This document shows, piece after piece, positions 1 to 64,000 of a stretch of DNA of 64,000 nucleotides (the first letter of the stretch is position 1; the number at the start of each line of letters is the position of its first letter). The translations under genes were made by a program, and so were the position numbers. The notes below the pieces were generated by a model. It was not told where the DNA came from, did not search any database, and was given only the letters and a program-made list of their open reading frames with translations. The stretch lies in contig NZ_JALRMO010000001.1 in assembly GCF_023276405.1 (NCBI RefSeq), positions 2,418,001 through 2,482,000 on the forward strand. Direction: 5' to 3'. Origin of the DNA: Paenibacillus hamazuiensis (lineage in GTDB: Bacteria; Bacillota; Bacilli; Paenibacillales; NBRC-103111).

Positions 1-145
1 GTGGTGGCATATAATCAAATCGACACCAAATAGTGACTGATTGGGAATTCCCGCCCGTGGGCGCTTCGTTCGCAGTGCCGCATACTTTAGCAGGTCGTGA
101 AATTACGGCTGCCCCTTGGTAAACCTATATATAGGAGGGGGTGTT
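1..145. other. Window start, leader of the first operon
   Basis: No complete gene is visible here. Frame 1 is open for ten codons and stops at 31-33, so the 3' end of a preceding gene may be cut by the window edge, but it is too short to identify. A Shine-Dalgarno stretch (aggagggg, about 133-140) belongs to the ArsR gene that follows. Confidence 0.3.
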
Positions 146-475
146 ATGAACGAAAACAACCATTTTCGGGATGTGTTTGACGCGATTGCAGACCCAACCA
201 GGCGCCGGCTGATTCGTCTGTTGGCAGAGGCGGGGGAGACACCGCTTCATGAATTGACGGCACAGCTTCCAATGGGCCGGACCGCGGTATCCAAACATTT
301 GAGCATTCTTAAAGAAGCCGGATTGGTACTTGACCGAAAAGTCGGCAGAGAAACGCTATTCAGGTTAAACGCCTCTCCACTTAGAGAAATTCAAGATTGG
401 GTGGCTTTCTACAGCAAGTTCTGGAGTACAAATATGCTGCGATTAAACGAGCTATTGGAGGAGGAGGAAAAATGA
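146..475 (+). CDS. ArsR-family winged-helix transcriptional regulator
   Basis: A 109-residue DNA-binding protein of the ArsR/SmtB type. The N-terminal FDAIADPTRRRLIRLL stretch is the usual start of the winged helix, and RTAVSKHLSILKEAGLV is the recognition-helix region with the typical SKHL core. I see no cysteine or histidine metal-binding motif, which fits the subgroup paired with SRPBCC (AHSA1) proteins rather than a metal sensor. The ATG at 146 follows AGGAGGGG at good spacing, so the in-frame TTG at 116 is unlikely to be used. Its stop overlaps the ATG of the next gene (ATGA), implying translational coupling. The ligand is unknown. Confidence 0.88.
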   Translation: MNENNHFRDVFDAIADPTRRRLIRLLAEAGETPLHELTAQLPMGRTAVSKHLSILKEAGLVLDRKVGRETLFRLNASPLREIQDWVAFYSKFWSTNMLRLNELLEEEEK

Positions 476-870
476 GTTTAACATTAACTTTGGATTTTCA
501 GTACACGACATCAATGGAGAAGCTTTGGTCCGCTTTAACCGATTCAAGCAAGCTTGCCAAATGGACCATGGAAAATGATTTTAAGCCCATCGTAGGACAC
601 CGTTTTCAGTTTCGCGCGCAGCCAACCGAATATTGGGATGGCATTGTTGAAGGCGAAGTGCTTATCGTGGAAGCACCCAACCGGTTGTCCTATACTTGGG
701 GCACCGGGGATGAGAAGCACACGGTCACCTGGACGCTGCAGGATTTAGGTGACGGAAAGGTTAACCTTCATCTCGAACAAACCGGAATCTCAAACGCTCA
801 AGCTCTCGGAGGAGCTAAGTATGGCTGGACCAATTGGTGCGGCGAGCTTGAAAAGTTGTTGGAACAATAA
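472..870 (+). CDS. SRPBCC domain protein (AHSA1-like)
   Basis: A 132-residue single-domain START/Bet v 1-type fold protein of the Activator of Hsp90 ATPase 1-like group. The TTSMEKLWSALTDSSKLAKW opening and the tryptophan-rich C-terminus (YGWTNWCGELEKLL) are typical of the family. These proteins form a hydrophobic pocket, and in Firmicutes they are commonly encoded directly after an ArsR regulator, as here, with a 4-bp overlap. GAGGAGGAGG just before the ATG is a strong ribosome-binding site. The ligand and physiological role cannot be read from the sequence. Confidence 0.85.
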   Translation: MSLTLTLDFQYTTSMEKLWSALTDSSKLAKWTMENDFKPIVGHRFQFRAQPTEYWDGIVEGEVLIVEAPNRLSYTWGTGDEKHTVTWTLQDLGDGKVNLHLEQTGISNAQALGGAKYGWTNWCGELEKLLEQ

Positions 871-915
871 CCGCTTTCGATACTGCATATGTTAATTGAA
901 CCGTGCCTGACCTGG

Positions 916-962
916 ATCAACATAAACCGGCTGCAAACTGTATGCAGCCGGTTTATGTTGAT
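916..962 (+). terminator. 20-bp perfect inverted repeat after the ArsR/SRPBCC pair
   Basis: Arms 916-935 and 943-962 are perfect 20-bp complements around a 7-nt loop (AACTGTA). This is a very stable hairpin just past the SRPBCC stop. There is no long T-run, so it could act as a bidirectional stop, an mRNA-stabilising stem or an operator for the gene that follows. Confidence 0.6.
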
Positions 963-1022
963 TCGGATGATCTTCAATGTGAAAATATAAGTAGAAATAA
1001 CACCAGCGGAAGGATGGTAAGC

Positions 1023-3296
1023 ATGAGCGAATCTAATCGGGAGTATATCGTAATCTCGGGTGCGAGGGAAAACAATCTCAAGAACGTATCCTTGTGCATT
1101 CCAAAACGGAAGATCGTGATTTTCACCGGAGTATCCGGTTCCGGCAAGTCATCGATCGTTTTCGATACCATCGCCGCGGAATCCCAGCGTCTGCTGAATG
1201 AAAATTTCAGCATGTTCGTCCGCACTTTCCTGCCACGCATTCCGCAGCCGGATACAGATGCGATCGAGAATTTGAGCATGGCTGTTATTGTGGATCAAAA
1301 GCGGCTGGGCGGCGGTTCCCATTCCACGTTGGGCACGATTACCGATATCTCTCCCATTCTCCGTCTTCTCTTCTCCCGAGTGGGCCGGCCTTATGTCGGA
1401 CAAGCCCACATGTTCTCATTTAACGATCCGCAAGGCATGTGTCCCGAGTGCAACGGGATCGGACGCAGGCTGGGCGTTGACATGAGCAAGGCGGTGGACA
1501 TGTCAAAGTCGCTTAATGAAGGGGCCATTATGCTGCCGGACTATTCGGTGAATGGTTGGGAATGGAACATGGTGGTGCAGTCAGGTTCCTTTGATCCCGA
1601 TAAGAAACTTAGTGATTATTCGGAGGAAGAGCTGGAGCAGCTGCTGTACGGCAAGGCAAGGAAAGTGCAGATGGATTTCGCAGGCAAGGCAATGAATATT
1701 ACGGTGGAAGGCGTCATCGAGAAGTTCACCAACAAATACATCAAGCAGGATCTGAAGTCAAAGTCCGAGCGCACACAAAAAGCGGTTGCGCCATACATCT
1801 CCGAAGGTCCCTGCTCCAGCTGCCGCGGCGCGAGACTCAATCAAGCCGCGCTGGGCTGCAGGATCAATGGGCTCAATATTGCGGAGATGTCCTCCATGGA
1901 GGTTGGGCAGCTCATCCGCGTCATTCGGGAGATTGACGACGCGATCGCCGCGCCGGCGGTCAAGTCGCTGACGGAGCGGCTGCAGCATCTGGTGGATATC
2001 GGACTTGACTACTTGACGCTCGACCGCGAGACGGATACATTGTCCGGAGGCGAGTCACAGCGCGTCAAGATGGTAAAGCACCTGAGCGGCAGTCTGGTGG
2101 ATGTCACTTACATCTTCGATGAACCCAGCGTCGGATTGCACCCCCGAGACGTTCACCGGTTAAACGAATTGCTTCAAAAGCTGCGCGACAAAGGCAATAC
2201 CGTGATTGTCGTCGAGCATGATCCCGATGTGATCAAGGTGGCGGATCATATCGTCGACGTCGGACCTCACGCCGGAAGCCGCGGCGGTACCATCGTGTAT
2301 GAAGGAAGCTTCCAAGGCCTGCTGGAATCAGATACACTGACAGGCACCCACATGAAGCGGCCGCTTCAGCTGAAGCACGATTGCAGGAAGCCGTCCGGTA
2401 AGCTGTCCATCGAGAATGCCACACTGCATAACTTGCGGAACGTAAGTGTGGATATTCCAACCGGAGTGCTCACGGTAGTTACGGGTGTCGCCGGTTCGGG
2501 CAAAAGTACGCTGATTAACGAAGTATTCCTCAGCCGGCATCCAGATGCGATCGTCATCGACCAATCGGCGGTAGGCGTGTCGACACGTTCGAATCCCGCG
2601 ACCTATACGGGCATTATGGATGATATACGCAAGGCGTTTGCTTCCGCGAACAAGGTGAATCAAGGGTTGTTCAGCTTCAACTCCAAGGGGGCGTGCGAGA
2701 ACTGTCAGGGACTGGGGGTTGTGTATACGGACCTTGCATTTCTCGAAAGTGTGAAGCTGCCATGCGAAGTATGCGGAGGCAAACGGTTCAAGGAAGAGGT
2801 CCTCGCGTACAAGTTGAACGGCAAGTCCATTGCGGAAGTGCTCGAGATGACTGTGGAGCAGGCGTTGGATTTTTTTCAGCTCAAGGAGGTTGTGCGCAAG
2901 CTCCAGGCGATGAGCGATGTGGGGCTGAACTATATTACACTCGGCCAACCGCTCAGCACGCTCTCGGGCGGGGAATGCCAGCGCATCAAGCTGGCAAGCG
3001 AGCTGCATAAGAACGGCAGCATCTACGTGATGGACGAGCCGACGACCGGCCTGCATATGTCGGATATCGGACATCTTATGGAGATCATGAACCGCCTCGT
3101 GGATGCCGGCAATACGGTGATCGTCATCGAGCACAACCTCGATGTGATCAGCCAAGCGGATTGGATCATCGACATGGGACCGGACGGAGGGAGCAGGGGC
3201 GGTCAAGTGGTGTTCGAGGGCACACCCGCACAGATCATCCACGCGGAGCAGTCGATCACGGGAAAATATTTGATGAATACTTCAAATCCAGTGTAG
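1023..3296 (+). CDS. UvrA-like ABC ATPase lacking the UvrB-binding domain
   Basis: A 757-residue soluble tandem ABC ATPase related to excinuclease subunit A, which is usually about 940 residues. Two Walker A motifs (GVSGSGKSS and GVAGSGKST), two signature motifs (LSGGESQR and LSGGECQR) and zinc-finger cysteines (CPECNGIG; CENCQGLG with CEVCGG) are all present. Between the VGRP stretch and the FSFN segment before the first zinc finger only a few residues remain, where canonical UvrA carries the roughly 120-residue UvrB-binding domain. So this is the short UvrA class, often linked to drug or self-resistance rather than classical UvrABC repair. The ATG at 1023 has GGAAGG nine bases upstream. The open frame extends to 903 but runs through a hairpin. 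Confidence 0.85.
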   Translation: MSESNREYIVISGARENNLKNVSLCIPKRKIVIFTGVSGSGKSSIVFDTIAAESQRLLNENFSMFVRTFLPRIPQPDTDAIENLSMAVIVDQKRLGGGSHSTLGTITDISPILRLLFSRVGRPYVGQAHMFSFNDPQGMCPECNGIGRRLGVDMSKAVDMSKSLNEGAIMLPDYSVNGWEWNMVVQSGSFDPDKKLSDYSEEELEQLLYGKARKVQMDFAGKAMNITVEGVIEKFTNKYIKQDLKSKSERTQKAVAPYISEGPCSSCRGARLNQAALGCRINGLNIAEMSSMEVGQLIRVIREIDDAIAAPAVKSLTERLQHLVDIGLDYLTLDRETDTLSGGESQRVKMVKHLSGSLVDVTYIFDEPSVGLHPRDVHRLNELLQKLRDKGNTVIVVEHDPDVIKVADHIVDVGPHAGSRGGTIVYEGSFQGLLESDTLTGTHMKRPLQLKHDCRKPSGKLSIENATLHNLRNVSVDIPTGVLTVVTGVAGSGKSTLINEVFLSRHPDAIVIDQSAVGVSTRSNPATYTGIMDDIRKAFASANKVNQGLFSFNSKGACENCQGLGVVYTDLAFLESVKLPCEVCGGKRFKEEVLAYKLNGKSIAEVLEMTVEQALDFFQLKEVVRKLQAMSDVGLNYITLGQPLSTLSGGECQRIKLASELHKNGSIYVMDEPTTGLHMSDIGHLMEIMNRLVDAGNTVIVIEHNLDVISQADWIIDMGPDGGSRGGQVVFEGTPAQIIHAEQSITGKYLMNTSNPV

Positions 3297-3319
3297 TCAT
3301 GCACGGATTCGTCATATGC

Positions 3320-3389
3320 GAAAAGGACCCCGGGTTTCCGGGAGTTCCTTTATTCGCCTTAACTTGCTGCTGCAGGTTAAGGCTTTTTT
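3320..3389 (+). terminator. Tandem intrinsic terminators after the UvrA-like gene
   Basis: The first stem pairs GGAC-CCCGG with CCGG-GTTCC (about 3324-3349). The second pairs GCCTTAAC (3356-3363) with GTTAAGGC (3376-3383) and is followed directly by six T. The second is a textbook rho-independent terminator. Confidence 0.8.
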
Positions 3390-3524
3390 GCGTCCATAGA
3401 CGTAGATCACATATTTTCCCACAATCCGGCGATAACGTGTCCATAATCGTTTTATATATTTAATGCCATAGGGACGCTGACCCAGCGAACCTGAACATAT
3501 AACTCGAAGGGAGATTGATGATCC

Positions 3525-4235
3525 ATGAATCCAAAAACAATGAAACGACTCGCTCCGATCGGAGCACTTGCCGCCATGATGCTGCTTTCGACCGGCAGCC
3601 TGGCCGCAGCTGAAACGGAAGGCGCAACTGCATCCAAGGAGACCTCGGCGGTGCAAGCCGTTCCGGCGCAAAAGCCGATCGTTTACGCAAACGTGATGAA
3701 CGATGGGCTGCTCGCTAACCCTGCGCATGCGCGCAATTATTGGAAGCTTCTCGTAGGCGCATACGCGCCCGATCAGTCGGGAGCATGGAATGCCGCTTTG
3801 GAAGAACGTAAGCAGGTGGAAGAAACCTTTCCGAAATTAAAGGCGTCTAAGACTATAAGGATCCAGGGCTCGGGCACTGGCGTCATTGTCGGAGAAGCGA
3901 AGGACAAAGCTGATGAGGTCAACCCGGCTGATGCTGAAGCGTCTGAAAAACAGATAATCAAAATTCCCGATAAAAATGAGGGCGGGGATATTCCGCAAAT
4001 CATCAAGGTTCAAAAGGCAACTGATGTGGACGGTAAATCGGAAATGAAGGAACTGCCTGCACACATTCAGCGACAAATCAAGCTGGGAGAAGCGGTAGAA
4101 GCGGGAGACGCCGATGCCATCCGCGCGCTGCTGCCCGATCTGCTCAACGACTATCGACAGGAGACCCAGAAGCAAAAAGAAATTCAGGAGAAGCTGAAAG
4201 TGGCAGAAGAACAAGCAGACAAAACAAATCCATAA
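3525..4235 (+). CDS. Secreted protein of unknown function ahead of a two-component system
   Basis: A 236-residue protein I do not recognise. Residues 1-29 are a Sec signal peptide: a basic start, a hydrophobic core, then SLAAAE with a likely signal peptidase I site. The mature part is rich in Lys, Glu, Asp and Ala and mostly predicted helical, with no cysteine pair, transmembrane segment or sorting signal. The C-terminal 40 residues (QETQKQKEIQEKLKVAEEQ) have coiled-coil character. GAAGGGAG precedes the ATG. The response-regulator gene begins only 16 bp downstream, so the three genes probably form one operon. The protein might modulate the sensor kinase, which has a large extracellular domain. 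That role is inference. Confidence 0.75.
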   Translation: MNPKTMKRLAPIGALAAMMLLSTGSLAAAETEGATASKETSAVQAVPAQKPIVYANVMNDGLLANPAHARNYWKLLVGAYAPDQSGAWNAALEERKQVEETFPKLKASKTIRIQGSGTGVIVGEAKDKADEVNPADAEASEKQIIKIPDKNEGGDIPQIIKVQKATDVDGKSEMKELPAHIQRQIKLGEAVEAGDADAIRALLPDLLNDYRQETQKQKEIQEKLKVAEEQADKTNP

Positions 4236-4251
4236 CTTGGGAGGAAACCGG

Positions 4252-4950
4252 ATGTACCGCATATTTTTGGTGGAGGATGAAGAGCATTTGAGCGGCCTTT
4301 TGGCCGCTTATATGAGCAAGGAGAGCTGGCAGGTCCGAACGTTCGGCGACGGCGCATCGGCGCGCGCCGCCATTGCCGAACGCCCGGATTTGTGGGTCCT
4401 CGATATCATGCTTCCCGGCGGAATAGACGGTTTCCAGCTTCTTCGCGAGATTAAAGCGGACCGGCCATTCATGCCGGTCATTTTCATTTCCGCCAGAGAC
4501 GCCGATATCGACCGGATCGTTGGGCTGGAGATGGGCAGCGACGATTATGTCTCCAAACCGTTTTTGCCCAGGGAGCTTGTCGTTCGTGTCGGCAAGCTGC
4601 TCGGACGGGTGTACGGAAAAAACATTGATGCGGATTCGAATCTGGCCGTAAACGTTCGACCGCGTTTGATCGTGCCGCCATATATCATAGACGAACAGGC
4701 CAGAACCGTACAAGACGAGCAAGGCCGGACGGTGGACCTCACCTCCAGAGAGTTCGACCTGCTGCTTTATTTTGCCGCAAACGCCGGGCAGCTGCTCATG
4801 CGGGAGCAGGTGCTGAACGCGGTGTGGGGCATCGATTATTTCGGCTCGGACCGCGTCGTGGACGACATGGTGCGCAGAGTCCGGCGCAAGCTGCCGGATA
4901 TCAGGCTGGAAACCGTTTATGGTTACGGGTACAGGATGGTGAAAACATGA
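4252..4950 (+). CDS. OmpR/PhoB-family response regulator
   Basis: A 232-residue two-domain regulator. The receiver domain (about 1-120) has the acidic pair in VEDEEH and a phospho-acceptor Asp51 in VLDIMLPGG. Lys in SKPFLPREL is the conserved receiver lysine. A C-terminal winged-helix DNA-binding domain (about 135-232) carries TSREFDLLLYF and ends GYGYRM. The start at 4252 follows GGGAGG at good spacing. The stop overlaps the kinase ATG (ATGA), so the pair is translationally coupled. The target genes are not apparent, and the secreted protein upstream is the obvious candidate for co-regulation. Confidence 0.92.
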   Translation: MYRIFLVEDEEHLSGLLAAYMSKESWQVRTFGDGASARAAIAERPDLWVLDIMLPGGIDGFQLLREIKADRPFMPVIFISARDADIDRIVGLEMGSDDYVSKPFLPRELVVRVGKLLGRVYGKNIDADSNLAVNVRPRLIVPPYIIDEQARTVQDEQGRTVDLTSREFDLLLYFAANAGQLLMREQVLNAVWGIDYFGSDRVVDDMVRRVRRKLPDIRLETVYGYGYRMVKT

Positions 4951-6578
4951 GAATCGGACAATGGCCGCTTGCCGTCAAACTTTGGGGGTTGTTCGCCGCG
5001 CTGACGCTGCTCGTTTTTATGCTGGTTTCCTTGCTGCTCCCCTGGATGCTGAAGAGCTTTTTTACCGAGCAGCTGTACGATATTTTGGTGGACTCGCAGG
5101 CTAACGTAAAGCTGCTGGGAAAAGCAAGCCCACTTTCGGTCATGGCAGTAGAGAGTAAACCCGTCATCCAACCCGACGTGCCTTCGGAAATCGCCGTCAA
5201 GCCTGCTGCAAAGACCGCATTTCCACTGGAAGCGGGACCGGCGAGTGTTTCCGGCGAGTCCGAAACCAATTCCGCCGATGCGGAAAAGGAACCTGTAACG
5301 CGCATGGTCGTCCAGTTCATGCCCCAAAATGGCGATGCCGAATCGGCGATTATCGAGCAAAAAATTCCCCGGCCGTTGGCTGCCGGCAAGGGAATCCTTG
5401 TCAGCAAGGCGCAACCCGCCGTTCCTGTGGTACAGCATTTTGTCATCAATGGCGACAACGAGCCCGGTTTGCCGGCGAAGGGAATGACCAATGAGCCCCC
5501 CGAAGCGTTTATGGAAGCGATAGAAAAAAATGCGCAGGAGCAGGCCGCACCTCTCGAAAAATATTCGCTGAGCGTGAACGATCAAAATCTGCTTTACGTC
5601 ATCAAAAAAGAAATGCTCGACGGAAAACCGAATTATCTTGTCTCCTACGCCTGGGGCAATTACCGAAACGACCTGGTGATGTCGATGTTCGCGCGGCTGC
5701 TCGTGCTGATGGTCGGGGTAATAGCGGTCAGCCTGCTTCCCTGCATCGCGCTGGCCCGCTATTTGACGCGGCCGCTCGTTCAGATGGAACGCCATGTGGG
5801 GCGGCTTGCGGAACGCGATTGGCACGAGCCGCTCGAAACCCGCCGTAAGGACGAGATCGGCCGTCTCGCCCAGGCGATCGAAACGATGCGGCAAAGGCTG
5901 CTTCGCCAGGATAAAGCGCAGCAGTTCTTTTTGCAAAATATATCCCATGAACTGAAAACTCCCGTTATGGTCATACGCAGTTACGCGCAATCGATCCAGG
6001 ACGGCATTTTTCCTAAAGGAACGCTGCAGGAGAGCCTGAACATCATGATGAAGGAAGCGGCACGCCTTGAAAAGCGCATCCGCGATTTGCTTCTGCTTAA
6101 CAAATGGAACTACCTCTCCTCCCGGGTTAAAAACTTCGAACCGTTTCCGGTGAAGCCGATCGTCGAAGACGTGATCGAACGGCTCCGTTACCGTCGCCCG
6201 GAGATCGAATGGGAGCTGTCGATGGACGATTCGATTCAATTGAGCGGAGACCGCGAGCAGTGGATTGTCGCTTTCGAAAATATGCTCGACAACCAGCTAA
6301 GGTATGCACAATCGCGCATTTGCATCTCCGCTTCGCTGACGTCCGAATCCGGCGCGGAGCATTTTGCTGCAAGTCCCGTTATCCGCATCGCCAACGACGG
6401 ACCCTCCCTCGATGAGGAAACGGCCGAAAGCTTGTTCGAACCGTTCAAAACCGGAAAGGACGGACAATTCGGGCTTGGTCTTGCCATCGTCCGGCAAATT
6501 GCCGAGCATCATCGGATGTCGGTGAGCGCCGTCAATGAAGAGGGGGAAGTGGTATATTATTTGAGGGGCACCCCCTAA
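4947..6578 (+). CDS. Membrane sensor histidine kinase
   Basis: A 543-residue HAMP-type kinase, partner of the preceding regulator. It has transmembrane segment 1 at about 9-34, a large Ala/Pro/Glu-rich extracellular domain (about 35-245), transmembrane segment 2 at about 248-272, HAMP at about 273-325, and an H-box ISHELKTPV with the phospho-accepting histidine near 334. The ATPase domain has an N-box ENMLDNQLRYA and a G-box FGLGLAIVRQIAEHH. The extracellular domain is low in complexity and long for the family, with no recognised sensor fold. The C-terminus is followed at once by GC-rich hairpins that probably end the operon. Confidence 0.9.
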   Translation: MRIGQWPLAVKLWGLFAALTLLVFMLVSLLLPWMLKSFFTEQLYDILVDSQANVKLLGKASPLSVMAVESKPVIQPDVPSEIAVKPAAKTAFPLEAGPASVSGESETNSADAEKEPVTRMVVQFMPQNGDAESAIIEQKIPRPLAAGKGILVSKAQPAVPVVQHFVINGDNEPGLPAKGMTNEPPEAFMEAIEKNAQEQAAPLEKYSLSVNDQNLLYVIKKEMLDGKPNYLVSYAWGNYRNDLVMSMFARLLVLMVGVIAVSLLPCIALARYLTRPLVQMERHVGRLAERDWHEPLETRRKDEIGRLAQAIETMRQRLLRQDKAQQFFLQNISHELKTPVMVIRSYAQSIQDGIFPKGTLQESLNIMMKEAARLEKRIRDLLLLNKWNYLSSRVKNFEPFPVKPIVEDVIERLRYRRPEIEWELSMDDSIQLSGDREQWIVAFENMLDNQLRYAQSRICISASLTSESGAEHFAASPVIRIANDGPSLDEETAESLFEPFKTGKDGQFGLGLAIVRQIAEHHRMSVSAVNEEGEVVYYLRGTP

Positions 6579-7003
6579 ATCCCCCTAAAGGGGGACCCCA
6601 GGCGCTCAGGCGCCCTGGACCCGCCCGCTGGGAGGTCATGCTCGCTGCTAGGGTCGCGTCTGTCGGGCATGGATTTTTTACCTTCGCGTAAAAAAACCTA
6701 TGCCCGACACGCTGCACTTTTTTTGCGAGGATGCGTGGAGCAGGGGGGAGCGCCTCGGACTCGCGAAAACTAAAGACTGTAGGCCAAGCTGCGTTGTGAA
6801 AAGCAAAGGCGAAAATCAAAAACGCATAAGGCAAGAATATCCAAGAGAATGTCCTTTTCATTCGGCGTTCTCTTTTTATTATTTTCAAAAAGGCGATTGC
6901 CTTATTTTTTTGAAGCAGCACATATTGTTGCTTATCTAACCATTTGGGGTACCGCCAGCTGAATGACGTAAAACCCACGATATGACATTATTTACCATGA
7001 AAA
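6579..7003. other. Gene-free stretch with stacked hairpins
   Basis: No supported gene. Directly after the kinase stop lie CCCCCTAAAGGGGG (about 6582-6597) and a CCAGGCGC/GCGCCCTGG stem (about 6597-6619), which together look like a terminator region. A larger hairpin at 6661-6710 is listed separately. The remainder is AT-rich and has no conserved open frame. Confidence 0.5.
6661..6710. repeat. 50-nt imperfect palindrome TGTCGGGCAT...ATGCCCGACA
   Basis: The outer arms TGTCGGGCAT (6661-6670) and ATGCCCGACA (6700-6709) pair perfectly. The inner arms, a T-run and an A-run ending TTTTTTAC and GTAAAAAA, pair around a CTTCGC loop. It could form a cruciform or a bidirectional terminator. It lies between converging genes, so termination is the simplest reading. 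Confidence 0.5.
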
Positions 7004-7043
7004 ATGCCGAAATCCTTACGCTAAGGAATTTTCGGCATCTTTT
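7004..7043. terminator. Intrinsic-terminator-like hairpin
   Basis: ATGCCGAAA-TCCTTA (7004-7018) pairs with TAAGGA-ATTTTCGGCAT (7022-7038) and is followed by CTTTT. It lies in gene-poor DNA to the right of the kinase hairpins. No gene clearly uses it. Confidence 0.55.
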
Positions 7044-7374
7044 GCTTATTCTTGATCCTTTAGGATGGATAAGGACACTGTGGAATATACAAGTAGGGGG
7101 CGAACAGTTTTAGCTACGGGATAAATGTCTCCCACGGATACGCTCGTTCTGTCCTGGTTACCGTTCATCCACCCAGAAAGAAAAGTGGTCAACCAGCAAA
7201 TGCTGGTTGACCTCATGATACGACGGATACGATAGCTGAATACAAAAAGGGCTCCCGCCAACCAAACGCGGATTTCGTACGTTAAGCAATTTGTGATGGC
7301 AATTTAATGATAAAAACGAAAGCTAATACATTTTATGATCGTGGATTTATTCAACTAATGAAGGTCAACGGAAT
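7039..7374. other. Gene-free stretch with a 12-bp inverted repeat
   Basis: No supported gene. It contains GGTCAACCAGCA / TGCTGGTTGACC (7187-7198 and 7201-7212), perfect arms two bases apart. With no adjacent promoter or T-run it may be a protein-binding palindrome or a relic. The minus-strand frame across it (7046-7261) has no ribosome-binding site and no recognisable sequence. Confidence 0.45.
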
Positions 7375-7774
7375 TTAGATTTCAGTCGATTCTAAATCAA
7401 GTAAATGTGACACTAAAGTCTCTGGTTGTGAGAAAAACGGCGAGTGATCTGTATCCATAGATATGACCTTCTTACACGGCGTCGCAGAATACATTTCTCT
7501 TTGAAATCCTGTAGAAATCTGCGGCTTGAGTTATCACAATTCCGCCACTACTGTGTCCAACCATAATTACAGATTCGGATTCATTATCCAATACATTACA
7601 TACGGTGTCAGTATAATCTTTAAGCGTAACGTCAGAAGAAAAGGTGTCATTTGAACCGTGTCCAGGCAAATCAAGCGCGATCACCTTATGCCCGTGTTCC
7701 TTCAATGCAAGTAATACTTCTTCCCAACACCATGCACCGTGCCATGCACCGTGAACCAAGACAAACGTACTCAT
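7375..7774 (-). pseudogene. Alpha/beta hydrolase with a deleted centre
   Basis: The 5' part (start ATG at 7774, AGGAG just upstream) encodes a normal alpha/beta-hydrolase N-terminus: STFVLVHGAWHGAWCWE (oxyanion HG motif), LDLPGHG and the nucleophile elbow VGHSSGG. After about 87 residues the frame is lost and stops near 7472. In another frame, 7375-7475 encodes the family C-terminus DTDHSPFFSQPETLVSHLL, which carries the catalytic histidine. So both ends survive but roughly 100 central residues are gone and the ends are out of frame. Intact relatives are about 230 residues long. The protein should be inactive. Confidence 0.75.
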
Positions 7775-7785
7775 CTTATTTCTCC

Positions 7786-8109
7786 TCACGTACTGTATCA
7801 GAAGGCGCTGAATTGCGTTGCATTACTGCACCAAAACGTCCGAAAATGGGCTATGCACGAAGTACAATTGATCTTCATGCGCTAAGGATTACCGACTTTT
7901 ATTTTGGTAAAAACTGTATTAGCGTGAGTTTTACGTTAATTGGCTGGCGGTACCCCCATTTGCCCGAAAGGATGGATACGTCGCCTCCCGTAATATGTTT
8001 ACATATTATTTGTTATGTCTACATTTTTCTTCTTGTAACAGCCCCGATTTTATGTAGAATAGGGGGAAAGGATTGCTTGGCTGCATAATTTGGCGGAGGT
8101 GCATGATGA
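7786..8109. other. Intergenic region between divergent genes
   Basis: This holds the start region of the decayed hydrolase (minus) and the promoter of the DinB gene (plus). A short palindrome AATATGT-TT-ACATATT lies near 7992-8007 and could be an operator. No coding sequence was recognised. Confidence 0.45.
8033..8060 (+). promoter_or_regulatory. Sigma-A-like promoter for the DinB gene
   Basis: TTGTAA (8033-8038) and TAGAAT (8055-8060) are separated by 16 bp, about 50 bp before the start codon at 8110. It is the only good match in this intergenic stretch. Confidence 0.45.
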
Positions 8110-8562
8110 ATGGACGTAATTCAAAAGATGTTCGACCATATTCATTGGGCTAATTTGCGCATTCTCGAAGGCTTGCGGAGCGTGGAGCCGAAGGAACACG
8201 AGAAGGCGATCAAGCTGTTCGCCCATATTCTTCATTCGGAGCGGGTATGGTTCACCCGACTGCAAGGTAAAGACAGCTCGCATATTCCGATATGGCCGGA
8301 GCTCGATATTTCCGCCTGTTCGGAGCTGGTCAGCCGCAACCATGAAGATTTTAACGCTTATCTCGCAACCGTCACGGATGCCAATGTGAATGATACGATT
8401 ACATACAGAAATCAAACGGGAAGGCAGTATACGACCTCCATCCGCGATATTTTGACGCATCTGGCTCTGCACGGACAATATCACCGGGGACAAATCAATT
8501 CCTTGCTGCGTGCCAAAGGCGAGGAGCCGGTAAACGTCGATTTTATTACTTATGTCAGATAG
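8110..8562 (+). CDS. DinB-family protein
   Basis: A 150-residue four-helix-bundle protein of the DinB/YfiT-like superfamily. The three metal-ligand histidines are visible: one in the helix FAHILHSERVWF, and the C-terminal pair in LALHGQYHRGQ. The WANLRILEGL opening is also typical. Relatives include metal-dependent transferases acting on thiols such as bacillithiol, and DNA-damage-inducible proteins of unknown activity, so the exact reaction is unknown. GGAGGT at 8095-8100 precedes the ATG. It stands alone, 93 bp before the AraC regulator gene. Confidence 0.85.
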   Translation: MDVIQKMFDHIHWANLRILEGLRSVEPKEHEKAIKLFAHILHSERVWFTRLQGKDSSHIPIWPELDISACSELVSRNHEDFNAYLATVTDANVNDTITYRNQTGRQYTTSIRDILTHLALHGQYHRGQINSLLRAKGEEPVNVDFITYVR

Positions 8563-8655
8563 AAGGAAATTTGTCCCATTGTGTCGAAAGTTTTGGCCGA
8601 AGGATGTGAACGATGCATTCCATCCGTTTACTCGACGGCAGAAGGGACACTGCAT

Positions 8656-10932
8656 ATGCTGCAAAGAGAGTTCAACGCAAAGCTTTTATTCACCAACAAA
8701 CAAATCAGGCTCATTTTCCTGCTCACCTTGCTGATTTCCACGTTCATTTCCTCGGCGAGCCTTTTTTTATATTACGATTACCGCAACAAGCTGGACAAAG
8801 AATTAAACCAGCCTAACGCAGAGCTTTTGCGAATCAATTTGGATGTAACGAACCGGGCTTTCCGTAATTACGATCATAAGGCGGTACAGCTTTCTTTCCA
8901 CCCGCTGGTCGCAGACTTCGTTTCATCTTCCGGCGAACGGAAGCCGGAGGTTGCGGCAAGCCTTCTGTCTTACTTGAAAGCAAGCGCTTTCGAAGAGGAT
9001 ATTCACTCGGTCTATGTAGCTGATTTGACAAATCATAAGGTCATTTCTTCGAAAGCGGGGCAGGAGCAAGCGTTCGAGGAGATCAATGATCAAAGCTGGC
9101 TTGCGTGGATAAAGGATATGGAGAAAAAACCGTTGCTGATCAAAAAAAGGTCGACCGGAGACGGATCCGAAGCGTCACCTGCCAGGATAGACCTGATTTC
9201 GTTGTACCGTCCGATCCGCTTCGAAGATAAGCTCGTCGGGCTTGTCGTTTTGAATATCGATTACGACCGGCTGTTTACGAGCATCCATACCCAGTTAAAC
9301 GCACCCCAGTATATCTTCAACCTGGACGGGGAACTGATTTATCCGAAAACCAATTTGCCTGTTACCGAGACGGACATGCACAAGGTGATCGAAGCCATCG
9401 ATATTCAGCCTTTTAAGGAAGTGAAGCTGGGGAAGACGGTGTACCTGGCCAACCAGGCGTTTTCCGATATGACGGGCTGGCGCTGGGTTTCGTTAATATC
9501 TTTGGAGGATTTGCTCAAGAACGCTCGGCTGGTGCGCAACATCATCGTTATGCTTTCGCTTCTCTCGATTGTGATCGGGTGCGTAGCCATTTATTATTAC
9601 AGCTTCACGGCCTCCCGTCCGGTCAAAAGAATACGCGAGCTGATCGGGCAGGATGGGAAGTCGCATGCGCCGGGAGATTTACATGATATTGAGCAGTACA
9701 TTCATAAGCTGATCAGGGAGTTTGACTTGAACTCCGCGATCAGCAGGGAGAGTCTGCCGGAAATTCGCGCCAAGTATGTCCAGGATGTGTTGTTTCACCG
9801 CATAGGGGCCAAAGAAATTCAATTCAAATGGCAAAGATATTTCCAGGAATGGACCGAAGCGCCGCTGACCGCGGCCATCGTTTCAATTAACCGTTACAAG
9901 GCTTGGTCGGCTGAATTCAGCGAAGAAGACCAGCTTCTTCTGAAATATGCGCTGAACAATCTCATTCATGAAATTTTCGAGCCCGATTGGAACTCCATCG
10001 GCATCACTCTTGACAAAGAGAACCTGCTTTTGATCGTGCAGCCGAAACGAAGCCAGCCGGATTCTATACAGTCCGCACAGGCCCAGTTCGATAAAGTCAT
10101 TGAAATGTCCCGAAAATATTTGCACATGCAGCTTTCCGCGGGCCTTGGAACGCCGGTCCCGTCGATTTCCGGGCTGCACCGCTCTTATTCCGAAGCCGCA
10201 GCCGCTTTGGCTTACCGCTTATATGCGGGCTTCGGGAAAACCATCTGCGCCCATCCCGTTATGCAGCATAAAGATTTTACCGAGGCGCAAGCGGAAAAGG
10301 TAAAACGCGAATGGCTCGGCTGCGCGGAGTCGGGCGAATCTCAGGAACTTGCCGAAAGCATCAAACGATGGTCCGAAGCGGTTTTGGAAATGCGCCATTC
10401 CCCGGATTCGGTTTATTCCTTTGCCGACGGGTGGATAGAATTGCTGGCGGAGCTTAGCCAAACACACGATCTCTTAAAGCCGGCCGCTCTGGAGGATTAT
10501 ACGTCCCATCAGCTGAAAATGATGGATCTTGAGGATCTCACCGCACTCCTTCTTGATGTATCGGTTCACACAGCGACCGCGCTCAAAAACCGGCTGAACC
10601 GCAAGGAACACTCGATTGTGCAGCGAATGATTCAATACATGAGAGAACGTCTGAGTGAAAATATCGGATTGCAGCACATCGCCGATTCGATCCAGATGAG
10701 CACCTCGTCCGTCAGCAGCATATTTAAACAGGAAACCGGTTTTTCGGTGTACGAGTATTTGACCAACCTGCGCATTGAGGAAGCTTGCCGCCTGCTGATC
10801 GAAACGGAACGTAAAATAGCGGACATCGCGATGCACGTCGGCTACCAGAACGAAACGAGCTTTATCCGAAGCTTCCGTAAGGTGAAGGGAATGACGCCCG
10901 GCAAATTCCGGGAGATCAGCAAACCGTATTAA
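8656..10932 (+). CDS. Membrane-anchored AraC-family regulator with extracellular sensor
   Basis: A 758-residue protein with transmembrane segment 1 at about 18-38, an extracellular Cache-like region to about 290, transmembrane segment 2 at about 292-315, a linker, and a C-terminal AraC/XylS double helix-turn-helix (about 655-758). The last domain has IADSIQMSTSSVSSIFKQ in the first helix-turn-helix and ends IADIAMHVGYQNETSFIRSFRKVKG. This one-protein sensor and regulator layout is common in Paenibacillus. I placed the start at the ATG at 8656. The longer frame to 8581 has no good ribosome-binding site. It sits just upstream of the TctCBA-SDR genes and probably controls them. Confidence 0.85.
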   Translation: MLQREFNAKLLFTNKQIRLIFLLTLLISTFISSASLFLYYDYRNKLDKELNQPNAELLRINLDVTNRAFRNYDHKAVQLSFHPLVADFVSSSGERKPEVAASLLSYLKASAFEEDIHSVYVADLTNHKVISSKAGQEQAFEEINDQSWLAWIKDMEKKPLLIKKRSTGDGSEASPARIDLISLYRPIRFEDKLVGLVVLNIDYDRLFTSIHTQLNAPQYIFNLDGELIYPKTNLPVTETDMHKVIEAIDIQPFKEVKLGKTVYLANQAFSDMTGWRWVSLISLEDLLKNARLVRNIIVMLSLLSIVIGCVAIYYYSFTASRPVKRIRELIGQDGKSHAPGDLHDIEQYIHKLIREFDLNSAISRESLPEIRAKYVQDVLFHRIGAKEIQFKWQRYFQEWTEAPLTAAIVSINRYKAWSAEFSEEDQLLLKYALNNLIHEIFEPDWNSIGITLDKENLLLIVQPKRSQPDSIQSAQAQFDKVIEMSRKYLHMQLSAGLGTPVPSISGLHRSYSEAAAALAYRLYAGFGKTICAHPVMQHKDFTEAQAEKVKREWLGCAESGESQELAESIKRWSEAVLEMRHSPDSVYSFADGWIELLAELSQTHDLLKPAALEDYTSHQLKMMDLEDLTALLLDVSVHTATALKNRLNRKEHSIVQRMIQYMRERLSENIGLQHIADSIQMSTSSVSSIFKQETGFSVYEYLTNLRIEEACRLLIETERKIADIAMHVGYQNETSFIRSFRKVKGMTPGKFREISKPY

Positions 10933-10935
10933 TCC

Positions 10936-10962
10936 AAAAATTGGGGCTTGTCCCCAATTTTT
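10936..10962 (+). terminator. Intrinsic terminator after the AraC gene
   Basis: AAAAATTGGGG and CCCCAATTTTTTT form a stem with a CTTGT loop and a long T-run, immediately after the stop codon. It separates the regulator transcript from tctC. Confidence 0.9.
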
Positions 10963-11175
10963 TTGCTTTTCCGGCATGCACAAGCATGCAGATCGAACTA
11001 AAAGTTTGCAGATCGGCCAAAAACAAGCGCTTTTGGCGTATTTGCCGATTTGCTGTAAAAACGGCAGATTGCCGGGAGCGTCTGACAGCCATAGACTGAT
11101 CTTGCAGCTTGGAGCGCTGCGAGCGGGCAAACGGTCCGACTTTCAAACGAATACTTGGAGAAGAGAGGTAGAGGT
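10963..11175 (+). other. Leader of the TctCBA operon
   Basis: About 210 bp without a gene. It contains inverted short motifs (CATGCACAAGCATG; GCAGATCGG repeated near 10987 and 11011) that could be operator half-sites for the AraC regulator. No clear -35/-10 pair stood out. AGAGAGGTAGAGG precedes the tctC ATG. Confidence 0.35.
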
Positions 11176-12186
11176 ATGAGCAGGTGGAAGTGGAATGCAG
11201 CACTCGCCATGACGGTTATTGCGGGGTTGACCGTACTCACCGCATGCGGCGGAAAGGCGCAAACAACCGGAACGCAGGGGGGTAAAAAAATCGACTTTCC
11301 GACAAAGCCGATCAGCTTGATCGTTCCGTTCGCAGCCGGCGGAGGCACCGATACGACGGCGAGGGCGCTGGCCAAATCAGCGGAAAAAATTTTGAAGCAG
11401 CCGATTACAGTCGTCAATAAAACGGGCGGCGGCGGCTCGGTCGGAATGACGGAAGGCTCGAATGCGAAAAACGACGGCTACACGGTAACGGTGATTACGG
11501 TGGAGCTTACAACTTTGTCGCACCTCGGTTTGTCGCCGATTACGTACCAAAACTTCAAACCGATCGCAATGATGAACTACGAGCCGGCAGCGATCACGGT
11601 ACGTTCCGACAGCCAGTGGAAAACGATGAAAGAGTTTCTGGACTATGCAAAAGCGAATCCGGGGCAGCTCAAGCTGGGGAACTCCGGGACGGGGGCGATC
11701 TGGCATTTGGCCGCCGCCGCTTTGGAGAAAGGCACCGGGACAAAATATAACCACATCCCGTTTGAAGGAGCGGCGCCTGCGATCTCAGCACTGCTCGGAG
11801 GCCATGTGGATGCGGTGCCGGTCAGCCCGCCCGAGGTGAAATCCCAAGTGGAGTCGGGCAAGCTGCGAGCGCTCGCCGTGCTGGACGACAAGCCGGCCGA
11901 GGTGCTGGCGGGTGTCAAGACGCTAAAGGAAGAGACCGGCATCGAATTCAGCTATATCGGGACGTGGAGAGGACTCGGCGTTCCGAAGGATACTCCGGAT
12001 GAGATCGTGCAGCTGCTCTCCGATGCTTTTATGAAAGGAATGGAGGATGCCGAATTTAAAGAATTTATGAAAAAGAACGAGCTCACCATCGTTGCCAAGG
12101 ACAGCAAAAGCTTTGGCCAATATTTGAAGGAAAACCACGATAAATTCGGCAAGCTCATTCCTGAACTTGGCCTGTCCAAAAAATAG
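11176..12186 (+). CDS. tctC: Tripartite tricarboxylate transporter substrate-binding lipoprotein (TctC/Bug)
   Basis: A 336-residue extracytoplasmic binding protein of the Bug/TctC family. Residues 1-22 form a lipoprotein signal with lipobox LTAC, so it is anchored outside the membrane in this Gram-positive cell. Family marks are PTKPISLIVPFAAGGGTDTTAR near the mature N-terminus, GGGSVGMTEGSNAKNDGYT, and KLGNSGTGAIWHLAAAALEKGTG. It delivers a carboxylate substrate to TctAB encoded next (gap 25 bp to tctB). The ligand could be a tricarboxylate, dicarboxylate or aromatic acid. The linked SDR dehydrogenase does not settle which. Confidence 0.88.
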   Translation: MSRWKWNAALAMTVIAGLTVLTACGGKAQTTGTQGGKKIDFPTKPISLIVPFAAGGGTDTTARALAKSAEKILKQPITVVNKTGGGGSVGMTEGSNAKNDGYTVTVITVELTTLSHLGLSPITYQNFKPIAMMNYEPAAITVRSDSQWKTMKEFLDYAKANPGQLKLGNSGTGAIWHLAAAALEKGTGTKYNHIPFEGAAPAISALLGGHVDAVPVSPPEVKSQVESGKLRALAVLDDKPAEVLAGVKTLKEETGIEFSYIGTWRGLGVPKDTPDEIVQLLSDAFMKGMEDAEFKEFMKKNELTIVAKDSKSFGQYLKENHDKFGKLIPELGLSKK

Positions 12187-12211
12187 TTCCATTCCGCCGG
12201 AGGTCATTTTC

Positions 12212-12676
12212 ATGAGTTGGAAGCAAAATTTGGGCTTTTATATGTCGCTTGTCGTGATGGCGTGGTCGGCCATGATCTTTTGGCAATCGTGGGAGCTTGA
12301 TTATTATAGCAATTTGGGTCCGGGACCGGGCTTGTTTCCGAGATGGCTAAGCGGGTCGCTGCTTATCGTTTCCATCCTGTACATGCTCGGCTCGATCCGC
12401 CGACCTATCGTTTGGTCGATGGCGATGCCCAAAGGAAAGGACTTGCTCCACGTTCTGATGGTGCTTGTTTCCGTTGCCATCTTTATTTTGACGCTGGATT
12501 TGCTCGGTTTTATTATATCCGGAAGTTTGATGGTGACTTTGCTTTTGATACGTTCTTACCTGTGGCCGCGTGCTGTGGCCATCGCCTTGTCGGCATGCTT
12601 GCTGATTTATTTCACCTTCAGCGAATGGCTTGAAGTGCCGCTGCCGGGCGGCCAAATATGGGATTGGATCGGGTGA
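12212..12676 (+). CDS. tctB: Tripartite tricarboxylate transporter small membrane subunit TctB
   Basis: A 154-residue protein with four predicted transmembrane segments (about 8-25, 40-58, 80-100 and 125-143), the length and topology of TctB. The motif NLGPGPGLFPRWL after segment 1 is typical of the family. GGAGG at 12199-12203 gives a good ribosome-binding site for the ATG at 12212. It works with TctA in the membrane and sits between tctC and tctA with short gaps. Confidence 0.85.
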   Translation: MSWKQNLGFYMSLVVMAWSAMIFWQSWELDYYSNLGPGPGLFPRWLSGSLLIVSILYMLGSIRRPIVWSMAMPKGKDLLHVLMVLVSVAIFILTLDLLGFIISGSLMVTLLLIRSYLWPRAVAIALSACLLIYFTFSEWLEVPLPGGQIWDWIG

Positions 12677-12682
12677 TGACGC

Positions 12683-14188
12683 ATGCCGGACTTTGATGTG
12701 ATTGCACAAGGATTTGCAACCGCTTTAAGCGGATGGAATTTGCTGTACTGCCTTATCGGCGTATCGATCGGCATGCTGGTCGGCGTGCTTCCGGGCCTCG
12801 GTCCGACGACCGGAGTCGCGGTGCTGCTGCCGATCACCTTCGGCATGGAACCGGTTTCCGCGATCATCATGCTTTGCGGCATCTATTACGGAGCGATGTA
12901 CGGGGGAACGATCACCTCGGTGCTGATCAATACGCCGGGCGAAGCGGCATCGGTCGTTACATGCCTGGACGGTAACCCGCTGGCCAAACAGGGACGGGCG
13001 GGGGCGGCATTAGGCATCGCCGGTCTCGGCTCTTTTATCGGGGGCACGGTTTCCATTCTCGGACTTGTGTTCATCGGGCCGCCGCTTGCCGAATGGGCGC
13101 TCCGCTTCGGTCCGCCGGAATTTTTCGCCTTGATGGTGCTGGGTTTGTCCAGCGTCATCGGGCTGATGGGCAAATCGATCGTTCGCGGCTTATTATCCGC
13201 GCTGCTTGGCCTGAATCTGGCGATGATCGGCATCGATCCGATGTCGGGTACGCTGCGTTTCACTTTCGACATTCCCAACCTCATGAGCGGAATCGATTTT
13301 GTCATTGTCGCTATGGGCTTGTTCGGCTTATCGGAAATTTTGATCGGAATTGAGAATATGGCTTCCTCCGAAAAACCTCCCAAGCTGCAGGGAATGCTGC
13401 CGCGCAAGGAGGAGTGGGGTCCCAGCATGAAGGCGATCGGACGGGGAACGGTCCTGGGTTTTATCATCGGCCTCATTCCCGGCACGAATTCCGTCATCCC
13501 CGCGCTTCTTTCCTACTCACTGGAAAAAAAGCTGGCCAAAGACCCGTCCCGGTTCGGCAAAGGTGCGCTCGAAGGGGTAGCCGGTCCGGAGACGGCCAAC
13601 AATTCCTATTGCGGCGGGGCATTAATTCCGCTTTTTACACTGGGCATTCCGAGTTCGCCGACAATCGCCATCATTTTGGGTGCGTTCATGATGCACGGTT
13701 TAACACCGGGACCTACCTTGTTCGAAAATAATCCGGTATTCGTATGGGGCGTTGTGGCAAGCATGTTCGTCGGCAATATCGCCTTGCTGTTTATGAATTT
13801 GCCGATGGCCGGTTGGTGGGCCCGCATTGCGATGATCCCGCCGAAGCTGCTTTATCCGCTCATCCTGGTCATCTCCGTCGTAGGGGCGTATACCGCGAAC
13901 AACAGCTTGTTTGACGTCGGAGTTATGCTCGTTTTCGGCATATTGGGTTATTTGATGAAAAAAACGGATATTCCGATGGCTCCGATCGTGCTGACCTTTG
14001 TGCTTGGCAAAATGATGGAGAGCTCGCTTCTGCAATCGTTAAAACTTCTGGACGGTTCATTTCTGAGGCTGTTCGAGAGGCCGATATCCGGAATGATACT
14101 GGGTCTGGCAATTGTGATCCTGCTCTTCGGCACCATATCGGGCTTCAGAAAAAAAGGCCGGGGGTATTCCGCCGACGTGGAGCTGTAG
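12683..14188 (+). CDS. tctA: Tripartite tricarboxylate transporter large permease TctA
   Basis: A 501-residue integral membrane protein with about 11-12 hydrophobic segments. The TctA signatures are clear: GVLPGLGPTTGVAVLLP and YYGAMYGGTITSVLINTPGE in the first half, and GLIPGTNSVIPALLSY and SSPTIAIILGAFMMHGLTPGP in the second. It is the sodium- or proton-coupled translocation subunit. It starts 6 bp after the tctB stop, and an SDR gene follows after 47 bp. Confidence 0.92.
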   Translation: MPDFDVIAQGFATALSGWNLLYCLIGVSIGMLVGVLPGLGPTTGVAVLLPITFGMEPVSAIIMLCGIYYGAMYGGTITSVLINTPGEAASVVTCLDGNPLAKQGRAGAALGIAGLGSFIGGTVSILGLVFIGPPLAEWALRFGPPEFFALMVLGLSSVIGLMGKSIVRGLLSALLGLNLAMIGIDPMSGTLRFTFDIPNLMSGIDFVIVAMGLFGLSEILIGIENMASSEKPPKLQGMLPRKEEWGPSMKAIGRGTVLGFIIGLIPGTNSVIPALLSYSLEKKLAKDPSRFGKGALEGVAGPETANNSYCGGALIPLFTLGIPSSPTIAIILGAFMMHGLTPGPTLFENNPVFVWGVVASMFVGNIALLFMNLPMAGWWARIAMIPPKLLYPLILVISVVGAYTANNSLFDVGVMLVFGILGYLMKKTDIPMAPIVLTFVLGKMMESSLLQSLKLLDGSFLRLFERPISGMILGLAIVILLFGTISGFRKKGRGYSADVEL

Positions 14189-14235
14189 CTCGTTAGTAGA
14201 AACAAAACGAACATTTGCGGAGGAGTGATCTGAAC

Positions 14236-15000
14236 ATGCAAATCGATTTATCGGGAAAAGTGGCGCTTGTAACGGGTGCCAGTTCGGGCATAGGCGCGGG
14301 CATTGCGCAAGTATTGGCCGAGGCCGGTGCCAAAGTGGCCGTCAATTATAACAGCAGCCGCGAGAAAGCGGAAGATGTGGTGAGCCGAATCAGGCAGGCA
14401 GGCGGCATAGCGCAGGCTTTTCAAGGCGATGTTACTTCCGCGGAGCAAATCGCCGTGCTGGTGAAGCAGATCGGTTCGGAGATGGGCACGATCGACATTT
14501 TGATAAATAATGCGGGGCATATGCTTGAGAGATTGGCCAACGCGGAAATGACCGAATCGCTTTATAGCCGGGTCATCGATCTGAATCTGAAAAGCACCGT
14601 ATTTATGTCCAAAGCGGTGCTGCCCGGCATGTTCGCCCAGAGAAGCGGCCGCATCGTAAATATGTCTTCCGTTGCCGCCCATCATGGGGGAGGGCCGGGC
14701 GCCAGCATATATGCGGCAAGCAAAGCGGCCGTCATCGCCTATACGAAAGGATTGGCCAAAGAGGCCGCTCCTTACGGCGTGCTCGTCAACTGCGTTTCGC
14801 CCGGTTTTATCGGCAGTACCCGCTTCCATGCGCAGCTAACCTCGGAGGAGGGACGGCAGGCGGCGATAGCCGGCACGCCGCTCGGCCGCCAAGGGGAGCC
14901 GGCGGATGTGGCGGGCGCCGTGTTGTTCCTCGCATCGTCGCTTTCCGGTTTTATTACCGGAGAAACGATCGAAATTAACGGCGGCGCCTATATGCGGTAA
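14236..15000 (+). CDS. SDR-family oxidoreductase (FabG-like)
   Basis: A 254-residue classical short-chain dehydrogenase. It has the cofactor motif TGASSGIGAG near 12-21, NNAG at about 89-92, the catalytic serine in MSSVAAHHGG, and the YxxxK motif in YAASKAAVIAYTKG. The C-terminus ITGETIEINGGAYMR is typical. The GlyxxxGlyxGly pattern with downstream NSS suggests NADP(H). As the last gene of the tct unit, it may oxidise or reduce the imported hydroxy or keto acid. That link is inference. GGAGGAGTG precedes the ATG. Confidence 0.88.
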   Translation: MQIDLSGKVALVTGASSGIGAGIAQVLAEAGAKVAVNYNSSREKAEDVVSRIRQAGGIAQAFQGDVTSAEQIAVLVKQIGSEMGTIDILINNAGHMLERLANAEMTESLYSRVIDLNLKSTVFMSKAVLPGMFAQRSGRIVNMSSVAAHHGGGPGASIYAASKAAVIAYTKGLAKEAAPYGVLVNCVSPGFIGSTRFHAQLTSEEGRQAAIAGTPLGRQGEPADVAGAVLFLASSLSGFITGETIEINGGAYMR

Positions 15001-15008
15001 CGAATCGA

Positions 15009-15056
15009 AAAAAAACGCGAAGTCGCGACCATGCGGCTTGGCGTTTTTTTCTTTTG
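15009..15056 (+). terminator. Intrinsic terminator ending the tct operon
   Basis: AAAAAAACGCGAAGTCG and CGGCTTGGCGTTTTTTT form an imperfect stem around ACCATG with a long T-run directly after the SDR stop. Confidence 0.8.
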
Positions 15057-15151
15057 CACTTGATGCGCGCGCGCATTTTCTTTAAGATGAGGGCACCGGG
15101 ACATAGTCGCGGATATTAAAAATGAGCGCGGCCATCGTAGATTTGCTACAT

Positions 15152-15166
15152 ATGTAAGCGCAACCA
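15152..15166 (+). promoter_or_regulatory. Catabolite-responsive element (cre) match
   Basis: ATGTAAGCGCAACCA fits the CcpA consensus WTGNAAGCGNWWNCA at every position. It lies 60 bp upstream of the sugar-binding lipoprotein start at 15226, a position suited to carbon-catabolite repression of the transporter. Confidence 0.55.
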
Positions 15167-15225
15167 AAATTGCTACGATAATGACGTAATCATAACCGTT
15201 ACCTTAGAGGAGGTCAATTGACAAG

Positions 15226-16545
15226 ATGAGAAAAACGGCTTTAAGCATGTTCGCCATCATTTTCGCTTTATCCCTGGGATTGATGGGGTGTTCGGAACGG
15301 CAGGGGGGAGGCGCGGCGGCGACGAACAGTCCGGCTCCGGCCGGCAATCCCGGCAGCGGTGGGAACTCAAGCGGAGGCGGCGACAAAACGAGAATCACCG
15401 TATACGGCTCGACCAGCGACAAGCCGGTTCAAGAGGTGTACAAGCAAATTGCGGCCGATTTCACCAAGGAAAATCCGAATCTCGAGGTCGATCTGCAGTT
15501 CCCAGGCTCCGAATATGAAAATATTCTCAAGGTGAAAATGGCGGCGAACGATTTGCCGGACATTTTCGATACTCATGGCTGGGCGATTATTCGCTACGGC
15601 AAATATTTGGCCGATCTGAAGGATCAGCCATGGGTCTCCCAGATGACCGACACGATCAAAAACGTCGTAACCGACAAAAACGGCAAGGTGCATGCGCTCG
15701 TCATGAGCGAGGCGAAAGACGGTCTCACCTATAACGAGGATCTGCTGAAATCGTATAACATCGAGCCGCCGAAAACGTTCGACGAGCTGATGGCGGCCGC
15801 CGAGAAAATCAAAAACGAAAGCAAAGGCGAAGTGACTCCGTTTTATTTTTCCGGCGTTGACGATTGGATGATCGGGCAGTTTTTCGATTATTTCGCGACG
15901 TCGCTCCTGATCAGCCCGCAGCAAAATGAAGCGCAAAATTTGCTCGACAACAAAATGGATTGGAACAAATGGACGCCGCTTCCGGAAAAGCTTCTGGAGA
16001 TGCAGAAGAAGGGCTATATCAATAAAGACGTGCTTACGGCCAAATACAGCGATTTGCCGAAGCAGTTCGCACAAGGCAAAGTTGCGTTCACCTTGCTCGG
16101 CCCGTCGTTCGCGGACGAAGTGCACAAGATCAAACCGGATCTGCAGATCGGCTTCATGCCTGTCCCGGCGATGGTGGCCGGCGATGCACCTAACTTCTCG
16201 GGCGGAGAGCGTTACACGATGGGCGCATGGAAGGACAGCAAGCATTTGGAGGAATCCAAGAAACTGATCGCGTTTTTCGCGAAGCCGGAAAATATGGCGA
16301 AGTTCGCGAATGTGACCAAGCTGCCCCCGGGACTCAAAGGTGTGACGGCAAAACACGAATTCACCCCGTATTACGACAAATATTCCGGCATCCGCGTATT
16401 CCCGTACTTTGACCGCGTGTACTTGCCTAACGGCATGTGGGACGTGATGTGCAAAACCGGCACGTCGCTGCTCGCCGGCAACGTCTCGCCGAAGCAGTAT
16501 TCCGAGAAAATGAAGCAGGAAGTCGAGAGACTAAGAAATAAATAA
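15226..16545 (+). CDS. Carbohydrate ABC transporter substrate-binding lipoprotein
   Basis: A 439-residue family 1 extracellular solute-binding protein. The signal peptide ends in lipobox LMGC (about residue 22), followed by a Gly/Ser/Pro-rich linker. The mature part starts [19 protein letters not shown] and has [14 protein letters not shown] and [11 protein letters not shown], typical of CUT1 sugar-binding proteins. GGAGG precedes the ATG. Two CUT1 permeases follow and then YesM/YesN. No ATPase gene is in the cluster, so a shared MsmX-type ATPase probably energises it. The sugar cannot be named from this sequence. Confidence 0.92.
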
Positions 16546-16580
16546 CCCCCGATGACGATAGGGAGGAGGAGACCGTTACC

Positions 16581-17519
16581 TTGACGAAGACAGAAATGGC
16601 TGCGGCAGAGCTGCCATCGGCCGGACGGACGAAGAGCGGTGTCCGCCGCCTGTTCCATTCGCCGGCCATGCTGAATCTGCTCTATGCGCCGGCGCTCATT
16701 TTGTTTGCGCTGTTTATTTTTTACCCCTTTCTGAAGGGGATACAAATTTCTTTTACGAATTGGGACGGGTATTCCCAGGAATACAAATGGATCGGCTTCG
16801 CGAACTACGAAAGAATGACCACCGACCCCGACATCGGCAAAGTTATTTGGAATACGTTTATATACGGCATCGGCAGTACGATCCTGCAAAATATCGTCGG
16901 GTTGGCTTACGCGCTGTTTTTAAACCGAAGCTTGGCAACCCGCGGGCTTACGCGGACAATCGTCTATTTGCCGGTCATCATCAGCCCGCTAATAATGGGA
17001 TATATTTGGTATTTCTTTTTCCAATACCAGGGCGGGGCGATCAACGATATTTTGCTGCTGTTTCAGGAGAAACCCGCCAATTTGCTCGGAGATTCGGATC
17101 TCAACGTCTGGATCATTACGTTTGTCAATACGTACCAATACCTCGGCATTGCGATGGTCATATTTTTGGCGGGATTGCAGTCGATCCCGAGAGATTATTA
17201 CGAGGCTGCAACGATTGACGGAGCCGGATCTTATGCGAGATTTTGCCATGTCACCTGGCCGCTGCTTGCGCCTTCCTTTACGGTCAGCATGGTGCTTAAT
17301 CTGATCGGCGGGCTGAAGCTGTTCGACGTGATTACCGCGCTGACGAACAGCGGTCCGGGCTACGCGTCGGCGTCTCTCTCCACGCTCATGTACCAGCTGT
17401 ACTTTGGCCGGCAGGATGCCGGTTACGCGGCTTCGATCGGCAATTTGATGTTCGCGATCATTTCGGTCGTCAGCATATTCGCCCTGATGTATTTGCGGCG
17501 CCGGGAGGTGACGTCATGA
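16581..17519 (+). CDS. CUT1 sugar ABC transporter permease (first)
   Basis: A 312-residue MalF/LplB-type permease with six transmembrane segments. The EAA loop is [24 protein letters not shown]-like (about 210-233). TTG at 16581 is the likely start, with GGGAGGAGGA upstream. An ATG five codons later is the alternative. The N-terminal 30 residues are hydrophilic and cytoplasmic. Its stop overlaps the next start (ATGATG), so the two permeases are co-translated. Confidence 0.9.
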
Positions 17520-18331
17520 TGCGCAAACGGGTGTGGTTAAATGCCGCGGCGTTGATCATTTGTCTCATACACGTGCTGCCGTTTTACATTTTGATCACCA
17601 CCTCGATGAAAGCGGCGGACGACCCCAGTTCAAAATGGATTATGCCCGGGTATTGGTACACCGATAACTTTACGAACGCGTTCCGGGAAGCGAATTTAGG
17701 CACCGCGTTTATCAATAATGCAACGGTGACGGGGTTTGCCGTCCTGCTGATCGTCATCCTCGGATCGGTCGCCGCGTATCCGTTATCCCGCCACCGAACG
17801 CCGTGGAACAAATTCATCTATACGCTGTTCATATCGGCGCTTATCGTACCGCCGCTGACGATATTGGTGCCGCTGTATAAACTGATGGTGGATATCGGCG
17901 CGATGAACCATTTTTGGGGCATCATTTTGCTGCATGTGACGTTTAATTTGCCGATGACGATCTTTTTGTACACCGGATTCATCGGCACGATCCCGCGCGA
18001 GCTCGACGAAGCGGCGATGATCGACGGAGCCGGACGGCTCGGCTTGTTTTACCGGATTTTGCTGCCGCTGCTGAAGCCTATCACCGCAACGGTCATCATC
18101 TTAAGCGGTGTGGCGATATGGAACGATTACCAGTTTTCGGTGTTTTTCCTGCAGCAGCCTTCGATGCGTACGGTGACGGTGGCGCTGGCGAGCTTTTTCG
18201 GACAATACAACAACAATATCGGCTGGGTCGCAGCCGGCTCTTTTATGGCGGCGATTCCCATTTCGGCGGTCTATCTCTTTTTGCAGCGTTATTTTATTCA
18301 CGGATTGTCTTCGGGAGCGGTTAAAGGATAA
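17516..18331 (+). CDS. CUT1 sugar ABC transporter permease (second)
   Basis: A 271-residue MalG/LplC-type permease with six transmembrane segments. The EAA motif [20 protein letters not shown] lies near 162-181, where the shared ATPase docks. The C-terminus ends [15 protein letters not shown], the usual family ending. GGGAGGTGA just before the overlapping ATGATG serves as ribosome-binding site. It forms a heterodimer with the preceding permease. Confidence 0.92.
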
Positions 18332-18376
18332 AATGGACTATACCATACCATCGCTTCAGGGAGAGGACGTCCGGGT

Positions 18377-20137
18377 ATGAAATGGCTGCACTCGATCCGC
18401 TTCAGGCTGACCTTGCTGTTCCTGGCAACGATTGTTTTTCCGGTAGCCCTCATTGTTATGAAGCTTCCCGATTATTACAGCTCGATCATTGCGAAGCAGG
18501 CGAAAGCCCTGACCGATAATACGCTGACGGCGCTCACTTACAATATTGAGACGTATTTGGACGATTTGGACCGCATGACGATCGCGCCGTATTTGAACAA
18601 CGACGTCATGGCGGCGCTTAAACTCAAAGCAAGCCGCCAATACGCCGAGGCCAGCGCCTACTCCAAAATGCAGGCGGAAATCGCACTTGCGTATACGCTG
18701 CCCAAATTCCTGAATAACACCCGTAAAGATATTTTAGGCGTTATTTTGCTGCCCTTCGACGGCTCGGTTTACGTTACGTCTCCTTCAGGTACGACGGAGT
18801 CGACTCCGGACTTCGCGTTCTCCCGGCAGATTTGGTACCGTAAAGCCGTGGAAAGCGACGGAAACGTTGCATTCATTAGCGCGCATGTTCAGGATTACAT
18901 CAGCACATCGCTGCAGCGTGAGGTTTTTTCCGTCGCGCGTCTTATCAAGGACCCCGACTCGCAGAAGCCGCTCGCGGTTATCATGGCGGATGCAGATACG
19001 ATTTTGCTGGCCAAAATGATCAACGGCGTCCGTTTTGACAACCGCTCGATCGTGGCGGTCATGGACGATCATCATAATCTGCTTTATTCCAACTATCCGC
19101 TGTCTTCCGATGTTCTCGCCAAGCTGGCCGCACAAGGGGAGAAAGTGACAAGCGGGGGAGAAACCTACAGTGTCGTGAAAAAAACGATCAGCCGTTCGAA
19201 TTGGAGCATCGCGGTGCTGTTTCCCGATTCGGTCATCCGCGCCCAGCTCTCGTGGATCTATTGGGTAGGGCTGCTGTTTGCCGCAGGCGGGCTGCTTATT
19301 GCGCTGCTGCTGTTTTTCACCGTATCGCACTGGATTGTTACTCCATTCAAACAAATGATTCACGTGATGAAAAAAGTGCAGCGCGGGGATCTGACGAGCC
19401 GTTATCGGGCGCGCGGACATGACGAAATCGCCCAGCTCGGGGCAAGCCTCAACACGATGATCGCTCAGCTGGAAGAGCTGATCGACCGGGAATACAAGGC
19501 CGTTCTCGGACAACGGGTGGCCGATTACCGCGCGCTTCAATCGCAAATCCAGCCCCATTTTCTGTACAATACGTTAAGCGGCTTTATCGGCCTCAACCGG
19601 ACGGGGCAGAGCCAGCTGCTGGAAAAAGCCATCTTGTCGTTAAGCGGCTTGCTCCGTTACATTTTGGGACATAACGACTGGTCCCTGCTTCGGGATGAGC
19701 TCGACTTCATTGCCAAATATTGCGAGCTTCAGCGCATCCGGTTTCAAGAGAGGCTGCAGTTTCGGATCGAGCTTGAGGCCGGCCTGGAGGAGATCAAGCT
19801 GCCGAAACTGCTGCTGCAGCCGCTTGTTGAAAACGCGATCATTCACGGCATCGAACCTTTGTTCCGGCCCTGCACCTTGACGGTTGCCGCAAGCAGACGG
19901 TTCAGGAGGTTCGATCATTCAGTGGATTCATTGGAAGAGGAAGTGTTGGAGATTCAAGTTGCCGATGACGGAGCCGGATTCGATGCCGCTGCGGGCGGGG
20001 AAAGCGTAGGTCTCAGCAACGTGCGCGAGCGTTTGAAGCTGGCATACGGCCGCGGCATGTTTCGCATCGACAGCGCGATCGGCCAAGGCACGACCGCCTC
20101 GATCATCATTCCGTGGAAGGATGTGAGCCCACTGTGA
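18377..20137 (+). CDS. YesM-type sensor histidine kinase
   Basis: A 586-residue membrane kinase with transmembrane segment 1 at about 10-30, an extracellular Cache-like domain, transmembrane segment 2 at about 290-314, and HAMP at about 314-366. The His_kinase motif QSQIQPHFLYNTL follows, with the phospho-accepting His394 before FLYNT. The HATPase N-box is LVENAIIHGIEP and the G-box VGLSNVRERL. This HisKA-less class pairs with AraC-type regulators. It lies 45 bp after the permeases and overlaps the regulator gene. It probably senses the sugar, directly or through the binding protein. Confidence 0.92.
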   Translation: MKWLHSIRFRLTLLFLATIVFPVALIVMKLPDYYSSIIAKQAKALTDNTLTALTYNIETYLDDLDRMTIAPYLNNDVMAALKLKASRQYAEASAYSKMQAEIALAYTLPKFLNNTRKDILGVILLPFDGSVYVTSPSGTTESTPDFAFSRQIWYRKAVESDGNVAFISAHVQDYISTSLQREVFSVARLIKDPDSQKPLAVIMADADTILLAKMINGVRFDNRSIVAVMDDHHNLLYSNYPLSSDVLAKLAAQGEKVTSGGETYSVVKKTISRSNWSIAVLFPDSVIRAQLSWIYWVGLLFAAGGLLIALLLFFTVSHWIVTPFKQMIHVMKKVQRGDLTSRYRARGHDEIAQLGASLNTMIAQLEELIDREYKAVLGQRVADYRALQSQIQPHFLYNTLSGFIGLNRTGQSQLLEKAILSLSGLLRYILGHNDWSLLRDELDFIAKYCELQRIRFQERLQFRIELEAGLEEIKLPKLLLQPLVENAIIHGIEPLFRPCTLTVAASRRFRRFDHSVDSLEEEVLEIQVADDGAGFDAAAGGESVGLSNVRERLKLAYGRGMFRIDSAIGQGTTASIIIPWKDVSPL

Positions 20138-21639
20138 ATATCGTCATTGCCGATGACGAGAGCCTCATACGCGCGAGCCTTGTCAGCATGATCTCGGAAA
20201 TGGGCGCCTCCTGGCACGTTGCCGGTGAGGCCGCAACCGGGGAGGAATTGGTCGCACTTGTCGCTGCCGAATTGCCGGACATCGCCATCGTGGATATCCG
20301 CATGCCGGTGATGGACGGTTTGACGGCCATTCAGCGCGGGAAGGAATGTTCGCCGCTAACCAAATGGCTTATTCTCAGCGGCTTTTCCGATTTTGAATAT
20401 GCACAAAAAGCAGTGAAGCTCGGGGCATCCGAATATTTGCTCAAGCCGGTTGACCCTCGGGAGCTTGAGTCGTCATTATATCGGATTTATCAGGATCATG
20501 CGGAATCCGAACGGATGTTAAACCGCCAGTTTGAATACAACCTGTTCTCCATGATACATGAGCTGACAGCTCCTGACGTCGAGAGGGGAAGCGGCGACAG
20601 CTTGTTTTACCAAGGGCATTTTCAAGGCATGGTGTTTTATATCGACAGCTGCTGTCCGGCTTCCCGCCTGGCCGATTTGCAGCGGGAGCTCGGCTCTGTC
20701 TTGCGGGATGAGCTTGGAAAGCATTTTACGTGCGGAATGAGGGTGGCGATTGTTTCGCTGCCGGGCGGAGAGCTTTCAGTGATCGGAGCGTGGGATGCCG
20801 CCAAAAATGCCGGGCACAAAGATAGACTGGCGCACTGCTTTCAGAGCTTGATCGAAAATTTGGCGCAGTTTCAATCGAAGCAGTCGGCCGTTACCGCGTT
20901 TCTAACCGGCGAGTGCTCCGGTTTTCTGTCGCTCGTCGACGAGCTTAAGCAGCTGCAAAGCTGCGCGTCGCTCAGACCTCTTTACGGCATTCGCCGAATG
21001 TGGTCCGCGCGCGAGCTATCCTCTTTGACAGAAACGGATTTCGCCGTGCTTGGCAGGCTGCTGATACTGCTTGCGCAGCATTTTAACGACAAGCTTTACG
21101 TGAATTACCACAAGACAGTCGATGAACTGGAAGCCTTGTTGAATAAAATTCAGCTTCGGGACCATCATGTTCAAGCGATCCGCGATTTTCTCGGCGCCGC
21201 GCTTTCCGCCTCCGTCTCCAGTCCCTTGTCCCGGCAAAAGCTTGCCGGCGAGCTGCGGCAGTTCGGCGAACAAACCCTCCTTCGGATGACCGGAACGGAG
21301 CCGGGTGGGGGGGACCTGGTCGAGCGAGCCATAGCCTATATCGAAAAGCATTATATGGAAGATATCGGGATCGGCCAAATCGCCGGGGAGCTGAATGTGA
21401 CCCCGAATTACTTGAGCTCGTTGTTTCATAAAAAGACCGGCTGCACCTTTGTCAAATACTTGACGCGATTGAGGATGTATAAGGCCAAGGAATTGCTCGC
21501 CGAGACGGGACTGCAGGTTCAGCAGGTTGCGGAAAAGGTCGGGTATTACAGCTCGAGGCATTTTACGAAGCTGTTCAAGGATACGAACGGCGTTTATCCG
21601 TCGGATTTTAAGAAAAACTTAGGCAATCATACCGGTTGA
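20134..21639 (+). CDS. YesN-type AraC response regulator
   Basis: A 501-residue regulator with a receiver domain (1-120) carrying DDE at 7-9, phospho-acceptor Asp54 in VDIRMPVMDG and Lys in LLKPVDPREL. A middle region without clear motifs is followed by an AraC double helix-turn-helix (about 400-501) ending VAEKVGYYSSRHFTKLFKDTNG. The GTG at 20134 overlaps the kinase stop (GTGA), and the reading frame begins cleanly with NIVIADDE, so I prefer it to the ATG at 20113. It likely activates the upstream transporter operon. Confidence 0.92.
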   Translation: MNIVIADDESLIRASLVSMISEMGASWHVAGEAATGEELVALVAAELPDIAIVDIRMPVMDGLTAIQRGKECSPLTKWLILSGFSDFEYAQKAVKLGASEYLLKPVDPRELESSLYRIYQDHAESERMLNRQFEYNLFSMIHELTAPDVERGSGDSLFYQGHFQGMVFYIDSCCPASRLADLQRELGSVLRDELGKHFTCGMRVAIVSLPGGELSVIGAWDAAKNAGHKDRLAHCFQSLIENLAQFQSKQSAVTAFLTGECSGFLSLVDELKQLQSCASLRPLYGIRRMWSARELSSLTETDFAVLGRLLILLAQHFNDKLYVNYHKTVDELEALLNKIQLRDHHVQAIRDFLGAALSASVSSPLSRQKLAGELRQFGEQTLLRMTGTEPGGGDLVERAIAYIEKHYMEDIGIGQIAGELNVTPNYLSSLFHKKTGCTFVKYLTRLRMYKAKELLAETGLQVQQVAEKVGYYSSRHFTKLFKDTNGVYPSDFKKNLGNHTG

Positions 21640-21643
21640 CATT

Positions 21644-21670
21644 AAGCGCTCATAGTAGAGCGCTTATTTT
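21644..21670 (+). terminator. Terminator after the YesN-type gene
   Basis: AAGCGCTC (21644-21651) and GAGCGCTT (21658-21665) pair around ATAGTA, followed by ATTTTATT. It is a short but perfect stem right after the stop. Confidence 0.75.
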
Positions 21671-21792
21671 ATTGGAATTTACGAAAACCCTTACATTGGA
21701 ATTTTGTTCAGAGATTGTTCAGCAGAGATATGTATAATAAATATCTATGCATTGTTACCCTTAAACAACGCCGGTTACAGGAGGTATTCGTC

Positions 21793-22077
21793 TTGAGGAT
21801 ATCTTTTTACAATCTAAAGTGTCTGAGCAGCATAAGGATTTACAAGGGAGCCGATAACCAATATTACATAGAGGTTGAGGGTTTATATAACGACGACACG
21901 AAAGCCAAAGGTTTTGTAGATCCGTGGGAAACCTTGGAAGAAGCTTTGATTTGTGCAAGGGGCATATCCAAAATGTTCGATTTAGATCTTGCTTTGATAC
22001 AAGTGGAAAGTTTATCCGGACACGAAGACAGGGAGGATGGGGGAGTACCGGCGTCGCTGTCACCCGGGGCAAAGTAG
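21793..22077 (+). CDS. Small hypothetical protein
   Basis: A 94-residue acidic protein I cannot assign. It begins RISFYNLKCLSSIRIYKG and contains YYIEVEGLYNDDTKAKGFVDPWETLEEAL split over a beta-then-helix pattern. There is no signal peptide or transmembrane segment, and the last 20 residues look disordered. The TTG at 21793 has a perfect AGGAGG eight bases upstream, so it beats the in-frame upstream starts. It is a monocistronic unit closed by two hairpins. Confidence 0.55.
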   Translation: MRISFYNLKCLSSIRIYKGADNQYYIEVEGLYNDDTKAKGFVDPWETLEEALICARGISKMFDLDLALIQVESLSGHEDREDGGVPASLSPGAK

Positions 22078-22108
22078 ATGGGTTGCGTCAATGCTCAAAG
22101 ACGGAGCT

Positions 22109-22184
22109 AGGCTGCCGATCCATGTCGGCAGCCTGGTCTTGGTTGGAGATTGAACTATCGATTCCGTTAGTTCAATCTGTTTTT
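22109..22184 (+). terminator. Two successive terminator hairpins
   Basis: AGGCTGCCGA/TCGGCAGCCT (22109-22118 and 22125-22134) is followed by AGATTGAACTA/TAGTTCAATCT (22147-22157 and 22168-22178) with a GTTTTT tail. The second is a strong intrinsic terminator and may also serve the converging gene on the minus strand. Confidence 0.8.
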
Positions 22185-22186
22185 CG

Positions 22187-22819
22187 CTAAATTAACCTCA
22201 ATGATTTTAACTCCCGATAAACTTCTTCTGCATCACAGTTGGGATTTAGCATTTGAATCATCTCCACCGTTATAGGGACGCCCTCATAAACTTTTTCAAC
22301 AACATCAACTGGCAGCGCTAATTCAAAATAATCTTTCGCAAATTGCACGAAATCCTCCGGTGTTTGGTAAATCGCTCCTATCAAAAAATCTGAACCATCA
22401 TTAGCTCCTCTTGGCATTTTAACTTTTCCCTGCTGCCAGCTAGAATCACTATTTTTACGCCATATACAAAAAGTCACAGCTTCTTTTTCAATTCCTTCAT
22501 GTTCAAGTAGTGGCAATATTTCGATCGGAACGTTATCATAAATCCCTGGCCATACCTTATGTTCGTCTTGTGCATATGGACTTAGTATGGATTCATGATC
22601 AAATCCCTTTATGATGGTGCCTTCAGCGGAAAATAAAATAATAACATGATCACCTGCTCCATTATTTATTTTTGCCATGCAAACGCCTTTATTCCATTCT
22701 TGAACAACGCTATGATAGCGAAGCCATTCAGTCTCACAAAGAATTGTATTTAGAGCTGCTTGAACAGCCATTAGCTTTTTTAAGCTTTCCGGTTCAGGTA
22801 GTTTTTCTAATGCACTCAT
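22187..22819 (-). CDS. Cytosolic hypothetical protein
   Basis: A 210-residue acidic soluble protein whose family I do not recognise. It has an N-terminal helical part, a beta-rich centre (GDHVIILFSAEGTIIKGFDHES, split by turns) with several tryptophans, and a helical C-terminus ending EEVYRELKSLRLI. There is no signal peptide or membrane segment. GGAGGGAGAAATGTT before the ATG at 22819 is a strong ribosome-binding site. It is a single gene between converging terminators. An immunity or SMI1-like role is conceivable from size and acidity, but nothing in the sequence proves it. Confidence 0.75.
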   Translation of the reverse strand: MSALEKLPEPESLKKLMAVQAALNTILCETEWLRYHSVVQEWNKGVCMAKINNGAGDHVIILFSAEGTIIKGFDHESILSPYAQDEHKVWPGIYDNVPIEILPLLEHEGIEKEAVTFCIWRKNSDSSWQQGKVKMPRGANDGSDFLIGAIYQTPEDFVQFAKDYFELALPVDVVEKVYEGVPITVEMIQMLNPNCDAEEVYRELKSLRLI

Positions 22820-22960
22820 AACATTTCTCCCTCCATCACTCTTATCATACTGCCCGTTAGGTTAATCCGCTCTCATTATCGAATTATTCGACATTAGACT
22901 GATAATCCCTGTCCTCTTAAAAAAGTTCCGTTTATTTTTGTAAAAGGATAGGGAATAAGA

Positions 22961-23032
22961 GTGGCGAGACGGATTACTACCCAAGATCGCAAGGCAGTTC
23001 AAGAGGATAGACAAGCTTTATTATTAACATAA
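22961..23032 (+). CDS. Possible small ORF (23 residues)
   Basis: GTG at 22961 opens ARRITTQDRKAVQEDRQALL before a TAA, preceded by AAGGATAGGGAATAAGA. The peptide is basic and polar. It could be a real small protein or the 5' stub of a lost gene. I cannot tell which from one sequence. Confidence 0.25.
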   Translation: MARRITTQDRKAVQEDRQALLLT

Positions 23033-23063
23033 TATTTATTACGTAAACAAATGAAGGTGCACG

Positions 23064-23132
23064 ATGAATAAACAAAATTGCGAAAAATGGGCGGAACGTC
23101 AGATGCGACGGACCATCAATCGAAATAGCTAA
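23064..23132 (+). CDS. Possible small ORF (22 residues)
   Basis: ATG at 23064 opens NKQNCEKWAERQMRRTINR and ends at 23132, with AAGGTG seven bases upstream. It is very basic, with one cysteine, and has no recognised family. It lies between the 22961 small ORF and the SLH gene. Confidence 0.25.
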   Translation: MNKQNCEKWAERQMRRTINRNS

Positions 23133-23218
23133 CATGCAACCTTATCCAACCTTAGTCCGTTTAGTGTTTGTATCAATCACAATTTGTGAAACAACTAACA
23201 CGACACGAGGTGGACAAT

Positions 23219-24625
23219 ATGAAAAAAGTTTTTAAAATGGTCAATCTTACAGTTGCTACAGCCGTCATGTCGCTTGCTTTTGTTGGGCACAGCTTCGCCG
23301 CTTCGTCTACGGATTTCACCGACTTAACCAATGTTGCAGCAAAAGATAAAATCATCTCTCTTCAACAAAGCGGTATTATCTCAGGAGTTGCACCAGGTCT
23401 GTTCGCGCCAAATGCGCCCCTTACTGAAGCTCAAAGCGTTCAACTCTTTGTATCCACACTCGGATTGAACCTTGATGCGGTAAGATTCGAGAAAGAACTG
23501 AAAGCAACAGACTATTTCACAAATGCGGACGATAAGGCCTGGTATGCAGCCTCATTCATAACGGCCGCCGTCCACAATCTCGACTTGCCGAAATCCCTCG
23601 ATCCCAACCAATCGAAAAATAAAGAAGAATTCACACATCAACTCATTCGGGCAATAGAGAGAATAGGTCATTTACCGATGATTAAGCCGGTCTTAGTCGA
23701 CATGAAAGACAAAGACCAAGTGAGCGAAGAGTATTCGGGCTCCATCCAGAGAGCCCTTTCCTATGGCATTGTCAAGTTGAATGCAGACGGTACATTCAAT
23801 CCGAAACAAATTATGACCCGCGAACAAGCAGCTGAAGAAATCTTCAATGCCATTCAGTATTTGAAAGCTCATTCCAACAATTCCGCGTCGGAGATCATGA
23901 CTGCCTCCCAAGGAGTGAAACTCATTGCGGAGCTGCTGGGCAAAGATGGCACCGACATCCAAATAAAAATCGATCCTGATGCGAAAATGACCCGCGAGTC
24001 GTTTATTAACCTGCTCATGCAAACGCTCAAAACAAGCGGGAAACTGCCGATGATTAACATTCAACCGATTGACATCAAGGATAATGACCAAATCGACGTC
24101 GAATATTCGGGATCCGTTCAATTGGCCATCGTGTTAGGCTTCATTAATCTTTCCGACGAAGGAACAATAAATCCGAAAGGCGAATTAACACGAACTGTCG
24201 CCACCGAAATTATCGGGAAAGCTTCCGAATATCTTAAGGCTCATCAGAAGCCATCCGTTGCCGTTTCTTACGGGGAAGGGGCGCAATTGATTTCGAAAGC
24301 TCTCGATCTTGCTGGCTCAGATATTGCAATTAAAGTTGATCCAAATGCGATAATGACTCGCGAATCGTTCGTAAGCTTGCTCGTTCAAACGCTCAAGTCG
24401 AGTGGAAAGCTGCCTATGATTAAGCCGGTAGTAATCGACATCAAAGATTTGGATAAAGTGGATAGTTCGAATAAGAGTTACGTTCAATTAGCGGCTTCTT
24501 TGGGAATCGTTAAATTATCTGATGAAAACCTGTTTAAACCAAAGGATGAATTGTCCCAAACGGATGCAGCTGAAATCGTCAACAATGTAAAAGCAGTGGT
24601 AGAAAGATTCCCAAGTAGTAAGTAA
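23219..24625 (+). CDS. Secreted protein of S-layer-homology-like repeats
   Basis: A 468-residue exported protein. The signal peptide (1-27) ends SFAAS. An SLH module follows (DFTDLTNVAAKDKIISLQQ, SGIISGVAPGLFAPNAPLTE). Three repeats of about 105 residues follow, each with a block SGKLPMIKP / IDIKD / YSGSVQLA / LGIVKLSDEG / FNPK-ELT, which are divergent SLH-type units. The repeats start near residues 135, 250 and 365. SLH modules bind pyruvylated secondary cell-wall polymer, so it is probably held on the cell surface. It has no enzymatic domain. CGAGGTGGACAAT precedes the ATG. It is a single-gene unit with its own terminator. Confidence 0.82.
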   Translation: MKKVFKMVNLTVATAVMSLAFVGHSFAASSTDFTDLTNVAAKDKIISLQQSGIISGVAPGLFAPNAPLTEAQSVQLFVSTLGLNLDAVRFEKELKATDYFTNADDKAWYAASFITAAVHNLDLPKSLDPNQSKNKEEFTHQLIRAIERIGHLPMIKPVLVDMKDKDQVSEEYSGSIQRALSYGIVKLNADGTFNPKQIMTREQAAEEIFNAIQYLKAHSNNSASEIMTASQGVKLIAELLGKDGTDIQIKIDPDAKMTRESFINLLMQTLKTSGKLPMINIQPIDIKDNDQIDVEYSGSVQLAIVLGFINLSDEGTINPKGELTRTVATEIIGKASEYLKAHQKPSVAVSYGEGAQLISKALDLAGSDIAIKVDPNAIMTRESFVSLLVQTLKSSGKLPMIKPVVIDIKDLDKVDSSNKSYVQLAASLGIVKLSDENLFKPKDELSQTDAAEIVNNVKAVVERFPSSK

Positions 24626-24667
24626 AACGTAATTCTTCGAATAAATTACATGTCGAATTCTAATCAT

Positions 24668-24708
24668 GACATCTGTCCACGAATATGTTGGGCAGATGTT
24701 TTTATTTT
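24668..24708 (+). terminator. Intrinsic terminator after the SLH gene
   Basis: ACATCTGTCCA and TTGGGCAGATGT (about 24668-24698) pair with one G-T, followed by TTTTTATTTTT. Confidence 0.85.
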
Positions 24709-24954
24709 TAGGGTTGAAAGACAGCATAACTGTTTACAACTTTATATTTTAAGTGACTTTATGGGGAGGCTCATACACACTCAGCACCAACTTTTCAGTC
24801 ATGCTCTGAGAAATAAAGTTGTCGTAATCTGGCGAATTAAATAAATTATCCATTAATTATTTCAGGTCTTAGTGCCTATCGATTTTCACGAAAGAAAAGA
24901 GTAGATTTTAGATGTAGTGCTAAAATGTAGAAATCGACAATTAAATAAACCGTA
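24709..24954 (+). other. Gene-free stretch before the riboswitch
   Basis: No supported gene. AT-rich. The promoter for the riboswitch transcript should lie here. TAAAAT near 24921 could be its -10 box, but no good -35 is evident. Confidence 0.35.
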
Positions 24955-25045
24955 CGACAATGGCAAACCAGTTGAAAAACGGGGACGCAAAGCTACAGGG
25001 GCTAAGGTGGAACAAATATTCCATGATGCCAGCCAGTTGCCGAAT
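24955..25045 (+). ncRNA. Cyclic di-GMP-I riboswitch (GEMM-I) aptamer
   Basis: The conserved GEMM-I core is present in order: GGCAAACC, a CCAGTT-GAAA-AACGG hairpin with a GNRA-type loop, GGGACGCAAAGC, a second stem built on GGGGCTAAGGTGGAA / TTCCAT, then ATGCCAGCCAG and the closing TTGCC that pairs with the first GGCAA (P1). Spacing and the invariant GACGCAAAGC match the family. It binds cyclic di-GMP and is located about 130 bp upstream of the E1-alpha start at 25173, same strand. Confidence 0.88.
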
Positions 25046-25080
25046 ACGACGGAAACCTCCGTCTTATTCATATTTATTCC
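25043..25080 (+). terminator. Riboswitch expression-platform hairpin
   Basis: GAATA-C-GACGGA and TCCGTC-T-TATTC pair around AACC directly after the aptamer P1, followed by a T-rich ATATTTATT. It could be a switchable terminator. The T-run is weak, so the ON or OFF sense of the switch cannot be stated with certainty. Confidence 0.6.
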
Positions 25081-25172
25081 GATAAGATAGGAGGTTATTT
25101 GGCATTCCCAAAAAGCGTTTCCTTCGGTAGACCGAAGCATTGGGGTTTATTAATGGGGAGGAGGACTCAGTC

Positions 25173-26180
25173 ATGATGAGAAATGATGTAAGCCTGGAGA
25201 TTGCGAGTCGACATCGTTCACTGGGTTTATCAGATCAGCAGGTTCTTTACATGTACCGTGATATGATGTTAGCGCGAAAAGTCGACGAGCAGATGTGGCT
25301 TCTTCATCGGGCGGGAAAAATCCAATTTCCAGTATCGTGCCAGGGCCATGAAGCGGCACAGGTTGGAGCTGCGTATGCGCTGGATAGCAGGAAAGATTAT
25401 TTGTGTCCTTATTATCGGGATATGGGGATGGCCATTGTTTTCGGAATGACAGCCAGGGAATTATTGTTGGAAGCGTTCGCAAGGGCCGGTGATCCGAATA
25501 GTGGCGGCAGGCAAATGCCCGGAAGTTACGGCAGCAGAAAATATCATAAGCTTACAACCTCCAATGTCGTCGCCCCGTACGCTGCTCGTATGGCATTAAC
25601 AGGGCGTTTGCAGGGTGAAAATTTCGTTGCATTAACCGCTTTAGGAGAGGGGGCTTGCAATCAAGGTGAATTTCACGAGGTAGTCAACTTTGCAGGTATG
25701 CACAAGCTGCCGGTCATTTTCTTCTGCGAGAATAACAAAAATGCCATTTCACATCCTTATTCGAAGCAAGTGACAAGTGAAAGTATCGCCGATAGGGTGA
25801 CAGGGTATGGATTTCCCGTATTCCGTGTGAACGGAAATGATCCCCTGGAAGTATACAAGGTTACGAAAAATGCGGTCGACAGAGCCAGATGCGGCGAAGG
25901 ACCAACGCTAATCGAGGCAGTCCATCACCGTTTGGCTCCTCATACAAGCGAAGACGACGATCGGACTTATCATTCTTGTGAAGAAGTGGAAGAGATCAAG
26001 AAGCAAGATTCACTTATCATCTTTAAGTATTATCTGAAGGAAATCGGATTACTGGATGAACGAACTGAGAACAAAATGCTTGACCAAATCGTGAAAGAAG
26101 TCGATGAGGCCTTGGATTATGCCGAACATGCCCCAAATCCTATCCCAGAAAGCACCCTGGACCATGTTTATGCAGAATAG
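25173..26180 (+). CDS. bkdAA: Branched-chain 2-oxoacid dehydrogenase E1 component, alpha subunit
   Basis: A 335-residue thiamine-diphosphate-dependent E1-alpha, close in length and motifs to BfmBAA/BkdAA: YRDMMLARKVDEQMWLLHRAG, CQGHEAAQVGAA, SGGRQMPG and the TPP/Mg motif GEGACNQGEFHE...NN (CENNKNAIS). It should decarboxylate branched 2-oxo acids as an alpha2beta2 tetramer inside the BKD complex, but no E1-beta, E2 or E3 gene follows, so it is unpaired here. Conserved Tyr in the usual NKYAIS is Asn. GGGAGGAGG precedes the ATGATG pair. It is the first gene after the cyclic-di-GMP riboswitch. Confidence 0.87.
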   Translation: MMRNDVSLEIASRHRSLGLSDQQVLYMYRDMMLARKVDEQMWLLHRAGKIQFPVSCQGHEAAQVGAAYALDSRKDYLCPYYRDMGMAIVFGMTARELLLEAFARAGDPNSGGRQMPGSYGSRKYHKLTTSNVVAPYAARMALTGRLQGENFVALTALGEGACNQGEFHEVVNFAGMHKLPVIFFCENNKNAISHPYSKQVTSESIADRVTGYGFPVFRVNGNDPLEVYKVTKNAVDRARCGEGPTLIEAVHHRLAPHTSEDDDRTYHSCEEVEEIKKQDSLIIFKYYLKEIGLLDERTENKMLDQIVKEVDEALDYAEHAPNPIPESTLDHVYAE

Positions 26181-26279
26181 GAGGACGGAATATGTCCGTC
26201 ATTGAAGGAAGGAGTTGAACGAATTGTCTAAATTTTGTTCTGCTGACAATGTAGAATTCCTGTGGAGAGGGGTGAATTT

Positions 26280-27497
26280 ATGTCTATCATTCAATCGAAA
26301 TCGGTACCTGCTGTAGCGCCGACCGCTTTCCCGATTCTGATCGCCATCAGTATCGTGCATTTATTGAATGACACGATGCAGTCGACCGTTTCGGCGCTTT
26401 TTCCGATTTTGAAAGAGTCGCTGCATTTGACGTATAAGCAGATCGGGCTGATCGCCTTTTGCATGAGTATGACCGCTTCGCTGCTACAACCGATGGTCGG
26501 GAAATTGGCGGATGCTCATCCCCGGCCCAGTATATTGCCTATAGGGGTCATTTTCACATTGTCCGGTATCGTTGCACTGTCCATGGCATCGAGCCTCGGC
26601 GCCATTTTGCTCGCTGTTATCGCCATCGGGATCGGATCTGCCGTATTTCACCCGGAGTCTTCCCGTGTTGCTCACATGGCCGCCGGGAACAGACGCGGAC
26701 TCGCGCAATCGATATTTCAAGTAGGAGGAACGATCGGCAACTCACTTGGCCCGATTATGACGGCGGTATTATTCGTCCCTTTGGGGCAGTTTGGTGTCAT
26801 CTGGTTTACAATTGCGGCATCGGCCGGCATTGTGATCCAGGTTTACGTAGCAGGCTGGTACCGTGCCAACATGACGAAGCACGCCAGTACGAAGAGCGGG
26901 GCACCCCGTGCAAACCGCACCGCAACATTGTCACGGAACCGGATCGCTTGGGCGATTGCGCTCCTTGTGCTCTTACTTTTTTCTAAGTATGTATATATTT
27001 CCAGCATAACTAGCTACTATTCGTTTTATTTGATTCATAACTTCGGTTTGTCGATTGCGCATGCGCAATTGCTTTTATTCATGTTTTTGTTCGCGTCTGC
27101 GATCGGAATGCTGCTTGGAGGACCGATTGCAGATCGATATGGCCGCCGGAACGTCATATTCCTTTCCATTTTTGGAGCTGCGCCGTTCTGTCTTCTGATG
27201 CCGTATGCAAACTTGTTCGGTTCCGGTGTGCTCGTCATCTGCGCCGGGTTCGTTCTTTCATCGGCTTTTTCAATCATTGTCGTCTATGCGCAAGAGATGC
27301 TTCCGGGTAATGTCGGTCTCATCTCCGGACTGTTTTTTGGTTTGGCGTTCGGTCTCGGCGGTCTTGGCTCAGGCGTGCTCGGCTGGGTCGCCGATGCGAG
27401 AGGTATTGAATTCGTTATGCAGCTGTGCGCCTTCCTTCCATTGCTGGGTGTGTTTGCCTTACTGCTTCCAAAGGATCGCAATGCGGCGGAGGCTTGA
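26280..27497 (+). CDS. MFS efflux transporter, fosmidomycin-resistance (Fsr) type
   Basis: A 405-residue major facilitator with 12 predicted transmembrane segments. Motifs match the Fsr group: HLLNDTMQSTVSALFPILK near the N-terminus, GSAVFHPESSRVAHMAAG (the FHPE signature), FQVGGTIGNSLGP, and in the second half GGPIADRYGRRNVI. It lies 99 bp after the E1-alpha gene, with no strong terminator between them, and 44 bp before the next gene, so it is probably in the riboswitch-controlled unit. GGAGAGGGG precedes the ATG. The substrate is unknown; relatives export antibiotics or small metabolites. Confidence 0.85.
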   Translation: MSIIQSKSVPAVAPTAFPILIAISIVHLLNDTMQSTVSALFPILKESLHLTYKQIGLIAFCMSMTASLLQPMVGKLADAHPRPSILPIGVIFTLSGIVALSMASSLGAILLAVIAIGIGSAVFHPESSRVAHMAAGNRRGLAQSIFQVGGTIGNSLGPIMTAVLFVPLGQFGVIWFTIAASAGIVIQVYVAGWYRANMTKHASTKSGAPRANRTATLSRNRIAWAIALLVLLLFSKYVYISSITSYYSFYLIHNFGLSIAHAQLLLFMFLFASAIGMLLGGPIADRYGRRNVIFLSIFGAAPFCLLMPYANLFGSGVLVICAGFVLSSAFSIIVVYAQEMLPGNVGLISGLFFGLAFGLGGLGSGVLGWVADARGIEFVMQLCAFLPLLGVFALLLPKDRNAAEA

Positions 27498-27541
27498 CTT
27501 CTCCGTCAACCAATTTGTATTTCAAGAAAGGGGATTGGGCC

Positions 27542-27964
27542 ATGATTAGACTATTTGTTTATGGCACGTTGTTAAAAGGGGAAGCTAACCATCATATTGT
27601 CGCTCCTTATCTAATAGCTGTTGAGCCGGGCGTTGTCCGAGGGACGCTGTACAATGTCGGACCGTACCCTGCGCTAATGCTGTCCGAGAGCCACGCTGAT
27701 GGCGTTATCGTGGGTGAATGGATGACTGTAAGCGAAGCCGGGCTGCCGGCGTTGGATCAGTTGGAGAACTTTTATGCACCGGGGGACCCGCGAAACGAAT
27801 ACGAGCGCATGCGCATCGTTGATATCGACGGAAATCGTGAAGGCTGGGTATATGTATATGTAAGGCACGATCCGAGTTGCTTCCCGGAAATCGCGACCGG
27901 CTCGTGGCGAAGCGTGGAGCGGCAGCGAGGCGTATTTAAATGTGAAACGATTAGTGTACAGTAA
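27542..27964 (+). CDS. Gamma-glutamylcyclotransferase-like (AIG2/GGCT) protein
   Basis: A 140-residue single-domain protein of the GGCT fold. It has the substrate-cradling motif VYGTLLKGEANH at the N-terminus and a conserved acidic residue in LDQLENFYAPGDP, the catalytic glutamate region of GGCT. It may release 5-oxoproline from gamma-glutamyl amines, but many family members have no proven reaction. GAAAGGGG precedes the ATG. It is the last gene before a strong terminator. Confidence 0.85.
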   Translation: MIRLFVYGTLLKGEANHHIVAPYLIAVEPGVVRGTLYNVGPYPALMLSESHADGVIVGEWMTVSEAGLPALDQLENFYAPGDPRNEYERMRIVDIDGNREGWVYVYVRHDPSCFPEIATGSWRSVERQRGVFKCETISVQ

Positions 27965-28026
27965 ACATAATACTCCTAACTTTATGCCATGTGATAACTC
28001 AGTCATAATGCTACTGATTTGATATC

Positions 28027-28075
28027 AAGTTCGTATTTCAGGGTTTCGTTGGGAACCTGAAAATACGAACTTTTT
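28027..28075 (+). terminator. Strong terminator closing the riboswitch operon
   Basis: AAGTTCGTATTTCAGG (28027-28042) and CCTGAAAATACGAACTT pair with one bulge around a 13-nt loop, and end in TTTTT. It bounds the E1-alpha/MFS/GGCT unit. Confidence 0.88.
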
Positions 28076-28515
28076 GCGTTTTATAACACGCAATTGCAAA
28101 CTCTACCGAGGAGTCATACAAACAGAGCTTATTAATACTATTTCACAAAACCCGTATTTTGTACAGATGTATGAAAATCAATCATGGTTGTCACGCGGCA
28201 CAAAGTTCGGAGTTTTATGTTACTGCACACAAATCATTCTTTCTTCTACTCTACCGCCTCAAGTAAGGCACTTGTTTCGCGGACGATATCTTTCGCGCGG
28301 TAACACTCCTACAGATAAAACAAAAAGCCGCTAAAATAGCGACTTCTAATGTATCATGTTCAAGTTCCGAGTTAAACGATGCAAGAATAGCTCCCGTTGC
28401 TTACTTAATAAGTATCTTTCTTTCATTCATTATTCATCAAGAAATCAACTCCAATAAATTTCCATTATATTATGACGCTTACCAAGTGCCTTTATCTGAG
28501 CAGGACGTTGCGGTA
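28076..28515. other. Gene-free stretch
   Basis: No supported gene. A weak hairpin AAGCCGCT/AGCGACTT lies near 28325-28345. The short plus-strand frames have no ribosome-binding site. The plus-strand frame at 28486-28755 is antisense to the AraC remnant and is discounted. Confidence 0.45.
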
Positions 28516-28765
28516 TTATTTCTTCACTTTACGTTTGGGTTTCGTCAGGTCAAAACTATGTTTTACCATATCGTGAAGATCATTTCCTTCCGTGACACAA
28601 ATGAGCATATAAAATTCATAACGATAAGTAATTTTCATACGTTCCTCTGGTGTTCGCTCTTTGAGAGAAGATACACTAAAAATCTCCAGATCGTATGGGT
28701 AAGAAAGCACGGGTTTATATTTAAGAGGTCTTATATTATTTTCCTGATTGAATGAATGAACGATT
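28516..28765 (-). pseudogene. AraC-family regulator, N-terminal remnant
   Basis: Reading on the minus strand, RVIVHSFNQEN (spaced), then KYKPVLSYPYDLEIFSVSS, KERTPEERMKITYRYEFYML and ICVTEG match the N-terminal cupin-like ligand domain of AraC-type regulators. The frame then drifts and stops about 80 residues in. The helix-turn-helix domain is missing. The normal start is also damaged: AAGGAGG is followed by GTT CGT where an ATG would be expected. It sits head-to-head with the duplicated promoter module at 28796-28877. Confidence 0.6.
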
Positions 28766-28795
28766 ACACGAACCTCCTTTAAAAGTATTTGATGA

Positions 28796-28878
28796 ATTGA
28801 AATGTCCGTAAAATATCATTAAATTTCCCGTTTTTGCCTTCAGAAAAGCTGACAAATGACCTAAAATGATCATATCAT
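28796..28878 (+). promoter_or_regulatory. Promoter/operator module, copy A
   Basis: ATTGAAATGTCCG begins at 28796 and AATGACCTAAAATGATCATATCAT begins at 28855, 59 bp apart. The same two blocks at the same 59-bp distance occur at 30502-30584. The blocks resemble each other (AAATGWCC...TAAAAT...TCAT), as expected for a pair of direct sites bound by an AraC-type regulator. It lies upstream of the radical SAM gene. Confidence 0.6.
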
Positions 28879-28965
28879 AATATTGGAACGAAACAAAACA
28901 GGTAGTGGCTAGAAGTAACATGAAATCCTAATGTGAGATCATTGCCCAAAATAAGGAAGGATAAC

Positions 28966-29808
28966 ATGCGGGTTAATAGCATAACAGCAAAAAAAATCTT
29001 AACTGAAATGCAAGGAGATTCAAGTGTTGGTTTCACACATTCATTAAATCCTTATAGTGGTTGTGCATTTGGATGTAGGTATTGCTACGTTAGAGAAATG
29101 CCTATTCAGAAGTACAGTGATACTCCATGGGGAGAATGGGTAAGCATCAAAACAAATGCGGCCGACAAATATCGGAATGAGATGGTCAATCTCCGCCGGA
29201 GAAATAAGTCCATTAATCTTTTTATGTCTACTGCAACAGATCCCTATCAACCACTGGAACGGAAGACAGAGCTAACACGCTCTATTTTAGAGGAAATGGT
29301 CAAATACCCTCCAGATTTCCTTCAGATACAAACACGGAGTCCTCTTGTAGTAAGGGATCTTAACCTATTACTTGAACTAAATCAAAAATGCGAGGTCCTT
29401 GTCTCTATGACTATAGAAACAGATCGGGAAGATATGAAACGATTGTTCGCTCCCCATGCTCCAGGTATTAAGTTACGCTTGAAGGCATTAAAAGAAATGA
29501 ATAACGTAGGAATCGCTACCCAAGCTTCCATTTCGCCTGTACTTCCATTCACACCCGATTTTCCTAAAACACTGGAGTCCATCGTTGATCGGATCTACAT
29601 CGACACACTTAACATTGGAGATGGAACAAGGGGGAAACGTTCTGAGCGCTTAGGCATGCCATTTTTGTTTAAAGAGAACGGGTTGTCCGGATGGTATCAA
29701 ATGGATATTCATCTTAGAGTGGAAAAGTATTTTAAAAAGTTTTTTCCGGAAGAAATGATATTTATTTCTTCAGATAAGGTTTATCCCTTAAAAGGAAAAG
29801 TATTTTAA
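28966..29808 (+). CDS. SPL-family radical SAM protein
   Basis: A 280-residue iron-sulfur enzyme. The CxxxCxxC cluster is Cys33, Cys37 and Cys40 (GCAFGCRYCYVREMP), as in the spore-photoproduct-lyase-like group COG1533. Further family marks are LFMSTATDPYQPLERK and QIQTRSPLVVRDL. It should cleave S-adenosylmethionine to a 5'-deoxyadenosyl radical. The substrate is unknown; relatives include DNA-repair and nucleic-acid-linked proteins. The ATG at 28966 follows AAGGAAGG. A DEDDh exonuclease gene follows after 55 bp, hinting at a nucleic-acid role for the pair. Confidence 0.85.
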   Translation: MRVNSITAKKILTEMQGDSSVGFTHSLNPYSGCAFGCRYCYVREMPIQKYSDTPWGEWVSIKTNAADKYRNEMVNLRRRNKSINLFMSTATDPYQPLERKTELTRSILEEMVKYPPDFLQIQTRSPLVVRDLNLLLELNQKCEVLVSMTIETDREDMKRLFAPHAPGIKLRLKALKEMNNVGIATQASISPVLPFTPDFPKTLESIVDRIYIDTLNIGDGTRGKRSERLGMPFLFKENGLSGWYQMDIHLRVEKYFKKFFPEEMIFISSDKVYPLKGKVF

Positions 29809-29863
29809 TAGGCGGGTTTTATCCTACTTTTAAGGTATTAGGAAGATAAAGGAGAATGAACTT

Positions 29864-30460
29864 TTGAATTTTACAGCAATTGATTTTGAAACCGCAAACT
29901 TAAACCGATCGAGTGCGTGCTCTCTGGGTTTAGTTCAAGTTAGGGATGGGATTGTAACTGGTGAATATGAATGGCTAATTGATCCACAACAGCCCTTTAA
30001 TCGAATGAATATGGCCATCCATGGTATTACACCTTCCACGGTTGACAAGCAACCTATATTTGGAGAACTATGGACAACCATTGAACCACTAATATCCGGA
30101 GAAATTATTATTGCACATAATGCTGTTTTTGATATAAGCGTGCTGAGGTATTGTTTAGATGCCGCTGAAAAAAGCTATCCAGAGATACAATATTTATGTA
30201 CGTACAGAATTGGGAAAAAGCTGCTACAAGAGCTATCCTCCCACAAATTAAACATTATTTCTCACTATTTCGGAATTCGTCTAAATCACCATAACGCGCT
30301 CGATGATGCCCGGGCATGTGCCCAAATTATGTTAAATTTAATGGAACAGCAAAAGGAATGTGATCCGCTGCTTTTTGCGAAATCCCTGGGATTTCAAGCG
30401 GGATCACTGTATTCAGGTGGGTATACGCCTTTCAGGAAATATAAAATAAATCAAAAATAG
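29864..30460 (+). CDS. DEDDh 3'-5' exonuclease (DNA polymerase III epsilon-like)
   Basis: A 198-residue single-domain exonuclease. The catalytic acids are visible: DFETAN (Asp7, Glu9) in motif I, IAHNAVFDISVL in motif II, and HNALDDARA in motif III. That gives the DEDDh set. The C-terminal 40 residues have no known domain. It starts at TTG 29864, with AAAGGAG upstream; the ATG eight bases earlier is out of frame and stops at once. It probably trims DNA or RNA ends and is likely co-transcribed with the radical SAM gene. Confidence 0.87.
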   Translation: MNFTAIDFETANLNRSSACSLGLVQVRDGIVTGEYEWLIDPQQPFNRMNMAIHGITPSTVDKQPIFGELWTTIEPLISGEIIIAHNAVFDISVLRYCLDAAEKSYPEIQYLCTYRIGKKLLQELSSHKLNIISHYFGIRLNHHNALDDARACAQIMLNLMEQQKECDPLLFAKSLGFQAGSLYSGGYTPFRKYKINQK

Positions 30461-30501
30461 GTAGTTGGCAATGCCAACTTCAATCCAAGGCCGATGGGCT
30501 G

Positions 30502-30584
30502 ATTGAAATGTCCGAAATATGTCAGTTATAGTCTTGATTTCACCTTTTATTATTATAAACAATGACTTAAAATGATCATATCAT
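30502..30584 (+). promoter_or_regulatory. Promoter/operator module, copy B
   Basis: Second copy of the two-block module (ATTGAAATGTCCG at 30502; AATGACTTAAAATGATCATATCAT at 30561), with exactly the 59-bp spacing of copy A. It lies 26 bp before the esterase start. The DNA between the blocks is not conserved, so selection on the blocks or on their spacing is suggested. Confidence 0.6.
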
Positions 30585-30609
30585 CTTAACTATGAAAGGA
30601 CTATTACAA

Positions 30610-32073
30610 ATGAAACCTGACCATACCCTCAACGGAAGCACCGAACATATGACCGATGCCGCTGGCCAAGCGGTCCGCTCCTGGCTGGGCATCCCCTACG
30701 CCAGTGCAGAACGCTTCCGCCGACCCATTTTGCTGCCGTTCAACCCGGCCCTGCCGTACGACCAGAAGGGACCCGCCCCGCTGCAACCCGGCGACAATAG
30801 CTGGTTGGAGGCCGACAACGGATTCAGCGAGGACTGCCTGAACCTTAACGTCTGGGCACCCGAAGACGCTGGCGACGAACCGCTCCCCGTGGTCGTCTAC
30901 ATCTACGGTGGCGGCTTCGAACGCGGCGCGAACACCCAGACCACCTCGAACGCCTCAGGTCTCGCCGCGACCGGCCGCGCCATTGGGGTGTCCCTGAACT
31001 ACCGGCTCGGTCCCTTCGGTTGGCTCTCCCTCTCCCAATACGGTGGAGTGTTCGCGGACGCCACCAACCTCGGCCTACAGGACATCATCACCGCACTAAG
31101 ATGGGTACAGGAGAACATCGCTCGTTTCGGTGGCGACCCTCAGAACGTCACCGTCACCGGCCACAGCGCTGGGGCGTTCTCCTCGATAGCGCTCCTCGCA
31201 GCGCCGGCAGCTGACGGACTCTACCATCGCCTCGCTGCGTTCTCCGGCGGCGCCTCTCGGATCGTTCCGGCCTGGTGGGCTGAAGAACTAGCGAACAAGT
31301 TTCTCACCGAACTTGGCATCGCTGACGATCCCGAACAACTGCTCACCCTGGATGGAAAGCTCCTCTCTGAGACGCTCTTCAAGGTTGGCCCACGTGACAT
31401 CGGCGACCGAAACGGCATCGACAACACGACGATTGGCATTGTGAACGATCACTCTCAGACCGGTGGTGTTCTCATCGACACACCGCTGCGAGTTCTCGAA
31501 TCCGGGCGTCAGCGCGATGTTGACATTCTCTTTAGCACGGCGACGAACGAGGTAGACTGGTGGGTTATTAACGATACCAAGCAGTTCGACCCGGGCAGCA
31601 TCGACAACCTTGTTGACGAACTGGTAACGAAGTCTCGGATCCCTCGAAGCCGTGCTCGGGATATCGTCGCCGCCTACGACGTCAACGGACGTACTCCGGT
31701 CGAAGTACGCGGGGCGCTCTTGACCGACTACATCTATACCCTGCCCGCCGCCCGTGCGGCACTCGCCCACGCCGCTGCAGGCGGCAACGCTCACCTGCTC
31801 TCCGTTGGCCCTGTCGAGGGTGCACCAGCGGTACACGGCACGGAGATGTACGGCATCGTTGGCCAGCAACGCCCCCGACATAGCGACGAACAAGCGATCC
31901 GGGACACCTTCGTCCGCGACGCCCTCATCGACTTTGCCGCAGGGAAACACGAACGGCTTTGGAATTCCGTAACCACGGAACCTATCACACATGGGATTGG
32001 CAACCCACCATTCGACCCCACCGCCCATGCGGCCGAAGTCCTGCGCATCTTCGCGGGCATTGAACGGCCCTGA
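30610..32073 (+). CDS. Type-B carboxylesterase, probably horizontally acquired
   Basis: A 487-residue alpha/beta hydrolase of the carboxylesterase/para-nitrobenzyl-esterase family. It has EDCLNLNVWAPEDA, oxyanion-hole GGGFERG, nucleophile Ser186 in TGHSAG (GESAG is usual), and AVHGTEM around the likely catalytic histidine. It should hydrolyse small esters in the cytosol, as there is no signal peptide. GC content and codon use (many GCC, ACC, CTC and CGC) are far higher than in the AT-rich flanks, like an actinobacterial gene. AAAGGA precedes the ATG at 30610. It sits directly under promoter copy B. Confidence 0.88.
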   Translation: MKPDHTLNGSTEHMTDAAGQAVRSWLGIPYASAERFRRPILLPFNPALPYDQKGPAPLQPGDNSWLEADNGFSEDCLNLNVWAPEDAGDEPLPVVVYIYGGGFERGANTQTTSNASGLAATGRAIGVSLNYRLGPFGWLSLSQYGGVFADATNLGLQDIITALRWVQENIARFGGDPQNVTVTGHSAGAFSSIALLAAPAADGLYHRLAAFSGGASRIVPAWWAEELANKFLTELGIADDPEQLLTLDGKLLSETLFKVGPRDIGDRNGIDNTTIGIVNDHSQTGGVLIDTPLRVLESGRQRDVDILFSTATNEVDWWVINDTKQFDPGSIDNLVDELVTKSRIPRSRARDIVAAYDVNGRTPVEVRGALLTDYIYTLPAARAALAHAAAGGNAHLLSVGPVEGAPAVHGTEMYGIVGQQRPRHSDEQAIRDTFVRDALIDFAAGKHERLWNSVTTEPITHGIGNPPFDPTAHAAEVLRIFAGIERP

Positions 32074-32140
32074 ACTGCCCCTTACGCGCACGGGGTCGCG
32101 CACCGATCCAACTCTCACGTGCTGCCCCGGCCCCGCTTGA
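32074..32140 (+). other. GC-rich tail after the esterase
   Basis: About 65 bp of high-GC DNA that continues the foreign composition past the stop codon. It ends abruptly at the first transposon-end-like repeat, so the import boundary may lie near 32140. Confidence 0.4.
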
Positions 32141-32282
32141 TCGGTTAAGGATGTTTGTTCTTGTCCATTTCGGTAAAGGATATATATTCTTATCCTTCGA
32201 TTTGGACAGGAATATATATCTATAAATAAAAAAAACGCGATTTACGCGGATTCTAATGACTACATATTCTTGTCTTTTGACA
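32141..32282 (+). repeat. Transposon-end-like repeat, divergent copy 1
   Basis: Right-end orientation. Two direct motifs (GGATGTTTGTTCTTGTCC and GGATATATATTCTTATCC), one inverted motif (GGACAGGAATATATATC), a spacer with CGCGATTTACGCG after an A-run, then the terminal CTACATATTCTTGTCTTTTGACA. Read inward from 32282 it begins TGTCAAAAGACAAGAA. The layout matches copies 2 and 4 although the sequence differs. Confidence 0.6.
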
Positions 32283-32555
32283 TCTACACATCTTAGTTCA
32301 AACCGACCAGTCCTCCCAGTAGTCAGCAGTCAGTAGATGTATTGGAATAGCGTTATTAGGGTATAAAATTAAAGCATTTGATGTGCGTACAACCGAAATG
32401 GAGAAATCTTTATACGGGTATTACAAGGGTTAGATGTGTTATTGGTTGAATGATGGATTCATTCGGCACTTGGTAGCCCCCCACCATAGAAAAAAACCTT
32501 GAAAGGCACGAAGCCAATCAAGGGAAATTAAGTAATGTCTTCAATAATTATTTAA
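32283..32555. other. Gene-free stretch with a minus-strand terminator
   Basis: No gene seen. CCTTGA(TT)GGC / GCC(TT)TCAAGG (32497-32523) followed on the minus strand by a run of T is an intrinsic terminator for the hypothetical gene at 32556-32774. Confidence 0.65.
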
Positions 32556-32774
32556 TTAACCAAAAAACCAAGCCTCAGAACTTTTTTCATCTATTATTAC
32601 AAATATTGGTCCCTCCAGCATTCCTCCATTTGTAGGTCTTACTTCAAAGGCAGCAGACCAGTGATATGGATTACGAGGAGACCTGTTAATGCTAATAAAA
32701 TGTAATGTATAATGCTCTGAAGTATGGTTGCTTATGAATTTCAAAGCAATTTCTTTAGCCTCGATTTCTGTCAT
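32556..32774 (-). CDS. Small hypothetical protein
   Basis: A 72-residue protein of unknown function. It starts TEIEAKEIALKFI, has a central beta pattern (HYTLHFISINRSP; HWSAAFEVRP), and ends IFVIIDEKSSEAWFFG, a compact alpha-beta layout. There is no signal peptide. GGAAG before the ATG at 32774 and a terminator right after the stop support a real single gene. It is similar in style to small YxxF-like Bacillus proteins, but I cannot name a family. Confidence 0.6.
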   Translation of the reverse strand: MTEIEAKEIALKFISNHTSEHYTLHFISINRSPRNPYHWSAAFEVRPTNGGMLEGPIFVIIDEKSSEAWFFG

Positions 32775-33092
32775 CTAATTCTTCCATATTGCAATTGCAA
32801 AAGATATAGCTTAACAATATCATTATCATTCTATAACACACTCGACTTTGCGCCCCGAACATCTCTACAAAATAGGCTTCACTGGTTAAGTGATTCTGTA
32901 ACTGGTCAAGACTCCTGAATAAATATGTCTCTCAGCAATGAAGTAAATCCATTTCCAGGTTGAATCTTACGATCTTACGGTTTACCGTCTGGATCACTTT
33001 AGAGAGCGATAATAATACCCGTTCCACCACTCTGCCCGATAATTCAATCAGAATGCCTTGTGCTAGGTAACCTCCTTCCCTTCAAAGTGATC
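32775..33092. other. Gene-free stretch
   Basis: No supported gene or clear regulatory site. AT-rich, and the frames are short and lack ribosome-binding sites. Confidence 0.4.
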
Positions 33093-33235
33093 TCGGGAAT
33101 GGGGTAATGTTCTTGTCAAAATCGGGAATGGGATAAAGTTCTTGTCATTGAAATTTGACAAGAACCTTATCCCATAAATAAAAAAATCCGCGGTTTACGT
33201 GACATTTAATGAGATAATGTTCTTGTCACCCGACA
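33093..33235 (+). repeat. Transposon-end-like repeat, copy 2
   Basis: Two direct units TCGGGAATGGGRTAAWGTTCTTGTC (33093 and 33123), an inverted unit TGACAAGAACCTTATCCCAT, a spacer with CCGCGGTTTACG after an A-run, then the terminal unit ATGAGATAATGTTCTTGTC-ACCCGACA ending at 33235. Read inward it begins TGTCGGGTGACAAGAAC. The TGT...ACA edge plus repeated roughly 20-bp units resembles transposase-binding ends of Tn7, Tn5053, IS21 and Mu-type elements. Confidence 0.7.
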
Positions 33236-33318
33236 CTTGGACATTATATATTGTTACACACTATATATGTGTTTTTTATGGATCAAAAAAAAATAAGTCC
33301 ATCCGATTTTCATTTACA

Positions 33319-33376
33319 AAAAGAAGAACAACCCCATGTAAGAATGAAATCGTCTACATGGGGTTGTTCTTCTTTT
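33319..33376. terminator. 22-bp perfect inverted repeat, bidirectional terminator
   Basis: Arms 33319-33340 and 33355-33376 are perfectly complementary and flanked by A-run and T-run, with a 14-nt loop. The T-run on each strand makes it able to stop transcription both ways. It lies 84 bp downstream of the two-component kinase gene on the minus strand. Confidence 0.75.
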
Positions 33377-33459
33377 GTGTACGTCGGAGGAAACAACTAC
33401 ACAATTTTGTGCGTTGAATTAATAAATCTTCATTTATTTTCTTTTTTCATGTAATGCTG

Positions 33460-34509
33460 CTAAGTTGTAACTTGTTCTGGCCTAGCAAATGATCTAAGTG
33501 TTATTCTGAATCTGCTCCCGTTTTCGTCGGTGTGTTCTAACTCCAGTTGCCCACCCATCATCTCGGCCAGATGCCTCGCGATGGAGAGTCCGAGCCCCGA
33601 GCCGCCTTGGTTGCGATTACGCGACGATTCTACTCGATAAAACCGTTCAAAAATGAGATCTCTCTGGTGAGCACGAATGCCTATGCCCGTGTCCTTCACA
33701 CGTACTACCAAGTTCTCGGCCTCCGAAGTTAAAAGAATGTTGACGTCACCGCCCTGTCGGTTGTAGCGAACTGCATTCTCGATCACATTATGAAAAACAT
33801 GGAACCATAGATGTCGACTGCCGACCACGTTGTCCGTAGGTTGTTGCAAAAGGACTTCCAGCCGTATAGAAACCCCAAGCGTTCGTGAGATCGGTTTAAT
33901 TTCCACTATGATATCATGCAGCAACTGCCGCAAATCGAAAGTCTCGTCATCTCCCGGGGCATATCTGCCGTCGGACAAAAGAAGCAAGTCCTCAACAAGC
34001 GATTCCAGACGGCTTAACATGCGATCCGCAGCAAGTCGGAAGTCTTCCCTATCTGCAGGATCATCCGGAGATAGAACAAGCACATCCAGCTGCGTTCTCA
34101 GTATGGCCAACGGAGTGCGCAACTCGTGCGACGCATCGCTAATGAATCGGCTCTGTTGACGGAATGCAGCCTCTAACCGATCCAGCATGGAGTTGAATGA
34201 CAGGCCGAGGTCGCGCAGTTCTTCTTCCCATTCTTCCAAACGTAACCGGGTATGAAGGGTGCGGCTATCGATTCCGGCAACTGCTTCGCTCATTTCGCGA
34301 ACAGGTCTTAAAGCAAGCCCTGAGACCCAATACGAGCTAACCATCCCCGCAATTACAGTGAAAGCAAAGCTGAACAGCATGTTCGACAAGATCGGGGTGG
34401 AGTGAGAAAAGATAGCAAGCAAGCCGGCAAAAATCAAACATAGCATCATAAGAACGGAGGTGGTGTAGAGCGCTAATCGAGTACGCAAAGAGAGGCGGTA
34501 TCTCTTCAT
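33460..34509 (-). CDS. Sensor histidine kinase
   Basis: A 349-residue short kinase. Two closely spaced transmembrane segments (about 12-34 and 41-63) leave almost no extracellular loop, the form of intramembrane-sensing kinases. HAMP (about 64-117) is followed by H-box SDASHELRTPLAILR, N-box FHNVIENAVRY, DTGIGI and GGSGLGLSIARHLAEMMGG. The ATG at 34509 overlaps the regulator stop (ATGA). With the MerE-like gene and small membrane peptide upstream it probably reports on membrane or metal stress. The signal is not known. Confidence 0.9.
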   Translation of the reverse strand: MKRYRLSLRTRLALYTTSVLMMLCLIFAGLLAIFSHSTPILSNMLFSFAFTVIAGMVSSYWVSGLALRPVREMSEAVAGIDSRTLHTRLRLEEWEEELRDLGLSFNSMLDRLEAAFRQQSRFISDASHELRTPLAILRTQLDVLVLSPDDPADREDFRLAADRMLSRLESLVEDLLLLSDGRYAPGDDETFDLRQLLHDIIVEIKPISRTLGVSIRLEVLLQQPTDNVVGSRHLWFHVFHNVIENAVRYNRQGGDVNILLTSEAENLVVRVKDTGIGIRAHQRDLIFERFYRVESSRNRNQGGSGLGLSIARHLAEMMGGQLELEHTDENGSRFRITLRSFARPEQVTT

Positions 34510-35219
34510 TCGAAGCACACCGCCTCTACATGAGCCCCCGAATGCAGACGATATCCCTCACCTTGAACCGTTATTATATAGGGTTCCGTATGATCGGCAA
34601 GTATTCCGGTGGCAAGCTTCCGGCGTAATGAATTTATATGAACACGTACGGTCGTAGTAAACGGGTCAGCATGGGCATCCCAGATGTGCTCAAGTAAAGT
34701 TTCCGCTGATATCGTTGCCTCTGCGTTCAATAACATATATTCCAAGATCGCAAATTCCTTGCGGGTCAGCGGCAAGTACCTCCCCGCTTGCATGACAGTT
34801 CGAGCAGCCGAGTCCAGTAACAGATCCCGATAAGCAAGGCGAGAAACCTTAAGTGGAGTTTCCCGCCGTAGTTGCACGCGAATCCGGGCCAGCAACTCAT
34901 GGTAATGAAAGGGCTTTCTGATATAATCGTCTGCCCCTACGTCAAGCCCATTGATAATGTTATGCGACCCGTGACGAGCAGTTAACATGACGATAGAAAG
35001 ACGGGGTTGTGATTGTCGGAGTCTCTTGCAGACCTCGACGCCATCCATAACAGGAAGATTAAGATCCAGCAGCACAAGATTGTAGCGATTCGCTTCCGCC
35101 ATCTCCCACCCTGCCGCGCCATCCTCTGCGATATCCACTGCATACCCTTCCCGACGCAAGCCCTTGGCCAGCGCATGCGCCATATCCACTTCATCCTCTA
35201 CCAGCAAAATCCGTATCAT
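34506..35219 (-). CDS. OmpR-family response regulator
   Basis: A 237-residue regulator. The receiver has acidic residues in VEDEVD, phospho-acceptor Asp52 in LLDLNLPVMDG, and RKPFHYHELLARI with the conserved lysine. The C-terminal winged helix has LTRKEFAILEYMLL, TTVRVHINSLRRKL and VQGEGYRL. The ATG at 35219, after AGGGGGGTGGGG, is preferred to the GTG two codons earlier. It is coupled to the kinase and lies 36 bp downstream of the MerE-like gene, so the three genes may be one transcript. Confidence 0.92.
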   Translation of the reverse strand: MIRILLVEDEVDMAHALAKGLRREGYAVDIAEDGAAGWEMAEANRYNLVLLDLNLPVMDGVEVCKRLRQSQPRLSIVMLTARHGSHNIINGLDVGADDYIRKPFHYHELLARIRVQLRRETPLKVSRLAYRDLLLDSAARTVMQAGRYLPLTRKEFAILEYMLLNAEATISAETLLEHIWDAHADPFTTTVRVHINSLRRKLATGILADHTEPYIITVQGEGYRLHSGAHVEAVCFE

Positions 35220-35255
35220 CCCCACCCCCCTTGTCGAGCAATTTGAATGTTATTT

Positions 35256-35528
35256 CTATTTTAGCATGCTGGATGACTTCTTAACAGGGATGCTACAGGT
35301 CGCTGTACGAAGCTTGCGGAATCCGTACCAGGTTCCTCCCCCCCAGACAAGCGTCACCACCACGCCAGCGAGGACAAGATGCTCCCGGAGTATTACGCCC
35401 ATTGCCGAACCCCCAAGCAAGCTGAGTCCCAAAGTTAGGGTAAATGGCAAGTGGCACGGACATATGAGAAATGAAACTGCAACCCAGAAAATACCTTTGC
35501 GCTTCTGCTGCACTACTTGACGCTCCAT
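35256..35528 (-). CDS. MerE-like small membrane protein
   Basis: A 90-residue protein with two predicted transmembrane segments (about 12-32 and 45-68). The motif LICPCHLPFTLTLGLSLLGG, followed by an acidic-aromatic HLVLAG segment, matches MerE, a mercury-transport protein of mer operons that uses a vicinal cysteine pair (CPC). The C-terminus is basic with one more cysteine. No merA, merB, merT or merR is nearby, so the mercury role is unproven. AGGGAGTTATTTACA precedes the ATG. It lies between the small membrane peptide and the two-component genes, all on the minus strand. Confidence 0.6.
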   Translation of the reverse strand: MERQVVQQKRKGIFWVAVSFLICPCHLPFTLTLGLSLLGGSAMGVILREHLVLAGVVVTLVWGGGTWYGFRKLRTATCSIPVKKSSSMLK

Positions 35529-35701
35529 TGTAAATAACTCCCTTCATGTGTACTATACAACTCCGTTGTTAAATTGATGTTAATTGCCTTCTTAAATTCA
35601 CAACGAGCTTCTTGTTCTATAGGTTGAATAGAATTGCCAAAGCTCTCTGGCAACATGTCCGGTAGATCTTTGATTGAATTCACTAGTCTAGAGCATGTCC
35701 T

Positions 35702-35785
35702 TTATGACCTTTTCTTGCGAACGAAATAAATAATTCCTGCAACCAGCACAATCACAGCACCTACGCAATAAATAATGGGGTTCAT
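35702..35785 (-). CDS. 27-residue single-span membrane peptide
   Basis: A short gene with a near-perfect ribosome-binding site (GAAGGAGGCGACAAC) before the ATG at 35785. The product NPIIYCVGAVIVLVAGIIYF (after Met) plus VRKKRS is one hydrophobic helix followed by a basic cytoplasmic tail. This is the shape of small regulators of membrane sensors. It lies upstream of the MerE-like, regulator and kinase genes on the same strand. I know of no named family for it. Confidence 0.6.
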   Translation of the reverse strand: MNPIIYCVGAVIVLVAGIIYFVRKKRS

Positions 35786-36013
35786 GTTGTCGCCTCCTTC
35801 TTCGATCCGGATAGTTTCATTGTACGATAGGAGATGTTAAATCTTCGTTAAGTCCATGTTGTGACGGCGGCGGAAATTGAAATGATACAGAGCGAGGAGG
35901 CAGATTGCAAGCATTTGTTGCCTTTTCTGAAGTAAATGAATGAATAAACTGGTTTTTTGTACATATGTATGTGAATCCCGTTAAATCCTTATTGCCATTG
36001 ACTTCTCATATAT
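35786..36013. other. Intergenic stretch upstream of the membrane-peptide gene
   Basis: No gene seen. It should carry the promoter of the minus-strand unit. A plus-strand AGCGAGGAGGCAGA (about 35891-35905) has no open frame behind it. Confidence 0.4.
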
Positions 36014-36064
36014 TGTCGGACGACAAGAACATATATCCTTAAAAGACAAGAACTTATATCCTTA
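36014..36064 (+). repeat. Transposon-end-like repeat, copy 3 (left orientation)
   Basis: TGTCGGACGACAAGAACATATATCC then AAAAGACAAGAACTTATATCC, two tandem units reading inward to the right. The AT-rich units match copy 1 better than copies 2, 4 and 5. It is the only left-facing end found and abuts a truncated SF0329-like gene. Confidence 0.6.
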
Positions 36065-36353
36065 TCTGATCAACCCACAAATATCGACAATTAAATAACC
36101 GACAATTGGCGGTTATCATCTTTAAAACCTTAGGAATCTGGGTATCTGAATCATTCTTAATTTCCAACTCCGTCTGATACCATCTGATTAAGGTATCACT
36201 CATATTGAGTACGTTCTTTTTGTCTACAGCAATATAACAAAGTCCTGCTTTATCTGGTAAATAGCGGTAGCTGGTTGAAAGGTACTCGACCCTTCCATAT
36301 AACGCAGGACAGAGAAAACTCTCCAGATGTTGCTTCAATTTGCTCCAGGCCAT
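36054..36353 (-). pseudogene. SF0329-family protein, truncated
   Basis: The ATG at 36353 follows AGGAGGATGAA. The first 75 residues (MAWSKLKQHLESFLCPALYG; VEYLSTSYRYLPDKAGLCYI; AVDKKNVLNMSDTLIRWYQTE) match the uncharacterised SF0329 family, whose members are about 190 residues. After DTQIPK (near 36125) the sequence becomes unrelated and stops at 36054, within the transposon-end-like repeat. So the 3' half was lost at a junction close to copy 3. The product is probably non-functional. Confidence 0.6.
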
Positions 36354-36653
36354 TTCATCCTCCTATGTTTATATTATAAAATACCTATTGAGGCACTCGT
36401 TCTATTATCCATATTACAATAACCAGCACATCGATCAAAAAGCAAACTTAAACCCAATCCTCCCTCCTCTATGTTCGAGATCGTAATGGATTCTCGATCC
36501 TAGCGCGGCAGTCCTTCCTCCATCAAATATCCGTTTAATTCCACATTGACATCGAACTATCCCGGCATTCGGTTCAAATGCTTAATTAAAGGAAACTGAT
36601 CGCAATAAGCTTTTAAGCGTAATTCTTCGTCACTACGATGTTATGTAATCTTC
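36354..36653. other. Gene-free stretch
   Basis: No supported gene. The promoter of the truncated SF0329 gene should lie just to the right of 36353. Nothing else was recognised. Confidence 0.4.
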
Positions 36654-36768
36654 GTCGGGAATGGGATAAAGTTCTTGTCATTGAATTTTGACAAGAACTT
36701 TATCCCATAAAACCAAAAAGCCGCGATTTACGCGGTATTTAATGAGATAATGTTCTTGTCACCCGACA
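36654..36768 (+). repeat. Transposon-end-like repeat, copy 4
   Basis: GTCGGGAATGGGATAAAGTTCTTGTC, then the inverted GACAAGAACTTTATCCCAT, a spacer with GCCGCGATTTACGCGG, then ATGAGATAATGTTCTTGTC-ACCCGACA ending at 36768. It is nearly identical to copy 2 but with one direct unit fewer. The paired direct and inverted units form a long hairpin. Confidence 0.7.
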
Positions 36769-37079
36769 TGGGCCGCAGAAGTTATTAATGATACACCGCC
36801 GGAATAATCGGCATCGGCCTCTCGCTTACGCCAAGCGTCAGCAATTGTCCGCCGGTTTTGACTACACTCAGAGCTGATTGGAGCAATGGGATTGCCGGCT
36901 TTTGTATTAATTCATCTGAATTATGTCATATGGCTGATTAGGCTTGAGAAGCTTTACAAGGAACCTGACCTCATTGCATAGGCTTACATGCGACAGTTGA
37001 CAAGACTGGGAAGGATAATCTCCCCAGCCCGCGATACCTCATTCCTTTATCTATCAAGCGCTATGTGGTTTATTACATT
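36769..37079. other. Degraded gene-free stretch
   Basis: No intact gene. A plus-strand patch (about 36865-36982) reads as a hydrophobic helix followed by RLEKLYKEPDLIA before a stop. It might be the end of a lost membrane-protein gene; I cannot name it. Confidence 0.35.
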
Positions 37080-38063
37080 CTATGCAATACCGAATTGTAC
37101 GCCCAACTCTCGAAGCCAGCGGCGATAGGAGATGGACATCTGGTCAGAAGGATGATTCAACTCAGCTTGCAAATCCAAAGGCAATTCTTCAGGTTTCTGA
37201 TTTTCTAGGATGGCCACGTCCTGTCCGAAGACTAAGGCATTATTTTCAAGGAATGCCCGGTCGGTAGCTTCATCCTTGCTGAAATCCCTGGAGGTTACCA
37301 TATGAACCAGGGTCAAATTCGGTTTAATCGGAACGGTATTAATCAGAATGGCAACTACATCCCCCGAGTCCGCATTTGTCTTCCGAAGTTTTGCTGTAGT
37401 AGGACGTAATGCAGATTTTACATAGATACTTGTTGCCTCTCCTCCCCACTGTGCATTTGCTTGATAAATTTTTACTTCTTCAGTTTCAAGGCCATGCTCG
37501 GTTTCATTTACCTTGTATGCCGGAATTTCTGAAAACTCTTTTTCTCCCAAAATACCGTTGTGGACCCACATCAGATGAGCGAAATCGAGAAAATTCTCGA
37601 TGATTCTAGGAGCGGCAGCTTGTACCGTGTATGGTCCACTTACGGTGGAACGGAAGTTGGAGTCATCATACTCATGAAACATAGGGAAAGATGAAGGTTC
37701 GCCAATATTAACCCAAATTAATCCGTAATCTTCCCGGCATGAATAGGGTAAAGCTTTTGCCCGATCGGGTATTTTTTTATCTTTTGACTGTGAGGGTATG
37801 CATACACATTTACCTTCCGAATCATAGGACCAGCCGTGATAGGGACATACTATCGTGTCATTTTCTACCGTTCCGAGCGATAATGCCGATCCTCTGTGAA
37901 CACATAAATCCTTGAATGCATGGACACCATTCTTCGTACGGAATAAAACGATCAGTTCCCCCATGATGTTAACCTGAACCGGTTTATCTTTTAAATCATC
38001 CGCTTTGTATACCCCATGCCATTCATGAGTCAATACCGGGTCACGAACTATTTCGATTGACAT
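37080..38063 (-). CDS. Rieske non-haem iron oxygenase, large subunit
   Basis: A 327-residue ring-hydroxylating or O-demethylating oxygenase. The Rieske 2Fe-2S ligands are Cys54/His56 (CVHRG) and Cys73/His76 (CPYHGW). The mononuclear iron site lies in ENFLDFAHLMWVHNG, with the bridging Asp and two histidines. The layout is like VanA (vanillate demethylase oxygenase) and related C-type oxygenases. The ATG at 38063 is six bases further from the GGGGGA than the ATG at 38069 and is better spaced. No reductase gene is adjacent. The downstream catabolic context is only remnants, so the electron donor and substrate are unknown. Confidence 0.85.
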   Translation of the reverse strand: MSIEIVRDPVLTHEWHGVYKADDLKDKPVQVNIMGELIVLFRTKNGVHAFKDLCVHRGSALSLGTVENDTIVCPYHGWSYDSEGKCVCIPSQSKDKKIPDRAKALPYSCREDYGLIWVNIGEPSSFPMFHEYDDSNFRSTVSGPYTVQAAAPRIIENFLDFAHLMWVHNGILGEKEFSEIPAYKVNETEHGLETEEVKIYQANAQWGGEATSIYVKSALRPTTAKLRKTNADSGDVVAILINTVPIKPNLTLVHMVTSRDFSKDEATDRAFLENNALVFGQDVAILENQKPEELPLDLQAELNHPSDQMSISYRRWLRELGVQFGIA

Positions 38064-38100
38064 TTTCATTCCCCCTACATTTGTTTGTTTTCGCTTTGTC

Positions 38101-38345
38101 CTACTTTAGTTTACCAGGGAAAAATTCTGTGGTATAAGCTTTCGTCACAACAGGCATCGTTTTCAAAACGCCGATATCCGTAAGTTGTTTGGCCAACGTT
38201 TCCCATCTTTCCGGCGCTAAATAGCCAATGCCATGCGTGGCTGCGTCACCTTCATAAATAAAAGGCTGCATAACGGTAGATGTATAGTCCATTTCGCCAA
38301 CGCTAAAATTTGAATTTTTTTCATCAGCCTTACCTTCCGCATCCG
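38101..38345 (-). pseudogene. ABC substrate-binding protein, C-terminal remnant
   Basis: The minus strand reads SVGEMDYTSTVMQPFIYEGD, then GIGYLAPERWETLAKQLTD, and VVTKAYTTEFFPGKLK before a stop at 38101. This is the C-terminus of an SsuA/NMT1-type substrate-binding protein (aliphatic sulfonate, nitrate or pyrimidine-precursor group). The rest of the gene is missing and its 5' side merges into the CocE remnant. Confidence 0.6.
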
Positions 38346-39437
38346 CATCATGATCCGGTTATATACCAGCGGCTTTCCTCCGAACCGCCCCGGAAAGGGG
38401 AGATCGGACCGATCGACCGCCACCAGTTACTTCCCAGCTCGAAGTATTCGACCTGTGCTGCGTCCGGGGCACCCGCATCCCTTTGTCCTTGAGCCAATAA
38501 TCGAACCAATGCACCTGCTTGAGATGGATGTTCCCGTCGGCGCCCCGACCGTGATCGATGCTGCCGACCCGGCACCCCCACGGTATATGATCCCACGGCC
38601 CGATCAGTAACCGGTGAACCGTCTGGGCTCGCCGCAGCGCATCGAACGTTTCAGACGTGCCCATCAGGAACGGGTCGTACCAGCCGCCGATGTGCAGCTC
38701 CGGAACAGGATTATCCGCAAGCTTCGGAAGCCAATTGCGCTTTTCCTAATATTGGTCGTACTCCGGATGCTCGCACCATTCTTGGTAAGCCGGAAAATAT
38801 CGGGCCAATACCGTATGTCTGTCGCTGACCGGCATATGTAAGAGCAGATCGTCGGGGGCCTTTCGACTTACAAGCGTACAAGATTCTTCCGTCTCGGGTC
38901 GCCGCCCTGCTTCCTCGCCGTATCCCTGGCCAGCTGGTAAGCCTAGGGCAAATGCTCCCATATCGCAAACCGGCCCTGTGGGTAAATCATGCCGCGGTAC
39001 AGATCGGCACCGCACATCCCGGGAGCGATCCCGCCAGGTGAGGCGGATTTTCGGAGGCTGCCGCCCACTGGGTGAAGCCCTGATAGGAGAAGCCGTACAT
39101 GCCGGCGCGTCCGCTGCTGTACGGAAGGCCCGCCGCCCACTCGATCGTGTCGTATTCATCTTCCAATTCCCGCACGAACGGTTCGAACTTCCCTCCGACG
39201 CCCCTCTGCCGTGAACGTCCTGAATGACGAAGACGTAACCCCGCTGCACATACCAGATGGGATGCGCATAAGTGACCGTTGAGGCGATCTTTTTGCCGTA
39301 AGGCTGCCGCATCAGCAGAACGGGATATATCCCGTTTTCGTCCGGACGGTAAATATCGGCGTAGTGTACAGTACCGTCGCGCATGGCGCAAGGCCCGGTC
39401 ACATTCAAGGATAACTCCGGCAAATCGCTCGGCAGCC
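38346..39437 (-). pseudogene. CocE/NonD-family hydrolase, multiply frameshifted
   Basis: The pieces follow each other in different minus-strand frames: MRDGTVHYADIYRPDENGIY, PVLLMRQPYGKK and QRGYVFVIQDVHGRGASEG; then EDEYDTIEWAAGLPYSSGR and MYGFSYQGFTQWAA (nucleophile elbow GxSYxG); then GMIYPQGRFAIWEHLP; and HIGGWYDPFLMGTSE with RLLIGPWDHIPWG near 38650. These are the motifs of CocE/X-Pro dipeptidyl-peptidase-type hydrolases, in order, broken by at least three frameshifts. The gene is dead. Confidence 0.75.
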
Positions 39438-39449
39438 ATCACTATCACC

Positions 39450-39693
39450 CTCTCGCATTTTTTTTCACTGCACGTTTTTCGTTATCACATCGACATGGCC
39501 GCCGCCCCAAATCCCGACGACCAGCTTTTCACCTTTGTATGGCTTATCTTTCGCCGCTTCCTGTTTCGGGCCTCAGCCGGAGCGCCGGAATTGGCCACCG
39601 GCTGGCTGGAGCCGCCGCCGCAAGCAGCCATGAACGCCATTAGAAAGCGATCAGTGAAAACCCTAAGACCCGAATAAGCTTCCCCTTCATTTC
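39450..39693 (-). pseudogene. Solute-binding lipoprotein, N-terminal remnant
   Basis: The minus strand from 39693 reads MKGKLIRVLGFSLIAF then, after a frameshift, LMAFMAACGGGSSQPVANSG (lipobox-like MAAC). After a second frameshift come PKQEAAKDKPYKGEKLVVGI and WGGGHVDVITKNVQ before a stop. That is the start of a PotD-type extracellular solute-binding protein. Only about 75 codons remain. Confidence 0.6.
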
Positions 39694-39917
39694 TGAATCA
39701 TCCTTAATTGTGTTGTCAACTTTCCTCCAAATCATATAACCGATCCGAAATGATGTAAACTAAGATAACATGTAATTGGATTATAAAACAAATGCGAATC
39801 GTTTTCATTGGTTTACAATCTAAAAAATACCCGAATATGTCACGTTGTTTACTGTTGTGTGTTATATTTATACGATAATAATCGAGATCCGATTTTTATG
39901 AGATGGGGGGGATCGCC
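39694..39917. other. AT-rich spacer
   Basis: No gene seen. It lies between divergently reading remnants (a minus solute-binding protein and a plus PucR stub) and probably once held both promoters. GGGGGGGATCGCC at the end is the ribosome-binding region of the PucR stub. Confidence 0.35.
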
Positions 39918-40016
39918 ATGAACTTGACCGTAGAAGAAGCGCTTGCCATTTATCCTTTGTCGGAAGGTAAGCTTGTCGTAGGAGCGGACGGTGTTATACC
40001 GACTAGACCGTTTTGA
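39918..40016 (+). pseudogene. PucR-family regulator, N-terminal stub
   Basis: The ATG at 39918 opens MNLTVEEALAIYPLSEGKLV and VGADGVIPTRPF, then stops. The first 25 residues match the PucR N-terminal domain opening of purine-catabolism-type regulators. The frame is lost at the point where the usual N-R-I-V-R-S motif would come. Nothing of the GGDEF-like or helix-turn-helix parts was found downstream. Confidence 0.5.
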
Positions 40017-40177
40017 ATGGCAAAAATCACCGCTTGCGTACGATCACAAACCTCCATTTCTCATTACAAAGAAATGATCTTACTTTAAAATGTTAAATTT
40101 ACAACTTATTCAATAAAAACTGCCAGTTAGCGCAACGACGATAGCCGATCTTTTCCGGCCGGCCACCGTCGTGATCC
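40017..40177. other. Gene-free spacer before copy 5
   Basis: AT-rich DNA, with no gene or clear site recognised. Confidence 0.35.
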
Positions 40178-40241
40178 GTCGGGAATGAGATAAAAATTCT
40201 TGTCAATTTCGGGAATGGGATAAAGTTCTTGTCACCCGACA
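40178..40241 (+). repeat. Transposon-end-like repeat, copy 5 (short)
   Basis: GTCGGGAATGAGATAAAAATTCTTGTC followed by TCGGGAATGGGATAAAGTTCTTGTC-ACCCGACA, ending at 40241. There are two direct units and no inverted unit or spacer, so this is a shorter version of copies 2 and 4, with the same right-facing TGT...ACA edge. Confidence 0.65.
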
Positions 40242-40343
40242 TCCATCAGCTGGGCATAGTTGCTCTTGATCAGATACAAAGTTAGCTTTGCAATGCTCTT
40301 CCCGAATTTATTTTTCAGCTGCTTATCGAGATCCTGCTGAACT

Positions 40344-40372
40344 AAAAAAGACACCCGATTATAGGTGACTTT
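40344..40372 (-). terminator. Minus-strand intrinsic terminator
   Basis: On the minus strand AAAGTCACC and GGGTGTCTTT pair around TATAATC, and a TTTTTT run follows. It lies about 50 bp after the stop of the YhaM-like remnant and was presumably its terminator. Confidence 0.65.
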
Positions 40373-40423
40373 AATTTAATCAGTTTCAAGAGTTACAAGG
40401 TATTGATCCCACCGCAGCTGGAA

Positions 40424-40740
40424 TTACTTTCTCATCCGGTAAATTTGTTTATTCTCAATGATCCGAAGTGGCTGTGTCCATTCTTCCGAATCAGGCGTCG
40501 AATCTAATGCATCCTCAACAACCTGAAGCTTTGCATCCATCGTATCAATATAATGCAGTGCTATAGCCTCAGGTATTTGTGGCTGTACTAGGCTACCCCA
40601 TTCCCCGAGATTGTGATGCGAAAGAACCAGGTGTTGGAGTAAAACGATTTCTCACACGAAGTATCCATACCCAAAACCATAGCAGCTTCAATAATCCAGT
40701 TTGCCGCTATCGAAATATGCCCCAGCATCCTCCCGCTTGG
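40424..40740 (-). pseudogene. HD-domain exoribonuclease (YhaM-like), C-terminal remnant
   Basis: The minus strand reads [27 protein letters not shown], then (one frameshift near 40655) [40 protein letters not shown] and [19 protein letters not shown] before the stop at 40424. GHI, SHH and HYIDTMDAK match the HD phosphohydrolase-type domain and C-terminus of YhaM-like 3'-5' exoribonucleases. The 5' two-thirds is absent, and at about 40740-40850 the sequence changes into the nadC remnant. Confidence 0.55.
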
Positions 40741-40849
40741 TTCCGATATTTAGATAGCAAGGAATTTGAGAACACACCGTTGAATAAGAAAAACATGTTA
40801 GTTTCTTCTGTCTGTTCCCTGTATAGGAGACAAACATTTATCTTCGCCA

Positions 40850-41198
40850 AGCATTGTTTTCTTGCGGCGATGCCGGACAAGCGCTGTTTCAAATTGAGGG
40901 CGAGTCTCTCCCCAAGCAAAATGCTGCGGGCGGAGCCCACCATTTCGGCTACCATCGTACCCTTCCGGACAGCCGCTCCTTCTTGAACGAGAGCTGATAA
41001 ATGAAAAGCGGGATCTACGACGCCGAATACGAGCTCGGCTACCGGCAAGCCGGCAACCAGCCCGTCTTCTTTGACATGAATTTCGCCGGACGGTCCACCG
41101 GAATGATCGTCATGGTCGTAATATCGCCGTTCCGAAGTCTTCCTCCTGCCATTCCGCAATGCTGCGTTTCGATCGTTCGCGGTTGATCTCAAGCATCT
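40850..41198 (-). pseudogene. nadC: Nicotinate-nucleotide pyrophosphorylase (nadC), 5' remnant
   Basis: The start at 41198 overlaps the nadB stop, as expected for a nadBC pair. The pieces LEINRERSKRSIAEWQEEDF, then GDITTMTIIPVDRPA, then GEIHVKEDGLVAGLPVAELV and GSARSILLGERLALNLKQRL follow NadC order through two frameshifts. The gene breaks off after RLSGIA, near 40860, where the catalytic C-terminal two-thirds should follow. It cannot make an active quinolinate phosphoribosyltransferase. Confidence 0.7.
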
Positions 41199-42802
41199 TG
41201 AATGCACTCCTCCAAATGGCCTTCTTCCAGCCGGTAGACGATATGCTTCACCCAGGCGTCGCTTCGCTGCGGATAATCCTCGCGGAAATGGCCGCCGCGG
41301 CTTTCCCGGCGCAGCAGCGCCGCTTTCGTAGTTAGCATTGCACAGATGAGCAAATTGGCAAATTCATACTCCTCGCGCTTAATCAAAGCATATTCGAAGA
41401 AGGCCGACTGCCGCTCGAGCTCGTCCAGCCCTCTTTGCAGCCCGGCGGCGTCGCGCTTCATACCCGCTTGACGAAGCATGACTTTCTGCAGCTTGAGCTT
41501 TTTCTCGACGACCGCTTGCTGCGGCGACTCCTTCCGGTGAACCGCAACCTGCAATTCACTCGGCGTACGGTTCAGCGGCGGCAGCTCGGCGATCCGTTCG
41601 ATGATGCGGCGGCCGAAGACGATCGCTTCCGACAACGAGTTGCTCGCCAGCCGATTGGCGCCGTGAACGCCTGTCGAGGATACTTCGCCACAAGCAAACA
41701 GACGCTTGACGGCTGTTTCCCCGTGCAGGTCCGTTTTCACGCCGCCCATCATATAATGCGCCGCAGGAGCGACCGGAATCCAGTCCGTAGTCAAATCAAG
41801 CCCGTAGAGCAGGCAAAATTCGTAGATTGTAGGAAACCGGTGCTTGATCAGTTCTTCGGTTTCATGCGTAATATCGATGTAAACGAACGAGACCTTTGTT
41901 TCTTCCATCTCGGTTAAGACCGCGCGGGCGACGACATCGCGGGGGGCCAACTCCAGCTGCGGATGATATTTATCCATAAATCGCTCGCCTTTGATGTTCC
42001 GCAGAATCGCTCCTTCCCCACGGACAGCCTCGGAAATGAGAAAGCGCGGTGCGCCTGGGTAACACAATGCCGTCGGATGGAACTGAATGAACTCGACGTC
42101 CCGGATTTCCGCACCAGCGCGAAGCGCGATGGCGATGCCGTCCCCTGTGGCGATTTCGGGATTCGTCGTATAACGGTACAGTTGGCCTGCTCCTCCGGAA
42201 CATAGAATCGTCGCATCCGCTTCCACGAACACGCGCTGCCCGTCCGGCTTCTGCACGAGCGCCCCGCAGCACTCCCCGTCCTGAGTAATCAAGTCGATAA
42301 CATAATGGTCGTCCCACAGCTCGATGTTCGGATCCTGTTTTGTCCGTTCCGACAGCGAACGCACAATCTCTGCACCCGTCGCATCCCCATGTGCATGCAA
42401 AATGCGGCGATGGCTGTGAGCGCCTTCTTTGGTCAGCGCCAGCTCGCCATTCTCGATGTCGAACTGCGTCCCCATTCGAATCAGGTCCTTGACGCCGTCG
42501 GGGCCCTCATGCACGAGCACATTGACCGCTTGTTCGTCGCAAAGTCCCGCACCCGCCACCAAGGTGTCCTGCATATGATACTCCGGCGAATCTTCGTCGG
42601 AGATGACCGCCGCGATACCTCCCTGCGAATAACGGGTATTGCTGTCGAGCAGAGATTTCTTCGTAATCATGATTACTTTCTTCGTATCGCTAACCTTAAT
42701 CGCGGTGAACAGTCCTGCGATCCCGGCTCCGATGACGATGACATCCGTCCGGACGCGGGGAAGCCGCTGCAAATCGAAATCGACCAAATACCGAGGAAAC
42801 AT
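41189..42802 (-). CDS. nadB: L-aspartate oxidase
   Basis: A 537-residue flavoenzyme, full length for NadB. The FAD motif VIVIGAGIAGLFTAIK is near the N-terminus. The active-site stretches are DSNTRYSQGGIAAVISDED, EGAHSHRRILHAHGDATGAE and APAAHYMMGGVKTDLHGET. The C-terminal helical domain has the usual RR pattern. It oxidises aspartate to iminoaspartate for quinolinate synthesis. The ATG at 42802 follows AAGGTG. The adjoining nadC is broken and no nadA is in the window, so the pathway may be completed elsewhere or be dying. Confidence 0.92.
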   Translation of the reverse strand: MFPRYLVDFDLQRLPRVRTDVIVIGAGIAGLFTAIKVSDTKKVIMITKKSLLDSNTRYSQGGIAAVISDEDSPEYHMQDTLVAGAGLCDEQAVNVLVHEGPDGVKDLIRMGTQFDIENGELALTKEGAHSHRRILHAHGDATGAEIVRSLSERTKQDPNIELWDDHYVIDLITQDGECCGALVQKPDGQRVFVEADATILCSGGAGQLYRYTTNPEIATGDGIAIALRAGAEIRDVEFIQFHPTALCYPGAPRFLISEAVRGEGAILRNIKGERFMDKYHPQLELAPRDVVARAVLTEMEETKVSFVYIDITHETEELIKHRFPTIYEFCLLYGLDLTTDWIPVAPAAHYMMGGVKTDLHGETAVKRLFACGEVSSTGVHGANRLASNSLSEAIVFGRRIIERIAELPPLNRTPSELQVAVHRKESPQQAVVEKKLKLQKVMLRQAGMKRDAAGLQRGLDELERQSAFFEYALIKREEYEFANLLICAMLTTKAALLRRESRGGHFREDYPQRSDAWVKHIVYRLEEGHLEECIQDA

Positions 42803-42841
42803 CGCAACCACACCTTTTAGTTCAATTGGGAATTACATATT

Positions 42842-43434
42842 CTAAGGCTCCAAAAAACCCTTCTCAACCGCATCATTAACAATATTTTCAATATAACTCC
42901 ACAGGAGGGCAGAACCGTTCTCAATTCTTCTATTTCTTGATAATACTTTTTCTCTTGTGACACCTAACTTTTTCCATTGTAGGCCACTAGTTCTATAGTT
43001 ATGGAGGATAGGCATAAAGCTGTCCATTGCTTGGACAAATTTTGCTTCAGGAGTTTCTGCTTCTTCATATTCATTCCAGATTTCCTTTAACTGATTAGCT
43101 TGGTCATTTGGTAATATTCCAAATATTCTTTCTTCGGCTTTTTTTCTTTTTCAGCTGTTTCCTGCCAGTTCACATTACCATAAGCAAATGTATCTCCAGC
43201 ATCAATTTCCACAATATCATGGAGCAAAATCATCTTAAAGACCTTTAACATATCCAAATTACTTTCATTGGCATATTCAGACAATATCATAGCTCCTACA
43301 GCCATATGCCATGTATGTTCAGCATCATTCTCTCTCCTTGAAGCATCCATTAGAATCGTGTTCCTAAGTATTTGTTTCACTTTGTCAATTTCTACAATAA
43401 ACTCTATTTGTTTATTAAGCCTTTCAATATCCAT
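42842..43434 (-). pseudogene. HD-domain hydrolase (YfbR-like), frameshifted
   Basis: The 5' part (start ATG 43434) encodes an HD phosphohydrolase: NDAEHTWHMAVGAMILSEYA (EHTWH), MILLHDIVEIDAGDTFAYG (HD motif). It runs out of frame at a poly-A tract (minus strand; plus-strand T7 at 43139-43145). One more A restores AEERIFGILPNDQANQLKEI, and the same frame carries on through PEAKFVQAMDSFMPIL to the stop at 42842. The joined product of about 197 residues is the normal COG1896 length. It could be a true frameshift, programmed slippage or a sequencing error. Confidence 0.7.
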
Positions 43435-43762
43435 TTAGCTACCACCTATTATTCAATTCTTAAAGGGATAGATTCCGTTCGATTATTGGTAACTCATATA
43501 CTGCTCTCCCTTATTCCAGTATTTTCGATCGACAAAATTATTCTTTCATGAACTGGTACTATCACTCATTATACCATATGTTGGTATTTTCTTATTATCG
43601 TGTCGATTCTAACTTCACTCATAAATATAAGGGACACGTAGTATAAGTGACAGTAATTCTCATTCGACGGGAGACGACTCCCTAACTCAAAAACGGAGCC
43701 CGCCGGCTAGGCTGTAAACTCCGTTCCTGTATTGTCCCGTTGAGGGGCAAGTGCCAAACGCG
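43435..43762. other. Gene-free stretch
   Basis: No gene seen. A weak stem ACGGAG...CTCCGT (about 43695-43725) could be a minus-strand stop for the NIPSNAP gene. The promoter of the HD gene should lie near 43440-43520. Confidence 0.4.
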
Positions 43763-44080
43763 CTATCGTATAAAAAAATCGGCCCGATTCATAAATATTC
43801 CTTCAATCTTCTCAATTATGGGCCCGCTTTCCTCGGATCTGCGTTTCACCTCGATCCATTCCGGGTCTTGTAGAAACGCCCCCCACAGCCGTTGCCGTTC
43901 CTCCATATCCTTATATTCCATCACGTAATATAACTTTGGAAGCCCCGTCTGATCGATCCAGAAATCGTACACCTTCATTTCCAACCGCTCGAAAATACCA
44001 AGTGTATGCTGGCGGAAACGTTGCAGAATCGCTTCCATTCTCCCCTCATGCATGGTATAAATGCGCAACTCGTAAAGCAT
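43763..44080 (-). CDS. NIPSNAP-family protein (first)
   Basis: A 105-residue protein with the NIPSNAP fold (dimeric alpha-beta barrel). MLYELRIYTMHEGRMEAILQ at the N-terminus and LPKLYYVMEYKDMEERQRLW are the family's usual motifs, and WIEVKRRSEESGPII ends the domain. Members are small and of unknown biochemical function, often near oxidoreductases. The ATG at 44080 follows AGGG and is preferred to the ATG at 44086. Its neighbour at 44491-44916 is a paralogue. Confidence 0.82.
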   Translation of the reverse strand: MLYELRIYTMHEGRMEAILQRFRQHTLGIFERLEMKVYDFWIDQTGLPKLYYVMEYKDMEERQRLWGAFLQDPEWIEVKRRSEESGPIIEKIEGIFMNRADFFIR

Positions 44081-44174
44081 GCCCATCCCTCGCTTTCTGT
44101 AAATCGTAGAGCTTTTTCGTTGATCATTGCCTATCAACATAAGTGTGATATAACATTATGAATTATTCTTAATC

Positions 44175-44561
44175 CTACTTCACCGCGTAAGGCCGCAGAA
44201 TTTCTTCCAGCGTGAAGCGATTGGATCCGGTCGGCTGATACGACTCGTGTGTGCCGTACGTCGAGATGGCGACGCCGATTTCTTTGCCCGCCGTCTTCGA
44301 ACCGTCCGGTCCGTACGCCCAGCCGTAGAGCAAGACGGAATCGAACCATTTCTTGAACAGCGGCGGCGTGCTGTACCAATAAAGCGGATATTGGAAAATA
44401 ATCCGGTCATGGTCTTCGATCAGTCGTTGCTCCCGCGTCACGTATTCCTTATACAACTCATGGACCGTAATGTCCTTATGCTTGTGCAGTTCATTCAGCC
44501 AGGCTTGATTCCAATTTGACTACTCGATGTTTGGGTGTGTTACGATCACTATTGTTTTCAT
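44175..44561 (-). pseudogene. Flavodoxin-fold NAD(P)H dehydrogenase, broken
   Basis: From the ATG at 44561 the minus strand reads KTIVIVTHPNIE, a TAG stop at codon 14, then SNWNQAWLNELHKHKDITVH, followed by RIIFQYPLYWYSTPPLFKKW and WAYGPDGSKTAGKEIGVAIS. This is an NAD(P)H:quinone reductase (KefF/MdaB type), normally about 170-200 residues. It is cut short after TLEEILRPYAVK. So it has both an internal stop and a lost C-terminus. Confidence 0.72.
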
Positions 44562-44916
44562 GCCGGTATGCGCCATTCCTGGTTGAATTCATATACTTGA
44601 TAGTAAAAAAGGCCGCGTTCTTCATAAATAGGCTTTCCAGCTTCTCCACGAGCGGACCGTCAAGCTCGGAGATCCGTCTAATCTCCAACCACTCCGGATC
44701 GTTGCGGAAACGATCGTAGTTCAGGTTGCGCATGTTCATATCTTCATGCTCGACCAGATAATACAGCCGATTCTCGCCTTCGTCCCAGTCTTCCCAGAAC
44801 TGCGTCACGTTCATGCCGTGCTTCGCGAACAAATCAATGGTGTGGTCACGGAACCGGTCCTGGATCGCCTTCATCTTGCCGGGATGAATATGATAGATTC
44901 GCAGTTCGTATAACAT
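44491..44916 (-). CDS. NIPSNAP-family protein (second)
   Basis: A 141-residue paralogue of the 43763 protein: MLYELRIYHIHPGKMKAIQD, NRLYYLVEHEDMNMRNLNYD, DPEWLEIRRISELDGPLVEK. The domain ends near residue 105 and the last 35 residues (NSTRNGAYRHENNSDRNTPK) are polar and overlap the 5' end of the broken flavodoxin gene, so the natural stop may once have been earlier. GAGGAGGTGAGAACA gives a strong ribosome-binding site for the ATG at 44916. The two paralogues and the reductase likely formed one minus-strand unit. Confidence 0.78.
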   Translation of the reverse strand: MLYELRIYHIHPGKMKAIQDRFRDHTIDLFAKHGMNVTQFWEDWDEGENRLYYLVEHEDMNMRNLNYDRFRNDPEWLEIRRISELDGPLVEKLESLFMKNAAFFTIKYMNSTRNGAYRHENNSDRNTPKHRVVKLESSLAE

Positions 44917-45003
44917 TGTTCTCACCTCCTCGTACGGATTCACTTCTATAGACGTCTCCAGATTTTCTGCTGATCGTCGCTTATTCAAACATTTCGTTTA
45001 CCT

Positions 45004-45090
45004 ACTTGTATTGCCGTCACGATAGGCCCGAATCCGGTCCATCTGTTCCTCCAAATCGCCGATATGGCGGTCCAAAATCTCGATCAGAGA
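45004..45090 (-). pseudogene. Possible regulator C-terminal fragment
   Basis: A minus-strand stub reads LIEILDRHIGDLEEQMDRIR then AYRDGN before a stop near 45004. This resembles the dimerisation coiled coil at the end of MerR-type regulators. It is too short to be certain, and its 5' part is absent. Confidence 0.35.
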
Positions 45091-45242
45091 TAATGCCCAT
45101 GGCCGCGATTCCGAGGAAAAAGATCACGCTTATCCGGCATGTTCGGTATGATTGAATCTTAGCACGATAACGTTTATGCTGAGAATGCAGGCGAGTTCGT
45201 ACGAAGAGTTCGTGTAAGTTCGTGTTATCGGGAGGAGAATAA

Positions 45243-47813
45243 ATGGCGGGTAATCAAACGGAAAGGGTATGGCCGGAAGAGATGATTCGCAAACTGCGGC
45301 AGAGACCGGGCCCGGCCGGAAAGGCGAAGCTGCGGCAGATTGATTTGTCCAAGCGGATCGGGGTGGAGACCAGGACGATTCAGCAGTGGGAAAATGGTGA
45401 ACGGCTGCCCAGTGCTCATAATCTGCAATTGCTGATTCAACTCTTTGTAGTTGAACAAAAATTTCTTCGCGGTTCCGAGCGCGCGGAGGCTCAGTTACTG
45501 TGGGAGACAGTCCGTCGATTCCATGACGACAGGTCAGGAAATAACCGGATGTATCCCCTCTTTGACGAACAATGGTTCGAGGCGATTCTCGCGGATGCTT
45601 CTGCAGGTAGCGTTTCTAACGTTCACTCCGGAATCCGATCGGAAGGTTCGCCGGTTCACAGGACCGATGAATCGCCGCGAAATGCAGCCTCGCCATACGG
45701 GACAACGAATCTACCAAGCAGAATGTCCTCGTTTATCGGCCGCCTCGAACAGATCGGGGAGATTCGGCAATGGCTTGCCGACTCCCCTCTCGTCACGCTT
45801 GCGGGTCCCGGGGGAAGCGGCAAGACGCGTCTGGCGTATAAGGTCGCCTCAGACGCCTGTCTTTCTTATCCCGACGGCGTCTGGCTGTTCGAGCTCGCAT
45901 CGGCGATGGATACGCTCTCGGCGCTGAGAACCATCACGTCGGTATTGGACGTCAAGGAACAGAAGGAAAGGCCGCTCATCGAGTGCTTGCTCGACCATAT
46001 CCGGAACAAATGCATGCTTCTCGTATTCGACAACTGCGAGCACTTGATCGATTTCTGTTCTTCTCTCATCGAGCGATTGTTGTCGGCCTCCCCTAGGGTC
46101 GACATTTTGGCTACCAGCCAGGAGCCTTTGAACATCGGCTTGGAGCGCGTATGGAGGATTCCGCCGCTCACTTTCCCCACGGATAACGAGCTGCGGGATC
46201 ATATAGGTCATGATGCCATTCTTTCCTTCGAGTCCGTTCAGCTGTTTATCGAGCGCGCGAGCGCCGTATCACCCACATTCCGCGTTACGGAAGAGGACGT
46301 GAAGATCGTCGGACGGATCTGCAAACGCCTGGAGGGCATCCCGCTGTCCATAGAGCTGGCTGCCGCCCGGACGAACGTGCTTAGCATCGAGCAAATCGAC
46401 GAGCGGCTGTCCGATATGTTCGCCGTCCTTACGGCTGGGAAGAGAACGGCCGCCCCCCGTCATCAATCGCTTCGGGCCACCCTGGAATGGAGCTTCGCCC
46501 TGCTTACGGAGCAAGAGCGGCAGCTGCTGCGGAAGCTGAGTGCTTTTACCGGGGGATTTGAGCTAGAAGCGGTCGAACATATATGCACGGATGAAGAATC
46601 AAACCCTTCCCTCGGACAGTTCGATCGTCAGGAATCCTTGAACTTGGTTGCTAGCCTATACAATAAATCGTTTCTATCTGTTGATTCGTCAAGCAGCGGA
46701 CCTAGACGCAGATATGCGATGATCGAGGCAATTAAACAATTTGGATGCGAACAATGGGAGCGGCACTCCACCGATGAGGAACGCGAACGGATGATCCGTC
46801 GCTTCGTCGAGTACTACTGTCGGTTCGTAGAGAGAGCGGAACGGGGATTTCGCAGTCGAGACCGGGATGCCGCATTCGTTGCGATTCGGCGGGAATACGC
46901 CAACATTCGCTCCGCGCTGCGAATAGCCTGCGATCATCCGCGGGAGGTGGGAGCTGCAATACGAATGGCATCCTGCCTCTATTATTACTGGCTGCATGAA
47001 GGAACTTTGCAGGAAGGATCCGCGCAGCTTCAAACGGCTCTGACGAAGCACAGCCAAGCTTCCGTTCAAGAACACGTGGTTAAAGCGAAGCATGGTCTTA
47101 GCGTGTTGTTATGGGTCATGGGAGATGTCGAGAAAGCCGAAGATTTGGCCAGACAAAGCGCGGATGAAGCTCGCAAGCTCGGACATCCGGCGCTCCTGGC
47201 ATCTCAGCTTCGCATGCTGGCTCAGCTGGCATCGCGTTCGGGCTTAGCAGACGAAGCGATCCGACTAGCGGAAGAAAGCGTGCTTCATGCCAGGGATTCA
47301 GGTGACGATTGGAGCCTCGCGTCATCCTTAAGCTCTCTGAGCAACATTCTGGTGGTGCAACAGCTTTGGGAACGGGCTGAACCCTTGCTGGTCGAAAGTG
47401 CCATGCTATTCGAGAAAGTAAAAGACGATTTGGAGTTGTCGGGACCTCTGCGGGCATTGGGATATATTGCTTTAAACCGGCGGAAGCCCAGAGAGGCGTT
47501 GGCACTCTTTAAGAGAAGCATCGCCATCTGTCAAACGTATCAGGGAACGTGGTTCCTCGATCGAGGAGTCGAGGGACTTGTAAGCTCGTTGTGCGGGCTG
47601 GAAGAATACCGGGCGGCCGCTACGCTTATCGGAGTCTCCGAGAAATTACGAGCGAAGCTTGGCTCCGCGGCTCAGCCCCAGTTTCAATTGATTTACGAAC
47701 AGGCGAAACGAACCTGCAGACTAGAATGCGGCGATGAGCCGTTTAACGAGGCCATTGCGATTGGAAGAGGAATGACGAGAGAGCAGGCCGTTTCTTATGC
47801 GTTGGAGGTATAG
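45243..47813 (+). CDS. XRE-type regulator with NB-ARC ATPase and TPR-like repeats
   Basis: An 856-residue protein. An XRE-like helix-turn-helix lies at about 20-70 (AKLRQIDLSKRIGVETRTIQ, QWENGERLPS). A STAND/NB-ARC ATPase follows (about 160-480) with Walker A LAGPGGSGKTRLAYK, Walker B MLLVFDNCEHLID, sensor motif DILATSQEPL and GLP-like EGIPLSIELAAARTN. The C-terminal 300 residues are helical repeats of the TPR type. This is a signal-gated regulator like AfsR/MalT relatives: the repeats hold the ATPase off until a ligand binds. It is divergent from the NIPSNAP genes, which may be its targets. The start follows GGGAGGAG. Confidence 0.85.
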   Translation: MAGNQTERVWPEEMIRKLRQRPGPAGKAKLRQIDLSKRIGVETRTIQQWENGERLPSAHNLQLLIQLFVVEQKFLRGSERAEAQLLWETVRRFHDDRSGNNRMYPLFDEQWFEAILADASAGSVSNVHSGIRSEGSPVHRTDESPRNAASPYGTTNLPSRMSSFIGRLEQIGEIRQWLADSPLVTLAGPGGSGKTRLAYKVASDACLSYPDGVWLFELASAMDTLSALRTITSVLDVKEQKERPLIECLLDHIRNKCMLLVFDNCEHLIDFCSSLIERLLSASPRVDILATSQEPLNIGLERVWRIPPLTFPTDNELRDHIGHDAILSFESVQLFIERASAVSPTFRVTEEDVKIVGRICKRLEGIPLSIELAAARTNVLSIEQIDERLSDMFAVLTAGKRTAAPRHQSLRATLEWSFALLTEQERQLLRKLSAFTGGFELEAVEHICTDEESNPSLGQFDRQESLNLVASLYNKSFLSVDSSSSGPRRRYAMIEAIKQFGCEQWERHSTDEERERMIRRFVEYYCRFVERAERGFRSRDRDAAFVAIRREYANIRSALRIACDHPREVGAAIRMASCLYYYWLHEGTLQEGSAQLQTALTKHSQASVQEHVVKAKHGLSVLLWVMGDVEKAEDLARQSADEARKLGHPALLASQLRMLAQLASRSGLADEAIRLAEESVLHARDSGDDWSLASSLSSLSNILVVQQLWERAEPLLVESAMLFEKVKDDLELSGPLRALGYIALNRRKPREALALFKRSIAICQTYQGTWFLDRGVEGLVSSLCGLEEYRAAATLIGVSEKLRAKLGSAAQPQFQLIYEQAKRTCRLECGDEPFNEAIAIGRGMTREQAVSYALEV

Positions 47814-48345
47814 GGGGGCTCCCTCGCTTGATTTGTTGCCGATTTGCGATTCACCGTTTCGCTCACGTTCTGCTCGTTCACTTAATTCGCGGCCGTGCGC
47901 CGGTTCGTTACATCGGAAGCCGACCGCTCATTGGACTGGTTTTGGACTAGTTCGTGACGGATTTCCGGTTCGTCGTATCCTGGATATTCTGCTGCTCGGA
48001 TACATGAATAGATTGCGCCGGTTTACCAGCTCCTCTACGCTCCGAGCATTCGTCTGTTGATTCGTACTTCGACGTTACTCGCTGTCATGAACGACGGTAT
48101 GATCCGTCTGGCCACGCAGCCGGGTCCGCCCGACAACCCATTCATCGCATCCACTTCGGTAGATTGCTCCCGATTGCGCATTTGGTTCACACTCCGTGTA
48201 GCCGTCGCTGTGGGTTCGCGCTCCGTGCTCGAGGCGTTCTTGCGATTGCCGCGAATGTGCCTCAGGTTGGTCACTCTTCCGCTGACCGCAGCGACCGCCC
48301 CGGCAGCTTCTGCCTACCGTCCCAAGCTCGAACGCTAACACCGTA
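47814..48345. other. Long gene-free GC-rich stretch
   Basis: About 530 bp without a convincing gene. Several frames are open on both strands, as happens in GC-rich DNA, but none has a good ribosome-binding site or recognisable protein sequence. It may be eroded coding DNA. Confidence 0.45.
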
Positions 48346-48382
48346 ACAAGCAGCTTACATCGGGGAGCTGCTTGTATTTGTT
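48346..48382 (+). terminator. Terminator-like hairpin
   Basis: ACAAGCAGCT (48346-48355) and AGCTGCTTGT (48366-48375) are perfect 10-bp arms with ATTTGTT after. The plus-strand NB-ARC gene ends 530 bp upstream, so this may terminate its long tail. Confidence 0.6.
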
Positions 48383-48595
48383 ATATTCAGTTTGTCTCGT
48401 AAACCATGCTATTCGAGACATAATAATACAACTCCACAGTAGGAGTAGCTATCATCTACGTTTTGAAAACACCTAATGACCACCGCTAAGCCCTTGAAAA
48501 AAGGGAATAATGACTTTGGTCTCCTATTTCCCTGGACGAAGCAGTTCTATGTGATACTAGCAAGCTTTCACGTCTAATTGAAAAAAAGGCTCATT

Positions 48596-48905
48596 TACGG
48601 ATTTTGCCACATGCCTAAGCGCTGCGCAAATTTAGTAACAAGCTCCCCCATGCTGAATGGTTTGGTCACGAAATCATCAGCACAGCTACTTATCTTCTTC
48701 CCGATCCTTAGCTGTAAACACGATAATTGGTACTCTGAACGAGTCTCTGATACGCAGCAGACATCCATTCCGGTGATATCGGGAGCTATGGATAATAGAT
48801 CCTCGCCAATACGCCTTCTTCTCCGGACGCAGCTTCACGCACGGCAAACCGTTGCGACTGTAACATAACTTTAAGCAATTTTCTGATCTGGGGCTCAACA
48901 TTCCC
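48596..48905 (-). pseudogene. KdpE-like receiver-domain remnant
   Basis: In shifting frames the minus strand gives VEPQIRKLLKVMLQSQRFAV, REAASGEEGVLARIYYP, LPDITGMDVC, FRVPIIVFTAKDREEDK and ADDFVTKPFSMGELVTKFAQ. These follow KdpE order closely (RVPIIVLTAKDREEDK, ADDYVTKPFGMGEL). An internal stop, a missing Asp stretch and no DNA-binding domain show that it is a dead fragment. No kdpD or kdpFABC is nearby. Confidence 0.6.
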
Positions 48906-48932
48906 TTAAACTCAAGCCGATAATAGATTTGT

Positions 48933-49439
48933 TTATAGAAGTTTGCTCAAATGCTTGACCAGATCCGTTTCATCGTAGCATATCTGATACCCGCGGGATA
49001 CCCAGAACGGAAAACCTCCCGGCAAATAGGTGGACGTGTGCAGATAAGACATTTCGTAGCCCGCTTGCCGTGCAAAGGACTCCACTGTGCGATACAGAGC
49101 GGAGCCGACTCCCTGTCTTCGCAGATGGACGTCGATATATACCTTGGTCACCTCGCATACGGCACGGGAGCCGAAGATTTCATTCATGAAGGGGAACCGG
49201 CGGTCATAGGGTCGGACGGCTGCTGTGCCGATGATGGTGCCGCCGTTATCGCGAGCTACATAAAAGCACGCATCCGGCGGCTTCACATAGACTTCTGCGA
49301 ATCGTTTCAAATCGTCCGGGTCTGGGTTAAAAGCTCCCGGAGGATATAATTTTTCCATCGTCGGAAGAACGAAAGCCGCTATATCCTCCACGTGGGCCAA
49401 TGTTGCGGGCAGTATGCGATATGAGACTGTATCGATCAA
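48933..49439 (-). CDS. GNAT-family N-acetyltransferase
   Basis: A 168-residue single-domain acetyltransferase. The acetyl-CoA-binding motif A is CEVTKVYIDVHLRRQGVGSA, with the QGVGSALYRTVE loop, and motif B is MSYLHTSTYLPGGFPFWVSR. The substrate is unknown; relatives acetylate amino groups of small molecules or proteins. TTG at 49439, seven bases after AGGAGA, is the start. It is monocistronic, on the minus strand just right of the KdpE remnant and left of the metal-importer genes. Confidence 0.85.
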   Translation of the reverse strand: MIDTVSYRILPATLAHVEDIAAFVLPTMEKLYPPGAFNPDPDDLKRFAEVYVKPPDACFYVARDNGGTIIGTAAVRPYDRRFPFMNEIFGSRAVCEVTKVYIDVHLRRQGVGSALYRTVESFARQAGYEMSYLHTSTYLPGGFPFWVSRGYQICYDETDLVKHLSKLL

Positions 49440-49510
49440 ACGTCATATCTCCTTTCATTCGAGTTCATTTTCGGCAACTGAAGAATTGATGAATTGAGAT
49501 GCAATTAAAT

Positions 49511-50359
49511 TCAAATGGGTATCGCTTCCCGATATTGAAGGTTCTGGTCGTTCTCCGCAATTCGCTTTCGCCCGGACGGATGCTCCGGCAGCTGCGCTTC
49601 CAGCAACCTTTTTGATGCCGGATGGGACAAGGAACCAATATTCGAAATGCGATCCAATCGCTCGACGATTTCTCCCCGATCCATCACGATAAGACGATCC
49701 GCCAAATAGCGGGTGGCCTTGAGATCATGCGAGATGAATATATACGAAAGCTTGTGTTCCGACCTTAACCGGCGAAGAAGCTCCAGGATTTGAGTCTGCA
49801 GCATCCGGTCGAGGCTGCTCACGGCCTCGTCCAGCACGATCAGCTTGGGGCGGAGCGCCAAGGCGCGGGCGATGCAAAGCCGCTGCTGCTGTCCCCCGCT
49901 GAATTGATGCGGCAGCTTGTCTGCATCCGCCGCACTCAGCCCTACCGCTTCAAGTCCATCCAGGCAGGCTCGTTCAATCTCCCTCTTGGTCAAGCGCTCG
50001 TAATTCAGCAGCGGCTCGGCCACGATTTGCCTGGCCGTCATTCTCGGGTTCAGCGCATCGCCGCTGTTTTGGAACACGGCCTGCAGGTCGCGGCGCAGCT
50101 TGTATCTCACACCCGAGGCGCCGTTCAGCCAATCCGCCCCTTGAAACCGGATGGCACCTTCGTCCGGCTGCTCCAGCCCGAGAATGAGCTTGCCGAGCGT
50201 GCTTTTACCGGATCCGCTTTCTCCGACGATGCCCAGGCACTCTCCGGGCTCCAGGCTGAACGATGCCCGCTGCAGCGCCGTGAACCGTTGCGAAGCTCCC
50301 CATAGTCTGCGTTCCTTCACGTAAGATTTGCTTAGATTCGTTACATCCAATAGCTTCAT
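49511..50359 (-). CDS. nikE: Nickel/metallophore ABC importer ATPase (NikE/CntF type)
   Basis: A 282-residue ABC ATPase: Walker A GIVGESGSGKSTLGKLI, Q-loop, signature FSGGQQQRLCIARALAL and Walker B KLIVLDEAVSSLD. It is the second ATPase of an oligopeptide/nickel-type importer and lies last in its operon, 17 bp after the first ATPase gene. The Opp/Nik/Cnt family imports peptides, nickel or metal-opine complexes; the linked metallophore genes favour a metal complex. A run of GGGG before the ATG at 50359 acts as the ribosome-binding site. Confidence 0.87.
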   Translation of the reverse strand: MKLLDVTNLSKSYVKERRLWGASQRFTALQRASFSLEPGECLGIVGESGSGKSTLGKLILGLEQPDEGAIRFQGADWLNGASGVRYKLRRDLQAVFQNSGDALNPRMTARQIVAEPLLNYERLTKREIERACLDGLEAVGLSAADADKLPHQFSGGQQQRLCIARALALRPKLIVLDEAVSSLDRMLQTQILELLRRLRSEHKLSYIFISHDLKATRYLADRLIVMDRGEIVERLDRISNIGSLSHPASKRLLEAQLPEHPSGRKRIAENDQNLQYREAIPI

Positions 50360-50376
50360 CCTCTACCCCCTTCCCC

Positions 50377-51174
50377 TCACCCGATTTGCTTCTCAAGCAG
50401 CACCTTCGTGTAAGGATGCTGCGGACGGTCAAATAGCTGGAAAACCTCGGACGACTCAACGATCCGGCCCTGAAACATGACTGAGACCTCGTCAGCCAGC
50501 TCGGCGATCACCCCGAGGTCGTGAGTGACAATGACAAGCGCTGTTCCCTCCGATCTGCACAGCTGCTCCAGCTCGCCGAGGACATGGCGCTGGCTGGCCA
50601 GATCGAGCGCGGTTGTCGGCTCATCCGCGAAGAGGACGTCCGGGCTCGCCGATAGGGCTATCGCGATCATGACGCGCTGAAGCATTCCCCCGCTCAGCTG
50701 ATATGGGTACATCTTCATCAGCTCGGCTGGTCGGGGCAGGCCAATCCGCTTCAGGCAATCTACGGCCTGCTCCCTGGCATCATTGCGTCCGATGGAGGCA
50801 TGTGCCCGGATCGTTTCCGTGAAATGCTCGCCGACCGTTCGAATCGGATTAAACGAAGCCATTGGATTTTGCATGATCATCGATAACCGGGTTCCGCGAA
50901 GCAGACGGCGCTCCTCCAAGGAGAGCGCGAGCAATTCGCGCCCTGCGAGCGAGATGCTGCCGCTTGCAATCGCAGCACCCGTAGGCAATAGCCCCATGCA
51001 AGCCATGCAGGTCATCGACTTGCCGCTTCCGCTCTCCCCCACAATGCCCAAAACGGAACCGGATCGGACGCGCAAATCGATGCCGTCCAAAATCCGTATA
51101 GTCCCGGTTTCTGCCCGAAGATCGACGGAAAGATCGGATACCGAAAGGATCGATTCATGTAGTGGATTGCTCAT
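50377..51174 (-). CDS. nikD: Nickel/metallophore ABC importer ATPase (NikD/CntD type)
   Basis: A 265-residue ABC ATPase: Walker A GIVGESGSGKSMTCMACMG (Met at the usual Thr), QNPMASFNPIRTVGEH in the Q-loop region, signature LSGGMLQRVMIAIALSA, and Walker B DVLFADEPTTALD. Typical NikD/OppD relatives are about 254-330 residues. This one lacks the long C-terminal iron-sulfur-type extension seen in some OppD. Start ATG 51174, 6 bp after the permease stop. It should form the heterodimeric motor with the NikE-like protein. Confidence 0.87.
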   Translation of the reverse strand: MSNPLHESILSVSDLSVDLRAETGTIRILDGIDLRVRSGSVLGIVGESGSGKSMTCMACMGLLPTGAAIASGSISLAGRELLALSLEERRLLRGTRLSMIMQNPMASFNPIRTVGEHFTETIRAHASIGRNDAREQAVDCLKRIGLPRPAELMKMYPYQLSGGMLQRVMIAIALSASPDVLFADEPTTALDLASQRHVLGELEQLCRSEGTALVIVTHDLGVIAELADEVSVMFQGRIVESSEVFQLFDRPQHPYTKVLLEKQIG

Positions 51175-51180
51175 AAAATA

Positions 51181-52026
51181 TTACTGCTCCTTCGGATCGA
51201 AATAATCTCTTAACGTCTCCCCGAGTACATTACTGCAGCCGACCACAAGGGTAACCGCCATACCGGGAAGCCACATCAGCTCGGGATGCTGGCGCAGGTG
51301 CTGGCGCGCTTCGTTCATCATCATCCCCCATTCCGCGGTGGGAGCCTGCACGCCCAGGCCCAGGAATGACAACCCGGTAACCTCAAGAATGACCGAGCCG
51401 AACTCGAGAGTGGCGAGAACGAGGAGCTGCGCCGATATGCCGGGAAGCACGTGACGCCAGATAAGAGTCCATCGCCTCGTACCGGCAACCTTTGCCGATT
51501 GATAATAAAGCTTAAGCTTCACTTTCAGCACCATGCTTCGCACCATTCGCGAATAGTAGACCCACTGGGAGAGCACCAACGCAAGAATGAGATTCCCCGT
51601 CCCGGGACCGAGAATGCCCAATATGGCGAAGGCGAGTACAAGAGTAGGGAACGCCAGCAGGATATCGCAGATCCTCATAAAAACGGCGTCGAGCCTGCCT
51701 CCCTTGAGGGCCGTTATCGTGCCCGCGAGCGCGCCGATCAGTATGGTTGACGCCATCGCCATCACCGAGATGGAAAGTGAGGTGCGTATTCCCATCAGCA
51801 GCCGGGAGAACGTGCACCGGCCCAAGTGATCGGTTCCTAAAGGATACCGGGCCGAAAAAGAGGCGAATTTGTTCATCAGGTCAATCTGATTCGGATCGTT
51901 CGGCACGATCCAAGGCGCCGCAGCACCGGCTGCCGCAATAATCAAAAGGATCAGACTGCATCCGATCACGACGGAAACATGCCGTTTTCGCCGAATGACA
52001 TATCGGTGGGCGGTTAAAGTATTCAT
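51181..52026 (-). CDS. nikC: Nickel/metallophore ABC importer permease (NikC/CntC type)
   Basis: A 281-residue permease with six transmembrane segments. Marks include FSARYPLGTDHLGRCTFSRL after segment 1 and the EAA-like AKVAGTRRWTLIWRHVLPG loop for ATPase contact. The ATG at 52026 overlaps the NikB-like stop (ATGA), so both permeases are coupled. The DPP-type fold is shared with Opp, Dpp and Nik permeases, and the motif set fits NikC best with the context of a NikA-like binding protein. Confidence 0.88.
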   Translation of the reverse strand: MNTLTAHRYVIRRKRHVSVVIGCSLILLIIAAAGAAAPWIVPNDPNQIDLMNKFASFSARYPLGTDHLGRCTFSRLLMGIRTSLSISVMAMASTILIGALAGTITALKGGRLDAVFMRICDILLAFPTLVLAFAILGILGPGTGNLILALVLSQWVYYSRMVRSMVLKVKLKLYYQSAKVAGTRRWTLIWRHVLPGISAQLLVLATLEFGSVILEVTGLSFLGLGVQAPTAEWGMMMNEARQHLRQHPELMWLPGMAVTLVVGCSNVLGETLRDYFDPKEQ

Positions 52027-52982
52027 CCTCCGTTAGCCCCTTCCTTCTGCTGCAGCCGGGGATCAAGCATCCGGCTGAACACGTCGGCCGCCAGATTCGT
52101 AAGGACAAACACGACGGCCATGAGCAGCACATAACACTGAATAACCGGATAATCCCGGTTTAGTATCGATTCAATAAGAAACCTTCCAAGTCCGGGCCAG
52201 CTGAAAATTTGCTCCACGATCACCGTTCCGCCGAGCAAATGACCGAAGCTGACTCCGACCGAAGTGATCAGCGGGAGCAAGGAATTCGGCAGAACGTGGC
52301 GAAGCACAATCTCCGTCTCGCGAAGTCCTCGAACCCGTGCGTAGAGGACGTAATCTTCCTTCATGTTCTCCAGCATCGTGGAGCGGAGCAGGCGCGAGAA
52401 CATTGCGATGTTGGCTACCGACAATGTAACTGTTGGAAGCACGAGGTGCTGCCAGCTGCCCCTTCCCTGGATCGGAAACCAGTCCAGCTTCACCGAGAAC
52501 GCATAAACGAGCAGAAAGGCCAGCCAATAACGAGGCATCGAAGTGCCAATGAGCGATAGCACGCGGCTCAAGTGATCGATCCACCCGCCCTTGAAGATGG
52601 CAGTCAGTACACCAAGCGGCAGACTGACGAGCAGCGACAATAAGATGGCCGATCCTGCCAGCAGTAGAGTCGAAGGGAACTTCTCTTGAATGTCATCCCA
52701 TACCGGCTTCTTGCCGACGAAGGACTTGCCGAAATCGAATTGCAGCGCTTTCCATAGCCAAGCGGCATACTGAACCGGGAGAGGCCGATCGGTGCCGAGC
52801 TCCTGACGCATCGAGGCGATCGCTTCCTCGGTGGGCGGAATGTTGGACATTCGCAGAACGACCTCGGCCGGCTCCACGGGAACGAGCCGGACGAGAATAA
52901 AAGCGAGCAGAGAAATGCCGAGAAAGATAAGCGGAAGCCCAAGAAGCCGTTTGCAAATGTAGATGATCATCTGCCGATCCAT
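52023..52982 (-). CDS. nikB: Nickel/metallophore ABC importer permease (NikB/CntB type)
   Basis: A 319-residue permease with six transmembrane segments. IYICKRLLGLPLIFLGISLL starts segment 1. PLPVQYAAWLWKALQFDFGKSF is the large loop motif of NikB/OppB. The EAA loop reads YVLYARVRGLRETEIVLRHV. ATG at 52982 overlaps the binding-protein stop, with an ATG at 52967 as alternative. It pairs with the next permease. Confidence 0.88.
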   Translation of the reverse strand: MDRQMIIYICKRLLGLPLIFLGISLLAFILVRLVPVEPAEVVLRMSNIPPTEEAIASMRQELGTDRPLPVQYAAWLWKALQFDFGKSFVGKKPVWDDIQEKFPSTLLLAGSAILLSLLVSLPLGVLTAIFKGGWIDHLSRVLSLIGTSMPRYWLAFLLVYAFSVKLDWFPIQGRGSWQHLVLPTVTLSVANIAMFSRLLRSTMLENMKEDYVLYARVRGLRETEIVLRHVLPNSLLPLITSVGVSFGHLLGGTVIVEQIFSWPGLGRFLIESILNRDYPVIQCYVLLMAVVFVLTNLAADVFSRMLDPRLQQKEGANGG

Positions 52983-54607
52983 CAAGGGACGATGTCGAGC
53001 TGCTGAAACGGAAAATCGTACTTTGTCGCTCCAAACTTGAGCCCGCTCAGTTTCTTATTATGGATAGCGACCACCGTATCGTAAGAAATCGGATAAAACA
53101 CGGCGCTCTCATGAATACTCGTCAGAAATTGGGTATACAACTCCTGGCGTTTCTTCTCGTCGGTGCTGCTGAGCGCTTCTTTGCCCAAAGCATCGATCTG
53201 CGGCTTCGCCGGCACTCCCAGGAGCGCTTCATGAATACCGGTTTTGGCTTGGGTGCTTGACGTTACAAAGTTGTGAGGATCGAGCGGCACTCCGTATGTA
53301 TTCCAAAAATTCAAATGATAATCGCCGGTCTTCAAACGGCCGTTGCCGACCATCAGCTCCTCGCCCTTGGCCTGAACCTGGATACCGATTTTGGCAAGCT
53401 CAGCTTGAATGATTTCGGCTAACGGCTTCTGGACGGCGTCCGTGCTGACGTAGACGAGGTCAAGCGAAAGCGGCTTACCGTCCTTCTCGCGCACGGTTTT
53501 CCCGGAAGGAAGCTTCCATCCGGCTTCCTCCAGCAATCGCTCCGCCTTCTTCGGATCATATTCAAAAGCTTTCAGGTCGATGTTCGAATAAGGAAAATTG
53601 CGTGCCATCACCGAATCGGCTTTTTTCTCCAGCCCTAACGTGACACTGTTCACCATCTTTTCCTTATCGATGCCGTGCTGGATGGCTTGTCGAACAGCCA
53701 ATTCGGATGTCGGAGCCTTGACGCTGTTCATGACGAAGGTGCGTGTGGTAAGCGGTTCGGAAGTTCCCGTGGCATACTTGCCCGACTGTTTTAAATATTT
53801 GAAGCTGTCCATGCTGATGATGCCGCTGCCTACAATCATGTCCAGTTCATTCTTCTCGAACGCGGTGACGATCGTCTCCGGATCGGGGATGATGCGTACC
53901 TTCACCGAGCTCAGCTTCGGCTTCGGCCCCCAATAATTGTCGTTGCGGCGGAATACCGCGTATTCGTCTTTTTTGTATTCGCTGAGCACCCACGGACCGG
54001 TACCGATCGGCTTCGCGATCGTTTCCGACGTTTTGCCGCTGTCCGGGAAACCGGCGTCCGCAAGAATCCGGAAAGGCCGAACGAAAGCGAGCTCTTGAAG
54101 CAGAGGATAATAAGGCTTGCTGAGGACCAGTCTTACCGTATAATCATCGAGTTTCTCCGTCTTCTCCAGGACAGGCACGACCCCCATCCAGGAATGACGC
54201 TCCTTGTTGGCCATAATAGCGTCGAAATTCCTCTTGACGTTGTCTGCTTTAAACTTTGAGCCGTCGGAGAAGACGACATCTTGGCGAAGATGGAACGTGT
54301 AGCTGAGGCCGTCCGGTGAAACCTCCCATTTCTCAGCCAAGCGGGGGGCGATTTTTCCCCCTTCGACATAGTCGACGAGCGGCTCATACACCATCGCCTG
54401 CGCGAACATTTGGCTTGGAGCGTATAGATGCGGATTCAGCGTTCCGACATCTGTGTTCCATGCTATCGTGACGGACTTCTCCACGGTTCCTTGCGCAGCT
54501 TGATCTTTGGAGCTGGAATCAGAACCGGTGGACGAGCATCCGGACAGTGCAAAGGCAACAGCTAAGGTGAAATGCAGCAAATATTTGTTCTTCGGAACTG
54601 CAAACAT
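52982..54607 (-). CDS. nikA: Nickel/metallophore-binding lipoprotein (NikA/CntA type)
   Basis: A 541-residue cluster-C solute-binding protein. The signal peptide ends with lipobox LSGC (about residue 24). NikA-like marks are LNPHLYAPSQMFAQAMVYEP, AKPIGTGPWVLSEYKKDEYA, RNDNYWGPKPKLSSVKVRII and the C-terminal FLTSIHESAVFYPISYDTV. NikA/CntA binds nickel-histidine or metal-opine complexes. The protein should capture the metallophore complex outside the membrane. GAGGAGATTTCTAAC precedes the ATG at 54607. It is second in the operon, 33 bp after a methyltransferase gene that carries a Zur-type box. Confidence 0.88.
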   Translation of the reverse strand: MFAVPKNKYLLHFTLAVAFALSGCSSTGSDSSSKDQAAQGTVEKSVTIAWNTDVGTLNPHLYAPSQMFAQAMVYEPLVDYVEGGKIAPRLAEKWEVSPDGLSYTFHLRQDVVFSDGSKFKADNVKRNFDAIMANKERHSWMGVVPVLEKTEKLDDYTVRLVLSKPYYPLLQELAFVRPFRILADAGFPDSGKTSETIAKPIGTGPWVLSEYKKDEYAVFRRNDNYWGPKPKLSSVKVRIIPDPETIVTAFEKNELDMIVGSGIISMDSFKYLKQSGKYATGTSEPLTTRTFVMNSVKAPTSELAVRQAIQHGIDKEKMVNSVTLGLEKKADSVMARNFPYSNIDLKAFEYDPKKAERLLEEAGWKLPSGKTVREKDGKPLSLDLVYVSTDAVQKPLAEIIQAELAKIGIQVQAKGEELMVGNGRLKTGDYHLNFWNTYGVPLDPHNFVTSSTQAKTGIHEALLGVPAKPQIDALGKEALSSTDEKKRQELYTQFLTSIHESAVFYPISYDTVVAIHNKKLSGLKFGATKYDFPFQQLDIVP

Positions 54608-54640
54608 GTTAGAAATCTCCTCTCACAACCGGTAAACAGT

Positions 54641-55333
54641 TTATTTTTCAGCAGGGGCCGTCAAACGGAAAATGTACGCCTGCTCGTACTCGTACAGCAT
54701 CTTGTCGGCAAAACTCCCAAACCACCGCTCTTTATCGGACAGTGCGATGTAGCCATGGGGCTGCATTCTGCGGATCCCGACCTGAAAGCCTTGCCCCAGG
54801 AAAGCGCCGGCAATGTCATCGAGCGTATGCTCATTCATCGACAGAGCGCCATGGCGATTGATTTTCTCGCGCATGGAGGGCAGGCTCGGATTGCCTGAGT
54901 AGTCCGAATAGGTGGCATAGTACACGCCGCCCGGCTTAAGAGCTTGCCGGATTTTCCAGGCATGCTCCTTGAGATCCGAGATCAAATAGATAACCGATAT
55001 GCTGATGGCCAGATCAAACCGGCTGCGATACTGCTCAGGGGTCGAAGTAGCTTCGTATTGAATCGGCAGGCTGCCCTTTCTTTCATTGGCGATATCTACC
55101 GAACGGCGTGCCAGATCGATGCCGATGCCGTTCTTGAAAGGTCTTTGTCCGTACAGAAAGCGAAGGAAGCCTCCTTGATTGCATCCGAAATCGAGGACCT
55201 CGCAATTCCGCAGATCCTCCTCCTCCACGTAACCGAGCACCTTCCGCCAATGAGCCTGATGATCATCCTCCATGAGCTGCTCGCCGACCTCTTTCTCCGT
55301 CCACCATACATCGTATAGCTGATTTTCACTCAT
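54641..55333 (-). CDS. SAM-dependent methyltransferase heading the importer operon
   Basis: A 230-residue class I methyltransferase. Motif I is CEVLDFGCNQGGFLRFL (about 53-69); the acidic end of strand 2 is GIGIDLARRSVD, and ALKPGGVYYATYS is the later strand motif. The target is not known. As the first gene of the importer operon, it may methylate the metallophore on entry or act in its making together with the other methyltransferase (57797). GGCAGGAAAAGC precedes the ATG at 55333, and a Zur-type box lies 27 bp upstream of it. Confidence 0.82.
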   Translation of the reverse strand: MSENQLYDVWWTEKEVGEQLMEDDHQAHWRKVLGYVEEEDLRNCEVLDFGCNQGGFLRFLYGQRPFKNGIGIDLARRSVDIANERKGSLPIQYEATSTPEQYRSRFDLAISISVIYLISDLKEHAWKIRQALKPGGVYYATYSDYSGNPSLPSMREKINRHGALSMNEHTLDDIAGAFLGQGFQVGIRRMQPHGYIALSDKERWFGSFADKMLYEYEQAYIFRLTAPAEK

Positions 55334-55359
55334 ATGCTTTTCCTGCCTTTCGGAATTAT

Positions 55360-55374
55360 TTGTAAGTATTACGA
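55360..55374 (+). promoter_or_regulatory. Zur-box-like site 1
   Basis: TTGTAAG-T-ATTACGA, a 7-1-7 site sharing GTAA-N-T-ATTACGA with sites 2 and 3. It lies between the importer-operon start (minus) and the exporter gene's end. Bacillus Zur boxes have TCGTAAT-N-ATTACGA, so one arm is a strong match and the other partial. Confidence 0.6.
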
Positions 55375-55408
55375 TATAAAGACGTGAAAAACGATCCATT
55401 ACTTTTTG

Positions 55409-56599
55409 CTACGCCGCAGCTTGATGGATACGCCGGTTATAAACGACGGCCGCACATGCGGCAACCGCAACAAGCCCCGAGCACACCGCGTACATCGCAG
55501 AGTAAGATATTTGATCCGCAATGACTCCTGCTGTCAAGCCCCCCAAGGAAATGCCGAGATCCGCCGATGCGATGAACAAACCGATCCGGATGTTTCGCGA
55601 GGCCGAGGGAAGCACAAAGGTCAAGTAGGTCATCAATGTCGGGTATAACAAAGCTTGGGCGATTCCCATCAGGACGGCTGCTGCATATAAAATCACCTGT
55701 CCCATGGACGCCGATAAAGAAAGCAGCATCGATGCGGCAGCAGCCAGCAGCAAAATGCCGACGATGAATCGGGTATGCCATTTTCCATCCGAAGGAATTC
55801 GCTTGCGCAGTACAAACCGCGAACCAACAATAACTCCCGCTTGAATCATTAAAAAGATGCCGGCGTTGCCGTATTCAACCTGACTCGCATACAGCGGAAT
55901 AAAAACCGATACCGCCCCGAAAACGACGGACGCTACGAGCATTAACAAGCTGCAAACGACCAGCGAAGGATGATCCGCAATCCGGCGGAGCGCTTCCAGC
56001 ATCCCTGTTCCGGCTTGCTCCTCTTCCCTCCTCCCGGAGGGGAGCTGCGCGGCCATAGTGTAGCCGAACAAACCTGTCATTGCCGTAATAACGATCATCG
56101 TTGCCGTGAAGCCCTTCATTCCTCCCCATTCCCAAATCCCCAGGGCGATCAAGGGCCCTACGATGGTAGGCATATACGTGAAGAGGGAATATAAGGATAC
56201 TCCCTGGGAACGCTCCTCCTCCGGGAGCGAATCGATGATTCCCATCTGCAGTGCCATGGAGAAGAAAGCGGTGGAAACACCTTGCATAAGCCGGGCAATA
56301 AAGAAGCCTTCCAGTTCGGTGAACGTATATAACAAAAGAGCTAGCCCGTTAACAAGCAGCAGAATACGCAGCACCCGAACAGCACCGTACTTATGTACGA
56401 AATGACCTGCCCATGGGCGAAAAAACATACAGGTTAGCATATAAGTGCCCATAATCAAACCAATCATCGTATTGCTGGCTCCCAATGCCTCGCTCCGGAG
56501 CGGCACGATCACATTCAAGACCGAATTGGCGCTGAAAAATAGAAAGGCGAGCGCATAAAGTCGAAGAAAAGGCCACGAAGTGGCTCGGTAAACACTCAA
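55409..56599 (-). CDS. MFS exporter, probably of the metallophore
   Basis: A 396-residue major facilitator with 12 transmembrane segments. N-terminal LRLYALAFLFFSANSVLNVI, loop motif RPWAGHFVHKYGAVRVLRIL, and LPEEERSQGVSLYSLFTYMP between halves are typical of drug-H+ antiporter-like exporters, such as CntE in staphylopine clusters. TTG at 56599, after GGGGG, is the likely start; a longer frame overlaps the upstream gene and has no ribosome-binding site. It follows the PLP-synthase gene by 22 bp as the last gene of the synthesis operon. Confidence 0.82.
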   Translation of the reverse strand: MSVYRATSWPFLRLYALAFLFFSANSVLNVIVPLRSEALGASNTMIGLIMGTYMLTCMFFRPWAGHFVHKYGAVRVLRILLLVNGLALLLYTFTELEGFFIARLMQGVSTAFFSMALQMGIIDSLPEEERSQGVSLYSLFTYMPTIVGPLIALGIWEWGGMKGFTATMIVITAMTGLFGYTMAAQLPSGRREEEQAGTGMLEALRRIADHPSLVVCSLLMLVASVVFGAVSVFIPLYASQVEYGNAGIFLMIQAGVIVGSRFVLRKRIPSDGKWHTRFIVGILLLAAAASMLLSLSASMGQVILYAAAVLMGIAQALLYPTLMTYLTFVLPSASRNIRIGLFIASADLGISLGGLTAGVIADQISYSAMYAVCSGLVAVAACAAVVYNRRIHQAAA

Positions 56600-56621
56600 A
56601 TGCAGACAACCCCCTGCAAGT

Positions 56622-57761
56622 TTAATCGATAATAAGGGAGCTTTCTTGAAAGAAATAGCTCTGGGCAAGTATCTCCTCGTTCATGCGCAGCGTAGATTCC
56701 GGAACATCCAGCGTATAAGCCAAATCCGATCTGTAATTGGCAACATTCGCAGGGCATTCGCTCCAAGGCTGCAGTTGCTGCGCCATCTCACGCAGCGTTT
56801 CCAAGTCAATCGAGGTCTTGAAGCCTTGCTGCTCCATCCACTCATCGTTGAAAAGAGTTTGGATGTAGCGATCCCCTCCATCCGAAACCATGCAAACAAT
56901 ACGATCCTCTGGCGTAAGCTCTTGGGCAACCTTGAGGGCGACCAGTGCACAGGCTCCGCTGGAGGGACCCATGAGGATGCCTTCGTTTCGGGCAAATGCC
57001 CGAGCCGTGACGAACGCCTGCTCATCCGTTATTTTATAAGCGCAATCGATGTATTCCATATTCAGATTAACCGGCGTCCAACCCAGACCGATGCCGGGTA
57101 TTCGATAAGAATCCGCATGGCCGCCAAATATGCCGGAGCCTACGGCATCCACGCCAATGACTTTCACCTGAGGCGCGAACGTCTTGAGATACCTGGATAT
57201 CCCTCCTAGCTGTCCCCCTGTGCTAACTGCGGTAATAAAAACTGCAATTTTATTGGAGCAGGCATTCATGATTTCACGCGCCGTGCTTTTATAATGCGCC
57301 TCGCTGTTAAGAAGATTAAAGCATTGATCCGGGCGATACGCGTTTTCGATCTCCTTGGCAAGCTTGTTGGCGAGCGAGATTCTCGTTTTATGATAGCTGC
57401 CGCAGTCGTCTTTTTCCGTGACCACTATGACTTCCGCACCAAAGCATTTGAGCAGTGCCAGATTGCTGCTCGTCGTCTTCGGATCAACCAGGATGATGAC
57501 GCGGTAGCCTTTCGCTGCGCCTATCATGGCAAGGGAAATTCCAAAATTGCCGCTGGAAGACTCAATAATGGTGCCACCGGGCTTCAGCAAACCTCTCCGC
57601 TCGGCTTCATTGATGATATGCATCGCCGCGCGGTCCTTGATGCTCCCTCCGGGATTGAACCGCTCGTATTTGAACAACACTTGGCCCTCGTCTGCCTTGT
57701 TGCTGTTAGGTATCGTGATTAGAGGCGTGTTGCCGATGGTTTCCAAAATACTGGATATCAT
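56622..57761 (-). CDS. PLP-dependent cysteine-synthase-like enzyme (SbnA type)
   Basis: A 379-residue fold-type II PLP enzyme. The PLP lysine is in GGSIKDRAAMHIINEAERRG, the substrate loop in ESSSGNFGIS, and the phosphate-binding loop in TAVSTGGQLGGISRYL. It is longer at the C-terminus than CysK (about 310 residues) and has the SbnA-like features GSGIFGG and GPSSGAC. SbnA makes N-(2-amino-2-carboxyethyl)-L-glutamate from O-phosphoserine and glutamate. A beta-replacement of this kind fits an aminocarboxylate metallophore. No SbnB homologue is present, so the step after it is different here. GAGGAGGAGAGAGC precedes the ATG at 57761. Confidence 0.85.
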   Translation of the reverse strand: MISSILETIGNTPLITIPNSNKADEGQVLFKYERFNPGGSIKDRAAMHIINEAERRGLLKPGGTIIESSSGNFGISLAMIGAAKGYRVIILVDPKTTSSNLALLKCFGAEVIVVTEKDDCGSYHKTRISLANKLAKEIENAYRPDQCFNLLNSEAHYKSTAREIMNACSNKIAVFITAVSTGGQLGGISRYLKTFAPQVKVIGVDAVGSGIFGGHADSYRIPGIGLGWTPVNLNMEYIDCAYKITDEQAFVTARAFARNEGILMGPSSGACALVALKVAQELTPEDRIVCMVSDGGDRYIQTLFNDEWMEQQGFKTSIDLETLREMAQQLQPWSECPANVANYRSDLAYTLDVPESTLRMNEEILAQSYFFQESSLIID

Positions 57762-57796
57762 AAGCTCTCTCCTCCTCTACCCCGGGCTCCCGCCCG

Positions 57797-58603
57797 CTAT
57801 ATAGCTTGCGCAATAACCTGCATGCGTCTGCCCAGCATGTCTTGACGGAAGGTCAGCGGCTCGTTCCACTCATAGGTTTGAGTATGCGGGGACGGGTGAT
57901 CGAAAAGCTGGACAACCCGGAAACCGCAGGCCGTAAGATAATGGATGAGCTCCTGCGGGAATAACAGCCGATGCCTTAGATGCTCTTTGACCGGCTTAAA
58001 GCCGGTTATCGTCCAGCAATAGTCCCGATGAAGTATTTGGTTCGCCGGATCGATGCTGAACCTGGTCTGAAGCGTAACCGACGTGTTCTCATTCACGGTT
58101 CTCTGTTCAACCAGCTCTTCCGTCAGCCAGCGCTGTCCCTCTTTCGTAAGGAAGAAGGCGGCATTTCGCATATCCAGATACAGCAGGCCCCCTTGGTGAA
58201 GATGATTACGGAAACAGCGCAAGCTGGAGAGCACCGCTTCATTGGTGAAGTTGTATAAGAAAGTGCTGCCTACGCAATAAAGGGCATCGAACTGCTGATG
58301 TAGAGAAAAGTCGGATTGATCGCCATAAATAAAGGGTAATCCGGGATAACGCTCTCTCGCCCACGAGAGCATTTCCTCCGATTGATCCAAACCGGCGGTT
58401 TCGTAGCCCACGCTGTTCAGATAGGCGACATCCCGGCCTGTTCCCGAGCCGATATCCAGTATCTTCTTCCCAACCTTGTATTCGGAAAATAACTTATGTA
58501 TGAAATGCGCCATGCTCAGGTCCTGCTCTCCATAAAAGGCAACATAAAGCGAAGGATTCGTATGCAGGAGGTTATCCGTATCCAGCTTTAATTCGATGGA
58601 CAT
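57797..58603 (-). CDS. SAM-dependent methyltransferase of the metallophore operon
   Basis: A 268-residue class I methyltransferase. KKILDIGSGTGRDVAYLNSV is motif I, followed by ETAGLDQSEEMLSWARE and NHLHQGGLLYLDMRNAAF. The C-terminal half has DPANQILHRDYCWTITGFKP. It is like MTases that modify small molecules. The ATG at 58603 lies inside the end of the DUF364 gene (16-bp overlap), so it is co-translated in the synthesis operon. It may N- or O-methylate the product. AAAGGAGCATGTTTC precedes the start. Confidence 0.82.
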   Translation of the reverse strand: MSIELKLDTDNLLHTNPSLYVAFYGEQDLSMAHFIHKLFSEYKVGKKILDIGSGTGRDVAYLNSVGYETAGLDQSEEMLSWARERYPGLPFIYGDQSDFSLHQQFDALYCVGSTFLYNFTNEAVLSSLRCFRNHLHQGGLLYLDMRNAAFFLTKEGQRWLTEELVEQRTVNENTSVTLQTRFSIDPANQILHRDYCWTITGFKPVKEHLRHRLLFPQELIHYLTACGFRVVQLFDHPSPHTQTYEWNEPLTFRQDMLGRRMQVIAQAI

Positions 58604-59436
58604 GAAACATGCTCCTTTCCGCTTGTGTAGCGATAGAGCTGTGAAGCGGCCGCGCTAAACTGGGTAAAAGGGAATGGTTCCGCTACAAGCGAAGTCACCC
58701 CTTGACGGATAAATCGAGCAATAATCGCGCTTCCCGTTTGTGCATAGACGGTTAACGGAATCTCTCTTTCCCTGACCTTTGTTAAAATGTGATCGAATGT
58801 CCCGTTGCTTAACGTCATGCCCGTACAAATGACAAGATCCGCGTCATCCAGGACGACATTCATATCCCTCTCAACGGGTTCGCCCCATTGGGTTTCCTTC
58901 AGCTGCAAATCGCATGGCAAACAAACGGCCCCATGCTGCTTGATGGCTTCGACCAAAGGATTGACGACTCCGATTAAAGCTACTTTTTGCCCGGCTTGGA
59001 TATCCGCGATTTCCGCAATCAGCGCGTCACGCTGCTTGGCTTTATGGATCGGAGTTCCTGCAGAAATTTCCACCGCCATGGAGCAGTGCTCTTGATGCGG
59101 ATAGACGGCGCCCAGATAAGCGTCCATCGCTGCTATTTGCACGGGCAGTCGTTGATCCGTCAGCACCGCATCGAGCGGCAGCCCCGATAATTGCGCCGCC
59201 GCTTCCATATTCAACTGGTCGGGTGTATGCGAACAGGCGCCGAAGGAGGCTTCCACTCTCAATAGCAAATAGTAGTTGTGATATTTCGTTGTAGAAGACG
59301 GGAATTGAGTGGTTTGATAAATATAAGATGAACCCGTAACCGTCAAGCTTTCCGGCTTAGGGCCAAGCCGACCTTCCAGTATGGCTTGCCGCAATTCAGC
59401 GACGGAATTCAGACTTGATATTTGGATTGGCTTCAT
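58588..59436 (-). CDS. DUF364 (putative heavy-metal chelation) protein
   Basis: A 282-residue protein of the DUF4213/DUF364 family. The N-terminal part (about 1-100) has TTKYHNYYLLLRVEASFGAC and the C-terminal Rossmann-like DUF364 (about 130-275) has QKVALIGVVNPLVEAIKQHG, DDADLVICTGMTLSNGTFDH and VYAQTGSAIIARFI. The domain has been named a putative heavy-metal chelation domain, but its biochemistry is not established. The ATG overlaps the ligase stop (ATGA). Its location between an ATP-grasp ligase and a methyltransferase suggests a role in metallophore assembly or metal handling. Confidence 0.78.
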   Translation of the reverse strand: MKPIQISSLNSVAELRQAILEGRLGPKPESLTVTGSSYIYQTTQFPSSTTKYHNYYLLLRVEASFGACSHTPDQLNMEAAAQLSGLPLDAVLTDQRLPVQIAAMDAYLGAVYPHQEHCSMAVEISAGTPIHKAKQRDALIAEIADIQAGQKVALIGVVNPLVEAIKQHGAVCLPCDLQLKETQWGEPVERDMNVVLDDADLVICTGMTLSNGTFDHILTKVREREIPLTVYAQTGSAIIARFIRQGVTSLVAEPFPFTQFSAAASQLYRYTSGKEHVSCPSN

Positions 59437-60692
59437 CGGGCCACCTCGCTGGGCTCGAACTCAAGAACAATGCGTCCGACCGCTTCTTCCGCATAAGCTC
59501 TGGCGTTATGCCCTTTCTTATCTTCCGTAATGACGTGGCCTAAGTAGCAGGCATTATCTATGGGGCGCGCAACATATTTGCCTTCGCAATTTTCCAACTT
59601 ATAACGGGCGATATGGGCGTCCGACTCGAGCGTTTCTCTCCCTCGAACCCGAGCAATGGTGCCGCCTTGAGGCGGAACGAGGAACATGACGGCGGCGCTG
59701 GTAATACCGCAATCTTTAGCTTCGATGACAGGTTTGCGCGCTAACGAGAGATCGACAAAGGTTTCAAGCAGATTGATGCCGGTCACCCGCTCGATAAGCT
59801 CAACGATATAGTTTCCGGCGGTTCTAGGATTAATTTCAACGATACGCGGCCCGTCCGGCGTGATTTTCACCTCCGTATGGGCGATCCCATGGTCGAATCC
59901 AACCGCTTTAAGCGCATCTTGAACAAAATGTGTCACAGCAGATCGGGTTTCGTCGTTCAACTGCGCCGGAAACATGTGGCCATTTTCGATGAAATAGGGT
60001 GTCCCGGTTACGGATTTATCCGTGATGCCGAGTATCGTCGTCTCGCCTTGATAGGAAATACTCTCTACACTAACCTCCTCCCCTTTCATGAACTCTTCAA
60101 CCAGAATCGTGCAGTCCCTCTCCTGCTCTCTAAAATTAAGCGGGAACGCTTCAAGAGCACGATAGGCGTCCTGCAGCTCTTTCGAATTGTTAATGAAGCT
60201 GACAAACGCGCTGGATGCAAGATCTACCGGCTTGATGACCAGCGGATAGCCAATGGCCTCTGCAGCCGCTACGACTTCAGTCCAGCTATTCGCGAGGCGG
60301 TAGTGCGGATTTGCGAGTCGCGCTTTGTCCAGCGCCTGGCGCATCAGGTGCTTGTGACGTACGGTCTTAACATCTTGCGGGAAAGGACAAGGGAGTTCAA
60401 AGGCTTTGGCTACCTCTCTCACAACCTCGATGTAGTAATCACAGACCGTAATGACTCCATCAAATGTATAAGGCCGTAAAAATTCGATTAAGCCTGGCGT
60501 ATCGTTCGTTTCCGTTACAAGAACGGAATCCGCGTATCGCACCACCGGATGCTGCTCCACGCTCAGCGGACTTTGATAATGCTCGAGCTTGCGGGTAACA
60601 AACGTATAGGTGTGCCCGAGGGATTTGATAAGTGGCGGCAGCAAATTACCGCTTGCGCCCACCCAGCTTTCAATCATCAACAGATGTGCCAT
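59433..60692 (-). CDS. ATP-grasp carboxylate-amine ligase
   Basis: A 419-residue ATP-grasp enzyme. The ATP-binding part has YPLVIKPVDLASSAFVSFI and the lid residues CTILVEEFMKGEEVSVESIS; the metal-binding stretch is DGPRIVEINPRTAGNYIVEL. Family relatives (BL00235/carnosine-synthase-like) join an acid to an amine via an acyl phosphate. It is the first gene of the synthesis operon and may couple two amino acid parts of the metallophore. GGAGGTAGG precedes the ATG at 60692; an upstream in-frame ATG at 60773 is possible. A Zur-type box lies at 60799-60813. Confidence 0.86.
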   Translation of the reverse strand: MAHLLMIESWVGASGNLLPPLIKSLGHTYTFVTRKLEHYQSPLSVEQHPVVRYADSVLVTETNDTPGLIEFLRPYTFDGVITVCDYYIEVVREVAKAFELPCPFPQDVKTVRHKHLMRQALDKARLANPHYRLANSWTEVVAAAEAIGYPLVIKPVDLASSAFVSFINNSKELQDAYRALEAFPLNFREQERDCTILVEEFMKGEEVSVESISYQGETTILGITDKSVTGTPYFIENGHMFPAQLNDETRSAVTHFVQDALKAVGFDHGIAHTEVKITPDGPRIVEINPRTAGNYIVELIERVTGINLLETFVDLSLARKPVIEAKDCGITSAAVMFLVPPQGGTIARVRGRETLESDAHIARYKLENCEGKYVARPIDNACYLGHVITEDKKGHNARAYAEEAVGRIVLEFEPSEVAR

Positions 60693-60798
60693 TTTGGACC
60701 TACCTCCAATATCCCGATAATGAATTCTATTCCTGAAATCGACTTGACTGTTTTTTCTGACCGGCTGCTTCATTCAGTACATCAACCCACTCCTTTAT

Positions 60799-60813
60799 TC
60801 GTAATATTTACTA
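60799..60813 (-). promoter_or_regulatory. Zur-box-like site 2
   Basis: On the minus strand TAGTAAA-T-ATTACGA, followed by ATAAAG. It lies 106 bp upstream of the ATP-grasp start at 60692 and 25 bp upstream of the alternative ATG at 60773, on the promoter side of the metallophore-synthesis operon. Confidence 0.6.
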
Positions 60814-60940
60814 TCATTTGAGAGTATACAACGCGGCAAATTTCATTGTCAACCAGATTAGGAAAATATTTCTGGAAATACAATTTCGCCGCGCTGTCTG
60901 CTTCCTAACGTCCTGCAACCCTGAAATCGATTTCGATTAC

Positions 60941-61309
60941 TTACTTTCCATACCCTTTTGCAATACCGGTGACAGACCTGCCTGTCGGCATGAAGGCATC
61001 CGTGTATATAAAACTCAAGTGCTCCGACATCAGCTCTCCTTGCAGCAAATGCTCGTTGACCAGCCTTCGGGCCAGCTCGGGCGTAGTCTGCTTAAACCAA
61101 GACCCTTCGGGATACACCGTAACGACACATGCATCCTCGCAGCGGCCTTGACATAACGTCCGTGTCGTATGAATGAGACCATCTGCCCCACGCACAGCAA
61201 TCTCTTCGCGAATTGCACGCGTCACCTCTTCCGCTCCCTGCCTCATGCACGAGCTGCCATTGCACATAAACACATGATGCCGCGTTCCCGCAAGGTTCCA
61301 TGTCGTCAC
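60941..61309 (-). CDS. Thioredoxin-like [2Fe-2S] ferredoxin
   Basis: A 122-residue protein with the COG3411 thioredoxin-like ferredoxin fold. The cluster cysteines lie in MCNGSSCMRQGAEEVTRAI and CQGRCEDACVVTVYPEGSWF, the family layout. It may carry electrons or help build cofactors; the exact role is unknown. GTG at 61309 is the start, with GGAGCC upstream; HHVFMC begins the conserved part. It lies between the synthesis operon and the L33/CobW/Zur genes, all on the minus strand, so it may be under the same zinc control. Confidence 0.75.
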   Translation of the reverse strand: MTTWNLAGTRHHVFMCNGSSCMRQGAEEVTRAIREEIAVRGADGLIHTTRTLCQGRCEDACVVTVYPEGSWFKQTTPELARRLVNEHLLQGELMSEHLSFIYTDAFMPTGRSVTGIAKGYGK

Positions 61310-61374
61310 AAGTCAGGCTCCTTCCACCGTAAAATTAATAATCACCGTATACGTCAATTGTCCGCTCTTACCTG

Positions 61375-61403
61375 AAAAAGCCGGACTAAAACAGCCCGGC
61401 TCT
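61375..61403 (-). terminator. Minus-strand terminator after rpmG
   Basis: AAGAGCCGGGCT and AGTCCGGCTTTTT (minus strand) pair around GTTTT and end in T-run. It closes the cobW-rpmG unit just past the L33 stop. Confidence 0.8.
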
Positions 61404-61408
61404 TGTCA

Positions 61409-61558
61409 TTATCTCGTTTCACGATGAAGTGTGCGTTTTTTAAGCCGCGGGCAATATTTCATCATTTCCAATCGGCCCGGATGCGTCTTTTTATTTTTCG
61501 ACGTTGTATAGTTGCGGTCGCCCGTTTCCGTGCAAGCCAGCGTTACAATGACGCGCAT
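61409..61558 (-). CDS. rpmG: 50S ribosomal protein L33, zinc-free paralogue
   Basis: A 49-residue L33. Two of the four zinc-ribbon cysteines are lost: CTETG with Thr12 in place of the second Cys (Cys9 remains), and YCPRLKK with Leu39 in place of the last Cys (Cys36 remains). This is the C-minus form that replaces the zinc-binding L33 when zinc is scarce in Firmicutes. AAGGGAGGGAACAAC precedes the ATG at 61558. It follows the CobW gene by 25 bp, in the Zur block, as expected for a zinc-sparing gene. Confidence 0.9.
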
Positions 61559-61583
61559 GTTGTTCCCTCCCTTCGAATAGTTT

Positions 61584-62804
61584 CTATGAATTGGACAAAA
61601 CCATCTCCAGCTGTTCGATCGAAGAGCCTGGAAGCTCATCGGCAAACTGACTCCAGTCCATCTGCATCTCTTCGTCAGTTAACAGGCATTGATCCAACCC
61701 TGCGATGAGTTCCTCTTTATTCAAATCGATCCCGATTAAAACAAACTTCGTGATACGGTCTCCGTATACCGGATCCCACTCCTCCTTGAGCTCGGGCTCC
61801 TCGGCGAGCACAGCTTCCTTCTCGGCCTCCGGAAGCGCGGCAACCCAATATCCGGCCGGGCCAAATTGGATGGAAGGACCGGCCTGCCCCAGACTTTGCG
61901 CGAGATCATTGCGCGAAGCGAGCCAAATCATCCCTTTGGCCCGAACGACCTCTTCGGGCCACTCCACCATCCACTCCGTTAACCGTTCCGGGTGAAACGG
62001 TCGCCGGCGCTCATACACGAAGGAAGAGATGCCATATTCCTCCGTCTCCGGCGTATGGTGCTCCTTCTCCAGCTCTTGCATCCAACCGGCGGACGTACTT
62101 GCTTCGTCGAAATCAAACAATCCGGTATTCAAGATGGACTTCGGATCCACTTTGCCGTAGGTTGTACGAATAAGCTTGGCTCTGGGCTGCAGCTTGCGCA
62201 AGACCTGCTCCAGTTGCTCCAGCTCTTCCGGGCTCACCATATCGCATTTATTCAGCAGCAGCACGTCGCAAAATTCGATTTGGCTGATCAAGAGATCCAC
62301 GACATCGCGCGTATCGTCCTCTCCGGCCGCCTGCTGCCTTTCCAGTAGCGTTTCGCCGGAAGAAAAGTCGTGCCAGAAGCGATAGGCATCGACGACGGTG
62401 ACCATACAATCCAATCGGCAGATCTTCGACAGATCAATGCCGTGTTCTTCATCGATATACGTAAAGGTCTGGGCGACCGGAAGCGGCTCGCCGATCCCCG
62501 TCGATTCGATCAGGATATAGTCGAAGCGGCCATCCTTCGCCAACTGCTCTACTTCACGCAGCAGATCCTCACGCAGTGTACAGCAAATGCAGCCATTGGA
62601 CATTTCCACCAGCTTCTCTTCCGTCCGCGACAACCCGCCTCCTGCCTTGACCAGATCGGCGTCGATATTGACCTCGCTCAAATCGTTGACAATCACCGCA
62701 ACCTTAAGCCCTTCGCGATTGTTCAGTACATGGTTTAAGATCGTCGTTTTCCCGGCCCCCAGATACCCGCTAAGGACGGTAACAGGGATTTTATGTTCGT
62801 TCAT
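61584..62804 (-). CDS. COG0523 (CobW-type) zinc-regulon GTPase
   Basis: A 406-residue metal-chaperone GTPase. The P-loop is [20 protein letters not shown]; the COG0523 signature [13 protein letters not shown] (CxCC) binds metal between GTPase and C-terminal parts; [17 protein letters not shown] is the NKxD motif. The C-terminal CobW_C domain has [18 protein letters not shown]. Known relatives such as YciC/ZagA are induced by zinc starvation and deliver zinc to proteins. AAGGAGTTAATCC precedes the ATG at 62804, 40 bp after the regulator's stop. Confidence 0.9.
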
Positions 62805-62844
62805 TGGATTAACTCCTTCTGAGTTGGAATGAATAATATGCAAA

Positions 62845-63324
62845 CTACTCGTTGCAAGAAGAACAATGTCCGTACACATCGAATCTATATTGCATCGGTT
62901 TAAAATGATCCGGCAGCTGTGCCGTCAGCTGGGTCGGTTCGAAATGCATGGATATGATTTTCTCGCAGCGTACGCAAATCAGATGATAGTGCTCTTGCTG
63001 TGCATGGATACAGCTCATTTTGAACTTCACGCAATCGTCGTAAACGAATTGTTCAATGAAGCCGAGCTCCTTGAACAATCGAATGTTCCGATAAACGGTA
63101 TCATAACTGATACCCGGATAAATTTTGGCCAGATCGTAATAAACATCCATCGCGGAAACAAAACCGGGAGCCTCAAGAAAAAACAGCAACGTCTGTTTAC
63201 GCTGCTTGGTAATACGCGCCCCGTATGCTGTCAGGCGGTGAATCATCGCATTCAGTCGCTCCAGGTCTGCAGCTTGCAAAGCTCTCCGGTTTTTCCGATT
63301 GGAGGCAGGCGAAGTTTCCGGCAT
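62845..63324 (-). CDS. zur: Fur-family regulator, likely Zur
   Basis: A 159-residue Fur-family protein. The winged helix is at about 35-95 ([40 protein letters not shown]). The regulatory metal site includes [16 protein letters not shown] and [11 protein letters not shown], giving two CxxC structural-zinc pairs. ATG at 63324, after GAGGAGG, is preferred to the longer start at 63354. The gene's own upstream box and zinc-starvation neighbours (CobW GTPases, L33) identify it as Zur rather than Fur. It should repress the block in zinc sufficiency. Confidence 0.85.
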
Positions 63325-63363
63325 AAGTAATCCTCCTCGCTGTTCGCACATCATCTTGGTTAT

Positions 63364-63378
63364 GTGTAACTATTACGA
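63364..63378 (+). promoter_or_regulatory. Zur-box-like site 3
   Basis: GTGTAAC-T-ATTACGA followed by ATAAAG. It lies 40 bp upstream of the zur start and about 30 bp downstream of the CobW gene stop, so Zur probably controls its own gene and the cobW and rpmG genes after it. Confidence 0.65.
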
Positions 63379-63407
63379 ATAAAGACGATGCCGAAGGTAA
63401 GTTCAGT

Positions 63408-64000
63408 TTATTTTACTGAGGATGCTGTTATTTGCTCAACCGCCAGACGCAGCTGCTCCTTATCGATGTGCTCCCCAATGAATACGGCGACCAGCTGTAC
63501 GGTTTGCTGCGGAGTTATTTTGACAATCTCCAGCTCCCGATACGCATACTGGAACAAATAAAGGTCCTTACTATCGGTGAACTGCACGATCCCTTTCGCC
63601 CGATAAACCTCTTTCGGCAGCCTGCTGATCAGTTTCTCAAACTTCACTTGATCGACCGCTTCCTGAAAAAAATGCGTATAGGCCATCACATGATTATGGG
63701 TATGATGATGATGCCCGCCATGTGGTTCATGCGAATGTCCGTCGGCTTTCTTAGGGCCGGTATCCGCGCCTTTGCCGTCCAATTCGAACAACTTCTCCAT
63801 GTTCACTTGACACCGAATCGTTTCTACAGCCGTTGTCTGCGGATTCAATATGTGGAGGCGATCTTTCACCTCCCGGATATGCTCCAAGGTAAGCAAATCC
63901 GTTTTATTCAGCAGAAGCAGATCGGCACAGCGAATTTGTTCTTCCATCAGCCGCAGCGTCTTGCCTCTCTCCCCTTGAGAAAGCTCTAGAAAATGCGGGG
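63408..64000 (-). CDS. COG0523 (CobW-type) GTPase, second copy, partial
   Basis: The C-terminal 196 residues; the gene continues past the right edge of the window, so its GTPase P-loop is not seen. Visible are the NKxD motif CADLLLLNKTDLLTLEHIRE, a histidine-rich stretch (GHSHEPHGGHHHHTHNH, about residues 96-112 of the visible part) and the CobW_C domain with KLISRLPKEVYRAKGIVQFT. The His-rich loop suggests zinc or nickel storage. It lies upstream of zur on the same strand and is probably part of the zinc regulon. Confidence 0.87.
   Translation of the reverse strand, partial: PHFLELSQGERGKTLRLMEEQIRCADLLLLNKTDLLTLEHIREVKDRLHILNPQTTAVETIRCQVNMEKLFELDGKGADTGPKKADGHSHEPHGGHHHHTHNHVMAYTHFFQEAVDQVKFEKLISRLPKEVYRAKGIVQFTDSKDLYLFQYAYRELEIVKITPQQTVQLVAVFIGEHIDKEQLRLAVEQITASSVK

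Follow-up and report, generated by a model that had tools for sequence, protein, structure and literature searches.

A predicted c-di-GMP-I riboswitch precedes an orphan branched-chain E1-alpha gene in a Paenibacillus-like genome

Bc1 of Bacillus thuringiensis is a c-di-GMP-I riboswitch with a long expression platform and dual control of transcription and translation; it is reported to bind c-di-GMP, yet downstream expression is unchanged with c-di-GMP (PMC11218506). The locus described here lies in a 64-kb stretch of DNA (the window) from a Paenibacillus-like genome. Like Bc1, it has a long leader after the aptamer (128 nt) that can form alternative hairpins; unlike Bc1, which has two typical terminators 28 bp apart, it has one weak terminator-like hairpin. 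With the c-di-GMP-I class as a whole (RF01051) it shares a full-length match to the model, a G at the presumed position G20 and a place upstream of a gene on the same strand. It differs from the class in its target, an orphan metabolic subunit, and in a platform that is not a canonical terminator.

This target has the E1_dh domain over nearly its whole length in common with BkdAA-type E1-alpha subunits (P. tyrfis, P. ehimensis, P. elgii, P. montaniterrae; Thermus 1um9_A), and it is 65-69% identical to the Paenibacillus and Peribacillus relatives of this type. Unlike the genes of BkdAA-type operons, it has no adjacent E1-beta or E2 and has lost nine invariant residues; it carries a GEMM-I leader, whereas none was found in the scanned BkdAA-type relatives. 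A search of open-licence PMC for a branched-chain E1 alpha subunit together with c-di-GMP and a riboswitch returned no paper. With this locus, an atypical target joins those of the known c-di-GMP riboswitches, and a way in which such targets may originate is suggested, namely the joining of a regulatory leader to the remains of a metabolic operon.

The aptamer and its leader

An earlier note on this DNA had described an intact GEMM-I core in front of the E1-alpha gene. This was confirmed by an Rfam cmscan of the whole 64-kb window, in which the c-di-GMP-I aptamer (RF01051, GEMM-I) was the sole match above the gathering threshold. The match covered 24952-25044 on the plus strand, on which all parts of the locus described below also lie, and was full-length (model positions 1-87 of 87), scoring 75.9 bits where the gathering cut-off is 35 (E 4e-13); the E1-alpha gene starts at 25173. 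P1 was extended by hand, which places the aptamer at 24951-25048, and this helix can close: CGUACG forms six standard pairs with CG-AA-UACG, leaving a two-base AA bulge. In the alignment to RF01051, base 24962 is a G and not an A; we take it to be G20, at which a G favours c-di-GMP over cGAMP as the ligand. A cGAMP-bound G20A mutant has been described (PMC6274999). Judged from its sequence, the window aptamer is convincing as a genuine class-I c-di-GMP riboswitch, and ligand binding is predicted.

The sensor itself is ordinary; it is the target that is odd. The same genome holds 16 GEMM-I matches, 14 of them above threshold, among all of which the window aptamer ranks fourth by score. Many of the other copies precede genes for chemotaxis, c-di-GMP turnover, PilZ, surface and similar functions; three copies are followed by EAL, HD_5 and PilZ genes. 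A canonical terminator stands behind 7 of the 13 other above-threshold aptamers (8 if a weak one is included). When the window leader was searched against its own genome at the DNA level, the aptamer part alone found matches and no related leader appeared.

The hairpin that the earlier note had placed after the aptamer is present at 25042-25069 (GAAUA.GACGGA / UCCGUC.UAUUC, -13.8 kcal/mol). It has a terminator-like stem and a weak U tail, and a looser scan scored its inner part (25048-25063) as terminator-like; no run of at least four T's accompanied by a hairpin was found after the aptamer. A second hairpin at 25054-25096 (-15.2 kcal/mol), in which CCUCC (25056-25060) pairs with GGAGG (25090-25094), excludes the first. 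The leader may also hold a 25-codon TTG open reading frame (25099-25176) with its own Shine-Dalgarno sequence (25089-25094) and a stop that overlaps the E1-alpha start (ATGA), though conservation gives this frame no support.

Only 4 of 300 shuffled leaders were as stable as the real one. Of 20 combinations of transcript ends, 19 predicted that the Shine-Dalgarno sequence of E1-alpha, GGAGGAGG (25157-25164), is less accessible once the aptamer has formed, two of the drops being 0.02 or less. The drops were smaller on average with the 5' end at 24935 than with 24948 and the same 3' ends, and with the 3' end at 25300 the drop was absent or reversed. The shuffle test of this drop used the 5' end 24948 only, with five 3' ends. 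With P1 included in the constraint, 4 of 100 shuffled leaders reached the real drop; with a cruder constraint that omitted the P1 helix, none of 100 did. The prediction of an OFF switch thus varies with the way in which the bound state is set, and we relied on the version that includes P1. The window leader has no ortholog on which its pairing could be compared. Taken together, the folding models weakly favour an OFF switch acting on E1-alpha translation.

We considered the possibility that the region downstream specifically unfolds the aptamer core, and rejected it: 284 of 300 shuffles favoured the free over the bound state as much as the real leader did, or more. A consensus scan found no plus-strand promoter between the aptamer and 25173; the scan has low power, with 7 sites found against 6.5 expected from shuffles. 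It did place promoters on this strand at 24934-24961, over the start of the aptamer, and at 26263-26290, where the transporter gene starts.

A stranded E1-alpha and the genes behind it

The order of genes given in the earlier note held up. E1-alpha (25173-26180; 335 aa, branched-chain 2-oxoacid dehydrogenase type; PF00676 E1_dh, 269.3 bits) is followed on the same strand by an MFS transporter (26280-27497; PF07690, 133.2 bits; relatives up to 72% identity) and by a gamma-glutamylcyclotransferase/AIG2-like (GGACT) gene, the GGCT-like gene of that note (27542-27964; PF06094, 86 bits), with gaps of 99 and 44 nt. For the transporter, labelled Fsr-type in the earlier note, MFS_1 was the only Pfam match, and no Fsr model was among the NCBIfam matches. 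The strong terminator that had been noticed at the end of the unit was likewise found, as an intrinsic-terminator-like hairpin at 28028-28071 that runs into the T-rich TTTTTGCGTTTT; the region 28010-28085 folds with -25.0 kcal/mol.

In agreement with the earlier note, no E1-beta gene lies between E1-alpha and the transporter. By comparison, E1-beta was present in 65 of the 66 fetched loci from other genomes with an E1-alpha match, not all of them distinct genes, and lay within 100 nt in 64. In L072 the E1-alpha frame is broken and the gap is 372 nt, and L071 is a MAG fragment with 68 residues of E1-beta only. Behind the E1-alpha stop (TAG) of the window come GAGGA and then, 11 nt past the stop, ATGTCCGTCATT, the beginning of a probable deletion scar at 26192-26218 (ATG TCC GTC ATT ...) that reads MSVIEGRS and then stops; E1-beta of the relatives begins MAVISY or similar. 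ATGTCCGTCATT agrees in 11 of 12 letters with the E1-beta start in four relatives (L052, L053, L058, L073), which have ATGGCCGTCATT 12 nt past the E1-alpha stop; beyond it the similarity ends, and other relatives match fewer letters. The 12-letter query was the E1-beta start of these best-matching relatives, and two loci whose E1-alpha frames run into E1-beta (L065, L068) were left out of the comparison. In the 64-kb window, sites with 11 of the 12 letters occur twice on the plus strand and never on the minus strand, and sites with at least 10 occur 13 times over the two strands together.

What follows E1-alpha is an E1-beta-like start of no more than four codons; a partner is encoded elsewhere in the genome. 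The genome has one canonical bkd-type set, with E1-beta at G000:C1:1862794-1863771; a second E1-beta or an E2 of the matching type was not found in it.

The E1-alpha protein has lost 9 of 75 positions that are invariant in 53 relatives, while each of these relatives loses 0-2 of 66-68 invariant positions. It also has the longest end branch (0.5 against a median of 0.091), and the other two longest branches, L039 and L069, lose 0 and 2 invariant positions. One-ratio and two-ratio codon models and a model with omega fixed at 1 were fitted to two quartets. Omega was 0.15 and 0.17 on the window branch and 0.078 and 0.070 on the remaining branches; this excess over the background was borderline in one quartet (2 delta lnL 3.4) and moderate in the other (5.4). 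Omega = 1 was rejected on this branch (2 delta lnL 13.1 and 8.9). A free-ratio model was set aside, having given a meaningless omega of 13 on a very short inner branch in one quartet. Since the frame is intact and omega = 1 is rejected, E1-alpha cannot have decayed freely along the entire branch.

The lost residues include positions aligned with active-site loops, and three residues are deleted close to where Ser144 of the Thermus enzyme aligns. The His at position 257, which corresponds in the alignment to H271 of the G. stearothermophilus enzyme, is kept, as is the NN motif. The Mg2+ motif reads GEG in place of GDG; this was considered as a further lesion and rejected, since GEG occurs in many relatives and also in the BkdAA of the same genome (L047). 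The window E1-alpha is probably not working as a normal E1: it would be either a relic in slow decay or a protein retained for another role.

How the unit may have arisen and what it may do

E1-alpha looks like the remnant of a complete dehydrogenase operon, of which the start of E1-beta has been left behind, and it is missing residues that the 53 compared relatives have. On balance, we think that a genuine riboswitch has probably become joined to such a remnant, with a stranded, partly eroded E1-alpha as its first gene. E1-alpha would then descend from an operon with E1-alpha, E1-beta and E2 all present, such as other Paenibacillus retain; a deletion would have removed everything from just within E1-beta onward, and E1-alpha would have acquired the riboswitch leader and the MFS-GGACT genes in the window lineage. 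Binding of c-di-GMP would hold P1, and the leader might then hide the Shine-Dalgarno sequence of E1-alpha, so that high c-di-GMP may lower its translation. Any effect on the pump and the GGACT gene would come solely by way of transcript level or polarity.

The earlier note had raised the possibility of a metabolic or export function under second-messenger control. Folding lends c-di-GMP control of E1-alpha translation some weak support; a purposeful module of aptamer, E1-alpha, pump and GGCT gene was not supported. Such a module, in which E1-alpha would be repurposed as a pseudoenzyme or as the partner of the genome's other E1-beta, is in our view unlikely, even though the genes lie on one strand with gaps of 99 and 44 nt and one terminator-like hairpin at their end, E1-alpha has an intact frame under purifying selection, and its Shine-Dalgarno sequence appears weakly coupled to the aptamer in the models. 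Against it stand the losses aligned with active-site loops and the absence of the arrangement from the inspected loci, which were the best-scoring ones and not all genomes with matches (66 for E1-alpha, 29 for MFS, 29 for GGACT): no other gene of the unit lay within about 1.5 kb on either side of the MFS relatives (0 of 29) or the GGACT relatives (0 of 29), and a scan of 49 loci that hold relatives of the three genes, in sets of 9, 20 and 20, found GEMM-I at none. It is somewhat more conceivable, though still doubtful, that the riboswitch is dormant, binding c-di-GMP with a platform that no longer regulates since its original target was lost in the rearrangement that brought it in front of E1-alpha. 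The lack of a canonical terminator, present behind about half of the genome's other aptamers, and of a related leader in the genome would fit this, and Bc1, as reported, is a published precedent (PMC11218506). Yet the leader is more stable than nearly all of its shuffles, and the accessibility of the Shine-Dalgarno sequence follows the state of the aptamer more than in 96 of 100 shuffles.

Two further readings keep E1-alpha in contact with the canonical bkd E1-beta, which is 65% identical to the relatives' partner. That E1-alpha is still enzymatic with it, c-di-GMP tuning the supply of branched-chain acyl-CoA, would agree with this available partner and the kept catalytic His and NN, but we consider it highly improbable in view of the nine lost invariant positions and the deletion near the Ser144-aligned position. 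We give little credence also to the idea that c-di-GMP, through the riboswitch, sets how much of a pseudoenzyme E1-alpha is made, and that this protein, still able to form tetramers with the canonical E1-beta, poisons or retunes the supply of branched-chain acyl-CoA (for membrane fatty acids) as the cell gives up its sessile state. If E1-alpha is indeed a regulated pseudoenzyme, the locus would form a direct link between c-di-GMP and branched-chain acyl-CoA metabolism; if it is not, the locus calls for caution in inferring the function of a stranded gene from its riboswitch context.

Comparison with a sister genome through a radical-SAM gene (45% identity) revealed no convincing common flanks, the other flank matches being AraC-type and response-regulator proteins at 30-34%. 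Within the family, relatives of the transporter were present in 100 of 103 genomes and relatives of the GGACT gene in 69.

A c-di-GMP-I aptamer and its leader

The earlier note had described a GEMM-I riboswitch followed by an orphan gene for E1-alpha (a subunit of branched-chain 2-oxoacid dehydrogenase), an efflux pump, a GGCT-like gene and a terminator. This description was correct, the putative Fsr label of the pump aside, since Rfam placed c-di-GMP-I (RF01051) at 24952-25044 on the plus strand, with 75.9 bits against a gathering score of 35 over the full model, Pfam recovered the order E1-alpha (25173-26180), MFS (26280-27497, 99 nt further) and GGACT-domain gene (27542-27964, another 44 nt on), all on the plus strand, and a long hairpin leads into a T-rich stretch at the 3' end. 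The riboswitch adds one more member to a well-known class and is the sole Rfam family at gathering score in the 64-kb window. The whole genome (8.8 Mb, two contigs) holds 16 c-di-GMP-I matches, 14 of them above the cut-off, and the window copy ranks fourth by score. Its base 24962 is a G, presumably the position called G20. PMC6274999 makes use of the crystal structure of a cGAMP-bound GEMM-I riboswitch carrying G20A.

Past the aptamer, hairpins A (25042-25069, terminator-like) and B (25054-25096) are predicted to be mutually exclusive, and the leader alone folded at -38.3, against -29.8 ± 3.6 for shuffled versions, 4 of 300 being as stable. Enforcing the aptamer and its closing helix P1 made the E1-alpha Shine-Dalgarno sequence less accessible on average in 19 of the 20 pairings of two 5' ends with ten 3' ends (in two by ≤0.02) and slightly more accessible in one. 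For 5' end 24948 with five 3' ends the mean drop was 0.37, which 4 of 100 shuffled leaders reached; with a cruder constraint omitting P1 it was 0.64 (0 of 100). This loss of accessibility in the folding models weakly favors a translational OFF switch on E1-alpha. No T-run terminator follows the window aptamer; one lies within about 100 nt of 7 of the 13 other above-threshold copies (8 counting a weak one). A c-di-GMP-I aptamer with a long platform is no guarantee of regulation, since the genes downstream of such a riboswitch, Bc1, were unresponsive in vivo according to PMC11218506. Just ahead of E1-alpha, a 25-codon ORF (25099-25176) has a TTG start, a good Shine-Dalgarno sequence, mostly paired in the predicted folds, and a stop sharing the sequence ATGA with the E1-alpha start; it might provide translational coupling.

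E1-alpha, a probable operon remnant

The nearest relatives of the window E1-alpha (65-69% identity), from other Paenibacillus and a Peribacillus plasmid, precede frames reading as E1-beta and E2 in ORF lists. In P. tyrfis-type loci more genes follow, one acyl-CoA dehydrogenase-like and one biotin carboxylase-like, as labeled from N-termini read by eye. E1-beta was present in 65 of the 66 non-own fetched loci (not independent genes) with an E1-alpha match (>44% identity, >150 residues), and lay ≤100 nt away in 64. The gap is larger in locus L072 because its E1-alpha frame is broken. In L071, an Anaerolineales metagenome assembly, E1-beta has just 68 residues: the E1-alpha frame (155-1225) continues into this short stretch, followed by an E2-like frame, an arrangement that would represent a deletion or a misassembly.

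A probable trace of E1-beta follows the window gene. Its E1-alpha is followed by TAG GAGGACGGAAT ATG TCC GTC ATT, and that of the relative L058 by TAG GAGGAGTGGGAA ATG GCC GTC ATT. The E1-beta start ATGGCCGTCATT is common to L052, L053, L058 and L073; the remaining relatives mismatch the window at more letters. Similarity ends past the fourth codon, the window frame reading MSVIEGRS and then a stop. Matches of 11/12 letters to this start occur at two sites on the window plus strand, the scar included, and at none on the minus strand (at least 10/12: 13 sites on both strands); a coincidental match at just this spacing is therefore improbable, even granting that the best-matching relatives served as reference. 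Besides its canonical E1-alpha/E1-beta/E2 set, the own genome has two that are more distant; no second E1-beta or E2 of matching type was found. The window E1-alpha is probably an operon fragment left stranded.

A small hairpin (GACGGA/UCCGUC, 26184-26200) overlaps the probable scar; its six-base arms recur in the inner stem of hairpin A (25048-25063). In Paenibacillus montaniterrae (L065, 2551-10027), the E1-alpha/E1-beta pair adjoins two P450-like genes and a methyltransferase-like gene (translations read by eye), with an additional gene between E1-beta and E2; from these likenesses, the region is perhaps a biosynthetic cluster.

Erosion of E1-alpha and competing readings

The window E1-alpha departs at 9 of 75 columns invariant across 53 relatives (R40Q, H118S, S131N, Q134 deleted, G139R, Y190N, G216V, S258T and R267H), each relative departing at 0-2 of 66-68 such columns, counts lowered by the close kinship among many of these relatives. 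The next-longest branches, L039 and L069, showed just 0 and 2 departures. N131 aligns (phmmer) with Ser144 of the Thermus enzyme, which presumably touches ThDP. The equivalent of His271 alpha and the NN motif are retained. Positions 190 and 267 align with the inner (203-212 alpha) and outer (275-293 alpha) active-site loops, respectively, of the G. stearothermophilus enzyme, as delimited in PMC2663715. The window branch is the longest end branch of the tree (0.5 against a median of 0.091), inside a 17-row set with good support whose named members are Paenibacillus; the window pairs less firmly (85/75) with L065, its closest relative there, the placement of long rows being unsure. In a codon branch model written for the purpose, omega on the window branch was 0.15 and 0.17 in two quartets, against 0.078 and 0.070 elsewhere. 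A value of 1 was rejected (2ΔlnL 13.1 and 8.9); by the same statistic (3.4 and 5.4) the rise above background was borderline to moderate. Taking L065 as the foreground branch instead gave no such rise (0.062 against 0.100). Judged by its sequence, the protein is eroded, not dead.

Related E1-alpha genes occur in 13 of 103 other family genomes (blastn, E ≤ 1e-20) and none was detected at this threshold in the congeneric sister genome. MFS relatives are present in 100 of the 103 and GGACT relatives in 69, and among the best-scoring loci of each, a second member of the unit lay within about 1.5 kb in none of 29 MFS and none of 29 GGACT loci. No Rfam family reached its gathering threshold in 9 + 20 loci with E1-alpha relatives, nor in 20 with MFS (11) or GGACT (9) relatives. 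The second-messenger-controlled metabolic or export function proposed in the earlier note is possible but not favored. The boldest reading, a pseudoenzyme dosed by c-di-GMP and interfering with the canonical branched-chain dehydrogenase, we hold to be very improbable. The target of this riboswitch is unusual most likely because E1-alpha is a leftover.

Targets of the other c-di-GMP-I copies

The first plausible genes behind the 13 other above-threshold aptamers of the genome encode a dCache/HAMP protein, CheX, EAL, PilZ and HD_5 proteins, an apparently secreted transglutaminase-like protein, a PA14/fn3 protein, an unknown small ORF ahead of a protein kinase, a 92-residue unknown ahead of DUF2935, GTP cyclohydrolase II, a copper-amine-oxidase-N/MORN protein and a Spo0E-like protein; behind L005, no convincing same-strand gene was found in the fetched 1.5 kb. 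Many of these are ordinary GEMM-I targets. The survey PMC3766115 gives a GEMM regulon mostly of unknown function (114 genes), with 21 genes for polysaccharide degradation. Since GTP cyclohydrolase II stands behind another copy, a metabolic target is not unique to the window. That copy (L012, G000:C1:2854218-2854313) is followed by a strong U-run hairpin and precedes the GTP cyclohydrolase II-domain gene (L012:526-1278, minus strand), a second metabolic target with a possible tie to GTP supply.

The aptamer L014 (G000:C1:2922450-2922507) precedes the Spo0E-like gene (Pfam), and L091 of the sister genome (G001:C26:786-871) an ORF with a similar N-terminus, a possible link of c-di-GMP to sporulation control. 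On a Priestia megaterium plasmid (NZ_CP065336.1; L097:5001-5055), 55 bases with 85.7% identity to part of the window aptamer lie about 50 nt upstream of a SinI-family anti-repressor gene.
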